Assembly: GCF_004365575.1 (NCBI RefSeq)
Contig: NZ_SOBG01000004.1
Location: 124,001-188,000, forward strand
Reading direction: 5' to 3'
Length of the DNA: 64,000 bases
From: Hypnocyclicus thermotrophus
GTDB taxonomy: Bacteria; Fusobacteriota; Fusobacteriia; Fusobacteriales; Fusobacteriaceae
The position numbers and the translations under genes are program-made. The notes under the pieces are model-generated. The model was not told the DNA's origin. It was given only the letters and a program-made list of their open reading frames with translations, and did not search any database. Positions 1-64,000 of this stretch are shown here, piece after piece. Positions within the stretch are counted from its first letter, which is position 1. Every line of letters starts with the position of its first letter.

Positions 1-231
1 TGTTATCGGTGCACCTGTATCTATAATTTCTATTCCTCTTTGAAGTCCGTCAGTTGAATCCATTGCTACAGCTCTTACAGTATTATTACCTAAATGTTGT
101 TGCACTTCCATCACTAGCTTTGTACCATCTTCTTTTATGATTTCTAGTGCGTTATATATTTCAGGTAATTTATCTTCAAACTTAGCATCAACCACAGGAC
201 CTATGATCTGAGTAACAAGTCCTTTATTCAA
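1..231 (-). CDS. atpD: F1Fo ATP synthase subunit beta, N-terminal part
   Basis: Catalytic beta subunit of the F1 head. Only the first 77 codons are in the window; the gene runs off the left edge, so the nucleotide-binding motifs are not visible. The reading [16 protein letters not shown] and then [16 protein letters not shown] is the typical beta-barrel domain of AtpD. The start is a TTG at 229-231, 8 nt after a GGAGG; no ATG or GTG lies in frame near it. It follows atpG by about 34 nt, giving the usual order alpha-gamma-beta. Identity is firm from conserved sequence and operon position. Confidence 0.95.
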
Positions 232-265
232 AGTTGTCTGCCTCCTTTTTCATTTTTTTACAATG

Positions 266-1114
266 CTATATAGCGCTTGCTCCACTAACGATTTCAGATA
301 TTTCTTGAGTAATTGCAGCCTGTCTTTCTCTATTATATTGTAAAGTAAGATCTGCTATCATCTCTTCTGCGTTATCTGTAGCATTTTGCATTGCTTGTCT
401 TCTTGCTGCATGTTCACTTGCAGTATTTTCTAGTATAGCTTGATATATTTCTATATTCAATGTTTTAGGAATAAGTGTATCTAATATTCCTTCTTCTGAA
501 GGCTCAAAGATATAAGGTACTTTTGATTCACTCTCTTTTCTTTCAATAGGCAACATTTTTTTTGTTGTTACTTCCCATCTTACAGCAGAGTAAAATTTAC
601 TATATACCATATATACTTCATCAAATATATCTTCATTATAAAATTCTATAATGTTTTCGGCTATTTCTTTAGCTTTATCAAACATTAATTCTGGTATAAG
701 TTGAATATATTCAGCCTTTAAATCTAATTCTCTTTTTCTAGCATAATCTCTTATTTTTTTACCTACTGCTATTACTGAAATAGATTTATCTGGATTATCT
801 TGTCTTATTTTTTCAAGTGCTTTTATTGCCGTAGAATTAAAACTTCCACAAAGCCCTCTATCAGAAGTCATTACAATTACAGCAATTTTTTTAATATTTT
901 CTTTTCCATCAAATAACGGATGTTTAAGATGTTTTGTAGAAGATACTACATTTGATAAAATTCTAGTTACTCCTTCAGAATAAGGTCTAGAATTTTCTAC
1001 CATTATAGAAAATCTTCTAAATTTTGTCGATGACACTATATTCATCGCATTTGTTATTTGGTGAGTGCTTTGTACACTTTTAATACGAGTTTTTATTTCT
1101 TTCGTTTTAGCCAT
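266..1114 (-). CDS. atpG: F1Fo ATP synthase subunit gamma
   Basis: Central rotor shaft of F1, coupling c-ring rotation to catalysis. 282 aa, the usual length. The N-terminal helix ([20 protein letters not shown]) and the C-terminal helix containing ATDNAEEMI and [13 protein letters not shown] are the two coiled-coil shaft helices characteristic of the family. An in-frame GTG lies 6 nt upstream at 1118-1120, but it is only 3 nt from the GGGG of the Shine-Dalgarno, whereas the ATG at 1114 is 9 nt away, so the ATG is chosen. It sits 13 nt after atpA in the minus-strand atp operon. Confidence 0.96.
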
Positions 1115-1127
1115 ATTCACTCACCCC

Positions 1128-2630
1128 TTAACTAAAATTTACCTTAAATTCTTTTACCGCACCTGTTATTTTTTCTTCTAATTCATCATCAAGTTTTTTC
1201 TTTTCTAATATCTCTGCTAATATTTCAGTATTTTTTCTTAAATGATCAAGTACTTCTTTTTCAAATCTTCTTACGTCTTCTATAGCTATATCATCAAGAA
1301 GTCCATTAGTTACCATATAAAAAGAAACAACTTGTTCCTCTACTGGATACGGAGAATATTGAGGTTGTTTTAATATTTCCATTATTCTATGTCCTCTTTC
1401 AAGTTGAGCTTTTGTAGCTTTATCAAGATCAGAACCAAATTGAGCAAATGCAAGTAATTCGGTATATTGAGCTAATTCTAATTTTACTTTAGCTGCAACT
1501 TGTTTCATAGCTTTTATTTGAGCTGATCCTCCAACCCTTGATACTGAGATACCTGCATTTATTGCTGGTCTAAATCCAGAGTTAAAAAGTTCTGATTCTA
1601 AGAATATTTGTCCATCAGTAATTGATATTACATTTGTAGGAATATACGCTGATACATCTCCAGCTTGAGTTTCAATTATTGGTAATGCAGTAATTGAACC
1701 TGCTCCTAATTTATCAGATAATTTTGCTGCTCTTTCTAATAATCTTGAATGTAAATAGAATACATCTCCAGGATATGCTTCCCTTCCAGGTGGACGTTTT
1801 AATAATAAAGACATCTCTCTGTATGCAACTGCATGTTTTGTAAGATCATCATATATTATAAGTACATGTTCACCTTTTTCCATAAAATACTCTCCCATAG
1901 CTACTCCTGAATATGGTGCTATATATTGAAGAGCTGCTGGTTCTGATGCTGTTGCTGCTACAACTATAGTATAATCCATAGCTCCAGCTGCTTCTAATCT
2001 ATTTACTACTTGTGCTACAGTTGATCTTTTTTGTCCTATAGCTACATATATACATTTAACGCCTGTATTCTTTTGGTTAATAATAGTATCAATAGCAACT
2101 GCTGTTTTTCCTGTTTGTCTATCTCCTATTATTAATTCCCTTTGTCCTCTACCAATTGGGACCATTCCATCTATTGATTTAATACCTGTTTGTAATGGTT
2201 CATGTACAGGTTTTCTTGAAATTATTCCCGATGCTTTTCTTTCTATTGGAAATGTAGATGATGCTTCAATTGTACCTTTTCCATCTATTGGTTCTCCTAA
2301 TGAATTTACTACTCTTCCTAATAACTCTTCTCCTACTGGTACTGATGCTATCTCTCCTGTAGTTTTTACTTCATCGCCCTCTTTTACAAGTCTTGTTTCT
2401 CCAAGGATAACTGCCCCTACATTATTTTCTTCTAGGTTTAAAACCATTCCTTTTACTCCACTTGCAAATTCCAAAAGCTCTCCAGCTTTTGCTTTACTTA
2501 GGCCGTAAATTCTAGCGATATTATCCCCAACTTCAAGAACTGAACCTGAAGTTTTTACATCAAGAGATTTTTTATAATTTTGTATTTCTGTTTTTATTAT
2601 ACTACTTATTTCTTCTGGCCTAATTTTCAA
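1128..2630 (-). CDS. atpA: F1Fo ATP synthase subunit alpha
   Basis: Non-catalytic nucleotide-binding alpha subunit of F1. 500 aa from the chosen start. The Walker A motif GDRQTGKT is at residues 169-176, and the alpha-family signature near [16 protein letters not shown] is present. A GTG at 2639 would directly abut the AGGAGG, while a TTG at 2630 lies 8 nt after it and gives the family-typical N-terminus [19 protein letters not shown] is therefore the better start. It follows atpH and precedes atpG in the operon. Confidence 0.96.
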
Positions 2631-2662
2631 ATTTTGCACCTCCTACCTATAATTTTTTGCAT

Positions 2663-3190
2663 TTAGATACCATTTCTAAATGCTTCTAGTTGACTCTTAA
2701 TAGATGCATCTATAATGTCGTCTCCAAGTTTTACTATCATTCCACCTAAAATAGTTGGATCAATTTTAGATGTTAATCTAACTGTTTTATTTGTTTTAGC
2801 TTCTAGTTTTTTTCTTAAATCTTCTAATTGATTTTCTAAAGGTTTTACAGCAAAGATAGCCTCTGCTTCTAATATAGAATTTTTTTCATAGTAAATTTTT
2901 AAATATTCACTTACTATTGCTCTTATATCAGCTATTCTATCTTTGTCTATTAAATAGTTTAAAATTATCAAAGTATTTTCATTAAAATCTTTTAAAATTT
3001 TCCCCATAAAATTTTTTTTGTCTTCTCTATTAACTAATGGATGTGTTATAAATGTTTTAAATTCTGTATCTTTTTCAAATAACTCCATTACTAAACTAAG
3101 TTCTTTATGAGTATCTTCTACTCTATTATTTTCTTGTGCAAGCTCATAAATAGCAGTTGCATATCTTCTTCCTACTACAGCATCTACCAT
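2663..3190 (-). CDS. atpH: F1Fo ATP synthase subunit delta
   Basis: Delta subunit of the peripheral stalk, joining F1 alpha to the b dimer. 175 aa. The N-terminal GRRYATAIYELA motif and the C-terminal D(P)TILGGMIVKLGDDIIDASI segment are the two conserved ends of the OSCP/delta family. The ATG at 3190 shares one base with the atpF stop (TAATG), so translation is probably coupled to atpF. Confidence 0.95.
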   Translation of the reverse strand: MVDAVVGRRYATAIYELAQENNRVEDTHKELSLVMELFEKDTEFKTFITHPLVNREDKKNFMGKILKDFNENTLIILNYLIDKDRIADIRAIVSEYLKIYYEKNSILEAEAIFAVKPLENQLEDLRKKLEAKTNKTVRLTSKIDPTILGGMIVKLGDDIIDASIKSQLEAFRNGI

Positions 3191-3678
3191 TATTCTTCGC
3201 CTACCTTATTAATTGCTTCATCAATTAAATCAGCTTGAGTTTTATCAGCAATTAATTTTTCTGCTAGATCAGTGGCTATATCCCTAACATATTTTTCTAT
3301 TTCTTTTCTAGCTTGTTCTCTCATTTTTATTACTTCAGCTTCACCTGATTTTATCATTTTATCTCTTTGAGCATATGTTTCTTTTAATATACTATCTTTT
3401 CTATCTTCTGCTTTTCTTTCAACAGATAAAAGTAAATCATTTGCTTCTTTTCTAGCACTTTTTAATGTTTCTTCTGCATCTTTTTTGGCTTTTTCAGATT
3501 TAGCTAAATTATTTTTAGCTTCTTCTAATTCTTTTTTTATTAACTCTTGTCTTTTATCTAAGAATTTTCCCATTGGTTTGAAAAAATATCTTTTAAAAAT
3601 ATATATTATTATTAAGAAGTTAATCATTTGCCAAAAAAGGGTACTATCTATAGAAACTACAGGCATATTTTCTACCAT
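3190..3678 (-). CDS. atpF: F1Fo ATP synthase subunit b
   Basis: Membrane-anchored peripheral stalk. 162 aa. One transmembrane helix at about residues 13-31 (LFWQMINFLIIIYIF) is followed by a long charged coiled coil (about 40-150) rich in K, E and A, as expected for subunit b. The start ATG is 7 nt after GGAGG. Only one b-type gene is present, so the stalk is predicted to be a homodimer. The stop overlaps the atpH start. Confidence 0.95.
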   Translation of the reverse strand: MVENMPVVSIDSTLFWQMINFLIIIYIFKRYFFKPMGKFLDKRQELIKKELEEAKNNLAKSEKAKKDAEETLKSARKEANDLLLSVERKAEDRKDSILKETYAQRDKMIKSGEAEVIKMREQARKEIEKYVRDIATDLAEKLIADKTQADLIDEAINKVGEE

Positions 3679-3720
3679 GTAATTACCTCCCCTCCTTTTA
3701 ATATATGTCTAAATTTCTTA

Positions 3721-4011
<291 letters not shown>

Positions 4012-4025
4012 TTATTTTTAAAATT

Positions 4026-4817
4026 TTATTCTGGTTGTGCATCTCCTAATGCACCTTGAATATAAACCATTGTAAGCATTGTAAACACATAACTTTGTAT
4101 AGCTCCACTAAATAAATCAAAATATAAATGAAGTGGTGCTGGCACTACTGCTGGCGCCGCTTTATAAAGTAAGCCTAATATAACTGATCCTGCAAACATA
4201 TTTCCGAAAAGTCTCATTGATATATTTACTGGTTTTGCTCCTTCTCCTACTATATTTAATGGTAACATTAATGGAAAAGGTTCTAATAGTCCTTTAAAAT
4301 ATCCTACTGGCCCACTTGTTGCAAATGCCGCACTTAAAAATGCCATTGTCGTAATTAATGCAAGTCCTACTGTTGTATTAAGATCTGCTGTTGGTGCTCT
4401 AAATAAGTAATGCAATGACCAACCTACGTCTGTTCTACTTAGCCAAGGAACTGGAAAAAATGTAATTGTATTTGATATAAATAAAAATGTTAATAACGAA
4501 GAAATATATACCAAATATTTATCTTTCCATTTTCCAAGTATTTGTCCAACTACACTATCATAAAAATGATATAGCGTTTCAAAAAATGCCTGCTTTTTAC
4601 TAGGATTTTCTAAAGATAAATCTTTTGTTCCCCACCTAAAAAGTAACACTAAAAACGCCATTATTATCCATGTAGTAATAACTGTAGTTGTAACAGGAAG
4701 TATTGCACTACCATCAGCAAGTTTGTAAGCTAATGGAAAATTATGTGGTACTGGAATTCCAAATACAATACCTGGTCCTTCAACTAATGGTGGTTTTACT
4801 AGTCCAAATAGTTTCAA
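4026..4817 (-). CDS. atpB: F1Fo ATP synthase subunit a
   Basis: Stator channel subunit of Fo that feeds ions to the c-ring. 263 aa with several transmembrane helices. The essential arginine is R202 in the motif NISMRLFGNMFAG. The start is TTG at 4815-4817, 9 nt after GGAGGG; its TTGA overlaps the TGA of atpI, so the genes are translationally coupled. No alternative ATG fits. Family and position are unambiguous; ion specificity is inferred from subunit c. Confidence 0.96.
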   Translation of the reverse strand: MKLFGLVKPPLVEGPGIVFGIPVPHNFPLAYKLADGSAILPVTTTVITTWIIMAFLVLLFRWGTKDLSLENPSKKQAFFETLYHFYDSVVGQILGKWKDKYLVYISSLLTFLFISNTITFFPVPWLSRTDVGWSLHYLFRAPTADLNTTVGLALITTMAFLSAAFATSGPVGYFKGLLEPFPLMLPLNIVGEGAKPVNISMRLFGNMFAGSVILGLLYKAAPAVVPAPLHLYFDLFSGAIQSYVFTMLTMVYIQGALGDAQPE

Positions 4818-5215
4818 TATTTTTCACCCTCCTTTCCATCATCAAATTTAGATTTAAACTTTTTTAAAAAATCTATAAGTAAATTTTTTAAAAGTATATT
4901 GAATTTTACATTTAATAATCCTAAACTTGCCGCTATAAAATATGAGAAATCTATTTTTAACATTAAAATCAAAAAAATAAGATATAAAACATATCTTTTG
5001 AAATAACCTAATATCGCATTTTTATAGCTACCATTTTTTGTTATCATGATATATTTCACATCTCTATAAATTAAATAAAATGTAAAAATCGAAAATACGG
5101 AACCTAAGAAAAATCCTATATATACTATTTTACTTTGAATAATAATACCATAAATTAAAATAATTAACGCTGTTATAAAAGAATTTTTTATTATTATTTT
5201 TATATCTTTATCCAT
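4814..5215 (-). CDS. atpI: ATP synthase assembly protein AtpI (UncI-like)
   Basis: 133-aa membrane protein with about four hydrophobic segments (about 11-28, 30-48, 72-86, 88-105) and a charged C-terminus ending KFDDGKEGEKY. Its position directly before atpB, overlapping it by 4 nt, is that of atpI/uncI, whose product helps assemble the c-ring in other bacteria. Sequence conservation in this family is weak, so the call leans on topology and position. It is the first gene behind a near-consensus promoter at 5248-5277. Confidence 0.8.
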   Translation of the reverse strand: MDKDIKIIIKNSFITALIILIYGIIIQSKIVYIGFFLGSVFSIFTFYLIYRDVKYIMITKNGSYKNAILGYFKRYVLYLIFLILMLKIDFSYFIAASLGLLNVKFNILLKNLLIDFLKKFKSKFDDGKEGEKY

Positions 5216-5247
5216 AATTCTCCTAGTATTTTTATTATTTCTAACTT

Positions 5248-5277
5248 AGTATAGCACCATAATATTTTTCTTGTCAA
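5248..5277 (-). promoter_or_regulatory. Promoter of the atpI-B-E-F-H-A-G-D operon
   Basis: On the minus strand a perfect -35 TTGACA (5277-5272) and a -10 TATACT (5253-5248) are separated by 18 nt, about 33 nt before the atpI start. This places the main operon promoter after atpZ rather than before it, so atpZ may be transcribed mostly on its own or at a lower level. Confidence 0.8.
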
Positions 5278-5379
5278 CTTTAATTAATGTAATTAATTGT
5301 GACACTTAACCTAAAAAGTTAAATTTCTAAATAATTATGCCTGTAATTAGTTCAAAAGTTATTCCGATAACGTACATTT

Positions 5380-5592
5380 TTATTTTTTTAATATCATTTT
5401 ATATGCATTATAGAATGCTGCTATTACTCCTAAAATTATCAAAAAAAACATTAAAAAAATATTTTCTCCAATAAATTTTGTCAAAAGTTTATATAAAAAG
5501 AAAAATCCTATTATTGTAATAGCTATTGTAAGCCCAAGTTGAGTTAATAAACTAAAATAATATGCTATGTTTTGCCAATTTTTACTATTCAT
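5380..5592 (-). CDS. atpZ: AtpZ/AtpI family small membrane protein
   Basis: About 70 aa with two transmembrane helices (about 11-34 and 43-62). The N-terminal YYFSLLTQLGLTIAI segment matches the AtpZ family, small proteins encoded next to F-type ATPase genes and linked to ATP synthase assembly or Mg2+ supply. An ATG 12 nt upstream (5604) exists, but the ATG at 5592 has a GGTGATG at better distance. It is separated from atpI by 164 nt that contain the operon promoter and no clear terminator. Confidence 0.72.
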   Translation of the reverse strand: MNSKNWQNIAYYFSLLTQLGLTIAITIIGFFFLYKLLTKFIGENIFLMFFLIILGVIAAFYNAYKMILKK

Positions 5593-5647
5593 AAACATCA
5601 CCATATTATATATACTTAAATTTTTAAAATTTCTTTTTTTTTGTCTT

Positions 5648-6349
5648 TTATTTTTTTAAAAAATAAAAAATTCTATCACCTGCAGTATTATTATTATTTA
5701 TTTTTTTTATTATTTCAAAACCTTCATTTTTACATATATTATCTATTACTTTTTCTGAAAATATTTTTTTTGCATATTCTTCATCTATTCTTTCATAAAT
5801 ATTATCTTTTTTATGTACAAAAAAACTTGTAAAAATATAGTCTAAATCTTCTTCATTATTATATTCGTGTTGCCAAATAATAGTCATCTCTTCTCTATCA
5901 TCAACAAAATAATCTTCTGGAAACATTTCATTCATAAGTTTTCTTGTAGCTGTATCAAAAATAAAAATTCCATCTTTACTTAAATGATTATATACATTTT
6001 TTATTGTCCCTCTTAACTCTTCTTCGTTAAGCAGATGATTAATTGTATCAAATATCATTATTGCTGCATCGAATTCTTCTTCTAATTTAAAATTTTTCAT
6101 ATCTTCTTGAATAAATTTTATATTATCATCTTTTTCTTTAGCTTTATCTAACATTCCTTTAGAAAGGTCTATTCCCACTACTGAAAATCCCAACCTTTTT
6201 AACCTTATTGATAATTCTCCTGTACCGCATCCTATATCTAATATTTTTTTTACATTATCAGAAAAATTATTTAGTATAAGTAATAACCATTCATCATATT
6301 CTAAGTATTCCATCATTTCATCATATATTTTACTAAAATTTTCATACAT
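5648..6349 (-). CDS. Class I SAM-dependent methyltransferase
   Basis: 233 aa. The SAM-binding motif I is ILDIGCGTGELSIRL (about residues 35-49), followed by VVGIDLSKGML (motif II) and FDAAIMIFDTINHL (motif III/IV). The substrate cannot be read from the sequence; the domain layout is that of the broad Methyltransf_25 type with an inserted beta domain in the C-terminal half. The start ATG follows AAGGAGAAAAAA. It stands between atpZ and a divergent TPR gene, with no functional link apparent. Confidence 0.75.
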   Translation of the reverse strand: MYENFSKIYDEMMEYLEYDEWLLLILNNFSDNVKKILDIGCGTGELSIRLKRLGFSVVGIDLSKGMLDKAKEKDDNIKFIQEDMKNFKLEEEFDAAIMIFDTINHLLNEEELRGTIKNVYNHLSKDGIFIFDTATRKLMNEMFPEDYFVDDREEMTIIWQHEYNNEEDLDYIFTSFFVHKKDNIYERIDEEYAKKIFSEKVIDNICKNEGFEIIKKINNNNTAGDRIFYFLKK

Positions 6350-6509
6350 TTTTTTCTCCTTTAAATTTTGTTTTTTATTAATTATATCATTATAATTTTT
6401 TTATTTCTATGAATTTTAATACTTCTTTAATAAAAAAATAATAATATTTATATATCAATAAAAAGCATTAATTTTAGTTCAAAAAAATATTTAAAATTTA
6501 ATATGTTTG

Positions 6510-6518
6510 TGCTATAAT
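6510..6518 (+). promoter_or_regulatory. Extended -10 promoter of the TPR gene
   Basis: TGCTATAAT at 6510-6518 is a consensus extended -10 element (TGnTATAAT); the -35 region is A/T-rich without a good match. It would give a leader of about 78 nt before the start codon at 6603, containing a strong Shine-Dalgarno and a hairpin. Confidence 0.65.
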
Positions 6519-6571
6519 GAAAATTAAGATAAGGAAAGTTAAATTTCTTAAGGATTTAGAGGGGAGGAAGT

Positions 6572-6593
6572 TAATTATATTTTAATATAATTA
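6572..6593 (+). repeat. Perfect 10-bp inverted repeat between Shine-Dalgarno and start codon
   Basis: TAATTATATT (6572-6581) and AATATAATTA (6584-6593) form a perfect stem with a 2-nt spacer, between GGGGAGG at 6561-6567 and the ATG at 6603. Linear spacing from the Shine-Dalgarno is 35 nt; with the hairpin folded, about 13 unpaired nt remain. No ATG, GTG or TTG is closer to the Shine-Dalgarno in frame, and an in-frame TAA at 6588 rules out a longer protein. Confidence 0.7.
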
Positions 6594-6602
6594 GCACAAA
6601 CT

Positions 6603-7163
6603 ATGCTTAGAACTAGAATATTTAAAGAAATTTGTCAAAATGTTGATTTAGAAGAAAAAAAAGCTAATTTAAAAGAAAAATTAAAAAATGATCCTAATAA
6701 TCTTGAATTATTAGAAAAATTAGCTGCTGTCTATTATTATCAACAAGAAGACTTTAAGGCTGTTGAAATATATAAAAAACTTGTTACTCTAGACCCAGAA
6801 AATGCTGAATATTTAGCTTTTTTAGGTTATTTATGTTATGAACTTAATGAACTTGATTTAGCTATAGATTATTTAAATGAGTCTCTTGATATTGATTCAT
6901 CTGCTCCATTTGTATTTTTCATTTTAGGAAATACTTATTCTAGAGCTGGAATGATAAAACAAGCTGTTGATGCTTATGATTTTGCTATATTTTTAGATCT
7001 TGATATTTATACTGCTCATATGGATTTTGCTAAAAAATATGAAGATATGGGAAGAAAACATAATGCATTAAAAGAATATTTAGCAGCTTATGATATTGAT
7101 TCTAGAGATGTTAAATTAAAAAATAAAATAAAAAATTTAAAAGAGGAATTAAATATTGTTTAA
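6603..7163 (+). CDS. Tetratricopeptide repeat protein
   Basis: 186 aa made of about four TPR units from residue 30 to 170 (for example NLELLEKLAAVYYYQQ, NAEYLAFLGYLCYELNELD, APFVFFILGNTYSRAGM, YTAHMDFAKKYEDMGRKH). TPR arrays are protein-protein scaffolds; the partner is unknown. No signal peptide, so probably cytoplasmic. It is followed 32 nt later by a J-domain gene, which suggests a chaperone-related unit, but that is inference. The start ATG at 6603 has no adjacent Shine-Dalgarno; the only strong one lies behind a hairpin upstream. Confidence 0.8.
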   Translation: MLRTRIFKEICQNVDLEEKKANLKEKLKNDPNNLELLEKLAAVYYYQQEDFKAVEIYKKLVTLDPENAEYLAFLGYLCYELNELDLAIDYLNESLDIDSSAPFVFFILGNTYSRAGMIKQAVDAYDFAIFLDLDIYTAHMDFAKKYEDMGRKHNALKEYLAAYDIDSRDVKLKNKIKNLKEELNIV

Positions 7164-7195
7164 TTTATCTCTTATAAATTATAGGAGAGGATTAT

Positions 7196-7675
7196 ATGTT
7201 GTTAGGTCTATTAATTTTTATTGGATTAATCCTACTGTTTGGTATGCAAAAAACTTTTTATATAACATTTTCATTAATTTTTGTTTATCTATTTTTTATG
7301 TTATTCGGAGCACTTTTTAGTTTTTTCTTACCAGTTATTGTTATTATTTTTCTTTGGAAACTTTTTATTCCAAAATCAAAGTCAAACACATATTATTACA
7401 AATTTTCCGATGAAGATTTTAATAGATATTATAACTATAAATCACATAACAATAACTATAATGGCTTTTATCAAAATAATTATAATAAAGATAAATTTTA
7501 TGATATTTTAGGAATAGACAAAACTGCTTCTCAAGATGAAATTAAAAAAGCATATAGAAATTTAGCTAGACAATATCATCCAGATAAATATGCTAATGCT
7601 AGTGAAGAAGAAAAAAAAGTTGCTGAAACTAAATTTAAAGAAATAAATGAAGCTTATGAAAATTTAACAAAATAA
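7196..7675 (+). CDS. Membrane-anchored J-domain protein
   Basis: 159 aa. Two hydrophobic segments (about 2-16 and 20-57, the latter possibly two helices) precede an N/Y-rich linker (60-98) and a C-terminal J domain (about 100-159). The HPD motif that stimulates DnaK ATPase is at residues 128-130 (RQYHPDKY). There is no G/F region or zinc finger, so it is a type III J protein, which would recruit DnaK to the membrane. The start ATG follows AGGAGAGG. It is cotranscribed with the TPR gene and ends before a bidirectional terminator. Confidence 0.85.
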
Positions 7676-7688
7676 AGTTTTTAAAATA

Positions 7689-7722
7689 AAAAAATAACGC
7701 TAATATTAGCGTTATTTTTTTA
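7689..7722. terminator. Bidirectional terminator between convergent genes
   Basis: AATAACGCTAA and TTAGCGTTATT form a perfect stem flanked by A-tract and T-tract, serving the J-domain gene (+) and the Xaa-Pro peptidase gene (-), whose stop codon lies inside it. Confidence 0.9.
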
Positions 7723-8776
7723 TTATTAATAATTCTTTCGAAGTCTTATTAAGAACTTCTCCATGGTCTTTTTTTACAACTACATCATCTTCTATTCTTA
7801 CTCCGCCAAAACCTTCTATATAAATTCCTGGTTCTATAGTAATAACCATTCCTTCTTTTAATATAATATCAGATTTTGAATTTACATAAGGGTATTCATG
7901 TATCTCTACACCTATTCCATGTCCAAGACCATGTCCAAATTTATTTCCGTATCCTTTTTCTGTAATGTAATCTCTAGCTATTTTATCAAGCTCACTAACT
8001 TTTATTCCTGCCTTTACAGCTTTTATTGCTTTTAATTGCGCCTCTAATACGATATTATATATCTCTTTATGTTTATCACTAATATTTTCTCCAAAATAAA
8101 TTGTTCTTGTCATATCAGATACATAGCCATTATAATATGCTCCAAAATCAAATTTTATAAATCCTTCTTTTTTTATTTTTTTATCACTTGCCACACCATG
8201 TGGCATTGCTGATCTATAGTTACTAGCTACTATTGTTTCAAATGATATTGATTCTGCTCCTAGCTTTTTCATTTCATATTCTAGCTCTGTAGCTAAATAT
8301 TTTTCTGTTACTCCTTCTTTTATTAAAGGTAATACTTTTGCAAAAGCTTTATCTGCTATTTCTACTGCTTTTTTTATTGTTTCTATTTCATCATCTCTTT
8401 TTATCATTCTAGCTAATTGTAGACTATTACCCAGCATTTCAAAATCCACTTCTTCTAATTTATTTTTATATTCATTAAAAATTGCTAAGCTCATTGAATT
8501 ATCTTCTATTCCTAGTTTTTTTACTTTGGCATTTTTTATATATTCTACTACTTTATCACTTGCTTTTCTTTCGATTACTACTATTTCATATCCATTTTTT
8601 TCTACTTCTATTTTAGCTTGTTCTACATATCTAAAATCTGTAAAAAAGAATTTTTTTTCTTTTACAGCAAGTGCTATCCCTGTTGTTCCTGTAAATCCTG
8701 TAAAATATCTTAAACTATATTTATCAGATATTAAAATTGCATCTATGTTTTTTTCATTTAATATTTTATTTAACAT
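7712..8776 (-). CDS. M24 family Xaa-Pro peptidase
   Basis: 354 aa cytoplasmic metallopeptidase, likely aminopeptidase P or prolidase. The creatinase-like N-domain (1-125) is followed by the pita-bread domain with the five metal ligands: D in KFDFGAYY, D in YVSDMTRT, H in GHGLGHGIGVEIHE, E in ITIEPGIY and E in VRIEDDV. Whether it cleaves dipeptides or N-terminal Xaa-Pro bonds cannot be settled from sequence. The start follows AGGAGAGAAT. It is last in a run mnmA, M42 peptidase, M24 peptidase. Confidence 0.88.
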   Translation of the reverse strand: MLNKILNEKNIDAILISDKYSLRYFTGFTGTTGIALAVKEKKFFFTDFRYVEQAKIEVEKNGYEIVVIERKASDKVVEYIKNAKVKKLGIEDNSMSLAIFNEYKNKLEEVDFEMLGNSLQLARMIKRDDEIETIKKAVEIADKAFAKVLPLIKEGVTEKYLATELEYEMKKLGAESISFETIVASNYRSAMPHGVASDKKIKKEGFIKFDFGAYYNGYVSDMTRTIYFGENISDKHKEIYNIVLEAQLKAIKAVKAGIKVSELDKIARDYITEKGYGNKFGHGLGHGIGVEIHEYPYVNSKSDIILKEGMVITIEPGIYIEGFGGVRIEDDVVVKKDHGEVLNKTSKELLIIKK

Positions 8777-8850
8777 ATTCTCTCCTTTTTTTATTCTTAT
8801 TTTCTCTCTATTATTTTTAACGTTATTTTTTTATAAATAAACATAAAATC

Positions 8851-9897
8851 TTAATCTAATGGATTTATATTAGGAGTTTCTGGTAATGATTTTATCATTT
8901 CTACTAATAAATTAATTTCTTCTTGTATATCTTTTAATGATGCTAATTCTACTGGCGAATGCATATATCTAATAGGTAATGACACAAGTGCTATAGGTAC
9001 TCCTTTTCCTGTTAATCTTATTCTATCTGCATCTGTTCCTGTTGCTCTTGGAGTTAATTCATATTGTAAATTTATATTAAATTTATTTGCTGTTTCTTCT
9101 AAAAAATTATTTATTTTAAAATTGATTGGTGCACCTTTCGCAAGTACAGGTCCCTTATCTATTTTTATATCACCATATTTATTTGGATCAGAATCCGGAT
9201 AATCTGTAGCAAATGTTACATCACAAGCTATTGCCATATCTGGATTTATTTGACTAGCAGCAAAATATGCTCCTCCCATATTTGTCTCCTCATTTACTGT
9301 ACTTACTCCATACACTGCTACATTTATTTTTTCTTTTGATAATCTTTTTAATACTTCTGCTACAATAAAAGAACCTGTTTTATTATCAAGTGCTTTACTT
9401 GTTATTCTATTATTTCTAAGTAAAAGTGGTTGTGTATCATAAACTGCTAAATCACCTATTTGAACATATTTGTTTGCTTCTTGTTTATCTTCAAACCCAC
9501 AATCAAGATAAATATCTTCTATTTCTAATTTTTCTTTCACTCCGCCATGATGTTCTGCATTTACACCTACTACTCCAACTATTTTTTCTCCCATATAACC
9601 ATTTATTATTATTCTCATTCCTATTGCAGCTTTTACATTAATTCCACCAAGTTTCGTAAAATATATATATCCATTCTCATCTATTTTTCTTACCATAAAA
9701 GCTATCTCATCTGCATGCCCTGCTAATAATATTTTAAATTTTGCTTTTTCATTTACTATTCCATATGCATTTCCTATATTATCATATCTTACTTTTACAA
9801 ATTTTTTTACATAATTTAACCATTTTTTTTGTAATTCAACTTCATAACCTGATGGTGATTCGGTTTTTAATATTTCTAATAAAAATTCTTTGTTCAT
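8851..9897 (-). CDS. M42 family aminopeptidase
   Basis: 348 aa. Members form large tetrahedral complexes that degrade peptides; some were misnamed endoglucanases. The binuclear metal site is visible: H in LLAGHADEIAFM, D in SKALDNKTGSF, the E-E pair in VNEETNMGG, D in ACDVTFATDYP and the late H in RYMHSPVE. It neighbours the M24 peptidase, suggesting a shared role in peptide breakdown, which suits amino-acid-fermenting fusobacteria (inference). The start ATG follows AGAGGTGTAAT. Confidence 0.88.
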   Translation of the reverse strand: MNKEFLLEILKTESPSGYEVELQKKWLNYVKKFVKVRYDNIGNAYGIVNEKAKFKILLAGHADEIAFMVRKIDENGYIYFTKLGGINVKAAIGMRIIINGYMGEKIVGVVGVNAEHHGGVKEKLEIEDIYLDCGFEDKQEANKYVQIGDLAVYDTQPLLLRNNRITSKALDNKTGSFIVAEVLKRLSKEKINVAVYGVSTVNEETNMGGAYFAASQINPDMAIACDVTFATDYPDSDPNKYGDIKIDKGPVLAKGAPINFKINNFLEETANKFNINLQYELTPRATGTDADRIRLTGKGVPIALVSLPIRYMHSPVELASLKDIQEEINLLVEMIKSLPETPNINPLD

Positions 9898-9908
9898 ATT
9901 ACACCTCT

Positions 9909-10961
9909 TTATATAAATTTTATTTCTCCTCCACCTATAACATAATTATTATCATAAATAACTATATGCTGTCCTTTTGAATTTTGTGCATTTTTTTCAT
10001 CATATTTTATAAAAACTCTACTTCCTTTTTTATATAATTCTCCTTTTACTCCATCACTTGAAAATCTTGGTTTAAAAACAAGTTTTTTACCTAATAATTC
10101 ATCTATATTCACACAAAATTTATAATTTATTATTTCAATTTCTTTTAATAATAAATCTTTAAATTCTCCTAACAATATTTCATTTTTTTCAGAAATAATA
10201 TCTATTATAAAATATGCATGTGGTAATTTTAAATTTAATCCTCGTCTTTGTCCTATAGTATAAAATTGATATCCCTTGTGTTTTCCTAAAACATTTCCTT
10301 CCTTATCAACAAAATTTCCTTCATTTACATCTGTTAAATTTTCTTTTAAAAATTTTATATATCCATCTTTTGCAAAACATATTCCTTGACTATCTGGCTT
10401 TTGATATATTTTAATTTGATTTTTTTTTGCTATTTCTCTTACTCTATCTTTTGTATAATCACTAAGTGGAAATAACATAATTTTTAAAATATCTTCATTT
10501 ATTCTATATAACATATATGTTTGATCTTTTTTATCATTTTTACTTTTTTTTAATAAATATCTATTATATTCTTTTACATATTCTACATTTGAATAATGAC
10601 CAGTAGCTATATGTTCTGCTCCTAGTTTTTTAGCTATTTCATAAAGTTTTTGTATTTTTATTTTCTCATCACATATTACACATGGCGAAGGAGTTATACC
10701 TCTATTATAGCCATCAATAAAATATTCTATTACCTCTTTTTTAAATTCATCTTTTACATCATATACAAAATGAGGTATCCCTAAATTATAACAAACTGTC
10801 TTTGCATCATATATATCATCTAAAGAACAACATGTTCCTTCTTCATTTGAATCTAAATGTTTTAATGTAACTCCTATTACTTCATACCCTTGTTGTTTTA
10901 ATAGTAATGCTGCTACAGAACTATCTATACCACCACTCATTCCTACTACTACTTTCTTCAA
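9909..10961 (-). CDS. mnmA: tRNA-specific 2-thiouridylase MnmA
   Basis: Installs sulfur at U34 of tRNA-Lys, Glu and Gln, taking it from a cysteine desulfurase relay. 350 aa. The PP-loop SGGIDSS is at 9-15; the catalytic pair is C94 (in PSPCVICDE) and C195 (in GICFAKDG). The start is TTG at 10961 following GGAGGAGAA; there is no nearby ATG. A cysteine desulfurase (iscS) is encoded in the same window. The gene begins a probable operon with the two peptidase genes. Confidence 0.95.
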   Translation of the reverse strand: MKKVVVGMSGGIDSSVAALLLKQQGYEVIGVTLKHLDSNEEGTCCSLDDIYDAKTVCYNLGIPHFVYDVKDEFKKEVIEYFIDGYNRGITPSPCVICDEKIKIQKLYEIAKKLGAEHIATGHYSNVEYVKEYNRYLLKKSKNDKKDQTYMLYRINEDILKIMLFPLSDYTKDRVREIAKKNQIKIYQKPDSQGICFAKDGYIKFLKENLTDVNEGNFVDKEGNVLGKHKGYQFYTIGQRRGLNLKLPHAYFIIDIISEKNEILLGEFKDLLLKEIEIINYKFCVNIDELLGKKLVFKPRFSSDGVKGELYKKGSRVFIKYDEKNAQNSKGQHIVIYDNNYVIGGGEIKFI

Positions 10962-11288
10962 TTCTCCTCCTAATTTTTAACTTAAATATTAATAGTATAC
11001 ATTATTTAATTTTTACTTTTTCATTGTTTTATTTTAATTAATAGTCTTTATTTTGATAAGACGTTTTATGAAATTATATCACATTTATATAGTTTTATCT
11101 ATTTATATCTTTCTCCAGAATTGTAATATATCTTTCCAATTATTTATTATAATATTTACTAATTTTTATTCAAATATTTTTTATTACTAAAATTTTTAGT
11201 ATCCATATATTTTATAAAAGATTTAAGTATATTAAACTTTATTACATAATATTAATTATACCTTATATCTTAATGATACTAATAAAAA
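10962..11288. other. Intergenic gap without a supported gene
   Basis: About 330 nt of extremely A/T-rich sequence between mnmA and the end of the pho operon. It must hold the mnmA promoter (a TATACT lies about 40 nt upstream of the start, with a poor -35). A 40-codon ATG ORF at 11068 has no Shine-Dalgarno and is not accepted. No repeat or RNA structure stands out. Confidence 0.5.
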
Positions 11289-11321
11289 AAATAAGCTAAA
11301 TCTTTATAATTTAGCTTATTT
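11289..11321 (-). terminator. Terminator of the pst-pho operon
   Basis: AAATAAGCTAAAT and ATTTAGCTTATTT form a 13-bp stem with a 7-nt loop and a T-tract in the minus direction. The stop codon of the sensor kinase lies within the first arm. Confidence 0.85.
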
Positions 11322-12992
11322 TAATAATTTTATTTTAAAGGTAGTTCCTTCTCCTTCTTGACTTCTTATATCTATAATTCCAGAATAAAGTTCTGTTATC
11401 TCTTTAACAATTGATAATCCTAATCCTGTTCCTGCTTTGTTTGTTGTTCTTGCTTTATCTATTCTATAAAATCTATCAAATATATTTTTAATCTCACCTT
11501 TTGGTATACCAATCCCATTATCACTTACATATATATTTATATAATTTTGTTCTTCTTCTACTCTAGCCCTTATTATTGGATTCTCTTTATCATTATATAT
11601 AATTGCATTTTCAATAAGATTTTTTAATAAAACTTTTATTTTCTCTCTATCTATATTTAATATTGGTTCTTTTCCACGAAGTTTAAGCTCGTATTTAAAA
11701 TCTACATTTTTCTTTTCTATTATATTTCCTAAAATTTCTAATATATCTTTAAATAAATTATCTATATTAGTAGGATATTTATTTAATACATTACTTGCTT
11801 CTATTTTTTGAATATTTAAAAAATCTTGTATAATATTTTCTAACTTTTCTATGTTATTTTCTGCAATATTTAAAAAATTATTTTTTATGATTTCATCATT
11901 TTCATCTCGAAGTGCTATAAGATAACCTTTTATATTTGTAAGTGGTGTTTTAAGCTCATGACTTATATTAGAAATAAACCTTTTTTCTATTTCTTTTATT
12001 TCTTTGCTTTGAGTTATATCTCTTGCAGATAAAATGTAAAGTTTTTCATTTTTTAAATATCTTCCTTTTATAAAATAATATTTTTTATAATCTGTCAAAA
12101 ATATTTCTTTGCTTAATCTTTTTTTATTCTTATAGAGTTGATTTAATACTTCAATTATATCTAAATTTTCTATTTTTTCATAATACTTTAATGTATTTAA
12201 ATTATTAAAAAAACTGTATTTAAACTCTCTATTATAGGCCAATATATTTTTCTCTTCATCAAACATTATAACTCCTATATCAATAAGAGATATAAGCTTA
12301 TCTAATTTCACTTTTTCTTTTTTTAGTTCTTCAATATTTTTTAAATTTTTTTTCTGCCATTCTTTTATTACTTTCCAAAATTCATTAAGCTCTATATCTT
12401 CTTTTAAATACATTGATTTAGGAATATCGCCACTTTCAATTACTTCTCTTATCTCTTTTATTTTATTAATATAATATTTTTTTAATATATAATTATATAC
12501 AAATATTAAAAATATATTTAATAATAAATATAAAAATACTTTTTGAAAAATTTGTTTTTGTAATGGAACAAAAATAATATTATATGGTACTGCTGCTCGT
12601 ATTATTATTTCATTAGAATATAATATCGAATAGTAAATTAATGTTTTATTAAGTGTTTTACTTTTTCTTATACTAAATCCTTGTTCATTGTTTATCGCTT
12701 CTTGTACTTCTTGTCTATATTTATGAGATTCTTTGGTATTTGAATCTGTATCAAATAATACTTCTCCATTTGTTTTTATTATTGTTACTCTATTTTTAGT
12801 AAAAATCCTTATATTTTCTAAATCTTTTACTCCATTTATATCAAAATATTTTGATATACTCCATGCTGTATTCTCTAAATCTTTTTTTACAATATTAATA
12901 GTCTCTTTTTTAAAACTACTGTAATCTTTGTATAAAAAAAGTCCTTGAAAAATAAATAGTAAAATAAATATTATTAATTCTCTTCGTCTAAT
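11316..12992 (-). CDS. phoR: PhoR-like phosphate sensor histidine kinase, probable ATT start
   Basis: 558 aa if read from ATT at 12992. The reading frame is open from inside phoB and gives RRRELIIFILLFIFQG (TM1, about 5-22), an extracytoplasmic domain, TM2 (about 152-172), a HAMP-like linker, a PAS-like segment and the kinase core: phospho-acceptor H345 in SHELKTPL, N box NLIENAIIYN, G1 DNGIGIP, F box and G2 GTGLGLSI. No ATG, GTG or TTG is in frame before residue 194 (ATG at 12413), which would give a soluble kinase lacking both helices. ATT at 12992 is 10 nt after AGGAG, overlaps phoB by 19 nt and yields a proper positively charged N-terminus. Function from position after phoB and pst genes. 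Confidence 0.82.
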   Translation of the reverse strand: MRRRELIIFILLFIFQGLFLYKDYSSFKKETINIVKKDLENTAWSISKYFDINGVKDLENIRIFTKNRVTIIKTNGEVLFDTDSNTKESHKYRQEVQEAINNEQGFSIRKSKTLNKTLIYYSILYSNEIIIRAAVPYNIIFVPLQKQIFQKVFLYLLLNIFLIFVYNYILKKYYINKIKEIREVIESGDIPKSMYLKEDIELNEFWKVIKEWQKKNLKNIEELKKEKVKLDKLISLIDIGVIMFDEEKNILAYNREFKYSFFNNLNTLKYYEKIENLDIIEVLNQLYKNKKRLSKEIFLTDYKKYYFIKGRYLKNEKLYILSARDITQSKEIKEIEKRFISNISHELKTPLTNIKGYLIALRDENDEIIKNNFLNIAENNIEKLENIIQDFLNIQKIEASNVLNKYPTNIDNLFKDILEILGNIIEKKNVDFKYELKLRGKEPILNIDREKIKVLLKNLIENAIIYNDKENPIIRARVEEEQNYINIYVSDNGIGIPKGEIKNIFDRFYRIDKARTTNKAGTGLGLSIVKEITELYSGIIDIRSQEGEGTTFKIKLLK

Positions 12993-13651
12993 CGGTATCC
13001 TACTCCTTTTATAGTTTTTATATTATGAGATATAGATTTTAATTTATCTCTAATTTTACCCACATATACATCTACTGATCTATCTCCAGAGTAATAATTT
13101 GAGCTCCATACTTTATTAAGTATTTTTTCTCTAGTTAATACAATTCCTTTATTTTTTATTAAAAATAAAAGCAAGTCATATTCTTTTTTAGATAATATTA
13201 TTTCTTTTCCATGTTCTGTTACTTGATATTTATTTTTATCTATTACTATATCACCATATTTTATTATAGAATCGGATATTTTCTTTCCTCTATTTAATAA
13301 TTTTTTTATTCTAAGTAAAAGTTCTCTTGGATCAAATGGTTTTTTCATGTAATCATCTGCACCAATGTCTAATCCTTTTAAAACATCTTCTATCTCTGTT
13401 TTTGCTGTAAGCATTATTATATAAGGATTACCATATTTTTCAGGCATTTTCCTAATCATCTCAGTTAAATTTATTCCATCTAAATTTGGAAGCATTAAAT
13501 CTAATACTATCAAATCAGGATTAAAAGTTTTTACGAGTTTTAGTCCATCTAATCCATTATCAGCTTCTTCTATTTCATAATTTTCTTTTCTTAAAAAATA
13601 TGTTATTAGTGTTCTAATCTCACCATCATCTTCTATTACTAAAATTTTCAT
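12974..13651 (-). CDS. phoB: PhoB/PhoP-type phosphate response regulator
   Basis: 225 aa OmpR-family regulator. The receiver domain (1-120) carries the acidic pocket at IEDDGE, the phospho-acceptor D in LIVLDLMLPN and K in KKPFDPREL; the winged-helix DNA-binding domain (about 130-222) ends KTIKGVGYRL. It lies 3 nt after phoU and overlaps the start of the sensor kinase, so the pair is translated together. It is the likely activator acting at the TTTACA repeats upstream of pstS. Confidence 0.93.
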   Translation of the reverse strand: MKILVIEDDGEIRTLITYFLRKENYEIEEADNGLDGLKLVKTFNPDLIVLDLMLPNLDGINLTEMIRKMPEKYGNPYIIMLTAKTEIEDVLKGLDIGADDYMKKPFDPRELLLRIKKLLNRGKKISDSIIKYGDIVIDKNKYQVTEHGKEIILSKKEYDLLLFLIKNKGIVLTREKILNKVWSSNYYSGDRSVDVYVGKIRDKLKSISHNIKTIKGVGYRLDEEN

Positions 13652-13654
13652 AGT

Positions 13655-14329
13655 TTATTCTCCCATAGTTTGATGTTTTAATACATCACCTTTTCTTATA
13701 TATACATAATTTTCTGATAAATTTTGTATAATATCTGCTATTCTTTCAAATTTTTGTGCTACTACAATAACTTTACTAGCTTTAGATACAAAATTTATAT
13801 CTTTTTTTACTAATTCTTCTACTGTTTTTATACAATCATCTCTAAGATCATCTATTTCATCATCTAATCCAAATACAAAATATGTATTTTCTATTTTCTT
13901 TTCTATAAATGCTAATTCAAAAGTCTTAAAAATTTTTAAAACTTTTGCAGACATATTTTCTAAAATTTCTAAAACTGTTTTATTTAACATATTTTCATCT
14001 CTTACACTTCTTTTTATAAGCTTTAATATTCCAGTATTAAGATCACTTATTCTTTCAAGATCTGTAACAATTTGAAGTACTCCAACTAAATATCTAAGAT
14101 TCCCTGCTGCTGGTTGAAATCTAGCTATTGTTTCTACAATTAATTCATCTAATACAAGCTCTAAATCATCACAATCTTCTTCTAAAAGTTTTGATTCCCC
14201 ATATAAAGATTTATCAAATTCACCTTTTTTTAATATAATATCTATTATCTCTAGTCCTCTAATTGATTTTTTTATCATTTCGACTGTTTTTTCATTTATT
14301 ATATTAAGTGTTTGCTCTAAATTTCTCAT
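13655..14329 (-). CDS. phoU: Phosphate signalling protein PhoU
   Basis: 224 aa, two repeated three-helix PhoU bundles with the conserved metal-cluster acidic patches (DDLELVLDE and DDEIDDLRDD). PhoU links the Pst transporter to the PhoR kinase and represses the Pho response when phosphate is plentiful. It stands between pstB and phoB, the expected place. A 142-nt gap separates it from pstB and contains a self-complementary A/T stretch, perhaps an RNA processing or partial termination point. Confidence 0.93.
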   Translation of the reverse strand: MRNLEQTLNIINEKTVEMIKKSIRGLEIIDIILKKGEFDKSLYGESKLLEEDCDDLELVLDELIVETIARFQPAAGNLRYLVGVLQIVTDLERISDLNTGILKLIKRSVRDENMLNKTVLEILENMSAKVLKIFKTFELAFIEKKIENTYFVFGLDDEIDDLRDDCIKTVEELVKKDINFVSKASKVIVVAQKFERIADIIQNLSENYVYIRKGDVLKHQTMGE

Positions 14330-14471
14330 AGTTTTTATTCTCCTTATCCTCTTATATTTTATCTCTTACTTAATAAAATATCAATTAAAATTATTTTTAT
14401 TTTATACACTAAATTTTTATATAGTTTTATAACCTTACTCTATAAAATTATATATATAATTTTATATTTTT

Positions 14472-15233
14472 TTATCCAAATTTTCCAGTAATATAATCTT
14501 CTGTTTTTTTATTTTTAGGATTAGTGAATATTATTTCTGTTTTATCAAATTCTTCTACTTCACCTTGGTAGAAAAATCCAGTATACTCTGATATTCTTGC
14601 TGCTTGTTGCATATTATGTGTTACTATAATAATAGTATAATCTTTTTCTAACTCTCTCACAAGTTCTTCTATTTTTGATGTTGAGATAGGATCAAGTGCA
14701 CTAGTTGGTTCATCCATAAGTAAAATTTCTGGTTTTACAGCAATCGCTCTAGCTATACAAAGTCTTTGTTGTTGTCCTCCTGATAAACCGAGTGCTGATT
14801 TATGTAATTTATCTTTTACTTCGTCCCATAGTGCTACTGCTTTTAAACTTGATTCTACTATTTCCATTAATTTATTTTTATTTTTTTCTCCATGTAATCT
14901 CGGTCCATATACTATATTTTCATATATTGATTTTGGAAATGGGTTTGGTCTTTGAAATACCATTCCTACTTTTTTTCTAAGGTCTACAATATCATAATCT
15001 TTATTAAATATGTTTTCTCCATCTAATAAAATTTCTCCTTCATATTTTACTCCTTCTATCAAATCATTCATTCTATTTATAGAACGAAGAAAAGTAGATT
15101 TCCCACAACCAGAAGGTCCTATAAGAGCTGTCACTTTATTTTTTTCTATATTCATATTTATATTTTTTAATGCTTGAAAACTTCCATAATAAAAACTAAA
15201 ATTTTTAACCTCTAACCTTAAATTATTTTTCAT
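14472..15233 (-). CDS. pstB: Phosphate ABC transporter ATP-binding protein PstB
   Basis: 253 aa ATPase of the high-affinity phosphate importer. Walker [10 protein letters not shown] (about 39-47), Q-loop VFQRPNPFP (the phosphate-family RPNPFP motif), signature LSGGQQQR, Walker [12 protein letters not shown] and the switch histidine in [10 protein letters not shown] are all present. The NMQQAAR motif is typical of PstB. It is 46 nt from pstA. Confidence 0.96.
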
Positions 15234-15279
15234 TCTTCAATCCTTTCATACTAATTTTAGATAAACTATTTTTTGATTT

Positions 15280-16137
15280 TTATATATCTTGTTGATATTT
15301 ATTTCTTAAATATATTGCTAATCCATTTGCACTAAGAAGTAATATCATAAGTACTATAATTCCTGCTGCTGCGATGTACTGAAAATCTTCTTGAGGTCTC
15401 GAAGTCCAGTTATATATTTGAATAGGCATTACTGTGAATATATCAAATATATTTTTTGGAAAAAATGGTACATAAGCAGCTGCTCCTACAACTATTAATG
15501 GTGCAGCTTCTCCTGCTGCTCTTGAAAGTGCTAATATACTTCCTGTAAGCATTCCTGGCATTGCATAAGGTAATACCACACATTTTATCATTTGCCATTT
15601 TGTCATGCCAAGTGCATAAGCTCCCTCTTTTGCTGAATTTGGTACAGCTTTTATCGCTTCTTGAGCTGATACTATAACTACTGGTAAAATAAGTAATGCC
15701 AATGTAAAAGCTCCCGATAATATACTTCTTCCAAATCCTAACATTTGAACAAATACTGATAATCCTAACATTCCATATACTATCGATGGAACACCCGCTA
15801 GGTTTGCTATATTAAGCTCTAATATTTTAAAAAACTTTGTTGTTTTATTTGCATATTCTTCTAAATAAAGTGCTGTTCCTACTCCAAGTGGAAAGGCTAT
15901 AAGTGCTGTTAAAGTTATTATCCAACTAGTTCCTACAATTGCTGAAGCAAGACCTGCTTTTTTAGGAAATCTTGAAGGAAAATGTGTTAAGAAATTTAAA
16001 TTTATCCAACCAAGTCCTTTTCTAAGTATATCAAACATAAGTACCACTAATATTACTACTCCAAACATAGTACATAAAAAAACTATATTCTTAAATATAT
16101 TATCAATTAATTTTCTTCTTTTTACTCTATTTAGCAT
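15280..16137 (-). CDS. pstA: Phosphate ABC transporter permease PstA
   Basis: 285 aa with about six transmembrane helices. The EAA loop reads EGAYALGMTKWQMIKCVVLPYAMPG and contacts PstB. It lies 2 nt from pstC, with which it forms the channel heterodimer. The start ATG follows GGGAGGAATATTAAAG. Confidence 0.94.
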   Translation of the reverse strand: MLNRVKRRKLIDNIFKNIVFLCTMFGVVILVVLMFDILRKGLGWINLNFLTHFPSRFPKKAGLASAIVGTSWIITLTALIAFPLGVGTALYLEEYANKTTKFFKILELNIANLAGVPSIVYGMLGLSVFVQMLGFGRSILSGAFTLALLILPVVIVSAQEAIKAVPNSAKEGAYALGMTKWQMIKCVVLPYAMPGMLTGSILALSRAAGEAAPLIVVGAAAYVPFFPKNIFDIFTVMPIQIYNWTSRPQEDFQYIAAAGIIVLMILLLSANGLAIYLRNKYQQDI

Positions 16138-16139
16138 CT

Positions 16140-17039
16140 TTAATATTCCTCCCTATATCTATTTATAACTACTTTTGCAATTATATTCATTATAAATGTC
16201 ATAATAAATAATAAAGCACCAACAGCAAATAAAGTTCTATATTCTATAGAACCATGAGGAATATCTCCTAAACTTACATTTACCATAAATCCTGTCATAG
16301 TTTGAATTGTTTTTAATGGATTAAAATTTAAACTAGGATTTGCTCCTGCTGCAATGGCAACTATCATCGTTTCACCAATAGCTCTTGAAATAGCTAATAT
16401 AAATGATGATACTATCCCAGATAATGCTGCCGGTATTACTACTTTGGTAGATACTTCAAATGTTGTAGAACCAAGTCCATATGCACCTTCTCTCATTGCA
16501 TTTGGAACTGCTCTCATTGCATCTTCACTAAGTGATGCTACCATTGGTATAGTCATTATTCCTACCGCTATTCCTGCACTAAGTGCATTAAAAATCTCTA
16601 AATTAGGAATAATTCGTCTAAATAATGGTGTAATAAATGTAAGTGCAAAAAATCCATAAACTATTGATGGAATTCCTGCTAAAATTTCTAATATAGGTTT
16701 TAATATTTTTCTTAGCTTATCGGAAGAATATTCACTTAAATATATAGCACTTCCCAATCCTATTGGAATTGATATAATTCCAGATATAATTGCTATCAAT
16801 AATGAACCTACTAATAATGGTAACACTCCAAATTTTTGTGGTTTTATAACTGGACTCCATAATGTTCCTGTTAAAAATTCTTTTATTGATACTTCTTTAA
16901 AAAATACAAATGATTCTCCAAATAAAGTAAAAACTATTAAAATTGTTGTAATTATAGATATTAATGAAAATATAACTAACATATATCTAATTAATTTATC
17001 CATAAAATATGCTCTTTTTTTTACTGTATCTTTACTCAA
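16140..17039 (-). CDS. pstC: Phosphate ABC transporter permease PstC
   Basis: 299 aa with about six transmembrane helices and EAA loop EGAYGLGSTTFEVSTKVVIPA. An ATG 24 nt upstream (17063) has no Shine-Dalgarno; the sequence AAGGAGGAAATTATTTTG inside that extension places a TTG at 17039 exactly 8 nt after the Shine-Dalgarno, so TTG is preferred and the protein begins MSKDTVKKRAYFMDKL. It forms the membrane channel with PstA. Confidence 0.9.
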   Translation of the reverse strand: MSKDTVKKRAYFMDKLIRYMLVIFSLISIITTILIVFTLFGESFVFFKEVSIKEFLTGTLWSPVIKPQKFGVLPLLVGSLLIAIISGIISIPIGLGSAIYLSEYSSDKLRKILKPILEILAGIPSIVYGFFALTFITPLFRRIIPNLEIFNALSAGIAVGIMTIPMVASLSEDAMRAVPNAMREGAYGLGSTTFEVSTKVVIPAALSGIVSSFILAISRAIGETMIVAIAAGANPSLNFNPLKTIQTMTGFMVNVSLGDIPHGSIEYRTLFAVGALLFIMTFIMNIIAKVVINRYREEY

Positions 17040-17113
17040 AATAATTTCCTCCTTAAACTTCATCTATAAAAATTATACTCAGGGAATTTCTACAAAAAAT
17101 ACAAAAAATGGGG

Positions 17114-17145
17114 TTTCCCTAAAATATATATGTATTTTAGGGAAA
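17114..17145 (-). terminator. Intercistronic hairpin between pstS and pstC
   Basis: TTTCCCTAAAATA (17114-17126) and TATTTTAGGGAAA (17133-17145) form a perfect 13-bp stem right after the pstS stop, with a weak T-rich run downstream. It probably acts as a partial terminator or mRNA-stabilising stem, so pstS is made in excess over the permease genes. Confidence 0.7.
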
Positions 17146-17155
17146 AATTATAGCT

Positions 17156-18091
17156 TTATTTTAATCCTAATTTAGATAATTGCTCATCATATTTTTCTTG
17201 TGGCAATGTCACATATCCTGTTTCAGGAACTATATCCATAGCATTTTCTAAATAAAATTTTACAAAAGCTTTTACTTGTGGTTTTTCTGATAATGCTTTT
17301 TTATTTATATATATAAATAAAGGTCTTGAAAGCGGCGAGTATTCTTTTGACATTATAGTCTCATGATTTGGTTCTACTGCACCTTTTCCACTATCAATAG
17401 GGACTACTTTCATTTTATCTTTATTTTCATAGTAATAAGCAAATCCGAAAAATCCTAAAGAATTTTTTTCTCCAACTATTCCTTGTACTAATACATTATC
17501 ATCTTCACTTGGTGTATAATCACTTCTAATATTTCCACTTTCACCATTTATTTCTTCTGTAAAATAATCAAATGTTCCTGAATCAGGTCCTGGACCATAT
17601 AATTTAATTTCTTCTTTTGGCCATCCTTCTCTTACATCTGACCAATACTTTACATTACTTCCTGATTTCCAAATTTTTTTTAATTCTTCTACTGTTAAAT
17701 AATCAACAAAATTATTATCTTTATTTACTAACACTGATAATCCATCATATGCTACTGCTATTTCTTCATATTCTATTCCATTTTCTTTTGCTATTTTTAC
17801 TTCTTTATTTTTTATTGGTCTAGATGCATCACTAATATCAGTAGTTCCTACTGTAAATTTTTTAAATCCACCTCCAGAACCAGATACTCCAACAGATATT
17901 CTTACATCTCTATTTTCTGCTCTAAATTCTTCGGCCATTGCTTCTGTTATTGGATAAACAGTTGATGATCCATCTATTACTATTTCCCCTGATAATCTGT
18001 TTTTATCTTGTTTTTTGCTAAAAAATAATCCTGCATAAGCACTTGTTGAAAGTACTACTACTGCCATTACTAAAGCTAATATTTTTTTCAT
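17156..18091 (-). CDS. pstS: Phosphate-binding protein PstS
   Basis: 311 aa exported binding protein. A signal peptide covers about 1-20 (MKKILALVMAVVVLSTSAYA); no lipobox cysteine, so probably periplasmic, which fits a diderm. Phosphate-contact motifs are GSSTVYPITE, SGSGGGFKKF and GPGPDSGTFDYF. First gene of the pst-pho operon, with a strong GGAGGG Shine-Dalgarno and a four-repeat Pho box upstream. Confidence 0.95.
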   Translation of the reverse strand: MKKILALVMAVVVLSTSAYAGLFFSKKQDKNRLSGEIVIDGSSTVYPITEAMAEEFRAENRDVRISVGVSGSGGGFKKFTVGTTDISDASRPIKNKEVKIAKENGIEYEEIAVAYDGLSVLVNKDNNFVDYLTVEELKKIWKSGSNVKYWSDVREGWPKEEIKLYGPGPDSGTFDYFTEEINGESGNIRSDYTPSEDDNVLVQGIVGEKNSLGFFGFAYYYENKDKMKVVPIDSGKGAVEPNHETIMSKEYSPLSRPLFIYINKKALSEKPQVKAFVKFYLENAMDIVPETGYVTLPQEKYDEQLSKLGLK

Positions 18092-18186
18092 AAAATTCCC
18101 TCCTGAGTTTTTTTAATAAATTTATTTTTTAACTTAAGATTTCAATTTCTTTAATTTTTTAATTCCCTCTCAAGCTACAATAGTAT

Positions 18187-18238
18187 TGTATAGTAAAGAT
18201 GTAAATCAGTTATAAAGTTAATGTAAAATATTTGTAAA
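18187..18238 (-). promoter_or_regulatory. Pho box and promoter of the pst-pho operon
   Basis: On the minus strand TTTACA, TTTACA, TTTATA and TTTACA start exactly 11 nt apart (18238-18200), followed by a TATACA -10 at 18192-18187. Hexamers at one helical turn are the arrangement bound by PhoP/PhoB-family regulators in other bacteria. The last repeats cover the -35 position, which has no sigma70 consensus of its own, so the promoter is predicted to need activation. Confidence 0.8.
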
Positions 18239-18256
18239 AAATAAAAATTATAATAA

Positions 18257-18286
18257 AAAATCCGCCGAAATTTATCGACGGATTTT
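18257..18286 (-). terminator. Terminator of the nag operon
   Basis: AAAATCCG-U-CGA and UCG-G-CGGAUUUU pair in minus-strand RNA with a G-U wobble where the plus strand would have a C-A mismatch, and a long T-rich run follows. The asymmetry shows it serves the minus-strand nagB transcript. Confidence 0.82.
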
Positions 18287-18354
18287 ACTTCCTATTTCTA
18301 TAAATAGGATTAATTAGGTAGGTATCTGTTTATTTTTAGGGTTGTTAATAAATT

Positions 18355-19170
18355 TTAAATATTTTGTACTACACTTTTAAATTTTTCTATATCAAGATTT
18401 TCTTCTTCAAGTTCTTTAAAATATTTTACTGTTTTTACTTTTAATTCAGCTGTTGCATCTTCATCACATACAATTATAGCTGTTTTATGAGTTTGAAGTG
18501 CTGTAATTGTCCACATATGATTTACACTTCCTTCTACTCCTTGTTGAAGTGCCAATGCTTTATTATATCCACTTACTAATATAAGTACTTCTTTTGAATC
18601 AAGTATAGTTCCTACTCCTACTGTAAGAGCTGTTTTTGGTACTTTATCTATATCATTATCAAAAAATCTTGAGTTTGCTATTTGAGTATCTTTATTTAAA
18701 GTTTTTATTCTTGTTCTTGAAGATAATGATGAACCAGGTTCATTAAATGCTATATGGCCATCAGAACCAACTCCACCTATGAATAGGTCTATTCCTCCCA
18801 ATTTTTTCATTTTTTCTTCATATTCTTCACACTCTTTTATTAAATCAGGGGCATTTCCATTTAAAATATGAATATTTTCTTTTGGTATATCTATATGATT
18901 AAAAAAGTTTTTATACATAAATGTATGATAACTTTCTGGATGTTCCTCTGGTATACCTACATATTCATCCATATTAAATGTATATACATTTTTAAATGAA
19001 ATTAATCCTTCCTTATATAATTTTATTAAATTTTCATACATTTTAAGAGGTGTTCCTCCTGTAGGTAGACCTAATACAAATTTTTGTTCTTTTTTGGTTG
19101 CTTTTTTTATTTTTTTAGCCACATATAATGCTGCCCATTCACTCATTCTATCTGAAATTATTAATCTCAT
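18355..19170 (-). CDS. nagB: Glucosamine-6-phosphate deaminase
   Basis: Converts GlcN6P to fructose-6-phosphate and ammonia. 271 aa. Family motifs are [15 protein letters not shown], the catalytic-base region FNMDEYVG and the active-site [14 protein letters not shown]. It follows nagA by 87 nt and ends the amino-sugar operon, sending carbon to glycolysis. Confidence 0.96.
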
Positions 19171-19257
19171 TTCTTCCTCCTGATTTTTATTAAAGTTTTT
19201 TTAACTATTAAAAATGAAATTATAAGTTATTCAAAACAATAATAAATTTATTAATTT

Positions 19258-20412
19258 TTATTTTTTACCTTTATTGTATACTATTTTCCCTTCTACAATA
19301 GTCATATCAACGTTGAATTCTTTATCAAATATAGCAAAATCACTATATTTATCTTTTTTTATACTTCCTTTTATATTATCTACTCCTATTATTTTTGCCG
19401 GATTTAAAGTAACTAAATTTATTAAATCCACAAGTGATATATCTATTTCATCATGAATATTTTTTACTGCATTATTTAATCTAAGTATGCTTCCAGCTAA
19501 AGTACCATCTTCAAGTCTTGCAGCTTTTTCATCTACATATACATCTTGTCCTCCAAGATCATATTTTCCACTTTTTAGACAAGCTGCTCTCATAGAATCC
19601 GTTATTAATACTATTTTATCTTTTGATTTTTGTTTGAAAACTATATGATAATTTGCAGGGTTTATATGTATATTATCAGCAATAATTTCGCAACTAACAT
19701 CACTATTAAATGCAGCTCCTACAATTCCAGGATTTCTATGATGTAGTCCTGTCATAGCATTAAATAAATGCGTTATGTGTCTAGCACCTTTTTGTATTGC
19801 TTCCATTGCTATATTATATGTAGCATTACTATGCCCTATAGATAAAGTAATATCTTTATGACAATTACACATTTTATGTGTGAATTCAAAATTTTTATCT
19901 TTTTCAGGTGCATATGTAATTATTTTTATTATATCTGTATAATTTTCAATAAGTTTATATTCAGGATTTAATATATAATCACTAGATTGAGCACCTTTAT
20001 ATTTTTCGTTAATAAACGGGCCTTCAAGATGTGTACCAAGTATTTTTGCACCACTATCTATATCTATATTATTTTTTATATTTTTAAGTGCTTTTAATAT
20101 ATCTTCTCTAGACATAGTCATTGTAGTAGCTAAAAATCCAGTTACACCATTTTTAGCAATTGTTTTTGCAATATTTTCAAGTGATTCTCTTGTACCATCC
20201 ATTACATCACTATTATTAGCACCATGTATATGAATATCTATAAATCCTGCTGATATATATTTACCATGTACATCTATTTCTTCTATATTTTTATATTTTT
20301 GTTTATAATCATTAAAAGTTAAAATATCTAATATTTTTTTATTAAATATAATTACGTGTTGCTCTAATATTTTATCTTTTAAAATGATATTTCCATTAAT
20401 TAAAGCTTTCAT
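19258..20412 (-). CDS. nagA: N-acetylglucosamine-6-phosphate deacetylase
   Basis: Removes acetate from GlcNAc6P to give GlcN6P. 384 aa amidohydrolase. Metal and substrate residues are in DIHIHGANN, THLEGPFIN, SIGHSNATY, THLFNAMTG and the catalytic D in LITDSMRA. It starts 3 nt after murQ, whose product also feeds GlcNAc6P into this step. Confidence 0.95.
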   Translation of the reverse strand: MKALINGNIILKDKILEQHVIIFNKKILDILTFNDYKQKYKNIEEIDVHGKYISAGFIDIHIHGANNSDVMDGTRESLENIAKTIAKNGVTGFLATTMTMSREDILKALKNIKNNIDIDSGAKILGTHLEGPFINEKYKGAQSSDYILNPEYKLIENYTDIIKIITYAPEKDKNFEFTHKMCNCHKDITLSIGHSNATYNIAMEAIQKGARHITHLFNAMTGLHHRNPGIVGAAFNSDVSCEIIADNIHINPANYHIVFKQKSKDKIVLITDSMRAACLKSGKYDLGGQDVYVDEKAARLEDGTLAGSILRLNNAVKNIHDEIDISLVDLINLVTLNPAKIIGVDNIKGSIKKDKYSDFAIFDKEFNVDMTIVEGKIVYNKGKK

Positions 20413-20415
20413 ATT

Positions 20416-21225
20416 TTATTCACCTTTTTTCAATGCTTTTATGACATCCTTAGCATTATATCCATTTCTTTCTAATATTTTTTTAATTTTATTTTTATCT
20501 TCATTAGTAACAATATTTACCATATCTACTACACGCTCTTTTAATTTTTTATTTATTGGTTTTACATTTATCATAAGATTACTATATACATAACCAAGTT
20601 TTATCATTACACCTGTACTGAGCATATTTAATACCATTTTTTGAGCTGTTCCCGCCTTTAATCTAGTAGAGCCCGCTATTACTTCAGGTCCTACATCAAT
20701 TAAAATAGGAATATTAGATATTTCTTTCATTTTTCCATTTTTATTACAAAATATTGATAATGTTTTTGCACCTATTTGATTAGCAAATTTTATTCCTTCA
20801 ATAGCATATGGAGTATTTCCACTAGCAGATACAGCAATTAATACATCTCTATTTGAAAATCCTATCTCTCTCAAATCATTTATTGCTAACTCTCTATTAT
20901 CTTCTGTTTCTTCTTTCCAGTATGATATTGCTTCTCTTCCTCCAGATATCAAGGCAATTATAGTATTATCATTTATACCAAATGTTGGAGGACATTCTGA
21001 TGCATCAATTACAGCTAATTTACCACTTGTTCCACTTCCTATATATACCATTCTTCCGCCATTTTTTATTATATCTGTTACTTCATTAATAGCTTTTGCA
21101 ATGATATTTTTAGATTTTTCTACTTCAAAAGCTATTTTTTTATCTTCTTCATTCATCATTTCAACTATTTCAAGACTACTAGCTTTATCAATATTTATTG
21201 TTTTTTTATTTCTATCTATACTCAT
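20416..21225 (-). CDS. murQ: N-acetylmuramic acid 6-phosphate etherase
   Basis: Cleaves the lactyl ether of MurNAc6P to GlcNAc6P and D-lactate, allowing wall-sugar recycling. 269 aa, slightly shorter than the common 300. A SIS fold with YIGSGTSGKLAV, the DASECPPTFG loop (catalytic E77), the second acidic loop around WKEETEDN and AVSASGNTPYA. It lies between the GntR regulator and nagA, so peptidoglycan sugars are a likely substrate of the whole operon. Confidence 0.94.
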   Translation of the reverse strand: MSIDRNKKTINIDKASSLEIVEMMNEEDKKIAFEVEKSKNIIAKAINEVTDIIKNGGRMVYIGSGTSGKLAVIDASECPPTFGINDNTIIALISGGREAISYWKEETEDNRELAINDLREIGFSNRDVLIAVSASGNTPYAIEGIKFANQIGAKTLSIFCNKNGKMKEISNIPILIDVGPEVIAGSTRLKAGTAQKMVLNMLSTGVMIKLGYVYSNLMINVKPINKKLKERVVDMVNIVTNEDKNKIKKILERNGYNAKDVIKALKKGE

Positions 21226-21233
21226 ATTTTCTC

Positions 21234-21971
21234 CTATTTATGTTTTAAGATTACTTCATAACTATATTTATCAGTTCTATTAATAGTTTCTGTATATTCT
21301 ATTATTTCATTATTTTCAATATAAGTTTTTCTATTAAATAACAGAGCTAATTCCCCTGATCTTATTTTTAATAAATTAGCTTCTTTTTTCTTTACTTTAA
21401 TAGGATTTATTGATTGTCTTGCATAAAGCGGTTTCAATTTATATTCTCTTTCTAATATTGAGTATAGTGATTCACCTTCTAATTTTTCTTTTGTGAGATC
21501 TGGACAATATTTTAGTGGAATCCACGCGGTTTCTATTGCAAATGGTTCATTTTCTACATTTCTTATTCTTTTTATTTTTATTATTCTTTCTATCTTAGAA
21601 TCTATTTTTAATTTTTCTCTTAATTCAAATGTAACATTTTCTATTTTAAATTCTAAAATTTCTGTACTTGTAGAAAAACCTTTTTCTTTCATCTCTTCAG
21701 TAAAACTTTTAAGATAAAAAAGTTCTTGTTGTTTTTTAGGTTCTGCTACAAAGGTACCTTTTCCTTTTTCTCTATAAAGTATCCCTTCATCTACAAGTGT
21801 AGAAATAGCTTTATTTACAGTCATTCTACTAACACCATATTTTTTACTCAAATCTCTTTCAGATGGAATAGTATCTCCGGGTTTCAACTCTTCATCTCTT
21901 ATTACATTTTTTATATTTTCAATTATTTGATAATAAAGTGGTATTACACTATTTTTAGTTAATATTCCCAT
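21234..21971 (-). CDS. GntR/HutC-family regulator (NagR/DasR type)
   Basis: 245 aa. A GntR winged helix (about 8-75; SERDLSKKYGVSRMTVNKAI) is followed by a UTRA effector domain (about 90-243; PFAIETAWIPLKYCP, YTETINRTDKYSYEV). This is the architecture of NagR/YvoA and DasR, which sense GlcN6P or GlcNAc6P. A DasR/NagR-type operator lies at the PTS promoter in the same regulon, supporting the role. First gene of the gntR-murQ-nagA-nagB unit with its own promoter. Confidence 0.88.
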   Translation of the reverse strand: MGILTKNSVIPLYYQIIENIKNVIRDEELKPGDTIPSERDLSKKYGVSRMTVNKAISTLVDEGILYREKGKGTFVAEPKKQQELFYLKSFTEEMKEKGFSTSTEILEFKIENVTFELREKLKIDSKIERIIKIKRIRNVENEPFAIETAWIPLKYCPDLTKEKLEGESLYSILEREYKLKPLYARQSINPIKVKKKEANLLKIRSGELALLFNRKTYIENNEIIEYTETINRTDKYSYEVILKHK

Positions 21972-22004
21972 TATTACTTCCTCCTAAGTAATTCTTATTT
22001 ATAA

Positions 22005-22033
22005 ATTATAAGAGATTTTTATTAAAGGTTCAA
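22005..22033 (-). promoter_or_regulatory. Promoter of gntR-murQ-nagA-nagB
   Basis: Minus-strand -35 TTGAAC (22033-22028), 17-nt spacer, -10 TATAAT (22010-22005). The element AAAAATCTCTT just before the -10 recurs about 50 nt upstream (around 22066-22080), a direct repeat of unknown meaning. No DasR-type site was seen here. Confidence 0.75.
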
Positions 22034-22129
22034 TGTAAATGTTTTAATCTGTTGAAAATTCATAAAGAGATTTTTATTTATATAAAATTATAAATAAAAA
22101 AACAACTTACTTTATAGAGAATTTTAAAG

Positions 22130-22160
22130 TTTCAGGAGATTAAAATTTAATCCCCTGAAA
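22130..22160 (-). terminator. Hairpin after the PTS gene
   Basis: TTTCAGGGGATTAAA and TTTAATCTCCTGAAA pair in minus-strand RNA over 15 bp with one G-U, about 20 nt after the EIIBC stop. The following T-run is weak and more T's come about 50 nt later, so it may be a partial terminator allowing some readthrough to the regulator gene. Confidence 0.6.
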
Positions 22161-22180
22161 TTATTTAAAAAATTTTAAAC

Positions 22181-23554
22181 TTACATTTTTCTTATCTCTT
22201 GAGCTATAATTTCAGCTTTTGCTCCAAATATTACTTGAACTGATGTGGCACTTGGTTTCAATACTCCTTTTGCTCCTAATCTTTTTAATTCATTTTCATT
22301 AATAATATCTTGATTTTTCACTTCTAATCTAAGTCTAGTAATACATGAATCTACAGAAGTTAAATTTTCTTTTCCACCTAAAGCTTCTAATACTTTTCTT
22401 GATAAATTACTTGAAGTACCTCTTTCTTCTTCAATATCTTCCATATCATCTTCTCTACCTGGAGTAGCTAAATCAAATGCCTTTATAGTAAATACAAATA
22501 TAAAATAATAAACTAATCCAAATACTAGACCAACAGGTATTAATAACCATCCTTTAGTAGCTAGATTCATATTTAAAAAGTAATCTATTGCTCCTGCTGA
22601 AAAACCAAATCCATGACGTATTCCCATTGCTGCTGTAAGTGCCATCGATATTCCTGTAAGTATTGCATGAATTAAGTAAAGACCTGGCGCTAAAAACATA
22701 AACATAAATTCAATTGGTTCTGTAACCCCTGTTAAAAATGCAGTAAATGCTACACTAAATAATACTCCTGCTACTCTTTTTTTATTTTCTTTTTTAGCAG
22801 TTGTATACATTGCTAATGCTGCTGCTGGAAGACCAAACATCATTATTGGGAAAAATCCTGTCATAAATATTCCAGCATTTGGATCTCCTGCAAAAAATCT
22901 ATGTAAATCTCCATTTGCTACCACTTGTACTCCATCTTTTAAATAATCGAAACTTCCAAAAGTAAACCATGCCATAGAATTAATAATATGATGAAGTCCT
23001 GTAGGAATAAGTAATCTATTTAAAACTCCAAATGAGAATAAGCCTATTGATCCTGTTCCCATCATCCATCTAGCTACTGTATCTAATCCATTTTGAATAG
23101 AAGGCCAAACATATCCAAAAACAGCTGCTAAAACTATACATGCTAATGAAGTTATTATTGGTACAAATCTTCTTCCACCAAAGAATCCTAAAAATTCTGG
23201 AAGTTCAATTTTATGATATTTGTTGTACATATAAGCAGCTACAAGACCAGCTATAATTCCAGAGAATACTCCCATGTTAATATTTTTATTGATTGCTTGT
23301 GCTCCATTTAATATAACAAAATTTCCTACAACTCCTGCAAGCCCTGCTGCTCCTGCATTATCTTTTGCTAATCCTATCGCCACACCTATTGCAAATAGAA
23401 TTGGTAAATTTTCAAATATTGCTCCACCTGCTGATGTAACAAATGGCATATTCCATAGTACTCCAAGTCTTAATAATATTGCCGCTATTGGCATAACTGC
23501 TATTGGCATCATAAGTGCTTTTCCTAATGCTTGAAATTTTGAAAATACTTTCAT
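22181..23554 (-). CDS. PTS EIIBC component, N-acetylglucosamine type
   Basis: Membrane transporter that imports and phosphorylates an amino sugar. 457 aa. The EIIC domain (about 1-360) starts FQALGKALMMPIAVMPIAA and contains HRFFAGDPNAGIFMTGFFPIMMFGLPAAA, the NagE-type signature; the EIIB domain (about 385-457) carries the phosphorylated cysteine in SVDSCITRLRLEV. EIIA is supplied by the upstream gene. The presence of murQ leaves MurNAc as an additional or alternative substrate. Confidence 0.9.
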   Translation of the reverse strand: MKVFSKFQALGKALMMPIAVMPIAAILLRLGVLWNMPFVTSAGGAIFENLPILFAIGVAIGLAKDNAGAAGLAGVVGNFVILNGAQAINKNINMGVFSGIIAGLVAAYMYNKYHKIELPEFLGFFGGRRFVPIITSLACIVLAAVFGYVWPSIQNGLDTVARWMMGTGSIGLFSFGVLNRLLIPTGLHHIINSMAWFTFGSFDYLKDGVQVVANGDLHRFFAGDPNAGIFMTGFFPIMMFGLPAAALAMYTTAKKENKKRVAGVLFSVAFTAFLTGVTEPIEFMFMFLAPGLYLIHAILTGISMALTAAMGIRHGFGFSAGAIDYFLNMNLATKGWLLIPVGLVFGLVYYFIFVFTIKAFDLATPGREDDMEDIEEERGTSSNLSRKVLEALGGKENLTSVDSCITRLRLEVKNQDIINENELKRLGAKGVLKPSATSVQVIFGAKAEIIAQEIRKM

Positions 23555-23586
23555 TTAATTCACTCCTTTTTTATTTTGATAAAGCT

Positions 23587-24078
23587 CTACTTTTTTAATC
23601 TTATTTTAAATATTGGTTCTAATGCATTCACTTTTCCATATTTAATATCAAATATCTCATCTATTTCATCCATAGATGAAACTACTATGGGAGAAATTAT
23701 TGATTTAGCCTTATTTTTAATAAAATTCAAATCATATGCTATTAGTTTTTCTCCTTTTTTTACACTTCCTTCATCTTTTAATACAAGTTTACTAAATCCT
23801 TCTCCATTTAATTTTACAGTATCAATTCCAAAATGCACTATTAATTCTATATCACCTTTTTGGAATGATACAGCATGTTTCGTATCAAATATACTAATGT
23901 CTTCACTATCAAATGGAGCATATATAGTATCTCCATTTGGAATAATTGCAATGCCATCACCAATTATTTTTGAAGAAAAAGCATCATCAGGAACTTTTTC
24001 TAATTGAATTACTTCTCCATCAAGTGGAGAATATACTTCTACTACATTTTCTTTTTTCTTAAAAAACTTCTTAAACAT
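23587..24078 (-). CDS. PTS glucose-type EIIA (Crr-like)
   Basis: 163 aa soluble phosphocarrier. Active-site histidine in IELIVHFGIDTVKLNG; other EIIA-Glc landmarks are SPLDGEVIQLEKVPD, GDGIAIIP and LIAYDLNFI. An in-frame TTG at 24093 lies upstream, but the ATG at 24078 sits 8 nt after GGGAG. First gene behind the PTS promoter and operator, 32 nt before EIIBC, so it is probably the dedicated phosphate donor for that protein. Confidence 0.9.
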   Translation of the reverse strand: MFKKFFKKKENVVEVYSPLDGEVIQLEKVPDDAFSSKIIGDGIAIIPNGDTIYAPFDSEDISIFDTKHAVSFQKGDIELIVHFGIDTVKLNGEGFSKLVLKDEGSVKKGEKLIAYDLNFIKNKAKSIISPIVVSSMDEIDEIFDIKYGKVNALEPIFKIRLKK

Positions 24079-24111
24079 TTTTTTCACTCCCAAAACTTTT
24101 TATAATTATAT

Positions 24112-24156
24112 AGTGGTCTATACCAATTATATACCATTTATTTTTATATTTGTCAA
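24112..24156 (-). promoter_or_regulatory. PTS promoter with DasR/NagR-type operator
   Basis: Minus-strand -35 TTGACA (24156-24151), 17-nt spacer, -10 TATATA (24133-24128; an overlapping TATAAT at 24131-24126). Starting inside the -10 is ATTGGTATAGACCACT (24127-24112), an imperfect palindrome of the TGGTnTAnACCA type bound by NagR/DasR regulators. A repressor there would cover the transcription start. A further hairpin-forming repeat TATAACCTT/AAGGTTATA lies upstream at 24212-24237. Confidence 0.82.
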
Positions 24157-24318
24157 TATTTTTTAATATTTTTTGTTCGAATTTTCGTTATTTTGTTTCA
24201 CTTAAACACTCTATAACCTTTATTTTTTAAGGTTATATTATATTTTATAAAAAAATCTTAACTTTATAAATTTTTAGATGATAAAATTTAAAATTTATAA
24301 TTAAAATTTAAAATAAAA

Positions 24319-24359
24319 AAATACACATATAAATTAACCTAAAATTTATATGTGTATTT
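24319..24359 (-). terminator. Terminator after the MFS gene
   Basis: A 17-bp perfect stem (24319-24335 with 24343-24359) followed on the minus strand by seven T's. Low G+C but long. Confidence 0.72.
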
Positions 24360-24373
24360 CAAAAGCGCTATAT

Positions 24374-25639
24374 TTATTTATTTATTTTTACAAATGAAAG
24401 AAATCCTATTCCTATTAAAAATAAAAACATTATACTAAGCACTCCATATCTAGAACTACCTGTATATGTACTTACTATTCCCATTAAAAATGGACCTAGA
24501 ATCGTAGCAAATTTCCCAAATATATTATAAAATCCAAAAAATTCTGTAGATTTTTCCTTTGGTATAAGTGACGCATATATTGAACGACTTATTGATTGTA
24601 CTCCTCCTTGCGAAAGAGCAACTAATAATGCTAATATCCAAAACAATTTAATTTTTATATTAATACTTTCAAAATTAGGCAATTTAAATGCTAAAAATGT
24701 AATTATAATATATATTAAAATCGCAATAAAAATAAGAGTTTTTTGTGATATTTTGTCTGATAATTTTCCAAATAAAAGCGTTGCTGGAAATGCCACTATC
24801 TGTATCATGAGTATAGCTAATATGAGAGATATTACAGAAAGACCTACATCTCTTCCATATGCTGATGCCATACTAATAATCGTATTTACTCCATCAATAT
24901 AAAAGAAATATGCAAATAAAAACAACATAATATTTTTATAATGTTTTATCTCTTTAAATGTTTTAAAAAACCTTTTAAAACTTTGAGTAAAAATATTTTC
25001 ATTTTTATTTATTTTTACATAATAATTTTGCTTTGTATTTTTTAACATTGGTATAGAAAATAATCCCCACCATAAAAATACTATAAAAAAACTAAGCTTT
25101 GAGGCTATTGGCGAAATTATCTCTCCATCTTTTTTTAATATTATTACAAGTATAATAGTAATTATAAATGGTACAACACTACCTATATATCCCCAACTAA
25201 ATCCATAAGCTGATACTTTTGCCATATTTTCTTCTCTAGATACATCAGTAAGAAATGCATCATAAAATATATTCGCTCCAGCCCATCCAACTCTTGCAAT
25301 TACAAAAAATATTATACACTTTATCCATTCTCCTTGATTAATACTAATAAGAAGTAAAGTAGCTAATAATCCTAGTAATAAAAATATTGAAAAAAATCTT
25401 TTTTTATATCCTTTATAGTCAGCAAAAGTACCTAAAATAGGAGCTATTAAAGCTAAGATTAAAGAAGCAAAAGAATTCGCGTATCCCCAATTTGCTGTAG
25501 ATATAGCACTATCGATACCTTTTGATACAAAATCTTTAAAAAATATAGGCATAATAGTAGTTATTAAAATAAGTGTAAACGCTGAATTTGCTACGTCATA
25601 TATTACCCAGCTTTTTTCTTCTTTTGTTAATTTTGCCAT
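24374..25639 (-). CDS. MFS transporter, UMF1/Atg22-like
   Basis: 421 aa with about twelve transmembrane helices. The N-terminal YDVANSAFTLILITTIMPIFF motif and the GTFADYKGYKKRFF loop are typical of the UMF1 family (related to yeast vacuolar amino-acid effluxer Atg22). Substrate unknown; amino-acid export is possible from the family but not shown by sequence. Isolated gene between terminators. Confidence 0.78.
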   Translation of the reverse strand: MAKLTKEEKSWVIYDVANSAFTLILITTIMPIFFKDFVSKGIDSAISTANWGYANSFASLILALIAPILGTFADYKGYKKRFFSIFLLLGLLATLLLISINQGEWIKCIIFFVIARVGWAGANIFYDAFLTDVSREENMAKVSAYGFSWGYIGSVVPFIITIILVIILKKDGEIISPIASKLSFFIVFLWWGLFSIPMLKNTKQNYYVKINKNENIFTQSFKRFFKTFKEIKHYKNIMLFLFAYFFYIDGVNTIISMASAYGRDVGLSVISLILAILMIQIVAFPATLLFGKLSDKISQKTLIFIAILIYIIITFLAFKLPNFESINIKIKLFWILALLVALSQGGVQSISRSIYASLIPKEKSTEFFGFYNIFGKFATILGPFLMGIVSTYTGSSRYGVLSIMFLFLIGIGFLSFVKINK

Positions 25640-25723
25640 GTTTCCCCCTCTTATTTTTATTTTATCAAATAATTATTTTCTACTATTATAAATATACCAT
25701 ATTAAATATAATTTTAAAATAAA

Positions 25724-25756
25724 AACCCATAAAAACATAAGTTGCTTTTATGGATT
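25724..25756 (-). terminator. Terminator of trpS
   Basis: AATCCATAAAAGC and GTTTTTATGGGTT pair on the minus strand with one G-U, then a T-run. Confidence 0.8.
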
Positions 25757-25766
25757 AAATTTCTTT

Positions 25767-26741
25767 CTAATATATATTTCCGGATAATCCTACAGATTTT
25801 TTTATTTCTATCATTTTTTTACTAGCTATATCTCTTGCTTTTTCTGCTCCTTGCTTTAACACTTTTTGTACATATTCCGGATTTTTAATTAATTCTTCTC
25901 TTTTGGCTCTTGCTTCTCCAAAATATTCTAATATTTTTGCTAATAATTCATTTTTAGCATGTCCATAACCATATCCACCAGTTAAAAATTTATTTTTCAT
26001 TTCTTCTACTTCTTCTTTTGTAGCAAATAATTCATATAATTTTGTTATATTATTATCGGGATTTTTAGGCTCTTCTAAAGGTGTTGAATCTGTTACTATT
26101 CCCATTACTTGTTTTTTTAATTCTTTTTTAGATGCAAACATTTGTATAGTATTTCCATAAGATTTACTCATTTTTTGTCCATCAGTTCCAGGCACTACTG
26201 CCAAACTTTCTATTATTTGAGGTTCAGGAAGTTTAAATACTTCTCCAAAAGTTTGATTAAATTTTATTGCTATATTTCTAGTCATTTCAAGATGTTGTTT
26301 TTGATCTTTTCCCACTGGTACTATATCTGCATCATAAAGTAAAATATCTGCTGCCATAAGTATAGGATAAGTAAATAGTCCTACATTTGGAGATATTCCT
26401 TTTGCTATCTTATCTTTATATGAATGAGCTCTTTCCAAAAGTCCCATAGGACTTACATTTGATAATATCCAAGCAAGCTCTGTACACTCAGGTACATCTG
26501 ATTGCAAATAAATAGTCGATTTTTCTGGATCAAGCCCTAATGCTAAAAAATCTAAAACAGCATCATATGCATTTTTTCTAAGTTGTTCTGCATTTTGAAG
26601 TGATGTTAATGCATGATAATCTACTATAAAATAAAACCCTTCATTATCATGTTGATTATCCACAAATTGCTTTATTGCTCCAAAATAATTTCCTATATGT
26701 AAAATACCACTTGGTTGTATACCAGACAAGCTTCTTTTCAT
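25767..26741 (-). CDS. trpS: Tryptophanyl-tRNA synthetase
   Basis: Charges tRNA-Trp. 324 aa, class I. The HIGH motif is HIGN in PSGILHIGNYFG (about 12-20) and KMSKS is present as QKMSKSYGN (about 197-201). Other family blocks are YFIVDYHALT and GKDQKQHLEMTRNIA. The start ATG follows AGGAGG with slightly long spacing. Single gene with its own promoter; no T-box-like leader is visible. Confidence 0.96.
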   Translation of the reverse strand: MKRSLSGIQPSGILHIGNYFGAIKQFVDNQHDNEGFYFIVDYHALTSLQNAEQLRKNAYDAVLDFLALGLDPEKSTIYLQSDVPECTELAWILSNVSPMGLLERAHSYKDKIAKGISPNVGLFTYPILMAADILLYDADIVPVGKDQKQHLEMTRNIAIKFNQTFGEVFKLPEPQIIESLAVVPGTDGQKMSKSYGNTIQMFASKKELKKQVMGIVTDSTPLEEPKNPDNNITKLYELFATKEEVEEMKNKFLTGGYGYGHAKNELLAKILEYFGEARAKREELIKNPEYVQKVLKQGAEKARDIASKKMIEIKKSVGLSGNIY

Positions 26742-26770
26742 AATAAATAATACCTCCTATTTTTTAAGAT

Positions 26771-26799
26771 ATTTTATCATTTAATAGTATTTTTTTCAA
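26771..26799 (-). promoter_or_regulatory. Promoter of trpS
   Basis: Minus-strand -35 TTGAAA (26799-26794), 17-nt spacer, -10 TAAAAT (26776-26771), leaving a leader of about 20 nt. Confidence 0.72.
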
Positions 26800-26932
26800 A
26801 TTCAATTTTTTAATTTTTATTTATATAAATTTTTCTATTGATATATGACCCTATTTAAATTCGACAATTTTAATATTTTTTTATAAAAAATATTAAAGAT
26901 TAGTAAAAATAAAGTCGATATATAATTTGTCC

Positions 26933-27016
26933 ACATTATTGGTTGTGTGACTCCCTAAACAAAAACCATGAAATAAAAAGAGGAATGTAATCCCCAGTTA
27001 CTTCCTCTTTTTATTT
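26933..27016 (+). ncRNA. Candidate small RNA with own terminator
   Basis: The 345-nt gap between trpS and the HD gene holds a TATAAT at 26921-26926 (poor -35) and, about 50-80 nt on, a strong intrinsic terminator: AAATAAAAAGAGGAA (26971-26985) with GTAA pairs to TTAC and TTCCTCTTTTTATTT (27002-27016). The stretch between (26930-26970) is the only locally G/C-richer part of the gap and can form short stems (CCACA/TGTG, GGTT/AACC). No ORF fits. Length would be about 84 nt. It matches no RNA family I recognise; it could also be the end of a degraded gene. Confidence 0.45.
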
Positions 27017-27086
27017 TATTTAAAGGATTTTTTCATCTTTTTTAGTAAAATATTAAAAAGTATAAAAATTATAAAAGAGGTGAGCT

Positions 27087-28265
27087 ATGTTAAATAAAGG
27101 TTTTTTACTAAAATTATTTGAAGGTTTTTCTTTGAATAGATGGAATGATTTTATTAGACCAATTGAATTTACAGAAATGGATAGACATGCACTTAAAATG
27201 ATGATAGCATATTTTTTAGGTAAATATGAAGAAGAACAAGGAAATATTATTGATTGGAACCAGCTTATTGAATCAGGTTTTTTTGATTTATTAAAAAAAA
27301 TCTCTTTATCAGATATAAAATCACCTGTTGCTAAACGAATTAAACTTAAAAATCCTACTGCATATAAAGAACTTAATAAATGGGCAACAGCACAATACGA
27401 AGTATATTTAGATAAAAATCTTTTTGAAAAATTTCAAAACTACATACTTGATGAACCTATTAATAATCTTACTTTAAAAATTTTAAAATTAGCTCATAAA
27501 TATTCTACAAAAATAGAATTAGAAATATTAAAAAAACAAAATTTAGATGATAGAGTTGATCCTATTTTAAATAAAATTTTTAATGATTTAACAAGATTTA
27601 AAAATTTGGCTTCATATAAATTTCTCACTCAAAACAAAAATTTTGAAGAACTTATTAAAATAATTCAATATTTAAGGTATCAAGAAAGATGGAATCAATC
27701 GCCTAGAGTTCCTAGAACATCTGTCCTTGGTCATAGTATGTATGTAGCATCCCTTACATTTATTATTTCTACATCTTTAAATGCTTCACAAAGTAGAATA
27801 AGAAATAATTTTTTTACAGCACTTTTTCATGATTTAATGGAATCTGTTACTCGTGATATAATTTCACCTGTAAAAAGAGCCACTTTAGAACTCCCAGATA
27901 TAATAAAAAATATTGAAAATGAGATAGCCGAAGAAGAATTATATCCATTTATCGATTATGGCTTAGATGAAATTAAACTTTTCTCTGAAAATGAATTTGA
28001 AAGTCGTGTTTTTATTGATAATAAATGGCAAACTGTTTCTACTGATGAAATACAAGAAAAATATAATGATGATAATTATAATGCTATTGATGGTGAAATT
28101 GTAAAAATTTGTGATGAATTATCAGCTTTTATCGAAGCTTATCAATCAATTGAATATGGAATATCTTCAAAACCTTTAAAGTCTGCTATTACAAGTATAA
28201 GTGAAAAATATAAAAATAAAAAAATAGCTAATATCAATATTGGGAAATTATACCTTGATTTTTAA
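27087..28265 (+). CDS. HD-domain hydrolase
   Basis: 392 aa cytoplasmic protein. The metal-binding HD set is H in VLGHSMYVASL (about 215), HD in FFTALFHDLMESVTRDI (about 250) and a late D in IVKICDELSAFIEAYQ (about 346), arranged like YfbR-type 5'-deoxynucleotidases but within a larger protein. The N-terminal 190 residues are not recognised. The start ATG follows AGAGGTGAGCT. Substrate unknown; nucleotide phosphohydrolase is the family-level guess. Confidence 0.72.
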   Translation: MLNKGFLLKLFEGFSLNRWNDFIRPIEFTEMDRHALKMMIAYFLGKYEEEQGNIIDWNQLIESGFFDLLKKISLSDIKSPVAKRIKLKNPTAYKELNKWATAQYEVYLDKNLFEKFQNYILDEPINNLTLKILKLAHKYSTKIELEILKKQNLDDRVDPILNKIFNDLTRFKNLASYKFLTQNKNFEELIKIIQYLRYQERWNQSPRVPRTSVLGHSMYVASLTFIISTSLNASQSRIRNNFFTALFHDLMESVTRDIISPVKRATLELPDIIKNIENEIAEEELYPFIDYGLDEIKLFSENEFESRVFIDNKWQTVSTDEIQEKYNDDNYNAIDGEIVKICDELSAFIEAYQSIEYGISSKPLKSAITSISEKYKNKKIANINIGKLYLDF

Positions 28266-28289
28266 CTTTATTCTTAATTTAGTTTAATA

Positions 28290-28322
28290 AAAAAATCCGT
28301 AGTTTGAATCTACGGATTTTTT
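28290..28322. terminator. Bidirectional terminator between HD gene and coaE
   Basis: AAAAAATCCGTAG and CTACGGATTTTTT form a perfect 13-bp stem with a 7-nt loop; T-tracts on both strands serve the two convergent genes. Confidence 0.92.
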
Positions 28323-28897
28323 TTTAAATATTTATTATAAAATAATATTATTTTTTCTTTTAATTCCTCTCTACTAATACTATTATCTATAATAAAATCA
28401 GCTAATTCTTTCTTTTCTTCTAAACTCATTTGTGATTCTATTTTTTTTATTGCATATTCTCTAGAAATATTATCTCTTTTCATTAATCTATCTATTTGTA
28501 ACTCTTTATTTGATATTATAAGCAAAGTTTTATCACATAAATATTCTAATTTAACTTCAAATAAAAGTGGAATATCTAATATAAGATTTTTTTTATCATT
28601 GTTTAATTTTATTTGATTTTTTATTTCATTAATAATTTTGGGATGCATTATTCCATTTAATTTTTCTCTTAATTCTTTATTATCAAATATAAGTTTTCCT
28701 AAAACTTCTCTATTTACTTCATCATTTTTTATTACTTTACTACCAAATTCCTTTTCAATCTCTTTGATTACTTCTTTTTTTTTAGAAACATCACGAGAAA
28801 TTTTATCAGCATCAATTACAACTAATCCCAACTCCATAAAAATTTTACTTACTTCAGATTTGCCACAAGCTATACCACCTGTAAGCCCTAATATCAT
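28310..28897 (-). CDS. coaE: Dephospho-CoA kinase
   Basis: Last step of coenzyme A synthesis, phosphorylating the ribose 3'-hydroxyl of dephospho-CoA. 195 aa. P-loop GGIACGKS at 7-14, the IDADKISRDV substrate loop (DAD motif) and the LLFEVKLEYLCDKTLLI block are typical. It overlaps the plsC-like gene upstream by one base. Confidence 0.94.
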   Translation of the reverse strand: MILGLTGGIACGKSEVSKIFMELGLVVIDADKISRDVSKKKEVIKEIEKEFGSKVIKNDEVNREVLGKLIFDNKELREKLNGIMHPKIINEIKNQIKLNNDKKNLILDIPLLFEVKLEYLCDKTLLIISNKELQIDRLMKRDNISREYAIKKIESQMSLEEKKELADFIIDNSISREELKEKIILFYNKYLKKNP

Positions 28898-29685
28898 TAC
28901 TCTTCACTCCATATTTTTAAATTTTTTTCTATAAATTCTATTATTTGATTATGCTCTTTTTTTCCATTCCCCTCTATAGAAATTTTTTTTCCAAATTTAA
29001 TATATATTTTTTTACTTCTATCTATTTTCCCAAAATCTTTAATATATTTCCCATTTCCCCAAAAATCAGTTTTTATTGCTATAGGTACTACATCTACATT
29101 TGCTTTTTTTCCTAATTTTATTCCTAATGAATTAAATTTTTTAGGATCAAATTCTACTGTTCTTGTACTTTGGGGAAATATTATTACTGATATACCATTT
29201 TTTAATTTTTTTACACCTTCATTTATTACTTTTATTAAATCTTCTCTTGAATTTTCTCTACTTACTGCTATAGGATCTCTAGCTTTCATTACTGGTCCAA
29301 AAAAAGGATATGTTAAAAGAGTATCCTTTACAACAAAAGTACATTCTAAATAAGGTGCTATAATTGATGGAAAAACCATAGTTTCTAACGTACTCATATG
29401 ATTACTTATAAATACTACTGGTTTATCCAATTTTGCTAAATTTTCTAATCCTGATATCTCAAACCTTCCTCCAGACCCTTCTATTAATTGAAATATATCA
29501 TAAGAAGTTTTTGCCCAATTTTCTGTATTGTAAATTCCTTTTAATGCTAACTTTCTACAATTTAAAACTATTTTACTATATTTCCAAAAAAAAGCTACTC
29601 TTGTATTAAATACTAATCTATCTAGCAAAAATCTTTTTTTATTAACTGGTGTTGTGTATGTATTGCCTTCAAAATATTTCTTCAT
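28897..29685 (-). CDS. PlsC-family acyltransferase with altered catalytic motifs
   Basis: 262 aa, likely 1-acylglycerol-3-phosphate acyltransferase or a relative acting at the membrane. Motif I is NHMSTLE, i.e. H96-x4-E101 rather than the common H-x4-D; motif III is FPQSTRT where FPEGTRS is typical; motif IV region VVPIAIKTDFWG is present. Cotranscribed with coaE. The deviations leave substrate, and perhaps full activity, open. Confidence 0.78.
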   Translation of the reverse strand: MKKYFEGNTYTTPVNKKRFLLDRLVFNTRVAFFWKYSKIVLNCRKLALKGIYNTENWAKTSYDIFQLIEGSGGRFEISGLENLAKLDKPVVFISNHMSTLETMVFPSIIAPYLECTFVVKDTLLTYPFFGPVMKARDPIAVSRENSREDLIKVINEGVKKLKNGISVIIFPQSTRTVEFDPKKFNSLGIKLGKKANVDVVPIAIKTDFWGNGKYIKDFGKIDRSKKIYIKFGKKISIEGNGKKEHNQIIEFIEKNLKIWSEE

Positions 29686-29760
29686 AAAAACCTCCCACTT
29701 AATTTTTATTTCTTATTATATCATAATTTTATTTTTCTTTGCACTAGATTATTTTTATTA

Positions 29761-29796
29761 AATATAGTATTATTTTATGTAGAATAATACTATATT
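29761..29796. repeat. Perfect 14-bp inverted repeat in a divergent promoter region
   Basis: AATATAGTATTATT (29761-29774) and AATAATACTATATT (29783-29796) with an 8-nt spacer, between the divergent plsC-coaE and kdsD genes. No T-tract follows on either strand, so an operator is more likely than a terminator. Confidence 0.6.
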
Positions 29797-29849
29797 TATA
29801 AAAGTAATCAATAATCTATATATACAATTAAAAATTAGGAGGATTAAAC

Positions 29850-30809
29850 ATGGATATACTCAAATTTGCAAAAGAGATTTTTGAAATTGAAATTAATGAA
29901 TTAAACAAAGTAAAAAATAAATTAGATAATTCATTTGAAAAAGCAATAAATTTAATTCTTAATTCTAAAGGAAAAGTTGTTGTAACTGGTATAGGAAAAT
30001 CTGGAATTATCGGTAAAAAAATTGCTGCTACTTTTGCTTCTACTGGAACTTTAGCAGTATTTATGAATGCTGCCGAAGGAATACATGGTGACCTTGGAAT
30101 GATAAGTAAAGATGATATTGTACTAGCTATTTCAAATAGTGGAAATAGCGATGAAGTAATTTCAATTATTCCTTCAATCAAAAAAATAGGTGCTACTCTT
30201 ATTGCTCTTACTGGCAATAAGAAGTCCATTTTAGCAAAAGAAGCCAATTGTATACTTAATATTGGCGTTGAAACAGAAGCTTGTCCTATTAATTTAGCTC
30301 CTACTTCTTCTACTACTGCTACTTTAGTTATGGGTGATGCTTTAGCTGCTACTCTTATTAAATTGCGTAATTTTAAGCCAGAACACTTTGCTATTTATCA
30401 TCCTGGAGGAGCTCTTGGAAAAAGATTATTATTAAAAGTAAATGATGTAATGCATAAATCTAATAATTTAGCAATTGTTAACTCTAATGCTCCTATTGAT
30501 AAAATTATTATTGAGATGACAAATAAAAATCTTGGAGCTGTATGTGTAGTAGAAAATGATATTATGGTTGGTATTATAACCGAAGGCGATATACGTAGAG
30601 CATTAAAAAATAAAGAGAATTTTTTTAACTATATCGCAAATGATATCATGACAAAAAATTTTACTTATATAACTGAAAATGATATGGCTATAAAAGCTTT
30701 AGAACTTATGGAAAATAGAGAAAGTCAAATTTCTGTACTCCCAGTACTTAACAATAAAAAACTTGTTGGGCTTGTACGTATTCATGATTTATTAAAAGTT
30801 TCTGTATAA
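29850..30809 (+). CDS. kdsD: Arabinose-5-phosphate isomerase (KdsD/KpsF)
   Basis: Interconverts ribulose-5-P and arabinose-5-P, the entry to KDO for LPS. 319 aa. SIS domain (about 35-170; GIGKSGIIGKKIAATFASTG, AAEGIHGDLGMI, ISNSGNSDEV) followed by two CBS domains (about 205-260, VNDVMHKS; 270-318, ANDIMTKN). The presence of this gene implies a diderm with LPS. Shine-Dalgarno AGGAGG precedes the ATG. Confidence 0.93.
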   Translation: MDILKFAKEIFEIEINELNKVKNKLDNSFEKAINLILNSKGKVVVTGIGKSGIIGKKIAATFASTGTLAVFMNAAEGIHGDLGMISKDDIVLAISNSGNSDEVISIIPSIKKIGATLIALTGNKKSILAKEANCILNIGVETEACPINLAPTSSTTATLVMGDALAATLIKLRNFKPEHFAIYHPGGALGKRLLLKVNDVMHKSNNLAIVNSNAPIDKIIIEMTNKNLGAVCVVENDIMVGIITEGDIRRALKNKENFFNYIANDIMTKNFTYITENDMAIKALELMENRESQISVLPVLNNKKLVGLVRIHDLLKVSV

Positions 30810-30854
30810 TTTGATAATCAAAATATTGACCTGCAAATAAAAATATGTTATAAT
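30810..30854 (+). promoter_or_regulatory. Promoter of the DUF1858 gene with TTTGATAATCAAA palindrome
   Basis: -35 TTGACC (30826-30831), 17-nt spacer, -10 TATAAT (30849-30854) with an upstream TGT making it an extended -10. The 13-bp palindrome TTTGATAATCAAA at 30810-30822 abuts the -35 on its upstream side. The same palindrome occurs at two other promoters in the window. Confidence 0.78.
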
Positions 30855-30885
30855 TTTTTATAATAATAATAAGGAGGATTTAATA

Positions 30886-31095
30886 ATGGTAACTAAAGAT
30901 AGTAATATATTAGAAGCTGTTCAAAAATACCCTGTAATTGCTCAAGTATTCCAAAGATATGGTCTTGGTTGTATCGGATGTATGGTTGCATCTGGAGAAA
31001 GTTTAGGAGAAGGAATTTCTTCTCATGGATTAAACGCTGATGCAATAATTGCAGAAATAAATGACATCATTTCAAAACAAGAAGCTAATAAATAA
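30886..31095 (+). CDS. DUF1858 domain protein, CxxC-containing
   Basis: 69 aa, a complete DUF1858 (hybrid-cluster-protein-associated) domain: NILEAVQKYPVIAQVFQRYG followed by LGCIGCMVASGESLGEG. The GCIGC cysteine pair is the hallmark and probably redox-active or metal-binding. Alone, it is often found with iron-sulfur or nitrosative-stress proteins in anaerobes; its exact role is unknown. Strong AGGAGG and its own promoter suggest high expression. Confidence 0.88.
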   Translation: MVTKDSNILEAVQKYPVIAQVFQRYGLGCIGCMVASGESLGEGISSHGLNADAIIAEINDIISKQEANK

Positions 31096-31102
31096 TTTAA
31101 AT

Positions 31103-31137
31103 AAAAAAGCTGTTGAAAAAATTTCAACAGCTTTTTT
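31103..31137. terminator. Terminator between DUF1858 gene and pdxT
   Basis: AAAAAAGCTGTTGAAA and TTTCAACAGCTTTTTT form a 16-bp stem with T-tracts on both strands. Confidence 0.92.
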
Positions 31138-31157
31138 GTCATTTTTTTTACACTAAT

Positions 31158-31733
31158 TTATTTTTTATTTTCTTTTACTATTTTTATAAAATATTTATGA
31201 ACCCTATTATCATCTGTAAGTTCTGGATGAAATGAAGTAACTAAAATATTATTTTGCTTTGCTGCCACTATATGTCCATTTACTTGTGATAAAACTTCTA
31301 CATTATTTTCAACAGCTTCAATATATGGTGCTCTTATAAAAGTCATTTTAATTTTTTCGCCTATATTTTTTACATATTCTTCTGTATAAAAACTTCCTAA
31401 TTGTCTTCCATATGCATTTCTTCTTACTACTATATCCATTACTCCTAAATGAATTTTATCATCATTCACAATTTTTTTTGCAAGTAATATAAGTCCTGCA
31501 CATGTTCCAAATATTGGTAAACCTTCTTTTATTTTTTCTATCAAACTATCTTTTATATTTAAATCTACTAAAAGTTTTCCAATAGCTGTACTTTCTCCTC
31601 CAGGAATTATAAGTCCATCTATTTCATTTAATTTTTCTTTTTTTCTTATTTCTATAGCTTCTACATTTAAATTTCTTAAAATATTTATATGCTCAATAAA
31701 AGCTCCTTGGAGTGCTAATACTCCTATCTTCAT
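31158..31733 (-). CDS. pdxT: Pyridoxal 5'-phosphate synthase glutaminase subunit
   Basis: Supplies ammonia to PdxS for PLP synthesis. 191 aa. Catalytic C in [11 protein letters not shown] and H-E in [17 protein letters not shown] is the oxyanion strand. A longer reading from 31769 overlaps pdxS by 35 nt, but the ATG at 31733 lies one base after the pdxS stop with GAGGGTGG before it, so translation is coupled and the shorter form is chosen. Confidence 0.95.
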
Positions 31734-31734
31734 A

Positions 31735-32613
31735 CTACCACCCTCTTTTAGCCATTTTTTCATCTTCACTAAGAGTATGAATTCCTATTCCTACCATTGC
31801 TTCTCCTAAATCTTCTGATATTTCTGCTAAAACTTTTGGATCATTATAATGTGTAACTGCTTTTACTATTGCTTGTGCTCTTTTTCTTGGATCTCCTGAT
31901 TTAAATATTCCAGAACCAACAAAAACTCCATCACAACCAAGCTGCATCATAAGAGCCGCATCGGCTGGAGTCGCTACTCCTCCTGCCGCAAAATTTACTA
32001 CTGGTAATTTACCATGTTTATGTACATATTTTAATAATTCTAATGGAACTTGAAGTTCTTTTGCTGCATTATATAATTCATCTTCATTTAATGATTTTAT
32101 TCTACTCATTTCACTATTCATTGCTCTCATATGTTTTACTGCTTCTACTACATCACCTGTTCCTGGTTCTCCTTTTGTTCTAATCATTGAAGCACCTTCT
32201 GCTATCCTTCTAAGTGCTTCTGATAAATTTTTTGCCCCACATACAAATGGCACACTAAATTTTGTTTTATCTATATGATATTTATCATCAGCTGGAGTTA
32301 AAACTTCACTTTCATCAATATAATCTATTTCTAACGCCTCTAATATTTGAGCTTCTACAAAATGACCTATCCTTACTTTTGCCATTACTGGTATTGATAC
32401 TGCTTCTTGTATCTCTTTTATCATTTTAGGATCTGACATTCTAGCTACTCCTCCGGCTGCTCTAATATCTGCTGGTACTCTTTCTAATGCCATTACAGCA
32501 CAAGCTCCTGCTTCTTCTGCTATTTTCGCTTGTTCTGCATTAGTAACATCCATTATTACTCCGCCTTTTAGCATTTGTGCTAAATTTTTATTTAATTCAT
32601 ATCTATTATTCAT
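31735..32613 (-). CDS. pdxS: Pyridoxal 5'-phosphate synthase lyase subunit
   Basis: Condenses ribose-5-P, glyceraldehyde-3-P and ammonia to PLP. 292 aa (beta/alpha)8 barrel, very highly conserved: [17 protein letters not shown], the Schiff-base lysine in [24 protein letters not shown] and [17 protein letters not shown]. Divergent from a MocR-type regulator, the usual arrangement for PLP-responsive control. Confidence 0.97.
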
Positions 32614-32634
32614 ATTAATTCCCCCTTGAAATTT

Positions 32635-32712
32635 TATAATACAATTTTATATAATTGTATTATAAATATATAAAAAGTCAATTAAAAAACTTTACGATTG
32701 TACTAGTACAAT
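32635..32712. promoter_or_regulatory. pdxS promoter and paired palindromes in the pdxS/regulator gap
   Basis: Minus-strand promoter TTGACT (32681-32676), 16-nt spacer, TACAAT (32659-32654). Overlapping the -10 is a perfect 12-bp inverted repeat TATAATACAATT/AATTGTATTATA (32635-32646, 32653-32664). A second perfect palindrome ATTGTACTAGTACAAT lies upstream at 32697-32712, just before the regulator leader. Both share the ATTGTA half-site, giving four half-sites as candidate operators for the divergent MocR protein. Confidence 0.65.
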
Positions 32713-32765
32713 TTAATTTTTAGAAACCATTGCTTAACTATAAAATAAAGAAAAGGAGAATTAAA

Positions 32766-34157
32766 TTGAATATAAAAATTAATTTAAAAAATAATAAAAA
32801 ATTATATGTTCAAATATTTGATGAAATTAAAAAAAGAATTGAAAACGGAGAACTAAAATCTAATTCAAAACTTTTATCTATTAGAACTTTAGCAAAACAG
32901 TTAAATGTAAATCCTGCTACTGTTATGAAAGCATATGATTTATTAGAAGAAAAAAATTATATTTATAAAATTACTGGTAGTGGCTGTTATGTAAGTAATG
33001 AATTTGAAAATATTGATAAAAATGTAGAAATTGATATAGTAAATATGAATTTTAATAAAAATATTAAAAGATATTATGACCTTGCTAATAGTTATCCTGA
33101 TCGCTCATTTTTTAAACTTCATATTTTAAAAAATTCAATAAATGATTCATTTAATAAATATGGTATAGATATGTTTTTTTATAGTGAAATTGACGGTGAC
33201 AAAACTCTAAAAAAACTTATAGTCGAAAAATTTTATTCAAAACATAGAATAAATAATATTGATAAAATTAAAATTCTTTCTAGTAGTACTCATGCACTTG
33301 ATATTATTTGTAAAAAATTATTAAAACCTGGAGATAAAATAGTAGTTGAAGGATACACTAATCCAAATGCATTATCTATATTTAAAAAATATAACATACA
33401 AATAATATCTATTTCACTTGAAAAAAATGGTATAAATATCGAAAAATTTAAATCATTGCTTAAACAAGAAAAAATAAAATTTCTTTATACTATTCCAAAT
33501 TTTAACAATCCTACTAATATAATAACTACTGATACCAAAAAAAAAGAACTAATTAATTTAGCTAAAAAATATAAATTTTATATTATAGAAGACGATGTAC
33601 TTTCTGATATATCATTTAATAAAAAATTAAATACTTTAAAAAGTTTTGATTTTAATAACACTAACGTTTTTTATCTATTTAGTTTTTCAAAAATTTTTTT
33701 ACCTGGCATAAGATTATCTTATGTAACTATTCCAAATAATATTAACACATTAAATATAGAAACTTCTCCTTCTATATTTATCCAAAAATTTTTTTATAAA
33801 TTTCTTAAAAAAATTGATTTTGAACGTTATAAAAACTCATTAAAAATATTTTATGAAAAAAAATATAAATTTTTTAAAGAAAATCTAGAACAAATAGAAC
33901 AAATAGAAATTTTAAACAATTCTGAAGGGGGTTTTTATTTTTGGATAAAACTTCCTAATTGGATGGATAGTAAGAAACTTTATGAAATATGCTTAAAACA
34001 TAATTTAGCTATAATTCCAGGAAATATTTTTCATCATAAATATATTTTCTCAAATTATATAAGAGTTAGCTATTCTTCAATTGAAAAAGAAAAAATTTTA
34101 GATGCTATAAACATTTTAAAAAAATGTATTTACAATTATTCTGTATTAAAAAAATGA
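32766..34157 (+). CDS. pdxR: MocR/PdxR-family transcriptional regulator
   Basis: 463 aa. A GntR-type winged helix (about 1-70; SIRTLAKQLNVNPATVMKAYDLLEEK) is fused to a fold-type I aminotransferase-like domain (about 90-460) with FSFSKIFLPGIRLSY carrying the PLP lysine and PNFNNPTN. These regulators sense PLP; divergence from pdxST supports PdxR. The start is TTG at 32766, 7 nt after AAGGAG; an upstream in-frame TTG at 32730 lies before that Shine-Dalgarno. Codon use is very A-rich. The symbol rests on context. Confidence 0.85.
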   Translation: MNIKINLKNNKKLYVQIFDEIKKRIENGELKSNSKLLSIRTLAKQLNVNPATVMKAYDLLEEKNYIYKITGSGCYVSNEFENIDKNVEIDIVNMNFNKNIKRYYDLANSYPDRSFFKLHILKNSINDSFNKYGIDMFFYSEIDGDKTLKKLIVEKFYSKHRINNIDKIKILSSSTHALDIICKKLLKPGDKIVVEGYTNPNALSIFKKYNIQIISISLEKNGINIEKFKSLLKQEKIKFLYTIPNFNNPTNIITTDTKKKELINLAKKYKFYIIEDDVLSDISFNKKLNTLKSFDFNNTNVFYLFSFSKIFLPGIRLSYVTIPNNINTLNIETSPSIFIQKFFYKFLKKIDFERYKNSLKIFYEKKYKFFKENLEQIEQIEILNNSEGGFYFWIKLPNWMDSKKLYEICLKHNLAIIPGNIFHHKYIFSNYIRVSYSSIEKEKILDAINILKKCIYNYSVLKK

Positions 34158-34186
34158 TATTTTTGTACTATTTTTTTATAAAAACA

Positions 34187-34215
34187 TTGAAAATTTTGAA
34201 AAAATATAGTATCAT
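34187..34215 (+). promoter_or_regulatory. Promoter of the class V aminotransferase gene
   Basis: -35 TTGAAA (34187-34192), 17-nt spacer, -10 TATCAT (34210-34215), about 30 nt before the start. Confidence 0.65.
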
Positions 34216-34249
34216 TAATAATTAAAAATTTAAATGAGGTGAATAAAAA

Positions 34250-35338
34250 ATGTCTAAACTTCTTATGACTCCAGGTCCTACTAATATTCCAACTGAAGTA
34301 CAAAATATACTTGGTCAAGATATGATTCATCATAGATTTGATGATTTTCATAAAATTATGGAAAATTTAAATGAAAAACTAAAAAAAATATTTTTTACAC
34401 AAAATGATGTATATACTATGACTTGTTCTGGTACAGGTGTTATGGAAACCGCTGTTGTAAATCTTTTTTCTAAAGGTGAAAAAGTTGCTATTGTAAATGT
34501 AGGTAATTTTGGTAAAAGATTTGTACAAATATGCAAAGTTTATGGATTAAATGTAATTGAATTAGAATATAATTGGGGAGAAACTTATAATATAAATGAT
34601 ATTAAAAAAGTAATCTCTGAAAATAATGATCTAAAAGGAATTTTTGTAACTCATAGTGAAACATCTACAGGTGTATTAAATAATATAAAAGCTATCGGTG
34701 AATTAACTAAAAATAGCGATATTTTATTAATAGTAGATGTAATTAGTGGTATGATAGTTAACGAGTTTAGATTTGATGAATGGAATGTAGATTGTGCAGT
34801 AGCTGGAAGTCAAAAAGGATTTTTATTACCACCAGGAATAGCATTTGTATCTATCAGTGATAAAGCTAAAAAAGCTCTTTATAAATCCGATTTACCAAAG
34901 TTTTATTTTGATTTAAAAGTTACTATAAAATATTATAATGAAAAAAAAGAAACGCCTTGGACTCCTGCAATACCTATTATTCGTGCTGCTGAAGTAGCTT
35001 GTGATTTATTATTAAAAGAAGGTATTGAAAATATACAAATCAAACATACAAAACTTAGAAAATATGTAGAAGATGAAGTTCAAAAACTTGGATTTAAACT
35101 ATTTGTAAAAAATCCTGAAGCTAGAGGAAATACTCTTGTTACAGTTTATAGAGAAGATAATTTAGATTTAACTAAATTAAGAGATTATATTGATAATGAA
35201 TATAATATAACAATTGCTGGTGGTCAAGGAAAATATAATGGAAAAATATTAAGATTTGGATGTCTTGGACTTTTGACAATACAAGATTTTAATAATCTTT
35301 TTAAAAAAATTAAAAAATATATAGAAGAAAATAATTAA
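34250..35338 (+). CDS. Class V aminotransferase (alanine-glyoxylate/serine-pyruvate type)
   Basis: 362 aa PLP enzyme. The N-terminus LMTPGPTNIP, HSETSTGVLNNI and the PLP lysine in AGSQKGFLLPPGIAF are typical of the small-chain class V group that includes alanine-glyoxylate and serine-pyruvate aminotransferases and the large subunit of soluble hydrogenase. Substrate cannot be fixed from sequence. Its place after the PLP regulator may reflect cofactor need, but it has its own promoter. Confidence 0.82.
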   Translation: MSKLLMTPGPTNIPTEVQNILGQDMIHHRFDDFHKIMENLNEKLKKIFFTQNDVYTMTCSGTGVMETAVVNLFSKGEKVAIVNVGNFGKRFVQICKVYGLNVIELEYNWGETYNINDIKKVISENNDLKGIFVTHSETSTGVLNNIKAIGELTKNSDILLIVDVISGMIVNEFRFDEWNVDCAVAGSQKGFLLPPGIAFVSISDKAKKALYKSDLPKFYFDLKVTIKYYNEKKETPWTPAIPIIRAAEVACDLLLKEGIENIQIKHTKLRKYVEDEVQKLGFKLFVKNPEARGNTLVTVYREDNLDLTKLRDYIDNEYNITIAGGQGKYNGKILRFGCLGLLTIQDFNNLFKKIKKYIEENN

Positions 35339-35344
35339 TTTTTT

Positions 35345-35376
35345 AATATCTAGATAATTAATTTTATCTAGATATT
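35345..35376 (+). terminator. Terminator of the aminotransferase gene
   Basis: AATATCTAGATAA (35345-35357) and TTATCTAGATATT (35364-35376) form a 13-bp stem followed by TTTTATTT. Confidence 0.82.
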
Positions 35377-35459
35377 TTTTATTTATATATATTTTAAATA
35401 TTTTTTTGATATTTAATAAAATTTTTTATAAATAATTATACTAAGAAATTTCTTTTTTA

Positions 35460-35488
35460 TTGACTATTTCTATCAAAAAAAATATAAT
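35460..35488 (+). promoter_or_regulatory. Promoter of the RpiR-family gene
   Basis: -35 TTGACT (35460-35465), 17-nt spacer, consensus -10 TATAAT (35483-35488). Confidence 0.78.
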
Positions 35489-35535
35489 TATAAAGAGAAA
35501 AATAATTTTAATTGTAAATTTCAGGAGGAAATTTT

Positions 35536-36411
35536 ATGCAAAATAATATAGATATCGGTAGACTAATACCTATGATTACTAGTCTTGATTATGAATTTAC
35601 AAAATCTGAAAAAAAAGTAGCAAAGCTTGTAATTAATAACACAGAAAAAATAATTTATAGCTCTATTACAGACCTTGCAGATCTAGCTGAAGTAGGTGAA
35701 GCTACTATTATAAGATTTTGTAGAAAATTAGGCTTTAAAGGATTTCAAGGATTTAAAATGGCTTTAGCTCAAGAATTATCAATGAATAAACAAACACCAA
35801 CAAATTTATCAATAAATACGCCTATTGAAGAAACTGATTCATTAGAAATTATAGCTAAAAAATTTTATACAGTTAATGATAAAGCATTAAAAGAAACACT
35901 CTCACTTTTAGACTATACTAGTTTAGAAAAATCTGCTGAACTTGTATCAAGAGCCGAAAGGGTTTATTTTTTTGGAGTGGGATTCTCCGGAACTACTGCA
36001 ATGGAGTCTAAATATAAATTTATGAGACTTTCTATAAATTGTGATGCTTATACTGATAATCATTTTATGGCCATGGCAGCTTCTCTTCTTAATCCTAATG
36101 ATGTTGTTATCGGGATATCTCATTCAGGAAGTTCATTGGAAACTGTAAAAGGACTTGAAATTGCTAGAAGTGTTGGTGCAAAAACCATATGCATTACTCA
36201 TCATGCAAAATCACCTATTACAAAACATGCTGACATTACACTATTAAATGGTTCAAAAGAAGGACCTTTACAAGTTGGAGGAGTTGGAACTAAGATTGCT
36301 CAACTTTTTGTTATTGATCTTATATATACACAAGTTGTTAGAATTAATAAAGATAAAGCTATTCGTAACACAAAAAAAACTAGAGAAGCTATCGAAAAAA
36401 AATTATATTAA
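35536..36411 (+). CDS. RpiR-family transcriptional regulator
   Basis: 291 aa. N-terminal HTH_6 domain (about 10-85; VAKLVINNTEKIIYSSITDLAD, EATIIRFCRKLGFKGFQGFK) and C-terminal SIS sugar-phosphate-binding domain (about 125-255; RVYFFGVGFSGTTAMESKYK, VIGISHSGSSLETVKGLEIA). Members respond to phosphosugars. No adjacent sugar genes point to its target; the amino-sugar operon is about 12 kb away. Strong AGGAGG. Confidence 0.87.
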   Translation: MQNNIDIGRLIPMITSLDYEFTKSEKKVAKLVINNTEKIIYSSITDLADLAEVGEATIIRFCRKLGFKGFQGFKMALAQELSMNKQTPTNLSINTPIEETDSLEIIAKKFYTVNDKALKETLSLLDYTSLEKSAELVSRAERVYFFGVGFSGTTAMESKYKFMRLSINCDAYTDNHFMAMAASLLNPNDVVIGISHSGSSLETVKGLEIARSVGAKTICITHHAKSPITKHADITLLNGSKEGPLQVGGVGTKIAQLFVIDLIYTQVVRINKDKAIRNTKKTREAIEKKLY

Positions 36412-36468
36412 TAAATATAATAAAATCAATATTTACTGATTTTTTAAAAACTTTTTTTATTTTTTTTA

Positions 36469-36497
36469 TTGACATCCTCTTTATCTTATGATAGAAT
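36469..36497 (+). promoter_or_regulatory. Promoter of the tRNA cluster
   Basis: Perfect -35 TTGACA (36469-36474), 17-nt spacer, -10 TAGAAT (36492-36497), about 19 nt before tRNA-Ser. Confidence 0.82.
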
Positions 36498-36515
36498 TAT
36501 TTTCGTCGAAAGCGT

Positions 36516-36602
36516 GGAGGAATGTCCGAATTGGCTAAGGGGCCGGTCTTGAAAACCGGTAAGGCGCAAGCTATCTGGGTTCGAGTCCCAGTTCCTCCGC
36601 CA
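36516..36602 (+). tRNA. tRNA-Ser (anticodon TGA)
   Basis: 87 nt including encoded CCA. Acceptor GGAGGAA/TTCCTCC with discriminator G; anticodon stem CCGGT/ACCGG with loop CTTGAAA (anticodon TGA at 36550-36552); the long variable arm of a class II tRNA; T loop GTTCGAGTC. Confidence 0.97.
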
Positions 36603-36616
36603 CTCAAGTTTAATAT

Positions 36617-36705
36617 GGAGAAATGGCAGAGCTGGCCGAATGCGCACCCCTGCTAAGGGTGTATACCTCCGGGTATCGAGGGTTCGAATCCCTCTTTCTC
36701 CGCCA
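36617..36705 (+). tRNA. tRNA-Ser (anticodon GCT)
   Basis: 89 nt with encoded CCA. Acceptor GGAGAAA/TTTCTCC, anticodon stem CACCC/GGGTG around CTGCTAA (anticodon GCT), long variable arm, T arm GAGGGTTCGAATCCCTC. 14 nt after the first tRNA-Ser. Confidence 0.96.
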
Positions 36706-36714
36706 GATGATTAA

Positions 36715-36741
36715 AAAGTGGATAATCCACTTTATTTTTTT
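36715..36741 (+). terminator. Terminator-like hairpin between tRNA-Ser and tRNA-Arg
   Basis: AAAGTGGA and TCCACTTT with a 3-nt loop, then TATTTTTTT. It separates tRNA-Ser(GCT) from tRNA-Arg by only a few bases. tRNA-Arg has no room for a separate promoter after it, so termination here must be partial. Confidence 0.75.
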
Positions 36742-36745
36742 ATGT

Positions 36746-36822
36746 GCACCCATAGCTCAATTGGATAGAGCACTTGACTACGGATCAAGGGGTTAGGGGT
36801 TCAACTCCTCTTGGGTGCGCCA
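36746..36822 (+). tRNA. tRNA-Arg (anticodon ACG)
   Basis: 77 nt with encoded CCA. Acceptor GCACCCA/TGGGTGC, discriminator G, anticodon stem CTTGA/TCAAG around CTACGGA (anticodon ACG; A34 expected to become inosine), T loop GGTTCAACTCC. Confidence 0.96.
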
Positions 36823-36832
36823 AAAAAAATAT

Positions 36833-36860
36833 TTGACAAATATTTTTTATGTGATATAAT
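36833..36860 (+). promoter_or_regulatory. Promoter of infC-rpmI-rplT
   Basis: Perfect -35 TTGACA (36833-36838), 16-nt spacer, perfect -10 TATAAT (36855-36860). The transcript would carry a leader of about 184 nt. Confidence 0.85.
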
Positions 36861-36866
36861 ATATTG

Positions 36867-37050
36867 TATTTTAAAATCAAATATATTTTGTAAAGAAGAA
36901 ACCTGTGTTTCTCACCTTACGGGCTAAAGGCTTACATAAGGTCATTTAATAGTTAATGTAATTTATAGGTTTATTTATATATATAATAAATAACTATTAA
37001 GAGAGACAGGGTATTTATATACCCTGTTATTTTTTTAGGAGGTGTTTTTT
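36867..37050 (+). promoter_or_regulatory. infC leader with transcription attenuator (L20-leader type)
   Basis: Structured 5' leader. Elements: hairpin AGAAAC-CTGT-GTTTCT ending near 36911; helix ACCTTA/TAAGGT (36914-36919, 36937-36942); long helix TAATAGTTA/TAACTATTA (36947-36955, 36991-36999); and an intrinsic terminator ACAGGGTAT-TTAT-ATACCCTGT (37006-37027) with TTATTTTTTTT ending right at the Shine-Dalgarno. CCTGT at 36902-36906 is complementary to ACAGG in the terminator arm, a possible antiterminator contact. By analogy with the Bacillus rpL20 leader, L20 may set readthrough. Confidence 0.75.
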
Positions 37051-37557
37051 ATTTCTCAAAAGACGCGAATTAATGACAAAATTCGAGCAAAAGAAGTAAT
37101 GGTTATCGGTGATAATGGTGAACAATTAGGAGTAATGAAATTAAATGATGCACTTGATTTAGCATCAGAAAAAAAACTTGATTTAGTTGAAGTAGCTCCA
37201 AATGCTAATCCAATTGTTTGTAAAATAATGGATTACGGAAAATTTAAATATGACAAAGAAAAAAAAGCTAAAGAAGCTAAAAAAAATCAAAAAGTTGTTG
37301 TTGTAAAAGAAATTAAATTTAAATCAAGAATTGACAAACATGATTTTGATACTAAAGTATCTAAAATATCTAAATTTTTAGAAAAAGAATACAAAGTAAA
37401 AGTTAGCTTAATGCTTTTCGGTAGAGAAAGAATGCATTCTGAAATTGGTATTAATTTACTTGACCAAGTTGCTGAAATATTTGCTGATAAAGCAGTTGTA
37501 GATAAAAAATATAATGAAGCTCAAAAATTTTTAATGCTATCACCTAAAAAGCAATAA
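37051..37557 (+). CDS. infC: Translation initiation factor IF-3
   Basis: Prevents premature subunit joining and proofreads start codons. 168 aa, N-domain (1-75, SQKTRINDKIRAKEVMVIG) and C-domain (85-168, IKFKSRIDKHDFDTK). The start is ATT at 37051, 8 nt after AGGAGG (37037-37042); a GTG at 37042 lies inside the Shine-Dalgarno. A rare AUU start is the classic means by which IF-3 limits its own synthesis. First gene of the infC-rpmI-rplT operon. Confidence 0.96.
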   Translation: MSQKTRINDKIRAKEVMVIGDNGEQLGVMKLNDALDLASEKKLDLVEVAPNANPIVCKIMDYGKFKYDKEKKAKEAKKNQKVVVVKEIKFKSRIDKHDFDTKVSKISKFLEKEYKVKVSLMLFGRERMHSEIGINLLDQVAEIFADKAVVDKKYNEAQKFLMLSPKKQ

Positions 37558-37596
37558 ATTTAGTATATAGCAGAATTCTGGAAGGAGGAAATATTT

Positions 37597-37803
37597 ATGC
37601 CTAAAATGAAAACTCACAGAGGAGCAAAAAAAAGAGTTAAAGTTACTGGAACAGGAAAATTCGTTGTAAAACATTCAGGAAAAAGTCACATATTAACTAA
37701 AAAAGATAAAAAAAGAAAAAATAATCTAGGAAAAGATATGGTAGTTCCTGAAGCAGCTGCAAGAAAATTATCAAAATTATTACCATCTAAAGAAGGAAGA
37801 TAA
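37597..37803 (+). CDS. rpmI: Ribosomal protein L35
   Basis: 68 aa, [21 protein letters not shown] followed by a basic tail, full family length. Between infC and rplT as usual, with GGAGGA before the ATG. Confidence 0.97.
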
Positions 37804-37843
37804 TTCCTGTAAATCAAATTTTTGTATAAGGAGGATTTAGTCA

Positions 37844-38194
37844 ATGAGAGTAAAGACTGGTATCGTTAGAAGAAGAAGACATAAAAAAATCTTAAAACAA
37901 GCTAAAGGTTTTAGAGGTGCTAGTGGTACAGCTGTAAAACAAGCTAAACAAGCTACTATGAGAGCAGCTGCTTATGCTACTAGAGATAGAAAAGTTAAGA
38001 AAAGAGAAATGAGAAAATTATGGATAATCAGAATAAATGCTGGAGCTAGAGCAAATGGATTATCATATAGTAGATTCATGAATGGATTAAAATTAGCTGG
38101 TATCGAATTAGATAGAAAAGTATTAGCTGACTTAGCTTTAAACAACCCTGCTGAATTCACTAGCTTAGTTGAAGCTGCTAAAGCTGCATTATAA
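37844..38194 (+). CDS. rplT: Ribosomal protein L20
   Basis: 116 aa, [23 protein letters not shown] with the basic N-terminal extension that binds 23S rRNA and the globular C-domain ([18 protein letters not shown]). L20 is also the known autoregulator of this operon in other bacteria. Last gene, with a terminator following. Confidence 0.97.
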
Positions 38195-38222
38195 TTTATT
38201 AAAAAATAATTTTAATAAACTT

Positions 38223-38254
38223 AAAAACTGTTGAAATAATTTTCAACAGTTTTT
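38223..38254 (+). terminator. Terminator of infC-rpmI-rplT
   Basis: AAAAACTGTTGAAA (38223-38236) and TTTCAACAGTTTTT (38241-38254) with a T-tract. Confidence 0.92.
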
Positions 38255-38264
38255 TTATTTTTTA

Positions 38265-38293
38265 TTGCATATTATTTATAATTTTGTTATAAT
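38265..38293 (+). promoter_or_regulatory. Promoter of the small-ORF unit before the FAD gene
   Basis: -35 TTGCAT (38265-38270), 17-nt spacer, -10 TATAAT (38288-38293). The transcript would start near 38301 and run into the 29-codon ORF. Confidence 0.75.
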
Positions 38294-38328
38294 ATTTTTT
38301 GGTGTGAAAAATAATAATAGGTGATGTT

Positions 38329-38418
38329 ATGAATATTTTTATTTTTTTTAAAAAAAATAATGTTTTTCAAAAAAAAATATCACAACAACTATATACAAAA
38401 TTATATAGATTAATATAA
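38329..38418 (+). CDS. 29-codon leader-like small ORF
   Basis: ATG at 38329 preceded by TAGGTGATGTT; product MNIFIFFKKNNVFQKKISQQ then LYTKLYRLI, stop TAA at 38416-38418. It is rich in F, K, I, Y and Q with a hydrophobic N-terminus and basic rest. It sits between a good promoter and a strong terminator whose 5' arm begins within the stop codon, so a ribosome at the stop would mask that arm. No homologue is recognised. It may be a leader peptide, a small protein, or chance coding in an A/T-rich leader. Confidence 0.5.
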   Translation: MNIFIFFKKNNVFQKKISQQLYTKLYRLI

Positions 38419-38458
38419 CCTGAGGTATAGCTATAGCTATATCTCAGGTTTTTTATTT
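38417..38458 (+). terminator. Terminator/attenuator before the FAD protein gene
   Basis: AACCTGAG (38417-38424) pairs with CTCAGGTT (38443-38450); the inside TATAGCTATAGCTATA is itself self-complementary, lengthening the stem. TTTTATTT follows. The Shine-Dalgarno of the next gene is only a few bases on, so this terminator lies in that gene's leader. Confidence 0.88.
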
Positions 38459-38472
38459 AAGGAGGAGATTTC

Positions 38473-39861
38473 ATGAATTACGATGTTATTATCATTGGTG
38501 GGGGACCTGCAGGAATATTTACAGCTTACGAACTAGTAAAAGAAAAAAAAGATTTAAGTATTTTAATTATTGAAAAAGGAAAAAATATTTACAAAAGAAA
38601 ATGTCCAAAACATTATAACGGTGGAACATGTGTATACTGTAGCCCTTGTTCTATAACTACTGGATGGGCTGGAGCTGGAGCTTATTCTGATGGAAAACTT
38701 TCATTATCTCATGAAGTTGGTGGAAAGTTACCTGAATATATTGGAGTAGAAAAAACTCAAGAACTTATAAAATATGTAGATAATATTTATTTAAAATTTA
38801 ACGCTTCAAAAGATATACATGGAGAAGTTGAAAATAAAGCTATGAAAAAAATAAGAAAAAAGTCTATTAAAGCTAATTTAAAACTTGTACATTGCCCTGT
38901 AAGGCATCTTGGTACTGAAAAAGCTCAAGAACTATATGCTAAATTATATGAACATCTAATCGATAATAATGTAACTGTAAAATTTAATACTATGGTTGAA
39001 GATCTTATTATTGATAATAATAATGTAATTGGTATAAAAACAAAAGAAGAAAATATTTATGGAAAATATACAGTTGCTACTGTCGGTAGAGAGGGTTCAA
39101 ACTGGTTAATGGATATTTGTAAATCTCATAATATAAATACAAAACCTGGAACTGTTGATATTGGTGTAAGAGTTGAATGTAGAAATGAAATCATGAAAGA
39201 AATAAATGAAAATTTTTACGAAGCAAAAATGATACACTATACTAAAACTTTTGATGATAAAGTAAGAACTTTCTGCTCAAATCCTGGGGGATTTGTTTCT
39301 TCTGAATATTATGATGATAAATTAGCTGTAGTCAATGGTCATAGTTATAAAGAGCTTAAAAGTAATAATACTAATTTTGCTTTATTAGTCTCAAAGAATT
39401 TTACAGAGCCATTTAAATCGCCTATAGAATATGGTAAACATATTGCAAAACTAGCTAATATGCTTACTGAAAATAAAATTCTTGTTCAAAGATTTGGAGA
39501 TCTTATACGAGGTAGAAGAACTTATGAACATAGATTATATCGAAATAATATTATTCCTACACTAAAAGATGCTATACCCGGGGATCTTAGTTTAGTATTG
39601 CCTCATAGAATATTAGTAGATCTTATTGAAATGATATATGCACTTGACAAAGTAACCCCTGGTATTGCAAGTGATGAAACATTACTTTATGGTGTAGAAG
39701 TAAAATTTTATTCAAATATTGTAAAAGTAAAAGAAAATTTTGAAAGTATTTCTATAAATAATCTATATTTAGGCGGAGATGGAGCTGGTATTACACGAGG
39801 TCTTATGCAAGCTTCTGTAAATGGAATTGTTTTAGCTAGAAATATTTTAAAAAATTTTTAA
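38473..39861 (+). CDS. FAD-dependent dehydrogenase (COG2509-like)
   Basis: 462 aa. Rossmann FAD motif IIIGGGPAGIFTAYEL (about 5-20), a second FAD motif with NNLYLGGDGAGITRGLMQA at the C-terminus (about 430-450), and a cysteine-rich segment KRKCPKHYNGGTCVYCSPC (about 52-70). That fits the uncharacterised COG2509 dehydrogenases (relatives of geranylgeranyl reductase-type flavoproteins). The cysteines could bind metal or take part in redox; substrate unknown. Strong AAGGAGGAG Shine-Dalgarno. Expression probably depends on passing the terminator just upstream. Confidence 0.82.
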   Translation: MNYDVIIIGGGPAGIFTAYELVKEKKDLSILIIEKGKNIYKRKCPKHYNGGTCVYCSPCSITTGWAGAGAYSDGKLSLSHEVGGKLPEYIGVEKTQELIKYVDNIYLKFNASKDIHGEVENKAMKKIRKKSIKANLKLVHCPVRHLGTEKAQELYAKLYEHLIDNNVTVKFNTMVEDLIIDNNNVIGIKTKEENIYGKYTVATVGREGSNWLMDICKSHNINTKPGTVDIGVRVECRNEIMKEINENFYEAKMIHYTKTFDDKVRTFCSNPGGFVSSEYYDDKLAVVNGHSYKELKSNNTNFALLVSKNFTEPFKSPIEYGKHIAKLANMLTENKILVQRFGDLIRGRRTYEHRLYRNNIIPTLKDAIPGDLSLVLPHRILVDLIEMIYALDKVTPGIASDETLLYGVEVKFYSNIVKVKENFESISINNLYLGGDGAGITRGLMQASVNGIVLARNILKNF

Positions 39862-39864
39862 TCA

Positions 39865-39967
39865 AAAAAAAGAGTCTAAATAGTAATGCACTCCAAAAGT
39901 AGACACAATATAAAACATTTGTATCTTCATTTTGGGGTGCATTTTCAGTTTTTTAGTCTCTTTTTTT
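39865..39967. mobile_element. IS-end relic (MITE-like) nested in a terminator hairpin
   Basis: TGCACTCCAAAA (39887-39898) and TTTTGGGGTGCA (39930-39941) are terminal inverted repeats, 11 of 12 matching, bounding 55 bp with no ORF. TGCACnCCAAAAGTnGACA resembles IS3/IS150-group ends. Outside, AAAAAAAGAGTCTAAA (39865-39880) pairs with TTTAGTCTCTTTTTTT (39952-39967) with one mismatch and looks like the bidirectional terminator of the convergent FAD and pgm genes. No clear target duplication. Confidence 0.55.
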
Positions 39968-39981
39968 ATTTATAGTAAATA

Positions 39982-41700
39982 TTAATCTAATAATTCTAAA
40001 AAAGAATTCATTACTTTTTCCATTTTTTTATTAACTTCTTCTTCACTAGCTGCATTTACTCCAAAATAATATTTTATTTTAGGTTCTGTACCCGATGGTC
40101 TAGCTGTAATATATGTATTATCTTCTAATACTAGTTGTAATACATTTGATTTTGGAAGTTCTAAAGCTTTTTCTGTTTTCTCTTTTTTATTTATTTCAAT
40201 TTGTTTATCAAAATCTCTTAATATAACTACTTTTTTACCATTTATTTCAGTTGGAGTATTTTCTCTTAACTTAGTCATTATAGACGTTATTTTTTCAGCT
40301 CCTTCTTTACCACTCATAGTTATAGCTTTTATTCCTTCTTTATACCAACCAAATTTTTCATAAAGTTTTTTAAGCTCTTTTGCTATACTACTTCCTTTAG
40401 CAGCATAAAATGCTGCCATTTCAGCTATTATCATAGTTGTTACAACTGCATCTTTGTCTCTTGCATGTGTTCCTATAAGATAACCATAGCTCTCTTCAAA
40501 TCCAAATATATATTCTCCATCAAGTTCTTTTGTTTCAAATTGTCTTATTTTTTCTCCTATAAACTTAAATCCAGTAAGAGTTTTCATTACTTCTATATTA
40601 TGAGCTTTTGCTACTACATCAACCATAGGTGTTGATACTACCGTAGTTATTATTTTTCCGTTTGTAGGTATATTTTTTCTATTTGCTAAAATATATTCTA
40701 CTAGCAAAAGTCCTACTTGATTTCCATTAGGATATATCCATTTTCCATTTTCATCTTTTACAGCAATTCCTATTCTATCTGCATCAGGGTCATTTGCCAT
40801 TACTATTTCAGCACCTTTTTCTTCTGCTAATTTTATTCCTAACTTAAATACCGCTGGATCTTCAGGATTTGCATATCCTACTGTAGGAAAAGTTCCATCT
40901 GGTTCTTCTTGTTCTTTTACTGTATATACATTTTTAAATCCCACTTCATCTAATATTCTTTGAACTGGTCTTCTTCCTGTTCCATGAAGTGGAGAATATA
41001 CTATTTTAAACTCTTCTTTTCCTGGTATATCCATATTTATTACTTCTTTTTTTATTGTTTCGATATACTTATCATCAAGTTCTTTTCCTACAATTACTAA
41101 AAGTCCTTTTTCTTTTGCTTCTTTTTCTGATATTAATTTTATTTCTCCAAAATCTTTTACATTTTTTACTGCTTCTACTACTCCACTTGCATGAGGTTCT
41201 ACTATTTGAGCACCATCATTCCAATACACTTTATATCCATTATATTCTACTGGATTATGAGAAGCTGTTACGACAATTCCAGCCTGTGTTCCTAATTCTC
41301 TTACTGCAAATGATAATTCAGGTGTTGATCTAAGTGATTCAAATAAATATGACTTTATTCCATTAGCTGCAAGGACTAAAGCAGCATTTAAAGAATATTC
41401 TACAGAACCTATTCTACAATCATAAGCTATAACTACACCTTTTTCTTTTGCTTCTTTTTCATTTACAGAAAGCATATAATTAGCTAATCCTTGAGTAGCT
41501 TTTCTTATCATATATTTATTCATTCTGTTAGTTCCTATACCTCTTATACCTCTCATACCACCTGTACCAAAAGCTAAATCTGTATAAAATCTCTCTTCAA
41601 TCTCTTTTTTATTATCTTTTATTGACTCTAGCTCTTTTTTATCTATATCGTCAATAAATGATGAATTTAGCCATTCTTCGTATTTCTTTATAAAACCCAT
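39982..41700 (-). CDS. pgm: Phosphoglucomutase/phosphomannomutase
   Basis: Interconverts hexose 1- and 6-phosphates. 572 aa alpha-phosphohexomutase. Phosphoserine loop GIVVTASHNPVEYNGYK, metal loop ANDPDADRIGIAV, sugar-binding loop FGFEESYGYL and phosphate loop ARPSGTEPKIKYYF. Length and the N-terminal GTGGMRGIRGIGTNRMN match PgcA-type enzymes of Firmicutes and fusobacteria. Single gene, GGAGGAG before ATG. Confidence 0.93.
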   Translation of the reverse strand: MGFIKKYEEWLNSSFIDDIDKKELESIKDNKKEIEERFYTDLAFGTGGMRGIRGIGTNRMNKYMIRKATQGLANYMLSVNEKEAKEKGVVIAYDCRIGSVEYSLNAALVLAANGIKSYLFESLRSTPELSFAVRELGTQAGIVVTASHNPVEYNGYKVYWNDGAQIVEPHASGVVEAVKNVKDFGEIKLISEKEAKEKGLLVIVGKELDDKYIETIKKEVINMDIPGKEEFKIVYSPLHGTGRRPVQRILDEVGFKNVYTVKEQEEPDGTFPTVGYANPEDPAVFKLGIKLAEEKGAEIVMANDPDADRIGIAVKDENGKWIYPNGNQVGLLLVEYILANRKNIPTNGKIITTVVSTPMVDVVAKAHNIEVMKTLTGFKFIGEKIRQFETKELDGEYIFGFEESYGYLIGTHARDKDAVVTTMIIAEMAAFYAAKGSSIAKELKKLYEKFGWYKEGIKAITMSGKEGAEKITSIMTKLRENTPTEINGKKVVILRDFDKQIEINKKEKTEKALELPKSNVLQLVLEDNTYITARPSGTEPKIKYYFGVNAASEEEVNKKMEKVMNSFLELLD

Positions 41701-41821
41701 TTGTTCTCCTCCTATTTTTAATGAATTCTATATAATTTTAATAGATTTTCTAAAAAAAATCAAGGAAAATAAAGAATTTGAAATATATTAATCTTTTAAG
41801 AAGTTTTTTTAACTTTAAAAT

Positions 41822-41857
41822 AAAAAGAGTTATTAGTTAAAACTAATAACTCTTTTT
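41822..41857 (-). terminator. Terminator of the rubrerythrin gene
   Basis: AAAAAGAGTTATTAGTT and AACTAATAACTCTTTTT, a 17-bp stem, with T-tract on the minus strand. Confidence 0.88.
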
Positions 41858-41859
41858 AT

Positions 41860-42411
41860 TTATTTGTTTCCAAAATATCTTTCTAATAACCCTTTAAATG
41901 CTTTTCCATGTCTAGCTTCATCTTTAGCCATTTCATGCACTGTATCATGAATAGCGTCAAATCCTAATTGTTTTGCTCTTTTAGCAATATCAAATTTTCC
42001 ACTTGTAGCTCCATATTCTGCTTCCACTCTTCTTCTTAAATTTTCTTCACTTGAATCAGTAACTACCTCGCCTAATAATTCAGCAAATTTTGCTGCATGC
42101 TCTGCTTCTTCAAAAGCTATCCTTTTATATGCTTCTGCAATTTCTGGATATCCTTCTCTATCTGCTACTCTTGCCATTGCAAGGTACATTCCTACTTCTG
42201 TACATTCACCTTCAAAATTAGCTCTTAAGCCAGATATAATCTCTTCATCACCACAAGCTAATCCTTCTCCTAATTTATGTTCAGTAGCCCATATTAATTC
42301 TTCGCCTTCTTTAATTTCAACAAATTTATCTTTTGTTGCTTTACAAACTGGACATACTTCTACTCCTTCTTCTAATATTTCTCCACATACACTACATCTA
42401 AATTTTTTCAT
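41860..42411 (-). CDS. Reverse rubrerythrin
   Basis: 183 aa peroxide-scavenging di-iron protein. The rubredoxin centre is N-terminal ([21 protein letters not shown], about 4-24) and the ferritin-like four-helix domain follows with ligands in [20 protein letters not shown] and ARHGKAFKG, the reverse of ordinary rubrerythrin. It reduces H2O2 in anaerobes using NAD(P)H via partner reductases. An ATG at 42420 touches AGGAGG; the ATG at 42411 is 9 nt away and is chosen. Confidence 0.92.
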
Positions 42412-42511
42412 AAATTTCATCCTCCTTTTATGTTTTTATTTCATTTTTGTAATAATTACAGAATAATAATATCAATTTTTCTTATATTTGTCAATATTTT
42501 TTTAATAAAAT

Positions 42512-42540
42512 AAAAAAGCTATCGACATTAATCGATAGCT
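42512..42540 (-). terminator. Terminator of gltX operon
   Basis: AGCTATCGA and TCGATAGCT with T-run on the minus strand, just after the gltX stop. Confidence 0.88.
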
Positions 42541-42546
42541 AAAATT

Positions 42547-44049
42547 TTATATTTTTTTTATTGTATTTTCTACTCTTTTTAAAGTTCTTTCTTTACCTAT
42601 TACAGCAATTATTCCATATAATTCTGGTCCTCTACCCTCTCCAGTAAGTATTGCTCTAAGAGGCATAAGAACTTTACCTGGTCCTTCTCCTAATTCTTCC
42701 ATTATTTCATTAAGAATTTCTTTTGCTCTATCTTCTGAGATATTTTCAGATTCCATTTTAATTTTTTCTACAAATAAATTAATTGCTTTTTTTCCTACCT
42801 CATCTTCTAGTGCTTTAAGAACTCTTTCTACTGATTTTCTCTCTTTTCTGTTCATTTCTTCTGTTACAACTGGTAATTCAAAATTATCTTCATAATATAT
42901 TTTTGATTTTGTAGCTAACTCTTTTAGAGTTGTAGCTCCATCTCTAAGTATTTCAATAACTCTTCTTAACGCTTTATATTCTTTATCTGTTAATTCTTTA
43001 TTAATATATCCTATTTCCTCAAAATATGGTTTAGCAAGTTCTACTAATTCATCTAAATTTTTTAATTTCATATGTTGATTATTTACCCAACCTAACTTAA
43101 CTAGATCAAATACAGGCCCACCAAGAGATATTTTATCAAAATCAAAACTTTCTACCATTTCATCAAAAGTAAAAATTTCTTTATTATTTCCTATACTATA
43201 TCCCATAAGACCTAAGAAATTTAATATAGCTTCTTTTAAATATCCTTCTTCTTTATAATAATTCAATGAAACAGGATTTTTTCTTTTCGATATTTTAGTT
43301 TTATCTTGATTTCTAAGAAGTGGCATATGTACCCATACAGGTTCTTCCCATCCAAAGGCTTTATATAATTGAATATGTTTTGGTGTTGATGCTATCCATT
43401 CTTCTGCTCTTATTACATGAGTTATTCCCATTAAATGGTCATCTACTACATTAGCTAAATGATAAGTAGGAAATCCATCTGATTTTAATAAAACTTGATC
43501 ATCAATTTTATTATTTTCAAATTTTACTTCTCCTCTAAGTACGTCTTTAACTATTGTATCACCTTCATAAGGCATCTTTAATCTTATTACATATTTTTCT
43601 CCATTAGCTAATCTTGTTTCTATCTCCTCTTTTGATAATGATCTACAATGTCCATCATACCCTGGAGCTTTCCCCATAGCTTTTTGTCTTTCTCTTAAAT
43701 TCTCTAGTCTTTCAGGAGTACAAAAACAATAATATGCCATTCCTTTATCAACTAATTCTTTTGCATATCTCGAATATAATTCAAATCTTTCTGATTGTCT
43801 ATATGGTCCAAATTCTCCTCCTACATCTGGTCCCTCATCATAGTTAAGTCCTAGCCATTTTAATGAATCAAATATTTGTTGTTCCGACTCTTTAGTTGAT
43901 CTAGTTTGATCTGTATCCTCTATTCTTAATAAAAATTTTCCATTATTATGTCTAGCAAATGCTAAATTAAATAATGCTATATATGCTGTTCCAACATGTG
44001 GATCTCCTGTTGGTGACGGTGCTATTCTTACTCTAACTTCTTTTGACAT
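42547..44049 (-). CDS. gltX: Glutamyl-tRNA synthetase
   Basis: 500 aa class I synthetase. HIGH variant HVGT in [14 protein letters not shown] (about 9-21) and KMSKS variant KISKRK (about 250). [10 protein letters not shown] is the typical GluRS/GlnRS motif. No glutaminyl-tRNA synthetase is in the window, so whether it is discriminating is unknown. Last of a five-gene minus-strand run. Confidence 0.95.
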
Positions 44050-44071
44050 TTTTCCTCCTCTATAATTAAAA

Positions 44072-44638
44072 CTATTCTATTATTATTTTATCTTTTTTAA
44101 ATTTTATTTTGTTTATTATTATATCTAAATTTAAATCCTCAGCTTTAAAAAAAGGATTTAATCTTTCTTTAAATGATTCAACAATAAATTTTGGTACTGC
44201 TATTACTCCAACTTTTCCTTTTTTTATATCAAAATATATTTCATTATTTTGAATATAAAATGTACCTATAAGAGTAATCTTAAATATTCCACTTAGTACA
44301 TTCGCTTTACCTTCAATAAGAATATTATTATTTTGTGTTTGTATTTTTATCTCTTTTATATCATTATTTCTTTCTAAAAATGCTTTTTCTAAATCTTTTG
44401 TGAGTAATTCTAATTTATTTTGTTGTTTTTCTTTATGATCATATATTATTATTTTATTAAATCTAACTTTATCATATACTAATCCTGTAATTTCGATTCC
44501 TTCTTTTATATCTGATATACCTTCTATTTTTTCTATTTTTTCAGATTTAAAAATTTTATCAAAATAATACCCTATATTATGATCTGCAAAAGTTGAAAAT
44601 GAAATTGCTAGATAAAGTATCACACCAAATTTTTTCAT
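44072..44638 (-). CDS. Exported protein, possibly LmeA/DUF2993-like
   Basis: 188 aa. Signal peptide at about 1-17 ([18 protein letters not shown]). The rest is beta-rich with the stretch [17 protein letters not shown], which recalls lipid-binding LmeA/DUF2993 proteins; this is only a resemblance. A GTG 15 nt upstream (44653) exists, but GAGGGA lies 8 nt before the ATG at 44638. Located between another exported protein and gltX. Confidence 0.6.
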
Positions 44639-44654
44639 AATTAGTTCCCTCACA

Positions 44655-45938
44655 TTATTTTTTTATCATATATTCTCTTATCCCTATGTTTTCTACTTCA
44701 TATTTCTCTTTATCTATTTTATAATCTTCTAATAGATTTTCAAAACTAAGTATTTTATAATTTTCTTTTAATCGAGACTTTCCTAAACCTGATATATAAA
44801 AATACGATTCATTACCTCTATTTTCAGCTGCCTTATTCATTAAAGAATTTAATTCTTTATAATTTAAATTTAAAATTATAAATTTTTCTTTAGTAAACAT
44901 TTCATTAACTTCTGCTACAGTATAAAGTCCTTTTTTTATACCTTTTAATAATGATTTTTTAGGGAATATAACTGCATCTGTTTTGTAGGATTTCATTAAT
45001 TTATCTGCTAAATCATCTAAAAATGGTACTTCATCACTTAAATATATTTCATAAGGATTAAATGTATTATCTGTATATCCTATTATTAAGCTATTTTCAT
45101 TTTTTATCCTTACATCTGTCCAATTAATATAATTTCTAAAATCTCTGTCATAACCAAATTTTTCTGGTTTTAAAATATTTTCTCTTTTTAAAAGAGTAGC
45201 TGTTTTTAGTTTAAAGCCTATTTTATCTATACTTTGATTATCTTCTTGTTCATCATATTTAAAATCTAATACACTTATTCCATAAGTTGGTATTAAATAA
45301 GTATTATTTATCTTTTCTACTCCAAAATCATAAAGGTTTAATCTGCTTTCAAATAATCCTGTTATTTGAGGGAAATCTTGGATTATACTTACATTTTCTT
45401 CTCTTTCTAAATCTGTAACTACAAATAAAAAATCTACATTATCTTCTAGCATATACATAAGATTTTGAAGTTCTCTTTTATAACTAAGAGTTCCTTTTAT
45501 ATCTTCTTCATATATATTTGTTATTCCTACTACACATACTATATAGTCTTCCATTTTCATAAGTTGATATGGAAGAACATCTTTAGCTATTATATTTAAG
45601 GTAGACATTTTTATCTGTGTAGGATCTATTTTATCTCTCCATAAAAATTCTTGTTTCCCTAAAAAATTAAAATTAAAATTTGTTGTTTTATAAAAATTTA
45701 GCATTATATCATTTTTTTCAAGATATTCTGTCATATTATTTCCAACATTAATTTTTATTACATTATCATATTGCATCTCTTTTTCTTTTGTAATAGTATC
45801 TATTGCTATTTTTAAGGAATCTAATTTCTTATACTCTCCATTCAAAGCTCCCATTGAAATAATACTAAAGTTTACTGTACGTGCAAAGGTATTTATTGAA
45901 AATATCATAATAATAAAAATTACTAAATATTTTTTCAT
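44655..45938 (-). CDS. Exported 5'-nucleotidase-like protein, catalytic motifs lost
   Basis: 427 aa. Signal peptide about 1-20 (MKKYLVIFIIMIFSINTFA). The layout follows UshA/CpdB two-domain 5'-nucleotidases, with a C-terminal part reading LADKLMKSYKTDAVIFPKK and LKGIKKGLYTVAEVNEMF. The usual N-terminal D-x-H metal motif is absent (here ISMGALNGEY), so hydrolysis is doubtful. An ATG 27 nt upstream lies within prfB; the ATG at 45938 is 7 nt after AAGGAG. Confidence 0.6.
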   Translation of the reverse strand: MKKYLVIFIIMIFSINTFARTVNFSIISMGALNGEYKKLDSLKIAIDTITKEKEMQYDNVIKINVGNNMTEYLEKNDIMLNFYKTTNFNFNFLGKQEFLWRDKIDPTQIKMSTLNIIAKDVLPYQLMKMEDYIVCVVGITNIYEEDIKGTLSYKRELQNLMYMLEDNVDFLFVVTDLEREENVSIIQDFPQITGLFESRLNLYDFGVEKINNTYLIPTYGISVLDFKYDEQEDNQSIDKIGFKLKTATLLKRENILKPEKFGYDRDFRNYINWTDVRIKNENSLIIGYTDNTFNPYEIYLSDEVPFLDDLADKLMKSYKTDAVIFPKKSLLKGIKKGLYTVAEVNEMFTKEKFIILNLNYKELNSLMNKAAENRGNESYFYISGLGKSRLKENYKILSFENLLEDYKIDKEKYEVENIGIREYMIKK

Positions 45939-45949
45939 AGTCATACTCC

Positions 45950-47048
45950 TTATTTTTTTATCCATTTTAAATAAGCATTAATAAACCCGTCTATTTCTCC
46001 ATCCATTACTGCTTGAATATTTCCTATTTCAAAATTAGTTCTATGATCTTTTACCATAGTATATGGTTGAAATACATATGATCTAATTTGATTTCCCCAA
46101 CCTATCTCTGCTTGTTCTCCTTGTATTTTTCGCATTTTTTCTTCTTGTTTTTTTAATTCTATCTCTAATAATTTTGATTTTAATACTTTCATAGCTGTTT
46201 CTCTATTTTTAAGTTGGGAACGTTCTTTTTGACAAGTAACTATAACACCAGTTGGTATATGGGTTATTCTTACAGCTGAATCCGTCATATTTACATGCTG
46301 TCCACCTGCTCCACTTGCTCTATATGTGTCTATTTTTAAATCACTTGGGTTTATTTCTACATCTATATTATCGTCTACTTCTGGAATTACTTCAATAGAT
46401 GCAAATGATGTATGACGTTTTTTATTAGCATCAAAAGGTGAAATTCTTACAAGTCTATGAATTCCTTTCTCACATTTTAAATATCCGTATGCAAGAGCTC
46501 CTTCTACTGAAAAAGTAATATATTTATATCCTGCGCCATCACCTTCTAAAGAATCTAATATTTCTATCTTATAATTTTTTTTATTACACCATCTACTATA
46601 CAGTCTATAAAGCATTTCTACCCAATCACAAGCTTCTGTTCCACCTGCTCCCGAATGAATTGTAACAATAGCATTACTATTATCGTACTCACCATCAAGA
46701 AGAAGTGAAGTTCCAAATTCTTCTATGTATTTAGATAATTTTTTAAACTTAATATTTAGTTCTTCTTCGAATTCTTCTTCTCCAGATTCAAAAAATTCTA
46801 TAAGGACCTCTATTTCTTCATATAAATTAACTATATCTTCAAATTTTTTTACTATAAGTTTTAAACTATTTAACTTTTTTATTGTCTCTTCACTTTTCTT
46901 TTTATCATTCCAAAAATCATTAGAATATGTAAGTTGCTCCAACTCTGATATTTTTGCTTTTTTATTATCTAAGTCAAAGATGCCCCCTGTGCTCTTCTAA
47001 TATTTTGCTAAAATTTTCCATTTCTCTTTTTATCTCTAATATATCCAT
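45950..47048 (-). CDS. prfB: Peptide chain release factor 2, programmed +1 frameshift
   Basis: Releases peptides at UGA and UAA. A 24-codon first frame (ATG at 47048, after GGAG) ends CAT CTT TGA C (46982-46973); a +1 shift at CTT-TGA continues GAC TTA GAT to 45950, giving 365 aa. The stimulatory AGGGGG lies at 46988-46983, 3 nt before CTT. In the main frame the GGQ motif is in ASGAGGQHVN and the stop-recognition SPF in RISPFDAN. The shift is the classical autoregulation by RF2 supply. Confidence 0.97.
46973..46988 (-). promoter_or_regulatory. Programmed +1 frameshift site of prfB
   Basis: On the minus strand AGGGGG-CAT-CTT-TGA-C: internal Shine-Dalgarno, slippery CTT and in-frame TGA in the canonical geometry. 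Confidence 0.96.
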
Positions 47049-47059
47049 TCTGCACTCCT

Positions 47060-48226
47060 TTAATAATCAGTTTCACCAATTGTATATACTTCATCATTTA
47101 ATGAATTTAAAAAAATTTTACCATTTTCAAGTTTTATGTTGTCATAATTTTCTACACTATTAAAATTCGTATTTTTTATAAAACCATTTAAAAAATCTTG
47201 TAGCACTTTATTCTCAGTTGTTACTACTACAAAATCATTTATATTTATTAAATATATTTTTTTATATAAAAGAGGGATTTCATACATTTTATATTTTTTT
47301 AAGTCTATAAATTCTATTTTTTTATTAAAAAACAATATTTTTTCATATATTTTTTTTATGATTTGTTCACTATTTAAATAATTATCTTTTTTAAAGAAAA
47401 AATATGTTCCATTTAAATATTTTATTTTTCCCGCCATATTTAAATCAAAATCAAATAATTCATTTTCAACATAAAATTCTGATAACTGTTTTTCTATCTC
47501 ATTTTGCATATATTTTGTATTTCTTCCCATTTCAATAGATTCAAATTGTGGTGGTATAATATTTTCTAAATTATATTCTTTTAATATATTTGTTTTTTCA
47601 CCTGGAATATAATATCTATTTATTTCACCGTTTTCCAATAAAAATTTTGATTTTGCTACACTTACTTTATCCTCTATTATTTCATCTTTTTCTATATAAT
47701 ATTTATATTTTGTATCTTTTTCTTCATAATTCATAAGTTTCTTAAAACTCTTTTTATCTTTTAAAAATTTTTCATTTTTTGTATCTATCATCCAAAAAAA
47801 TAAGTTCATATCATCAGAAAAAATCAAATAATTATCATCATATCCATAAATATATGGTTTATCACCTAAAGAATATTTTATAGTCATCCCATTAAACGTC
47901 TCTGTTTCAAATTCATTAGATTCTATAAGTTTTTTGTCTAATCCTATCATATTAACTAAAATAATAAATTTTAATTTTTCTCCATCATTTAAAAAAACTA
48001 CACTATATTCTTTATTTTCTATTACTTTTTCAATATCTATATTTTTAAAATTTTTATTTTTCTTCAAAATATCTATCTCATTTTCAAAATTCTTATCTAA
48101 AATATTAAAAATATTTTCTGTTTTAGAATAAAAATAAAAATAACTATTTTCTGGAAAAATATTTGCTCCAAAATTTTCTGCAAATGCAATTGTAGCTATA
48201 ACAAAAAAAAGAAAAATTTTTTTCAT
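47060..48226 (-). CDS. Exported protein of unknown function
   Basis: 388 aa. Signal peptide about 1-16 (MKKIFLFFVIATIAFA). Opening NIFPENSYFYFYSKTENI and the generally beta-alternating, lysine/glutamate-rich sequence give no family I can name with confidence; the start recalls secreted DUF3352-type proteins. It is the first gene behind a strong promoter and is followed after 11 nt by prfB. It forms, with two other exported proteins, a group wrapped around translation genes. Confidence 0.6.
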   Translation of the reverse strand: MKKIFLFFVIATIAFAENFGANIFPENSYFYFYSKTENIFNILDKNFENEIDILKKNKNFKNIDIEKVIENKEYSVVFLNDGEKLKFIILVNMIGLDKKLIESNEFETETFNGMTIKYSLGDKPYIYGYDDNYLIFSDDMNLFFWMIDTKNEKFLKDKKSFKKLMNYEEKDTKYKYYIEKDEIIEDKVSVAKSKFLLENGEINRYYIPGEKTNILKEYNLENIIPPQFESIEMGRNTKYMQNEIEKQLSEFYVENELFDFDLNMAGKIKYLNGTYFFFKKDNYLNSEQIIKKIYEKILFFNKKIEFIDLKKYKMYEIPLLYKKIYLININDFVVVTTENKVLQDFLNGFIKNTNFNSVENYDNIKLENGKIFLNSLNDEVYTIGETDY

Positions 48227-48332
48227 ACATTAACTCCTTAGTTTTTTTGAGTTTTTTTATTTATCAAAATAATTTTTTTTTAGCTCTTAATTTTTTGAAT
48301 TTTTCTATATATTTTCAAAAAATCATCTATTG

Positions 48333-48361
48333 ATTATACCATAACAGCTTAGTTTTTTCAA
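48333..48361 (-). promoter_or_regulatory. Promoter of the exported protein-prfB-gltX run
   Basis: Minus-strand -35 TTGAAA (48361-48356), 17-nt spacer, consensus -10 TATAAT (48338-48333) with TGG just before it (extended -10). Confidence 0.8.
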
Positions 48362-48382
48362 TTATTTATACTCTCTGCTTAA

Positions 48383-48862
48383 TTATTTATAATCAAACAT
48401 TTTTACTCTTTTAATTATATTTTTTACTTCTTCTACTGTTACTTTTGGTATATGGGTATTATTTATATATACATTTGGTCCGATTGCACATTTAGCAAAA
48501 CAATTTTGTATTTGAAGAGTTATTCCGTCTGAGGTAGTTTCTCCTACATCTATTTTTAATTGTTTTTTAAATTCTTCTAAGATAAATTCACTACCATTTG
48601 CACTACATCTAGCTCCTTTACATACTCTAATTAATACACTATTTTTAGTATCATCTTTTAATAAATCACTTTTTGATATGCATTCTTTTATCTCAATTAA
48701 AGGTATTTCTGTTTTTTCTGATATAAAATTTTGTACTTCATTTGGTAAATATCCATACTCAATTTGTGCCATATATAATATATCTTCAAGACCTTTTCTT
48801 TTATCTTTTATGCCTTTTATATAAAATTCTATATCATTTAATACTCTTTTTGATATTTTCAT
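48383..48862 (-). CDS. NuoE-like thioredoxin-fold [2Fe-2S] protein
   Basis: 159 aa. N-terminal helical part (GLEDILYMAQIEYGYLPNEV) and a thioredoxin-like [2Fe-2S] domain with ligands in VCKGARC (C-x4-C) and NCFAKCAIGP (C-x3-C), the NuoE/HndA pattern. No NuoF or hydrogenase partner is nearby, so it stands alone here. It could donate electrons to a flavin subunit encoded elsewhere. The start follows AGGGGGAAAAA, 33 nt after acpS. Confidence 0.82.
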   Translation of the reverse strand: MKISKRVLNDIEFYIKGIKDKRKGLEDILYMAQIEYGYLPNEVQNFISEKTEIPLIEIKECISKSDLLKDDTKNSVLIRVCKGARCSANGSEFILEEFKKQLKIDVGETTSDGITLQIQNCFAKCAIGPNVYINNTHIPKVTVEEVKNIIKRVKMFDYK

Positions 48863-48895
48863 TTTTTCCCCCTTTTTTAATTATATTTTATAAAT

Positions 48896-49264
48896 TTATT
48901 CTTTACTTATTACTATAGCAGTTGCAATAGCAACTTTTCTATTATGAGAAATTGTTATCATTATATCTATATTATCGTATTTTTCTTTTAATTTATTTCT
49001 TAAATTTACATATGGTTTACCTAATTTGTCATTTAATATCTCTATATCTGTTAATGAAAATTTTATTCCGGTACCAAATGCTTTTGCTACTGATTCTTTT
49101 GCTGCAAATCTACCTGCATATGATGCAAAAGGCGATGATTTTTTTTCTACTATTTCTATTTCTTTTTCTGAAAAAACTTTTTCTTTAAATTTTTTAGTCC
49201 TTTTTATTGCTTTTTCTACTCTTTCTATCTCTATTATATCATTTCCAATTCCTAATATTTTCAT
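48896..49264 (-). CDS. acpS: Holo-[acyl-carrier-protein] synthase
   Basis: Transfers 4'-phosphopantetheine from CoA to ACP. 122 aa. Mg2+ residues in GIGNDIIEIERV (D8) and FAAKESVAKAFGTG; ITISHNRKVAIA near the end. Overlaps rlmA by 4 nt (ATGA). Confidence 0.95.
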   Translation of the reverse strand: MKILGIGNDIIEIERVEKAIKRTKKFKEKVFSEKEIEIVEKKSSPFASYAGRFAAKESVAKAFGTGIKFSLTDIEILNDKLGKPYVNLRNKLKEKYDNIDIMITISHNRKVAIATAIVISKE

Positions 49265-50082
49265 TTTTTCTCCATTTTCTGAAATATATCTATTTTTACA
49301 TCTATTGTTATCTCTAGTTCATTTATTTTTTCTAATCTTTTTACTGCCTCTTTTTTAGTTTTCCACTTATATGGTGTCATATTAAATAAATTCATTATTT
49401 CTTGATTACTAGTCAATTTCTTATTATAATTTACTTTTTTAGTTTCTTTATGTATAAAATAATCTTTTGCCTCATCAACTATATCAACACTTTCTATTTT
49501 TACTTTGTCATATAACACTTTTTTTAATTCGATTAAGTGCATATCATCTGTTGATACAACTATAAGATAACCATTTTTTGATAAGAGTCTAAAATTTTCT
49601 TCTGGAATAAATCTACTAAACATAACTAATGAAATATCTATACTATTATCTAAAAAAGGCAAATTTAAGGCGCTTGCTACCACCCAATTAATATTTTTAT
49701 ATGTCTTCGCTGCTAAATTTATAGCTTCTTTTGATATATCTATACCACAAATTTCACTATTAGGTATTTTTTCTTTGATTTTACTAGTATAATATCCTTC
49801 ACCACAACCAATATCTATTATTTTCATTTTTTTATTATTTGTTAACTTTAATATTATTTCATTAACACTTTTTGAAATCTCTTCATAAATATCTGTATTT
49901 AAAAAATTCCTTCTCGCTATTACCATTTCTTTGTCATCACCAGGAGTTTTACTTCTTTTTTTATTTGAAATAAGCAAGTTTAAATACCCTGATTTTGCCA
50001 TATCAAATGTATGATTATTTTTACATTTATAGCTTTTATCTATTTTATCTATTTTTTGATTACATATTGGACAAATAAACAT
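49261..50082 (-). CDS. 23S rRNA guanine-N1 methyltransferase, RlmA family
   Basis: 273 aa. N-terminal zinc-binding FICPICNQ and YKCKNNHTFD (C-x2-C, C-x3-H), then AKSGYLNLLISNKKRSKTPGDDKEMVIARRNFL, the RlmA signature region, and SAM motif IIDIGCGEGYYTSKI (about 88-102). Modifies G745 or G748 of 23S rRNA in related bacteria. Cotranscribed with tatD and acpS. Confidence 0.9.
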   Translation of the reverse strand: MFICPICNQKIDKIDKSYKCKNNHTFDMAKSGYLNLLISNKKRSKTPGDDKEMVIARRNFLNTDIYEEISKSVNEIILKLTNNKKMKIIDIGCGEGYYTSKIKEKIPNSEICGIDISKEAINLAAKTYKNINWVVASALNLPFLDNSIDISLVMFSRFIPEENFRLLSKNGYLIVVSTDDMHLIELKKVLYDKVKIESVDIVDEAKDYFIHKETKKVNYNKKLTSNQEIMNLFNMTPYKWKTKKEAVKRLEKINELEITIDVKIDIFQKMEKK

Positions 50083-50083
50083 T

Positions 50084-50848
50084 TTAATCCTCTATTCTAT
50101 ATATTTTTTTTGCATTATTAGTTGTTACTTTTATTACTTCATCTATGCTTATATTTTTTAATTCTGCTATTTTTTCAGCAACATATTTTACATAAGTTGG
50201 TTTATTTCTTTTTCCTCTAAAAGGTGTCGGAGTAAGATATGGTGCATCTGTTTCTATTACTAATCTTTCAAGTGGTATTTTTTTTACTACTTCTTGTGTT
50301 TTCTTGTTATTTTTAAATGTTACAACTCCATTTATCCCAAAATAAAACCTATCTATAACACTTTTTGCTGTTTCATAACTTCCTGGATAACAATGAATTA
50401 TTCCTGTTATGTTCTTTTTAGATTTTAAAATATCTATAGTATCTTTCATAGCTTCTCTTGTGTGTATAACTACTGGCTTATTAATTTCTTCTGCTAATTC
50501 TAGTTGTTTTAAAAAAGCTATCTTTTGTTTTTCTACTTCATCTTTCATCCAGTAATAATCAAGTCCTATTTCTCCAATAGCTAATACTTTATTATTTTTT
50601 TTAGCTATTTCATATATTTGTTTTAATGATTCTTCATTCATTTTTGAAATATCTGTAGGATGAAATCCTACTGTTGCATAAACAAAATCATATTTATTTG
50701 CTATATCTACACTTATTTTAGAACTTTCTAAATCATATCCTATATTCACTATAAATTCTAGTTCTTTTTTTGCCTCTGCTAATACTTCTTCTATATCATT
50801 TTTATATTTTTCACCATATATATGACAATGTGTATCTACTAATTTCAA
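50084..50848 (-). CDS. tatD: TatD-family deoxyribonuclease
   Basis: 254 aa metal-dependent hydrolase. Metal and active-site residues: DTHCHIYGEKY, EIGLDYYW, VIHTREA, IHCYPGSYE and ETDAPYLTP, all intact. The start is TTG at 50848, 6 nt after GGAGG; no ATG fits. First gene of tatD-rlmA-acpS-nuoE-like. Confidence 0.93.
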   Translation of the reverse strand: MKLVDTHCHIYGEKYKNDIEEVLAEAKKELEFIVNIGYDLESSKISVDIANKYDFVYATVGFHPTDISKMNEESLKQIYEIAKKNNKVLAIGEIGLDYYWMKDEVEKQKIAFLKQLELAEEINKPVVIHTREAMKDTIDILKSKKNITGIIHCYPGSYETAKSVIDRFYFGINGVVTFKNNKKTQEVVKKIPLERLVIETDAPYLTPTPFRGKRNKPTYVKYVAEKIAELKNISIDEVIKVTTNNAKKIYRIED

Positions 50849-50924
50849 TTTATACCTCCATATTTAATTTTATTCTTAAATTATTAATATTTCTAAAAAT
50901 TTTTTAATAATATAAATTAAAAAT

Positions 50925-50948
50925 AAGTCCTTTAATTTTAAAGGACTT
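50925..50948 (-). terminator. Terminator of the STAS gene
   Basis: AAGTCCTTTAA and TTAAAGGACTT with a T-rich run on the minus strand. Confidence 0.82.
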
Positions 50949-50972
50949 GCAATTTTTAGGTTTTATCTTAGA

Positions 50973-51473
50973 TTATTTATCTAAATCTTTTTCTAGCATT
51001 TCTACTACATTTTTAAAAATTTTTTTATTTTCATCAGATAAACCCATTAGTGTTTTATGTGCTTCTAATATATGTTTTGCTTTTTCTGATTTATCATCAA
51101 AATCTTTATTTTCAAGCTCTTTTAATTCGACTTCTTGTTTTATATCATCAAGATGTTTCATTAAATTGTATACACCTGTTGATTTTAAACTTGTTTTAAC
51201 CATATTTGATGAATTTATTTCATATAAAAATTGATTCCATTCTTTTTTCAATCTAATAGCTGTTTTAGCAATAAGTCCTAACATTGTACTATCCATATAA
51301 TTACATTCTTCAAAATCTAAAACTATCTCTTTTTTTTCTCCAGTAAATATATTATTAAATACCTCTTCTAAGGTTTTACTATTTTTCATAGTTGCATTTC
51401 CCACAAATTTTATAAAAATTTCATTATTATACTCTCCAATTAAATATTTATTTTCTTTTATATCAGTACTCAT
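50973..51473 (-). CDS. STAS-domain protein
   Basis: 166 aa. STAS domain (about 1-105; IFIKFVGNATMKNS, IVLDFEECNYMDSTMLGLIAK) as in anti-sigma-factor antagonists; S in YMDSTMLG is at the position phosphorylated in SpoIIAA-type proteins. A charged C-terminal tail (110-166) is not recognised. No anti-sigma kinase is nearby. The ATG at 51473 is 7 nt after GGGAGG; an upstream ATG at 51491 precedes that Shine-Dalgarno. A TATAAT at 51516-51511 with TGT before it is the likely -10. Confidence 0.8.
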   Translation of the reverse strand: MSTDIKENKYLIGEYNNEIFIKFVGNATMKNSKTLEEVFNNIFTGEKKEIVLDFEECNYMDSTMLGLIAKTAIRLKKEWNQFLYEINSSNMVKTSLKSTGVYNLMKHLDDIKQEVELKELENKDFDDKSEKAKHILEAHKTLMGLSDENKKIFKNVVEMLEKDLDK

Positions 51474-51554
51474 AATCCAACCTCCCACCATTTAATTTTA
51501 TTCTTAATTTATTATAACATACTTTTTTTGGATAAGTAAAATAATTTTAATAAA

Positions 51555-51580
51555 AAACTATCGAATTTTATCGATAGTTT
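51555..51580 (-). terminator. Terminator of hslO
   Basis: AAACTATCGA and TCGATAGTTT with a T-run on the minus strand, just after the hslO stop. Confidence 0.85.
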
Positions 51581-51586
51581 CAATTT

Positions 51587-52483
51587 TTAATTATTTTTTA
51601 ATATTAATTCAAAATCTTCTTTTGTATAACTATATTTTGTTTTACAAAAATGGCATTCTACTTCTATATCTTCCTGTGATTCTAATAATTTTTTTATTTC
51701 ATCTTTTCCAAGTGATACTATTCCTCTAAAAAATTTTTCTTTATTACAATCACAAGTATAATTTACTTCTATTGTATCTAATATTTTATATTCTTCAACT
51801 AAGTCATTTGGATTTTCACTATTCATATCTTCATAAAGAAGTTTTGCTATTCTTTCTGGATCCATTCCACCATTCATAAGTTCTGTTACACTTTTTATTG
51901 CTTTAATTTTTTCTTCTAATTTTGTAATAAACCCCTCTTCTGCTCCTGGTAAAAGCTGGATTATATATCCTCCTGCATGTTTTATACTCATATCTTTATC
52001 TACAAACACTCCAAGTGCTACTACTGAAGGTATTTGTTCTGATGTAAAATAATAATAAGCAATATCTTCTGCTATTTCTCCTGTTTGAATTGGTGAAACA
52101 CCTATATATGGTTCTTTCCCACCTATATCTTTTATTACTTTTAAAAATCCTTTTCCTATATATCCACCTACATCAAGTTTTCCATTAGTTTTTCTTTTTA
52201 TTACTTCTTTATCATTTGCTATATATCCTTTTACATTTCCCTTGTTATCCGCTGTTGCAATTAATTGTTTTGCTGGACCATCACTATCTATTCTTAATGT
52301 AACACTTCCATTAGATACTTTTATTTCTTGCCCCATCATAAGAGCGGCTGTTAATACTCTCCCAAGTGCTGCTGTAGCAGTTGGTGAACTATTATGTATT
52401 TTAACTGATTTTTGAACTACATCTGTAGAATCTATTACCATAAATCTTGCATTTTTACTAATTCCTCTAATTAGTTTTCCCAT
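51587..52483 (-). CDS. hslO: Redox-regulated chaperone Hsp33
   Basis: 298 aa holdase activated by oxidation. The C-terminal zinc centre is intact: YTCDCNKEKF (C-x-C) and VECHFCKTKY (C-x2-C). N-domain SPTATAALGRVLTAALMMG is typical. Lies after tRNA-Leu and its terminator; GGAGGAAAAA before the ATG. Confidence 0.95.
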   Translation of the reverse strand: MGKLIRGISKNARFMVIDSTDVVQKSVKIHNSSPTATAALGRVLTAALMMGQEIKVSNGSVTLRIDSDGPAKQLIATADNKGNVKGYIANDKEVIKRKTNGKLDVGGYIGKGFLKVIKDIGGKEPYIGVSPIQTGEIAEDIAYYYFTSEQIPSVVALGVFVDKDMSIKHAGGYIIQLLPGAEEGFITKLEEKIKAIKSVTELMNGGMDPERIAKLLYEDMNSENPNDLVEEYKILDTIEVNYTCDCNKEKFFRGIVSLGKDEIKKLLESQEDIEVECHFCKTKYSYTKEDFELILKNN

Positions 52484-52503
52484 TTTTTCCTCCTAAAAAA
52501 AAT

Positions 52504-52523
52504 AAAACACCAATAGGTGTTTT
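52504..52523 (-). terminator. Terminator of tRNA-Leu
   Basis: AAAACACC and GGTGTTTT with a run of T's on the minus strand, between tRNA-Leu and hslO. Confidence 0.82.
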
Positions 52524-52533
52524 TAATTTTAAA

Positions 52534-52620
52534 TGGTACCGAGAGTGGGACTTGAACCCACAAGGAGCAAGCTCCGTCAGATTTTGAGTCTGATGCGTCT
52601 ACCAATTTCGCCATCCCGGC
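52534..52620 (-). tRNA. tRNA-Leu (anticodon CAA)
   Basis: 87 nt with encoded CCA (52536-52534). Acceptor GCCGGGA/TCTCGGT, discriminator A, anticodon stem TCAGA/TCTGA around CTCAAAA (anticodon CAA), long class II variable arm, T arm GTGGGTTCAAGTCCCAC. Confidence 0.96.
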
Positions 52621-52640
52621 ATCTATCATATGCAAAAATT

Positions 52641-52669
52641 ATTTTAGCACACTAATCTTCTTTTGTCAA
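52641..52669 (-). promoter_or_regulatory. Promoter of tRNA-Leu
   Basis: Minus-strand perfect -35 TTGACA (52669-52664), 17-nt spacer, -10 TAAAAT (52646-52641) with TGC before it. Confidence 0.82.
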
Positions 52670-52807
52670 TATAGTTACTTTAGAAATTATATACATTAAC
52701 AACAATTTTAAATAATACAATATTTTTTCATTTTTTTTGAAAAATAATTAAACATTTATAACAAACACTCTTATTAACTTAAATTTATTTATTAATCCAA
52801 AAAAATA

Positions 52808-52862
52808 TTGACAATTTAAATATTTAATGTTAATATTATCTCATTAAACTTTGATTATCAAA
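52808..52862 (+). promoter_or_regulatory. Promoter of the iron ABC operon with TTTGATTATCAAA palindrome
   Basis: Perfect -35 TTGACA (52808-52813), 17-nt spacer, -10 TAATAT (52831-52836). TTTGATTATCAAA at 52850-52862 lies just downstream of the expected transcription start, where a bound repressor would block transcription. Same palindrome as at 30810 and 58463. No classical 19-bp Fur box was seen. Confidence 0.72.
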
Positions 52863-52882
52863 TTAAAAGTGTGTGGAGGTAT

Positions 52883-53893
52883 TTGAATGAAAAAATATTG
52901 TTTGTTTTAACTTTTGTAATATCAAGTATTATTTTTGCTAAAAATGAAGTGAATGTCTATACTCATAGACATTATGACTCTGATCAATCTTTATTTCAAA
53001 AATTTGAAAAAGAGACTGGTATAAAAGTCAATGTTGTTAATGCAAGTGCTGATGAGCTTATTAAAAAATTAGAATTAGAAGGAAAAAGAACTCCTGCAGA
53101 CATATTAATTACAGTAGATGCTGCTAGATTGCATAGAGCAAAATCAAAAAATTTGTTACAGCCCGTTATAAGTGAATCTCTAATAAAAAACGTTCCTTCA
53201 CATTTAAGAGATAAAGATTCTTATTGGTATGGTCTTACTTATAGAGCTAGAGTTATTGTATATGATCCTAATAAAACAAATATAAATGATTTGTCCACTT
53301 ATGAAGATTTAGCTAATCCAAAATGGAAGGGTAAAATCTTAACTAGATCTTCTTCAAATGCTTATAATCAATCTTTAATAGCTTCTATAATAGCTCATAA
53401 CGGCGAAGAAAAGACTTTTGAATGGGCAAAAGGAATAGTTAATAATTTTGCAAGAACTCCTAAAGGAAATGATAGAGATCAAGCTAAAGCTGTTTTAGCT
53501 AATGAAGGTGAATTAGCTATAATGAATACTTATTATATAGGAAAAATGTATAATTCATCAAATGAATTAGAAAGAAAAGTAGCTAGAACTTTAAAAATAT
53601 TTTTCCCAAATCAAAATGGAAGAGGTGCACATATTAACGTAAGTGGTATCGGTGTAACTAAATATTCCAAAAATAAAGAAAATGCTATTAAATTTATTGA
53701 ATTTTTAACAAGCGAAGCAGCTCAAAAAGATTTTGCAGAAGCTAATTATGAATATCCTGTAAATCCAAATGTTGAAGCTTCTAAACTTGTAAAATCTTGG
53801 GGTAGTTTTAAAGCAGATACATTAAATTTATCAATTCTTGGTGAATTAAACGAAAATGCTGTTAAAATAGCTGATCGTGCTGGGTGGAAATAA
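52883..53893 (+). CDS. Fe3+-type ABC transporter substrate-binding protein
   Basis: About 336 aa. Signal peptide (ILFVLTFVISSIIFA) and an FbpA/FutA-like binding fold: VNVYTHRHYDSDQ, ITVDAARLHRAK, YGLTYRARVIVYDP and the tyrosine pair in MNTYYIGKMY. The start is unclear. GGAGG at 52875-52879 is 7 nt before an ATG at 52887, but that ATG is out of frame (MKKYCLF then stop). One more A in the six-A run at 52890-52895 would restore an MKKILFVLTF start. In the present sequence only TTG at 52883 (3 nt from the Shine-Dalgarno) or GTG at 52871 opens the frame. Confidence 0.85.
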   Translation: MNEKILFVLTFVISSIIFAKNEVNVYTHRHYDSDQSLFQKFEKETGIKVNVVNASADELIKKLELEGKRTPADILITVDAARLHRAKSKNLLQPVISESLIKNVPSHLRDKDSYWYGLTYRARVIVYDPNKTNINDLSTYEDLANPKWKGKILTRSSSNAYNQSLIASIIAHNGEEKTFEWAKGIVNNFARTPKGNDRDQAKAVLANEGELAIMNTYYIGKMYNSSNELERKVARTLKIFFPNQNGRGAHINVSGIGVTKYSKNKENAIKFIEFLTSEAAQKDFAEANYEYPVNPNVEASKLVKSWGSFKADTLNLSILGELNENAVKIADRAGWK

Positions 53894-55467
53894 TGAAAAG
53901 TTTTAATAAATTCTCCAGAAATCAAACTTTTGATTTCTGGAATTTCCTTACTATTATCTCAACTTTTATAATTATTTTACCTTTATTATATATAGTTGTT
54001 AATATTTTTACCAAAACTAGTAACAATTTTTATCATATAATAAATAATTTGTTGTTTGACTACATAAAAAACACCTTTATTTTAAGCCTTTTTAGTAGTC
54101 TTTTTTCAGCTATTATTGGATATACTCTTGCATATTTTACTGTTTTTTATGATTTTAGATACAGAAAATTATTTGATATACTATTTATATTACCACTTGC
54201 GATTCCTACTTATATTGCAGGATATGTATATGGAGAACTTTTTTCTTTTACAGGATTGTTCAAAGGAAAAATTGATATTATGAATATATATGGAGGAATA
54301 TTTATATTTTCAATATTTTTAGCTCCTTATGTATATATTATTTCAAAATCTTATTTATCAAAAATATCTTCAAATATAATAGAAAATGCAAAAATTTTAG
54401 GGAAAAATGATTTACACATATTTCTTAACGTATTACTACCTATGTCTAGAATAGCTTTAGTTTCTAGTGTTAGTTTAGTAACCTTAGAGATTATAAATGC
54501 TTATGGTGTTGTAAAATATTTTGGAATAAATACATTTAGCATTGGTATATTTAGAACTTGGTTTTCTCTTGGAGACAGTAATAGTGCTATAAAACTAGCT
54601 GCATTTCTTATGTTTACTACTTTTATAGTCTTAAGTTTAGAGAAAAATTTTAGAAAACATAAAAATTATTCTTATATAAATTCTAAAATAAAATCTATTA
54701 AAAGAAAAAAACTATCAAAATCACATGAATTTATCATAACCATATTTTCTTTACTATATATAATTATTGGATTTATCTTTCCTATTATTCAACTTGTATA
54801 TTTTAGTATGCTTACTTATAAAATGATGCTTAATTATGAAACTTTTTTGTTAATATTTAAAACCTTTATATTAACTGCAATTTCTTCTTTAATTACTCTA
54901 ATAATAGCTTTGATAATATCAAATAATGCTCGATTATCTAAAAATAAATTTTCTGGAATTTTAGCTAGAATTTCAAGTATTGGTTATTCTATTCCTGGAG
55001 CTGTTATAGCTATAGGTGTACTTATGCTATTTATTACTATAGATAATTTTTTTGATACATATTTTAGTATGAGTTTTATTGTGCTTATTCTAGCTTATAT
55101 TATTAGATTTTTAGGTGTTGGATATAATACTATTAATACAAGTTTTTTAAAAATCGGATTAAAGTTTCATGAATCTGCTAGAACACTCGGTAAATCTAAA
55201 ATATATACTTTTTTTAAAATAGATTTTCCTATGATAAAATCTTCTATTTTTTCTGCATACATACTTATTTTTATTGAAATAATCAAAGAATTACCTCTTA
55301 CATTAATTTTAAGGCCCTTTAATTTTGATACTTTGTCAACAATAACAAAAAAATATGTAGAAGACGAAATGATTTATCATTCTGGTATTCCTTCATTAAT
55401 TATAGTATTTATATGTTTTTTAGGAATAATTTACTTTAATATATTAAATAAAAACAGGAGAAATTAA
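53893..55467 (+). CDS. Fe3+-type ABC transporter permease (fused two-domain)
   Basis: 524 aa, about twelve transmembrane helices in two homologous halves, each with an EAA loop (ENAKILGKNDLHIFLNVLLP; ESARTLGKSKIYTFFKIDFP), as in FbpB/AfuB. The start ATG shares a base with the stop of the binding-protein gene (TAATG), so translation is coupled; a GTG at 53884 lies 9 nt upstream and is less likely. Confidence 0.9.
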   Translation: MKSFNKFSRNQTFDFWNFLTIISTFIIILPLLYIVVNIFTKTSNNFYHIINNLLFDYIKNTFILSLFSSLFSAIIGYTLAYFTVFYDFRYRKLFDILFILPLAIPTYIAGYVYGELFSFTGLFKGKIDIMNIYGGIFIFSIFLAPYVYIISKSYLSKISSNIIENAKILGKNDLHIFLNVLLPMSRIALVSSVSLVTLEIINAYGVVKYFGINTFSIGIFRTWFSLGDSNSAIKLAAFLMFTTFIVLSLEKNFRKHKNYSYINSKIKSIKRKKLSKSHEFIITIFSLLYIIIGFIFPIIQLVYFSMLTYKMMLNYETFLLIFKTFILTAISSLITLIIALIISNNARLSKNKFSGILARISSIGYSIPGAVIAIGVLMLFITIDNFFDTYFSMSFIVLILAYIIRFLGVGYNTINTSFLKIGLKFHESARTLGKSKIYTFFKIDFPMIKSSIFSAYILIFIEIIKELPLTLILRPFNFDTLSTITKKYVEDEMIYHSGIPSLIIVFICFLGIIYFNILNKNRRN

Positions 55468-55468
55468 A

Positions 55469-56185
55469 ATGGAATATATAAAATTAGAAAATATAAGTTT
55501 TAAATATGGCAAAAAAATTATTCTAGACAATATATCTTTTTCTATAAAAAAAGGAGAAGTTTTAGCAATTTTAGGAGAAAGTGGAAGTGGAAAATCTACT
55601 ATTCTAAGAATTATTTCCGGTCTTGAAACTCCTAAAACAGGTAAAATTACTATTGATAATCATATTATTTTTAATAAAAATATAAATTTCCCTCCCGAAA
55701 AAAGAAATTTAGGTATGGTTTTTCAAGATTATGCTCTTTTCCCTCATTTAAACATAGAAAAAAATATAACTTTTGGTATTTCTCATTTTAACAAAAAAAC
55801 AAAAAAAATAATTTTAAATAAAATGCTAAAACTAGTAAAATTAGAAGAACATAGTAAAAAATATCCTCATGAACTTAGTGGTGGTCAACAACAAAGAATA
55901 GCTATTGCTCGTACATTAGCTACTAATCCAAAATTACTTTTATTAGATGAGCCTTTTTCAAATTTAGATGCTAATCTACAAAGTAGTATAAGAAAAGAAA
56001 TAAAATCAATTATTGATATAGAAAAGACTACTACAATTTTTGTCACTCATAATAAAGAAGATGCTCTTGAAATAGCTGATAGAGTAGTGATTATAAAAGA
56101 TGGTAAAATTATACAGATCGATACTCCAGAAAATATTATTTCCAATCCAAAATCTTCATATGTAAAACATCTATTTCATTATTAA
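55469..56185 (+). CDS. Fe3+-type ABC transporter ATP-binding protein
   Basis: 238 aa. Walker A GESGSGKST (about 36-44), Q-loop MVFQDYALFPHLN, signature LSGGQQQR, Walker B LLLLDEPFSNLD, switch H in FVTHNKEDA. FbpC/PotA-type but lacking the C-terminal TOBE regulatory domain, so short. One base after the permease gene; AGGAGAAATTAAA before ATG. Completes the three-gene importer. Confidence 0.92.
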   Translation: MEYIKLENISFKYGKKIILDNISFSIKKGEVLAILGESGSGKSTILRIISGLETPKTGKITIDNHIIFNKNINFPPEKRNLGMVFQDYALFPHLNIEKNITFGISHFNKKTKKIILNKMLKLVKLEEHSKKYPHELSGGQQQRIAIARTLATNPKLLLLDEPFSNLDANLQSSIRKEIKSIIDIEKTTTIFVTHNKEDALEIADRVVIIKDGKIIQIDTPENIISNPKSSYVKHLFHY

Positions 56186-56186
56186 A

Positions 56187-56220
56187 AAAACTCTAAAATC
56201 AAAATTGATTTTAGAGTTTT
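56187..56220. terminator. Bidirectional terminator between iron ABC operon and iscU
   Basis: AAAACTCTAAAATCAA and TTGATTTTAGAGTTTT form a 16-bp stem; T-tracts on both strands serve the convergent operons. Confidence 0.92.
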
Positions 56221-56221
56221 T

Positions 56222-56596
56222 TTAATTATTTTTTTTCTTTAAATAATCTTCTATTGCAGCTTTTATTGCATCTTCTGCAAGTACAGAACAATGCATTTTT
56301 TGAGGTGGAAGTCCATCTAGAGCTTCTGCTACAGCTTTATTTGTCACTTCTAATGCTTCGCTTACTTTTTTTCCTAATATCATTTCTGTAGATATTGAAG
56401 AAGTTGCTATGGCTGAAGCACATCCAAAAGTTCTAAATTTTACATCTTTTATTATATCATCTTCTATTCTTAAAAAAATTTCCATCATATCTCCACATGA
56501 TGCATTTCCTATTTTACCATATCCATCTGGATTTTCAATAACTCCTACATTTCTTGGATTCATAAAGTGATCCATTACTTTTTCTGAATATTGCAT
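56222..56596 (-). CDS. iscU: Fe-S cluster scaffold protein (IscU/NifU type)
   Basis: 124 aa. The three cluster cysteines are in NASCGDMME, FGCASAIA and MHCSVLAE, with the conserved D in CGD. Receives sulfur from the cysteine desulfurase encoded 16 nt upstream. The NifU N-domain only; no ferredoxin or Nfu domains. AAGGAG before the ATG. Confidence 0.94.
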   Translation of the reverse strand: MQYSEKVMDHFMNPRNVGVIENPDGYGKIGNASCGDMMEIFLRIEDDIIKDVKFRTFGCASAIATSSISTEMILGKKVSEALEVTNKAVAEALDGLPPQKMHCSVLAEDAIKAAIEDYLKKKNN

Positions 56597-56612
56597 CTAT
56601 TTTCAACTCCTT

Positions 56613-57782
56613 TTAATTATTTTTAAATTCATTCCATAATGGTGACATCATTCTAAGTCTTTCAATTATTGGCGGTAATTCATTTATTACATAATCAATC
56701 TCTTCTTTAGTATTATATCTTCCAATACTAAATCTTATTGTTCCATGTGCAAATTCTTCTTCTATTCCCATTCCAAGCAATACATGAGATGCATGTAAAT
56801 CTTCACTTGAGCAAGCCGAACCGCTACTTACAGCTATTCCTTTAAAGTCTAAACTAAGTAATATAGATTCTCCTTCAAGATATTTAAAAGTAACACTTGA
56901 AGTACCTGGTAATCTATCTACCTCTTTTGAATTAATTACAATTTCTGGAATTTTTTCTATTATTTTTTCCTCAAAATAATCTCTCAACTCTTTTTCTTTT
57001 TTATATTCTTCCTTTATATTTTTAAAAGCTACTTCTAAAGCTTTTGCCATTCCTACTATCGCAGCTACATTTGATGTTCCTGGTCTAAGTCCTTTTTCTT
57101 GTCCTCCACCAGTTATAAATTTGGCCATTCTTGTTCCTTTTTTTATATAAAGAGCGCCTACTCCTTTAGGTCCATAAAATTTATGAGCTGAAAAACTCAT
57201 TAAATCTATATTATAATCTTTTGGCGAAAACTTGAGTTTTCCTACTGTTTGTACAGCATCTACATGAAATAATATTCTATGTCCTTTTGCAATTTGACCT
57301 ATTTCTTTTAATGGCTGAATAGTCCCAACTTCATTATTCGCATGCATTACAGATATCAACACAGTATCTTTCCTAATAGATTTTTTTAATTGTTCTAAAT
57401 CCACTAATCCATTTTTATCTACTTTTAAAAAAGTTACTTCATATCCTAGTTTTTCTAAATCTTTAGCTGTATTTCTTACTGATGGATGTTCTATCTCTGA
57501 TACTATTATATGTTTTCCTCTTCTTTCAAAAGCTCTTACTACTCCTCGTATTCCTATATTATTAGCTTCTGTTCCTGAAGCTGTAAAAATAAGTTCATCT
57601 GCTTCAATTTTTAATAAATTTGCTATAGTTTCTCTAGCTTCTCTTAGAGCTTTCCCTGTCTCTTGTCCAAATCTATGCATACTGTGTGAGTTTCCATAAT
57701 ACTCTGTAAGATATGGTACCATAGCTTCAAATGCTTCTTTACACAATTTTGTTGTTGCATTATTATCTAAATATACTTTCAT
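56613..57782 (-). CDS. iscS: Cysteine desulfurase (IscS/NifS)
   Basis: 389 aa PLP enzyme that mobilises sulfur for Fe-S clusters and tRNA thiolation (MnmA in this window is a likely client). PLP lysine in SFSAHKFYGPKGVG; catalytic cysteine in SSGSACSSEDLHASHV; YLDNNATT at the N-terminus. A GTG at 57794 is in frame upstream, but the ATG at 57782 fits the family start MKVYLDNNATT. First gene of iscS-iscU. Confidence 0.95.
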   Translation of the reverse strand: MKVYLDNNATTKLCKEAFEAMVPYLTEYYGNSHSMHRFGQETGKALREARETIANLLKIEADELIFTASGTEANNIGIRGVVRAFERRGKHIIVSEIEHPSVRNTAKDLEKLGYEVTFLKVDKNGLVDLEQLKKSIRKDTVLISVMHANNEVGTIQPLKEIGQIAKGHRILFHVDAVQTVGKLKFSPKDYNIDLMSFSAHKFYGPKGVGALYIKKGTRMAKFITGGGQEKGLRPGTSNVAAIVGMAKALEVAFKNIKEEYKKEKELRDYFEEKIIEKIPEIVINSKEVDRLPGTSSVTFKYLEGESILLSLDFKGIAVSSGSACSSEDLHASHVLLGMGIEEEFAHGTIRFSIGRYNTKEEIDYVINELPPIIERLRMMSPLWNEFKNN

Positions 57783-57840
57783 AACTCTCCACACCTTTTT
57801 ATTTTTTTTATTCTTTTTTATTTATTTTAAAATTCACTTT

Positions 57841-57869
57841 ATAATATATTTTTTTATAAAATTTGTCAA
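57841..57869 (-). promoter_or_regulatory. Promoter of iscS-iscU
   Basis: Minus-strand perfect -35 TTGACA (57869-57864), 17-nt spacer, -10 TATTAT (57846-57841). No IscR-type gene or site was recognised. Confidence 0.78.
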
Positions 57870-57886
57870 GAATTTTTATTAATGAT

Positions 57887-58384
57887 TTAACCTAATATAT
57901 TAACTAACAACCCCTGTATTCCATCTATTTTTGACATTACAAAAAATGCTTCTTCTTGTTGCTTTAAAAAAGCTAAGGTTAATTCTTCTAATTCTTTATC
58001 TATTTTATCTACTGTTACAAATATTTTTTGCTCTCTTCCACTTCTTTTTAGCCCCATTTTATTATCAACTTTATACATCTTTTTCATAGCTAATACTAAA
58101 AATGCTTTTACTTTATTTTTATAATTAGTTAAATTTTTAAGATTTGGATTTCTAGCCAACTCTTCTCCTAAAACTTTTATATCTTCTAAATTATCACTTA
58201 ATTCTCCTTTAATCAAATCTACTTCAACTTCATTTAATTTATCTAAAAAAGGACTATGATTTATATCTAAATCTCTTTTTTCTACTCTAGTAGTAGTTTG
58301 TGAATCACTTATCTTTTTTTTATCTTTTTTCCTGCTGCTTAATAAACCTTTAGATTTTGAAATTGCTCTTGATATTCTTGACAT
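57887..58384 (-). CDS. YaaR-like DUF327 protein
   Basis: 165 aa. A basic N-terminus (1-30) is followed by the conserved DUF327 core: LGEELARNPNLKNLTNYKNK, VKAFLVLAMKKMYKV and RSGREQKIFVTVDKIDKELE. B. subtilis YaaR is the best-known member; the function is unknown. Its own promoter and a palindrome shared with two other promoters lie upstream. Confidence 0.82.
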   Translation of the reverse strand: MSRISRAISKSKGLLSSRKKDKKKISDSQTTTRVEKRDLDINHSPFLDKLNEVEVDLIKGELSDNLEDIKVLGEELARNPNLKNLTNYKNKVKAFLVLAMKKMYKVDNKMGLKRSGREQKIFVTVDKIDKELEELTLAFLKQQEEAFFVMSKIDGIQGLLVNILG

Positions 58385-58411
58385 ACTTATCTAAATCTCC
58401 TTGTAAAATTT

Positions 58412-58475
58412 ATTATACAACTTTTTTAAATATTTTTCAATAAAATATTTTAATGGCAATGCTTTGATAATCAAA
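58412..58475 (-). promoter_or_regulatory. Promoter of the YaaR-like gene with TTTGATWATCAAA palindrome
   Basis: Minus-strand -35 TTGAAA (58440-58435), 17-nt spacer, consensus -10 TATAAT (58417-58412). The palindrome at 58463-58475 lies upstream of the -35 and overlaps the nth stop codon (ATT TGA TTATCAAA). Confidence 0.75.
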
Positions 58476-59100
58476 TATTTTTTTTGCAATACTCATTTAT
58501 ACCGCACTTATTACACTCTGCTTTTCTAGCTTTACAGATAGCTCGCCCATGTCTGATTAATAAATTTGGATAATCAAACCAATATTTCTTAGGCACCCAT
58601 TTCATAAGCTCTCTTTCTATTATTATAGGATTGTTAGTTTTCACAAATCCTATTCTATTTGATAATCTTTTTACATGAGTATCTACAACTATACCTTCTG
58701 GTTCTTTAGTAATATCTCCCATTACTACATTTGCTGTTTTTCTTCCTACCCCAGCCAAATTTATCAAATCATCCATATTCATTGGTACTTTCCCATCATA
58801 TTTTTCTATTATATCTATACTACATTGTTTTATATTTTTTGCTTTATTTCTATAAAATCCTGTACTTTTTATAAGTTTCTCTATTTCTTCTACTTCCATA
58901 TTTGCAAATCCTTCAGGAGTATTTACAATCTTATACATCTCTTTTGTTACCATATTTACTCTTTTATCTGTACATTGCGCAGAAAGTATTACAGCTATTA
59001 AAAGTTCAAAAGGAGTATTGTAATTTAACATTACTTTCGACTCTCCATACTCCTTTTTCAATATAGCTATTATATTTTCCAATCTTTCTCTTCTGTTCAT
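58471..59100 (-). CDS. nth: Endonuclease III
   Basis: Removes oxidised pyrimidines from DNA. 209 aa. Helix-hairpin-helix with catalytic lysine in NLAGVGRKTANVV, catalytic D in GIVVDTHVKRLSNR and [4Fe-4S] ligands C-x6-C-x2-C-x5-C in CKARKAECNKCGINEYC. An ATG 30 nt upstream (59130) is in frame, but AAAGG lies 6 nt before the ATG at 59100. Confidence 0.95.
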   Translation of the reverse strand: MNRRERLENIIAILKKEYGESKVMLNYNTPFELLIAVILSAQCTDKRVNMVTKEMYKIVNTPEGFANMEVEEIEKLIKSTGFYRNKAKNIKQCSIDIIEKYDGKVPMNMDDLINLAGVGRKTANVVMGDITKEPEGIVVDTHVKRLSNRIGFVKTNNPIIIERELMKWVPKKYWFDYPNLLIRHGRAICKARKAECNKCGINEYCKKNI

Positions 59101-59176
59101 AATATCCCTTTCATTATTACTAATTAACATAAAAATTTTAAATATTTTCTATAATAATTTTATTTTATATAAAATA

Positions 59177-60100
59177 TTAATATTCTAAAAAAAAATTATA
59201 CAAAATATTTGTTATATTTACATTACTTTTAATATAACTTTTAATTTCTAGCAAAAATTCTAGTTTTTTTAAAGTTTTATTTTTAATTATAAGAATATAA
59301 AACATATTTTCTAATATATCTCTATTTTTATCTATCTTACTATTTATCTTTTCTATAAATTCTATTTTTTCTATTTCACTAAAAAAATCTTTATTTTTAA
59401 TATAATCATCTAAACTTTTCAAAAGTTTAATCTTGTTTTCTAATTTACCATTCTCTATATATTCATCAAGTACTACATCTATATCTTTATAGCTATATAT
59501 TTCTTCTAAGCTATAATTTCCTTTTTTATATTCTAAAATATCTTCATTATCTCCAATAAAAAAATCAAATATTTCTTTAGATACTTCTAATTCTTCATTA
59601 TTTAAAGTATTTATTTTTATAGTAATACATCTAGAAAGTATTGTTTTTAATATATTCAAACTATTAGATGTAAGTATAAAGTATGTATTTTTAGGTGGTT
59701 CTTCAATTATTTTAAGTATTGCATTTGCTACTTCTTTTCTTGTTTTATGTATATTTTTTATTATAAATACTTTTTTATCTCCTTCATAAGCTGATTCATA
59801 ACTTTCACTTATCATATCTCTTATTTGTGATATAGATATATTACTATTATCTAATCCTTCTATTATATGAAGATCTGAATATACTTGTTTATCAATATTT
59901 ATACATACTCTACAACTATCACAATAGTCATGCTCAATCTCATTACATAATATTCCTTTAGAAAAATTAAGAGCAAATTCAAATAAATTTGCTCCCTTAA
60001 TTCCATGTATTAAATATGTCCCTGATTCTTTATTATTTTTTAATTCATTTTTTATTATCTGTTTTGCTAACTCATTATTCTTAATAGAATCAATTCCCAT
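59177..60100 (-). CDS. holB: DNA polymerase III delta' subunit-like protein
   Basis: 307 aa AAA+ clamp-loader protein. A degenerate P-loop (THGIKGANLFEFAL), a zinc-binding segment CNEIEHDYCDSCRVC, KVFIIKNIHKT (Walker B position) and the SRC motif LSRCITIKI mark it as delta'. The C-terminal collar domain is highly diverged. Overlaps mreB by one base. Confidence 0.85.
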   Translation of the reverse strand: MGIDSIKNNELAKQIIKNELKNNKESGTYLIHGIKGANLFEFALNFSKGILCNEIEHDYCDSCRVCINIDKQVYSDLHIIEGLDNSNISISQIRDMISESYESAYEGDKKVFIIKNIHKTRKEVANAILKIIEEPPKNTYFILTSNSLNILKTILSRCITIKINTLNNEELEVSKEIFDFFIGDNEDILEYKKGNYSLEEIYSYKDIDVVLDEYIENGKLENKIKLLKSLDDYIKNKDFFSEIEKIEFIEKINSKIDKNRDILENMFYILIIKNKTLKKLEFLLEIKSYIKSNVNITNILYNFFLEY

Positions 60101-61140
60101 TATCTTTCTTCCTTTTCTATTTGTCTAAGTACATCTATTTTATCTAATGCCATTCCAGCTCCTATAACTACACTTTCAAGCGCATTTTCTGCAAGATATA
60201 CAGGAAGTTGAGTGTAATTTGACATAAGTTTTGTAAAGTTTCTTATTAAAGAACCTCCTCCAGTCATAACTATTCCTTTATCTACTATATCCGCGGCAAG
60301 TTCAGGTGGAGTTTTTTCAAGTACTGATTTTACATTGTTTACTATTTGCATAAGTGAATCATTAATAGCTTCTAGTACTTCTGTTGAACTTAAGCTAATA
60401 GTTTTTGGCAGCCCTGTAATAAGGTCTCTCCCTTTTACGTCTATATATTCTTCTTCTTCTAAAGGAAGTGCTGAACCAATTTTAGTTTTTATATACTCAG
60501 CAGTTCTATCTCCTATTAATAAATTATGTACTTTTTTTACATATCTTACTATATCTTCATCAAAGTTATTTCCTGCTATTCTTATAGATTTACTTACTAC
60601 TGTTCCACCAAGTGCTATAACAGCTATATCGGTAGAACCGCCTCCTATATCTACTATCATACTACCTTCTGCTACTGATATATCTATTCCAGAACCAAGA
60701 GCTGCTGCTCTTGCCTCTTCTATAAGATAAGCTCTTTTTGCTCCAGCTGATATAGCTGCTTCAAGTACAGCTCTTTTTTCTACTCCCGTTACTTCTATTG
60801 GTACACATATCATTACCTCAGGTGCAAATATATTAAATTTTCCAAATACTTTTTTTATAAAGTATTTTATCATCGCTTCTGTAATATCATAATCAGCTAT
60901 TACTCCTTCTCTAAGAGGTCTTACCGCTATTATACTATCTGGAGTTTTACCTATCATCTCTTTTGCTTCATGCCCAACTGCAAGTACCTTTTTAGTATCT
61001 CTATCAACCGCTACTACTGATGGTTCATTTAATACTATCTTATTTTTTTGTTTATAATATACCAATGTATTAGCAGTCCCAAGGTCTATACCTATACTTT
61101 TATTGATATTAAATCCATTTTCAAAAAATTTAAGCAACAT
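60100..61140 (-). CDS. mreB: Rod-shape protein MreB
   Basis: 346 aa actin-like filament protein that guides cell-wall synthesis. Phosphate loops IGIDLGTANTLVYY and MIVDIGGGSTDIAVI, adenosine loop VMTGGGSLIRN. The exact start is uncertain: GTG, ATG, ATG and TTG codons lie in tandem (61146-61135) after AGAGG; the second ATG (61140) is taken, but TTG at 61137 is 8 nt from GAGGG, the spacing favoured elsewhere here. It overlaps the end of mrnC. Its presence predicts a rod or fusiform cell. Confidence 0.92.
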   Translation of the reverse strand: MLLKFFENGFNINKSIGIDLGTANTLVYYKQKNKIVLNEPSVVAVDRDTKKVLAVGHEAKEMIGKTPDSIIAVRPLREGVIADYDITEAMIKYFIKKVFGKFNIFAPEVMICVPIEVTGVEKRAVLEAAISAGAKRAYLIEEARAAALGSGIDISVAEGSMIVDIGGGSTDIAVIALGGTVVSKSIRIAGNNFDEDIVRYVKKVHNLLIGDRTAEYIKTKIGSALPLEEEEYIDVKGRDLITGLPKTISLSSTEVLEAINDSLMQIVNNVKSVLEKTPPELAADIVDKGIVMTGGGSLIRNFTKLMSNYTQLPVYLAENALESVVIGAGMALDKIDVLRQIEKEER

Positions 61141-61528
61141 CATCACCCTCTAAAATAATTTTTATAATATTTTCTAGTTCTTCTTTATACTCTAATAAAT
61201 AATATGCTCCAATTAACGCCTCTAATGCAGTGGCGTTTTTATATTCTTTTAATGTACAAGTAGATGGATAAGATTTTATTTTTGAATTTCTAGCTCTTTT
61301 AGAATAATCTATTATTTCTTGTAAAAAATCATATTCCCCTTCATTTAAAATTTTTAAATATATTTTACTTTGAAATTTTGCATTTACATATCTTCTCACT
61401 ATTATATTCAAATCTTTTAAATTTATATTTTTTCTTACAAAATATTCTCTTATATAAAGTTCCCAAATAGAATCACCTAAATAAGCTACAGTAAGTACAC
61501 CTAGCTCATTTAATTTTTTAAATTCCAT
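61130..61528 (-). CDS. mrnC: Mini-ribonuclease 3
   Basis: 132 aa. RNase III catalytic domain alone, without dsRBD: TVAYLGDSIWELYIREYF (first acidic residue) and ATALEALIGAYYL (second). Processes the 3' and 5' ends of 23S rRNA. It overlaps cysS by 19 nt, the usual neighbour in Firmicutes too. Confidence 0.93.
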   Translation of the reverse strand: MEFKKLNELGVLTVAYLGDSIWELYIREYFVRKNINLKDLNIIVRRYVNAKFQSKIYLKILNEGEYDFLQEIIDYSKRARNSKIKSYPSTCTLKEYKNATALEALIGAYYLLEYKEELENIIKIILEGDDVA

Positions 61529-62940
61529 GTAGTTTTATCCTTCCCGTCTTTTATTTCTACCCCAAGATTATTTAATTTTTCTCTAATCTTATCTGCTAAT
61601 TCCCAATTTTTTTCTTTCTTAGCATCTATTCTTATCTCTAATAAAAATTCTATCAAATCTTTAGTTAAATTACTATCAATTTTTTTCTCATATTTTATAT
61701 CTATTCCCAATACATCTATCATTACTTTTTTTATATAATTTTTTATATTAATAATAGTTTCTTTTCCCTCTTTAGTAATTCCATTATCAAGGTATATATT
61801 TATAGATTTCACTAGTTCAAATATGGCTCCAATAGCTTTTGCAGTATTAAAATCTTCATCCATTGATAATTCAAACTTTGCTATACTATTTTCATAAGTT
61901 TTTTCTAATTCTACTATATTTTCATCTTGTATATCTTTTATATTTTCTAGTTCTTCATCTATTCTAATAAGAGTATTTTCTATTCTTCTTAAACCTTGTT
62001 CCGCCATCTTTAATTCTTCATCACTAAAATCAATTGGCTTTCTATAATGAGAGCTAAGTATAAAAAATCTAAGAATTCTACCTTCATATTTTTCAAGTAC
62101 TTCTCTTAGAAGAAAAAAATTATTTTTCGATTTTGACATTTTTTCTCCTTTAATATTTATATACCCATTATGCATCCAATATCTAGCAAAATTTCCACCA
62201 TATCCACATTTTGATTGTGCTATTTCATTTTCATGATGCGGAAATATAAGGTCTTGACCCCCGCCATGTATATCAAAATCTTTTCCTAAAAATTTATAAC
62301 TCATTACAGAACATTCAAGATGCCATCCTGGTCTACCTTTTCCCCAAGGTGAACCCCAGAATGGCTCTCCCTCTTTTGCTGCTTTCCATAAAGTAAAATC
62401 TAATGGATTTTTTTTCTTATCATTTACTTCGATTCTAGCTCCACTTACTAATTCATCTATTTTTTGATGTGATAATTCACCATAATTCTCTTTATATTTT
62501 TCTATATCAAAATATACATCTCCTTCAGAAGCATAAGCATAACCTTTTTCTTCTAAATCTTTTACAAGTTTTATCATCTCTTTAATATTCTCTGTTGCTT
62601 TAGGTCTTATCATTCCTTCTTCTTTTAAATTTATTTTTGCTGTATCTTCAAAATATGCTGTAATGTATTTTTTTGCAACTTCTTTTACTTCAATTCCTTC
62701 TTCGTTAGCTCTATTTATCATTTTATCATCTATATCCGTAAAATTTTGTACATATGTTACTTCATATCCTTTATATTCTAAATATCTTCTAACAGTATCA
62801 TAAAATACTGCTGGTCTTGCATTTCCAATGTGTATATAATTATAAACTGTAGGTCCACATACATACATTTTTACTTTATTAGGCTCTACTGTTTTAAAAT
62901 CTTCTAATTTTTGTGTTAATGTATTATATATTTTAATCAT
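61510..62940 (-). CDS. cysS: Cysteinyl-tRNA synthetase
   Basis: 476 aa class I synthetase. HIGH motif in [12 protein letters not shown] (about 31-42), KMSKS in [10 protein letters not shown] (about 265-270), zinc ligands C in [10 protein letters not shown] in HLECSVM and H in [10 protein letters not shown]. Preceded by cysE with an 8-nt overlap, so cysteine synthesis and charging are coupled. Confidence 0.96.
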
Positions 62941-63619
62941 TTTTCACCTCATTATCAGTACTATTTCTCTCTTCTGTGCTTCTTATTTTACATGTTTCAC
63001 ATTTTATTCTTTTAGCTAATTCTCTTAAGCTTCTCTCTACTTCATGCATCTCATCTAAAATTGGATCAGGTAAATCCATATGATTTAAATTTGTAATTGT
63101 ATCTTTTACTTTTTCTCCATTTATTCTTACAATTCTACCTGGTATTCCTACTACTGTAGAATTATCTGGAACATCGCTAAGTACCACAGAATTAGATCCA
63201 ATATTTACATTATTTCCTACTTTAAATGAACCTAATATTTTTGCTCCTGCTCCAATTACTACATTATTTCCAATAGTTGGATGTCTTTTCCCTTTTTCTT
63301 TACCTGTTCCTCCAAGGGTAACTCCTTGATATATAGTAACATCATCACCTATTTCTGCAGTTTCTCCTATTACCACGCCCATACCATGGTCTATAAAAAA
63401 TCTCTTTCCTATTTTTGCTCCTGGATGTATTTCTATTCCTGTAAAAAATCGACTCATCATAGCTATTAAATTTGCAAAAAATTTCAATTTTCTTTTATAT
63501 AAAAAATGTGCAATTTTATGCCAAAATATAGCATGTACTCCTGGATAAAGAAGTAAAATACATACACAATTAGTAGCTGCTGGATCTCTATCTTTTATTG
63601 ATTTTATTGTTTCAAACAT
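62933..63619 (-). CDS. cysE: Serine O-acetyltransferase
   Basis: Makes O-acetylserine for cysteine synthesis. 228 aa. Left-handed beta-helix from hexapeptide repeats ([45 protein letters not shown]), catalytic H in [11 protein letters not shown] and in [11 protein letters not shown]. Catalytic domain type found in Firmicutes, shorter at the N-terminus than E. coli CysE. GGAGGTAAAAT before ATG. Confidence 0.94.
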
Positions 63620-63629
63620 ATTTTACCTC

Positions 63630-64000
63630 CTATTTTCTTTCTTGTGTTATTCTATTTAATTCTCTAATAGTTAGGTGAATATCTTCATCTTTTTGAGTTG
63701 GTGTATAAATTCTAGCTCTTCTTATTTTTTCTTTTTCTAATTCGATTACTTTAAAATCAATTTCAAAATCATTTAATTTATTTTCAACTTTTCCAAATGG
63801 GTCAATCACCATAGAATTTCCAGCAAAATTAATACCATCTTCATATCCTACTCTATGAGAAAATACTACATAACTATTAAACATATCAGCATATGTTTTC
63901 AGCATATTTTCCCATGTTAATATATTTGCTGGTTGTTCATTTTGATATTCTCTTGATGGACTATTTGCTAATACAAATATATAGTCTGCTTTATCTTGAT
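63630..64000 (-). CDS. Carbon-nitrogen hydrolase (nitrilase superfamily), C-terminal part
   Basis: Runs off the right edge; about 123 codons are visible, ending at 63630. The frame is open to base 64000 (DYIFVLANSPSREYQ ... NILTWENMLKTYADMF), so the ATG at 63905 is internal. The segment with RVGYEDGINFAGNSMVIDPFGKV is the conserved nitrilase end region; the catalytic C, K and first E lie outside the window. Substrate unknown; an amidase or N-carbamoyl hydrolase is typical. It lies 10 nt before cysE. Confidence 0.82.
   Translation of the reverse strand, partial: QDKADYIFVLANSPSREYQNEQPANILTWENMLKTYADMFNSYVVFSHRVGYEDGINFAGNSMVIDPFGKVENKLNDFEIDFKVIELEKEKIRRARIYTPTQKDEDIHLTIRELNRITQERK

What the first reader, a model, noticed from the sequence alone, without database searches (positions are those of the whole stretch)
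38265..38472. Promoter, 29-codon ORF and overlapping terminator ahead of an FAD protein: candidate translational attenuator
A complete mini-unit lies before the COG2509-like gene: TTGCAT-17-TATAAT, a Shine-Dalgarno, a 29-codon ORF and a strong intrinsic terminator whose first arm begins inside the ORF's TAA (38416-38418). A ribosome waiting at the stop would cover the 5' arm and let transcription continue into the FAD gene, while free ribosomes or none would allow termination. This is the logic of leader-peptide control, but the peptide is not rich in one amino acid and matches no leader I know.
Basis: partly seen in the sequence, partly recalled or inferred. Interest (0 to 1): 0.65.

Follow-up and report, generated by a model that had tools for sequence, protein, structure and literature searches.

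The report
Ribosome-coupled transcription attenuator before flavoprotein gene
In a Fusobacteria relative, a 29-codon mini-gene ends inside a transcription stop signal just ahead of a flavoprotein gene, and the same layout precedes nucleobase-salvage genes, which suggests a switch that opens when a translating ribosome runs close behind the RNA polymerase.

Summary
In detail: an extended -10 promoter, a Shine-Dalgarno, a 29-codon ORF (38329-38418) and a 15-bp terminator (38417-38450) starting inside the ORF's TAA, then 22 nt to the COG2509-type FAD gene. The stop/terminator overlap alone is ordinary: 42 of 194 gene-end terminators here have it. The whole unit is not. The only held sister species keeps every part: 29 codons, no indel, and no substitution from terminator to SD. 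The peptide itself is barely constrained (dN/dS about 0.8, versus 0.07 for the FAD gene). A scan of half the genome found 22 terminators directly ahead of genes. Five have a short SD-preceded ORF ending in them, where shuffles give 0.25. One (metK) is a SAM riboswitch. The other four precede the FAD gene, hpt-purA, uracil permease uraA and an MFS transporter. The hpt leader aligns end to end with the FAD leader. The uraA leader is kept in the sister species. A sister genus has an hpt leader ORF under codon-level selection. I favour pyrBI-like, ribosome-coupled transcription attenuation: default termination, readthrough when a ribosome trails RNA polymerase closely. The signal is unknown; nucleotide supply is a guess. 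No RNA data were available.

The parts
38265..38293 (+). promoter: TTGCAT, 17-nt spacer, extended -10 TGTTATAAT (38285-38293)
   Evidence: sequence; extended -10 unchanged in sister species G001 (TTGCTT...TGTTATAAT)
38319..38324 (+). Shine-Dalgarno AGGTGA of the leader ORF
   Evidence: TAGGTGAT kept in G001
38329..38418 (+). 29-codon leader ORF MNIFIFFKKNNVFQKKISQQLYTKLYRLI, stop TAA 38416-38418
   Evidence: 29 codons also in G001 with 69% peptide identity; dN 0.219, dS 0.264; no indel in 90 nt
38389..38408 (+). weak AU hairpin CUAUAUA/UAUAUAG at the ORF's end; CUAUAU can instead pair with GUAUAG 38425-38430 in the terminator 5' arm (candidate pause hairpin or weak antiterminator)
   Evidence: folding; alternative pairing -5.8 kcal/mol here, -2.7 in G001; weak
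38417..38458 (+). intrinsic terminator (stem 38417-38450, U-tract 38451-38458), 5' arm beginning in the stop codon
   Evidence: 0 substitutions and one 1-nt indel from terminator to SD in G001
38460..38465 (+). Shine-Dalgarno AGGAGG of the FAD gene
38473..39861 (+). controlled gene: 462-aa FAD protein of the COG2509 type (PF21688 C-terminal domain; relative of PDB 3nlc, VP0956)
   Evidence: found in 52 of 61 family genomes
38223..38254 (+). terminator of the upstream rplT gene, separating it from the unit (boundary, not part of the switch)
   Evidence: a hairpin of unrelated sequence at the same place in G001

Best explanation
The 38265-38472 segment is a ribosome-coupled transcription attenuator of the pyrBI kind controlling the FAD gene. 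Shown: promoter, translatable short ORF and terminator are present and kept as a set in a sister species, and transcription from the leader promoter can reach the FAD gene only through the terminator. Inferred: RNA polymerase normally reaches the terminator ahead of the first ribosome, because the stem starts only 88 nt after the start codon, and transcription stops. When RNA polymerase is slowed in the leader, or translation of the leader is quick, the first ribosome runs to the stop codon, covers the base of the 5' arm, prevents hairpin closure and lets transcription enter the FAD gene. The peptide is a by-product; the act of translation matters. It is one of at least four such units (FAD gene, hpt-purA, uraA, an MFS transporter) in the half of the genome examined. 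The signal is not known; nucleotide supply, as in pyrBI, is the leading guess because two of the four units sit on nucleobase-salvage genes.
For: Whole unit conserved in G001. No substitution in 53 aligned nt from terminator to SD where intergenic DNA shows 153 in 1549 (P about 0.004), while the adjacent rplT terminator was replaced. Leader ORFs of FAD and uraA: 42 substitutions, no indel, no stop; neutral chance of no stop 0.15 and 0.21, of no indel 0.01-0.1. dN/dS about 0.8 and 1.0 for these leaders against 0.07-0.08 for their genes, so the frame is kept but the peptide is not. Four non-riboswitch units among 22 leader terminators, shuffles 0.245, Poisson P about 1e-4. FAD and hpt leaders align end to end at score 120; shuffles 50 +/- 8.5, next best of 252 real upstream regions 87. 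uraA leader: 44 codons, stop in the terminator loop, in both species. Sister-genus hpt leader ORF under codon-level selection, dN 0.14, dS 0.92, stop in the loop. In most genera where uraA has a terminator, the stop of a ~125-codon upstream gene lies inside its stem. In E. coli a stop 5 bp before a terminator cuts termination from about 90% to under 10%, and terminators in the first 100 bp of an ORF stay active unless pausing couples the ribosome, as in pyrBI (PMC4824070).
Against: No RNA, ribosome-profiling or reporter data. Only two species carry the FAD unit; the 96 other phylum genomes searched lack the hairpin and relatives' FAD genes lack a comparable leader terminator. Stop/terminator overlap is common at ordinary gene ends. 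U8 and A8-9 runs that might pause RNA polymerase are not conserved in G001, and no pause site is demonstrated. The last third of the ORF is conserved at the nucleotide level (1 difference in 30 nt), so an RNA-structure role not involving translation is possible. The class rests on small numbers from half of one genome. Li et al. worked in E. coli; coupling in Fusobacteriota is not established.
Confidence: 0.55

Rival explanations
1. Stand-alone small gene: promoter, 29-aa small protein (or small RNA) and its own terminator, with the FAD gene expressed by constant leakage through the terminator.
For: Stop codons overlapping terminator stems are ordinary here, 42 of 194; the ORF is kept open in both species.
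Against: The peptide is nearly unconstrained (dN/dS about 0.8), unlike a functional protein; the terminator lies 22 nt from the FAD start with the SD directly after the U-tract; three further unrelated genes carry the same layout.
Confidence: 0.2
2. Transcription attenuator in which leader RNA structure, a protein or an undescribed ligand controls the terminator, and the ORF is incidental or secondary.
For: The end of the ORF and the terminator are conserved at nucleotide level; CUAUAU can pair with the terminator 5' arm; a SAM riboswitch in the same genome shows that a chance ORF can end at a leader terminator.
Against: No Rfam family matches convincingly even at relaxed threshold; the candidate antiterminator is weak (-5.8 and -2.7 kcal/mol against -22 for the terminator); SD, start, frame and stop are all kept.
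Confidence: 0.17
3. Classical leader-peptide attenuation: the ribosome stalls at a particular codon or because of the nascent peptide (trp/his type, TnaC type or drug-sensing type) and favours an antiterminator.
For: Short ORF with SD before a terminator; the last nine residues LYTKxYRLI differ at one position between species.
Against: Peptides differ freely elsewhere; no regulatory codon run is shared between FAD, hpt, uraA and MFS leaders; no stable antiterminator; downstream genes are not amino-acid biosynthesis or antibiotic-resistance genes.
Confidence: 0.07
4. Small-RNA antitermination as proposed for FoxJ in Fusobacterium nucleatum, where a C-rich sRNA pairs with a guanine stretch in an intra-operonic terminator.
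For: Mechanism proposed in this phylum (PMC11005410).
Against: The FAD terminator has no run of three or more G, the feature named for FoxJ targets.
Confidence: 0.01

Closest known systems
Escherichia coli pyrBI (pyrL) attenuator
   Same: Short leader ORF reaching the terminator, no required antiterminator, readthrough when the ribosome is close behind RNA polymerase; the uraA leader here is likewise 135 bp (44 codons plus stop) with its stop in the terminator loop.
   Different: Different phylum and downstream gene; in the FAD unit the ORF ends at the stem's first bases rather than within it; UTP-sensitive pausing not shown; leader only 29 codons.
Ribosome repression of terminators placed just after stop codons (Li et al., PMC4824070)
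   Same: Same geometry of stop codon and terminator; the physical effect was measured.
   Different: Artificial reporter in E. coli, long upstream gene, no natural regulatory signal.
Amino-acid biosynthetic leader-peptide attenuators (trp, his, phe)
   Same: Promoter, short leader ORF, terminator, then gene.
   Different: No regulatory codon run, no stable antiterminator, target is not an amino-acid biosynthetic gene.
FoxJ-controlled intra-operonic terminators of Fusobacterium nucleatum (PMC11005410)
   Same: Conditional terminators in Fusobacteriota.
   Different: Control by sRNA at guanine stretches, which this terminator lacks.

Membership tests
pyrBI-type ribosome-coupled attenuator | translatable leader ORF overlapping the terminator | tested here: met
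   stop codon shares bases with the stem in both species; for uraA and sister-genus hpt the ORF runs through the 5' arm into the loop
pyrBI-type ribosome-coupled attenuator | frame kept, peptide sequence not important | tested here: met
   no stops or indels, dN/dS about 0.8 (FAD) and 1.0 (uraA); the sister-genus hpt leader is an exception with dN/dS 0.16
pyrBI-type ribosome-coupled attenuator | nucleotide-sensitive RNA polymerase pause site in the leader | tested here: inconclusive
   U-rich tract in the uraA leader, but homopolymer runs in the FAD leader are not conserved; pausing itself not testable
pyrBI-type ribosome-coupled attenuator | readthrough depends on leader translation | not testable with these tools
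   needs reporter fusions
amino-acid leader-peptide attenuator | run of regulatory codons | tested here: not met
   leader sequences: no shared codon run
amino-acid leader-peptide attenuator | mutually exclusive antiterminator of comparable strength | tested here: not met
   best alternative -5.8 kcal/mol, -2.7 in G001, against -22 for the terminator
known riboswitch or cis-regulatory RNA in Rfam 15 | covariance-model match | tested here: not met
   none at gathering score and only chance-level hits at relaxed threshold; one search finds SAM and AdoCbl-II riboswitches elsewhere in this genome, so the test works here
FoxJ-type sRNA-controlled terminator | guanine stretch in the terminator | tested here: not met
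   terminator sequence has no GGG

The most novel reading that the evidence does not exclude
Fusobacteriaceae use a dispersed set of translation-coupled attenuators, each with a short, largely sequence-free leader ORF ending in a terminator, to tie nucleobase salvage (hpt-purA, uraA) and the uncharacterised COG2509 flavoprotein to RNA polymerase speed, in effect a nucleotide-supply regulon without a regulatory protein. That would give a first physiological lead for COG2509.
Probability: 0.22. Interest if true: 0.72.

Novelty: new variant of a known kind. Interest (0 to 1): 0.5.

Why it matters
Ribosome-coupled attenuation that senses RNA polymerase speed is known in detail from very few examples, chiefly enterobacterial pyrBI. 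A small set of such units in Fusobacteriota, with frames kept and peptides free to drift, would show the principle in a distant phylum, explain short ORFs that look meaningless by peptide conservation, and link an uncharacterised flavoprotein family to nucleobase-salvage genes.

Tried and rejected
Stop/terminator overlap as sufficient evidence: rejected, 42 of 194 ordinary gene ends show it. Peptide homology search in the family: only the sister species matches convincingly; other hits are chance-level in AT-rich DNA. Hairpin pattern in 98 phylum genomes: only the two species of this genus. Blastn hits of the leader in relatives: mostly low-complexity AT matches. FAD orthologues in other genera: no comparable leader terminator in the 28 loci examined. 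metK hit: rejected as a SAM riboswitch. AACCT...AGGTT pattern hits on C9 of G000 and C36 of G001: not units of this kind. Antiterminator hypothesis: only weak pairing. Homopolymer slippage or pause runs: not conserved. Second-best upstream alignments (L125, L131): no ORF-terminator unit. uraA in g3 and g6, and hpt in most other genera: no leader terminator found.

Full report
What is there. The finding's anatomy is exact. An extended -10 promoter (TGTTATAAT, 38285-38293) with a weak -35 (TTGCAT, 38265-38270) is followed by SD AGGTGA, a 29-codon ORF at 38329-38418 and a perfect 15-bp terminator at 38417-38450 with U-tract 38451-38458. The FAD gene's SD (38460-38465) and ATG (38473) follow at once. 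A separate terminator (38223-38254) insulates the unit from rplT. By inspection, the 22 nt between the terminator stem and the FAD start leave no room for a promoter that would bypass the terminator, so transcription from the leader promoter must read through it. The FAD protein has the PF21688 C-terminal domain and matches PDB 3nlc, uncharacterised VP0956.

Is it more than chance? A terminator stem that begins in a stop codon is common in this AT-rich genome: 42 of 194 gene-end terminators. What is rare is a short SD-preceded ORF that ends in a terminator standing directly before a gene. In 1.12 Mb of sampled stretches (about half the genome, with small overlaps) there are 22 leader terminators with no gene end just upstream; five have such an ORF, against 0.245 +/- 0.50 in dinucleotide shuffles. 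One, before metK, is a SAM riboswitch and is discounted. The remaining four precede the FAD gene, hpt-purA, an MFS transporter and a uracil-permease-like gene; Poisson P is about 1e-4. The hpt leader aligns end to end with the FAD leader at score 120, against shuffles of 50 +/- 8.5 and a next-best real upstream region of 87 out of 252. The two may be duplicates or a shared design.

Conservation. Only one other genome of the genus is held (G001). It keeps promoter, SD, 29 codons, stop/terminator overlap and FAD SD. From terminator to SD there are no substitutions in 53 aligned nt, while surrounding intergenic DNA has 153 in 1549 and the rplT terminator has been replaced by an unrelated hairpin. 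The ORF itself has changed at 17 of 90 nt, faster than the intergenic average, without indels or stops. dN is 0.22 and dS 0.26, against 0.04 and 0.53 for the FAD gene. The uraA leader behaves the same way: 44 codons in both species, stop in the terminator loop, 25 changes, no indel, dN/dS about 1. Neutral simulations give 0.15 and 0.21 for avoiding stops, and the indel rate gives 0.01-0.1 for avoiding indels across both. The frame is being kept while the peptide is not. In a sister genus the hpt leader ORF, ending in the terminator loop, does show codon-level selection over its first 24 codons (dN 0.14, dS 0.92), independent evidence that leaders of this layout are translated.

Wider pattern. 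Before uraA in several other genera the leader ORF is replaced by the end of a ~125-codon gene whose stop lies inside the uraA terminator's 5' arm (genera labelled g2, g5, g9, g12, g14 and part of g13). An ORF ending within the uraA terminator therefore recurs although the ORF's identity changes. Others (g3, g6) have no such terminator. The FAD unit is confined to this genus: FAD orthologues elsewhere show no comparable leader terminator and the hairpin is absent from 96 other phylum genomes.

How it probably works. In E. coli, ribosomes at a stop codon a few bases before an intrinsic terminator cut termination from about 90% to under 10%, and uncoupling translation restores it. Terminators within the first 100 bp of a coding region stay active because the ribosome has not caught up, unless pausing couples it, as in pyrBI with its 135-bp leader gene (PMC4824070). 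Translation across pyrL preventing its terminator is likewise described in PMC5021804. The FAD stem begins 88 nt after the start codon, so the expected default is termination. Slowing of RNA polymerase, or rapid leader translation, would let the ribosome reach the TAA and block hairpin closure. This needs no special peptide, which fits the drift of the sequence. What is shown is the anatomy, its conservation and the recurrence; the switching and its signal are inferred. Nucleotide supply is the leading guess because hpt-purA and uraA share the design, but the homopolymer runs in this leader are not conserved and no pause is demonstrated.

Alternatives. A stand-alone small gene is disfavoured by the free peptide and the immediate FAD SD. 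A structure-, protein- or ligand-controlled attenuator cannot be excluded, since the ORF's last third is conserved at nucleotide level and can pair weakly with the terminator arm, but no Rfam family matches. Codon- or peptide-specific stalling lacks a shared codon run or strong antiterminator. FoxJ-type sRNA control, proposed in this phylum (PMC11005410), needs a guanine stretch that this terminator lacks.

Verdict. A real, conserved attenuator-like unit, probably a pyrBI-like one and part of a small set. Seven searches of the held open-access library returned no description of such leaders in Fusobacteria; subscription papers were not searchable. Confidence is moderate because there are two species, no RNA data and a small sample.

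Noticed in passing
L122:18541-18768 (G000:C1), also L004:1510-1708: Second unit: extended -10 promoter, SD AGGTGG, 24-codon ORF MKILYYSTSNYLSIKKSNILTINI, terminator starting in the TAA, then hpt-purA; aligns end to end with the FAD unit.
   Followed up: yes
L189, minus strand, terminator 5' end at 7702; L196 in G001: 44-codon leader ORF ending in the terminator loop before a uracil-permease gene, with consensus promoter TTGACA...TATAAT; same length in the sister species.
   Followed up: yes
L140, minus strand, terminator 5' end at 11369: 32-codon ORF ending inside a terminator before an MFS transporter; the transporter gene was not found in G001.
   Followed up: partly
L088 and L089 (sister genus g6, minus strand), upstream of hpt: 37- and 43-codon leader ORFs with shared motif LFSCT(S)NSTGLC, an internal CTGTAC/GTACAG hairpin and the stop in the terminator loop; codon-level selection suggests the peptide or its RNA matters there.
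   Followed up: partly
L199, L201, L222, L228, L242 and others: In many Fusobacteriaceae a ~125-codon gene ends inside the 5' arm of the terminator preceding uraA, with only 33-64 nt to the uraA start; several of these terminators contain GGGG, the kind of site named for FoxJ.
   Followed up: partly
window 39878-39980: Between FAD and the convergent phosphomutase gene, a ~80-nt hairpin (TGCACTCCAAAAGTAGACA...TTTTGGGGTGCA) sits within the loop of the shared terminator; a plain short terminator stands there in G001. Looks like an IS3-type end remnant or a MITE; single copy in the genome.
   Followed up: partly
L122:11469-11543: AdoCbl-II (cobalamin) riboswitch in the same genome.
   Followed up: no
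L119 and L121: Conserved structured leader with a terminator ahead of a gene that looks like rplJ (probably an L10 leader).
   Followed up: no
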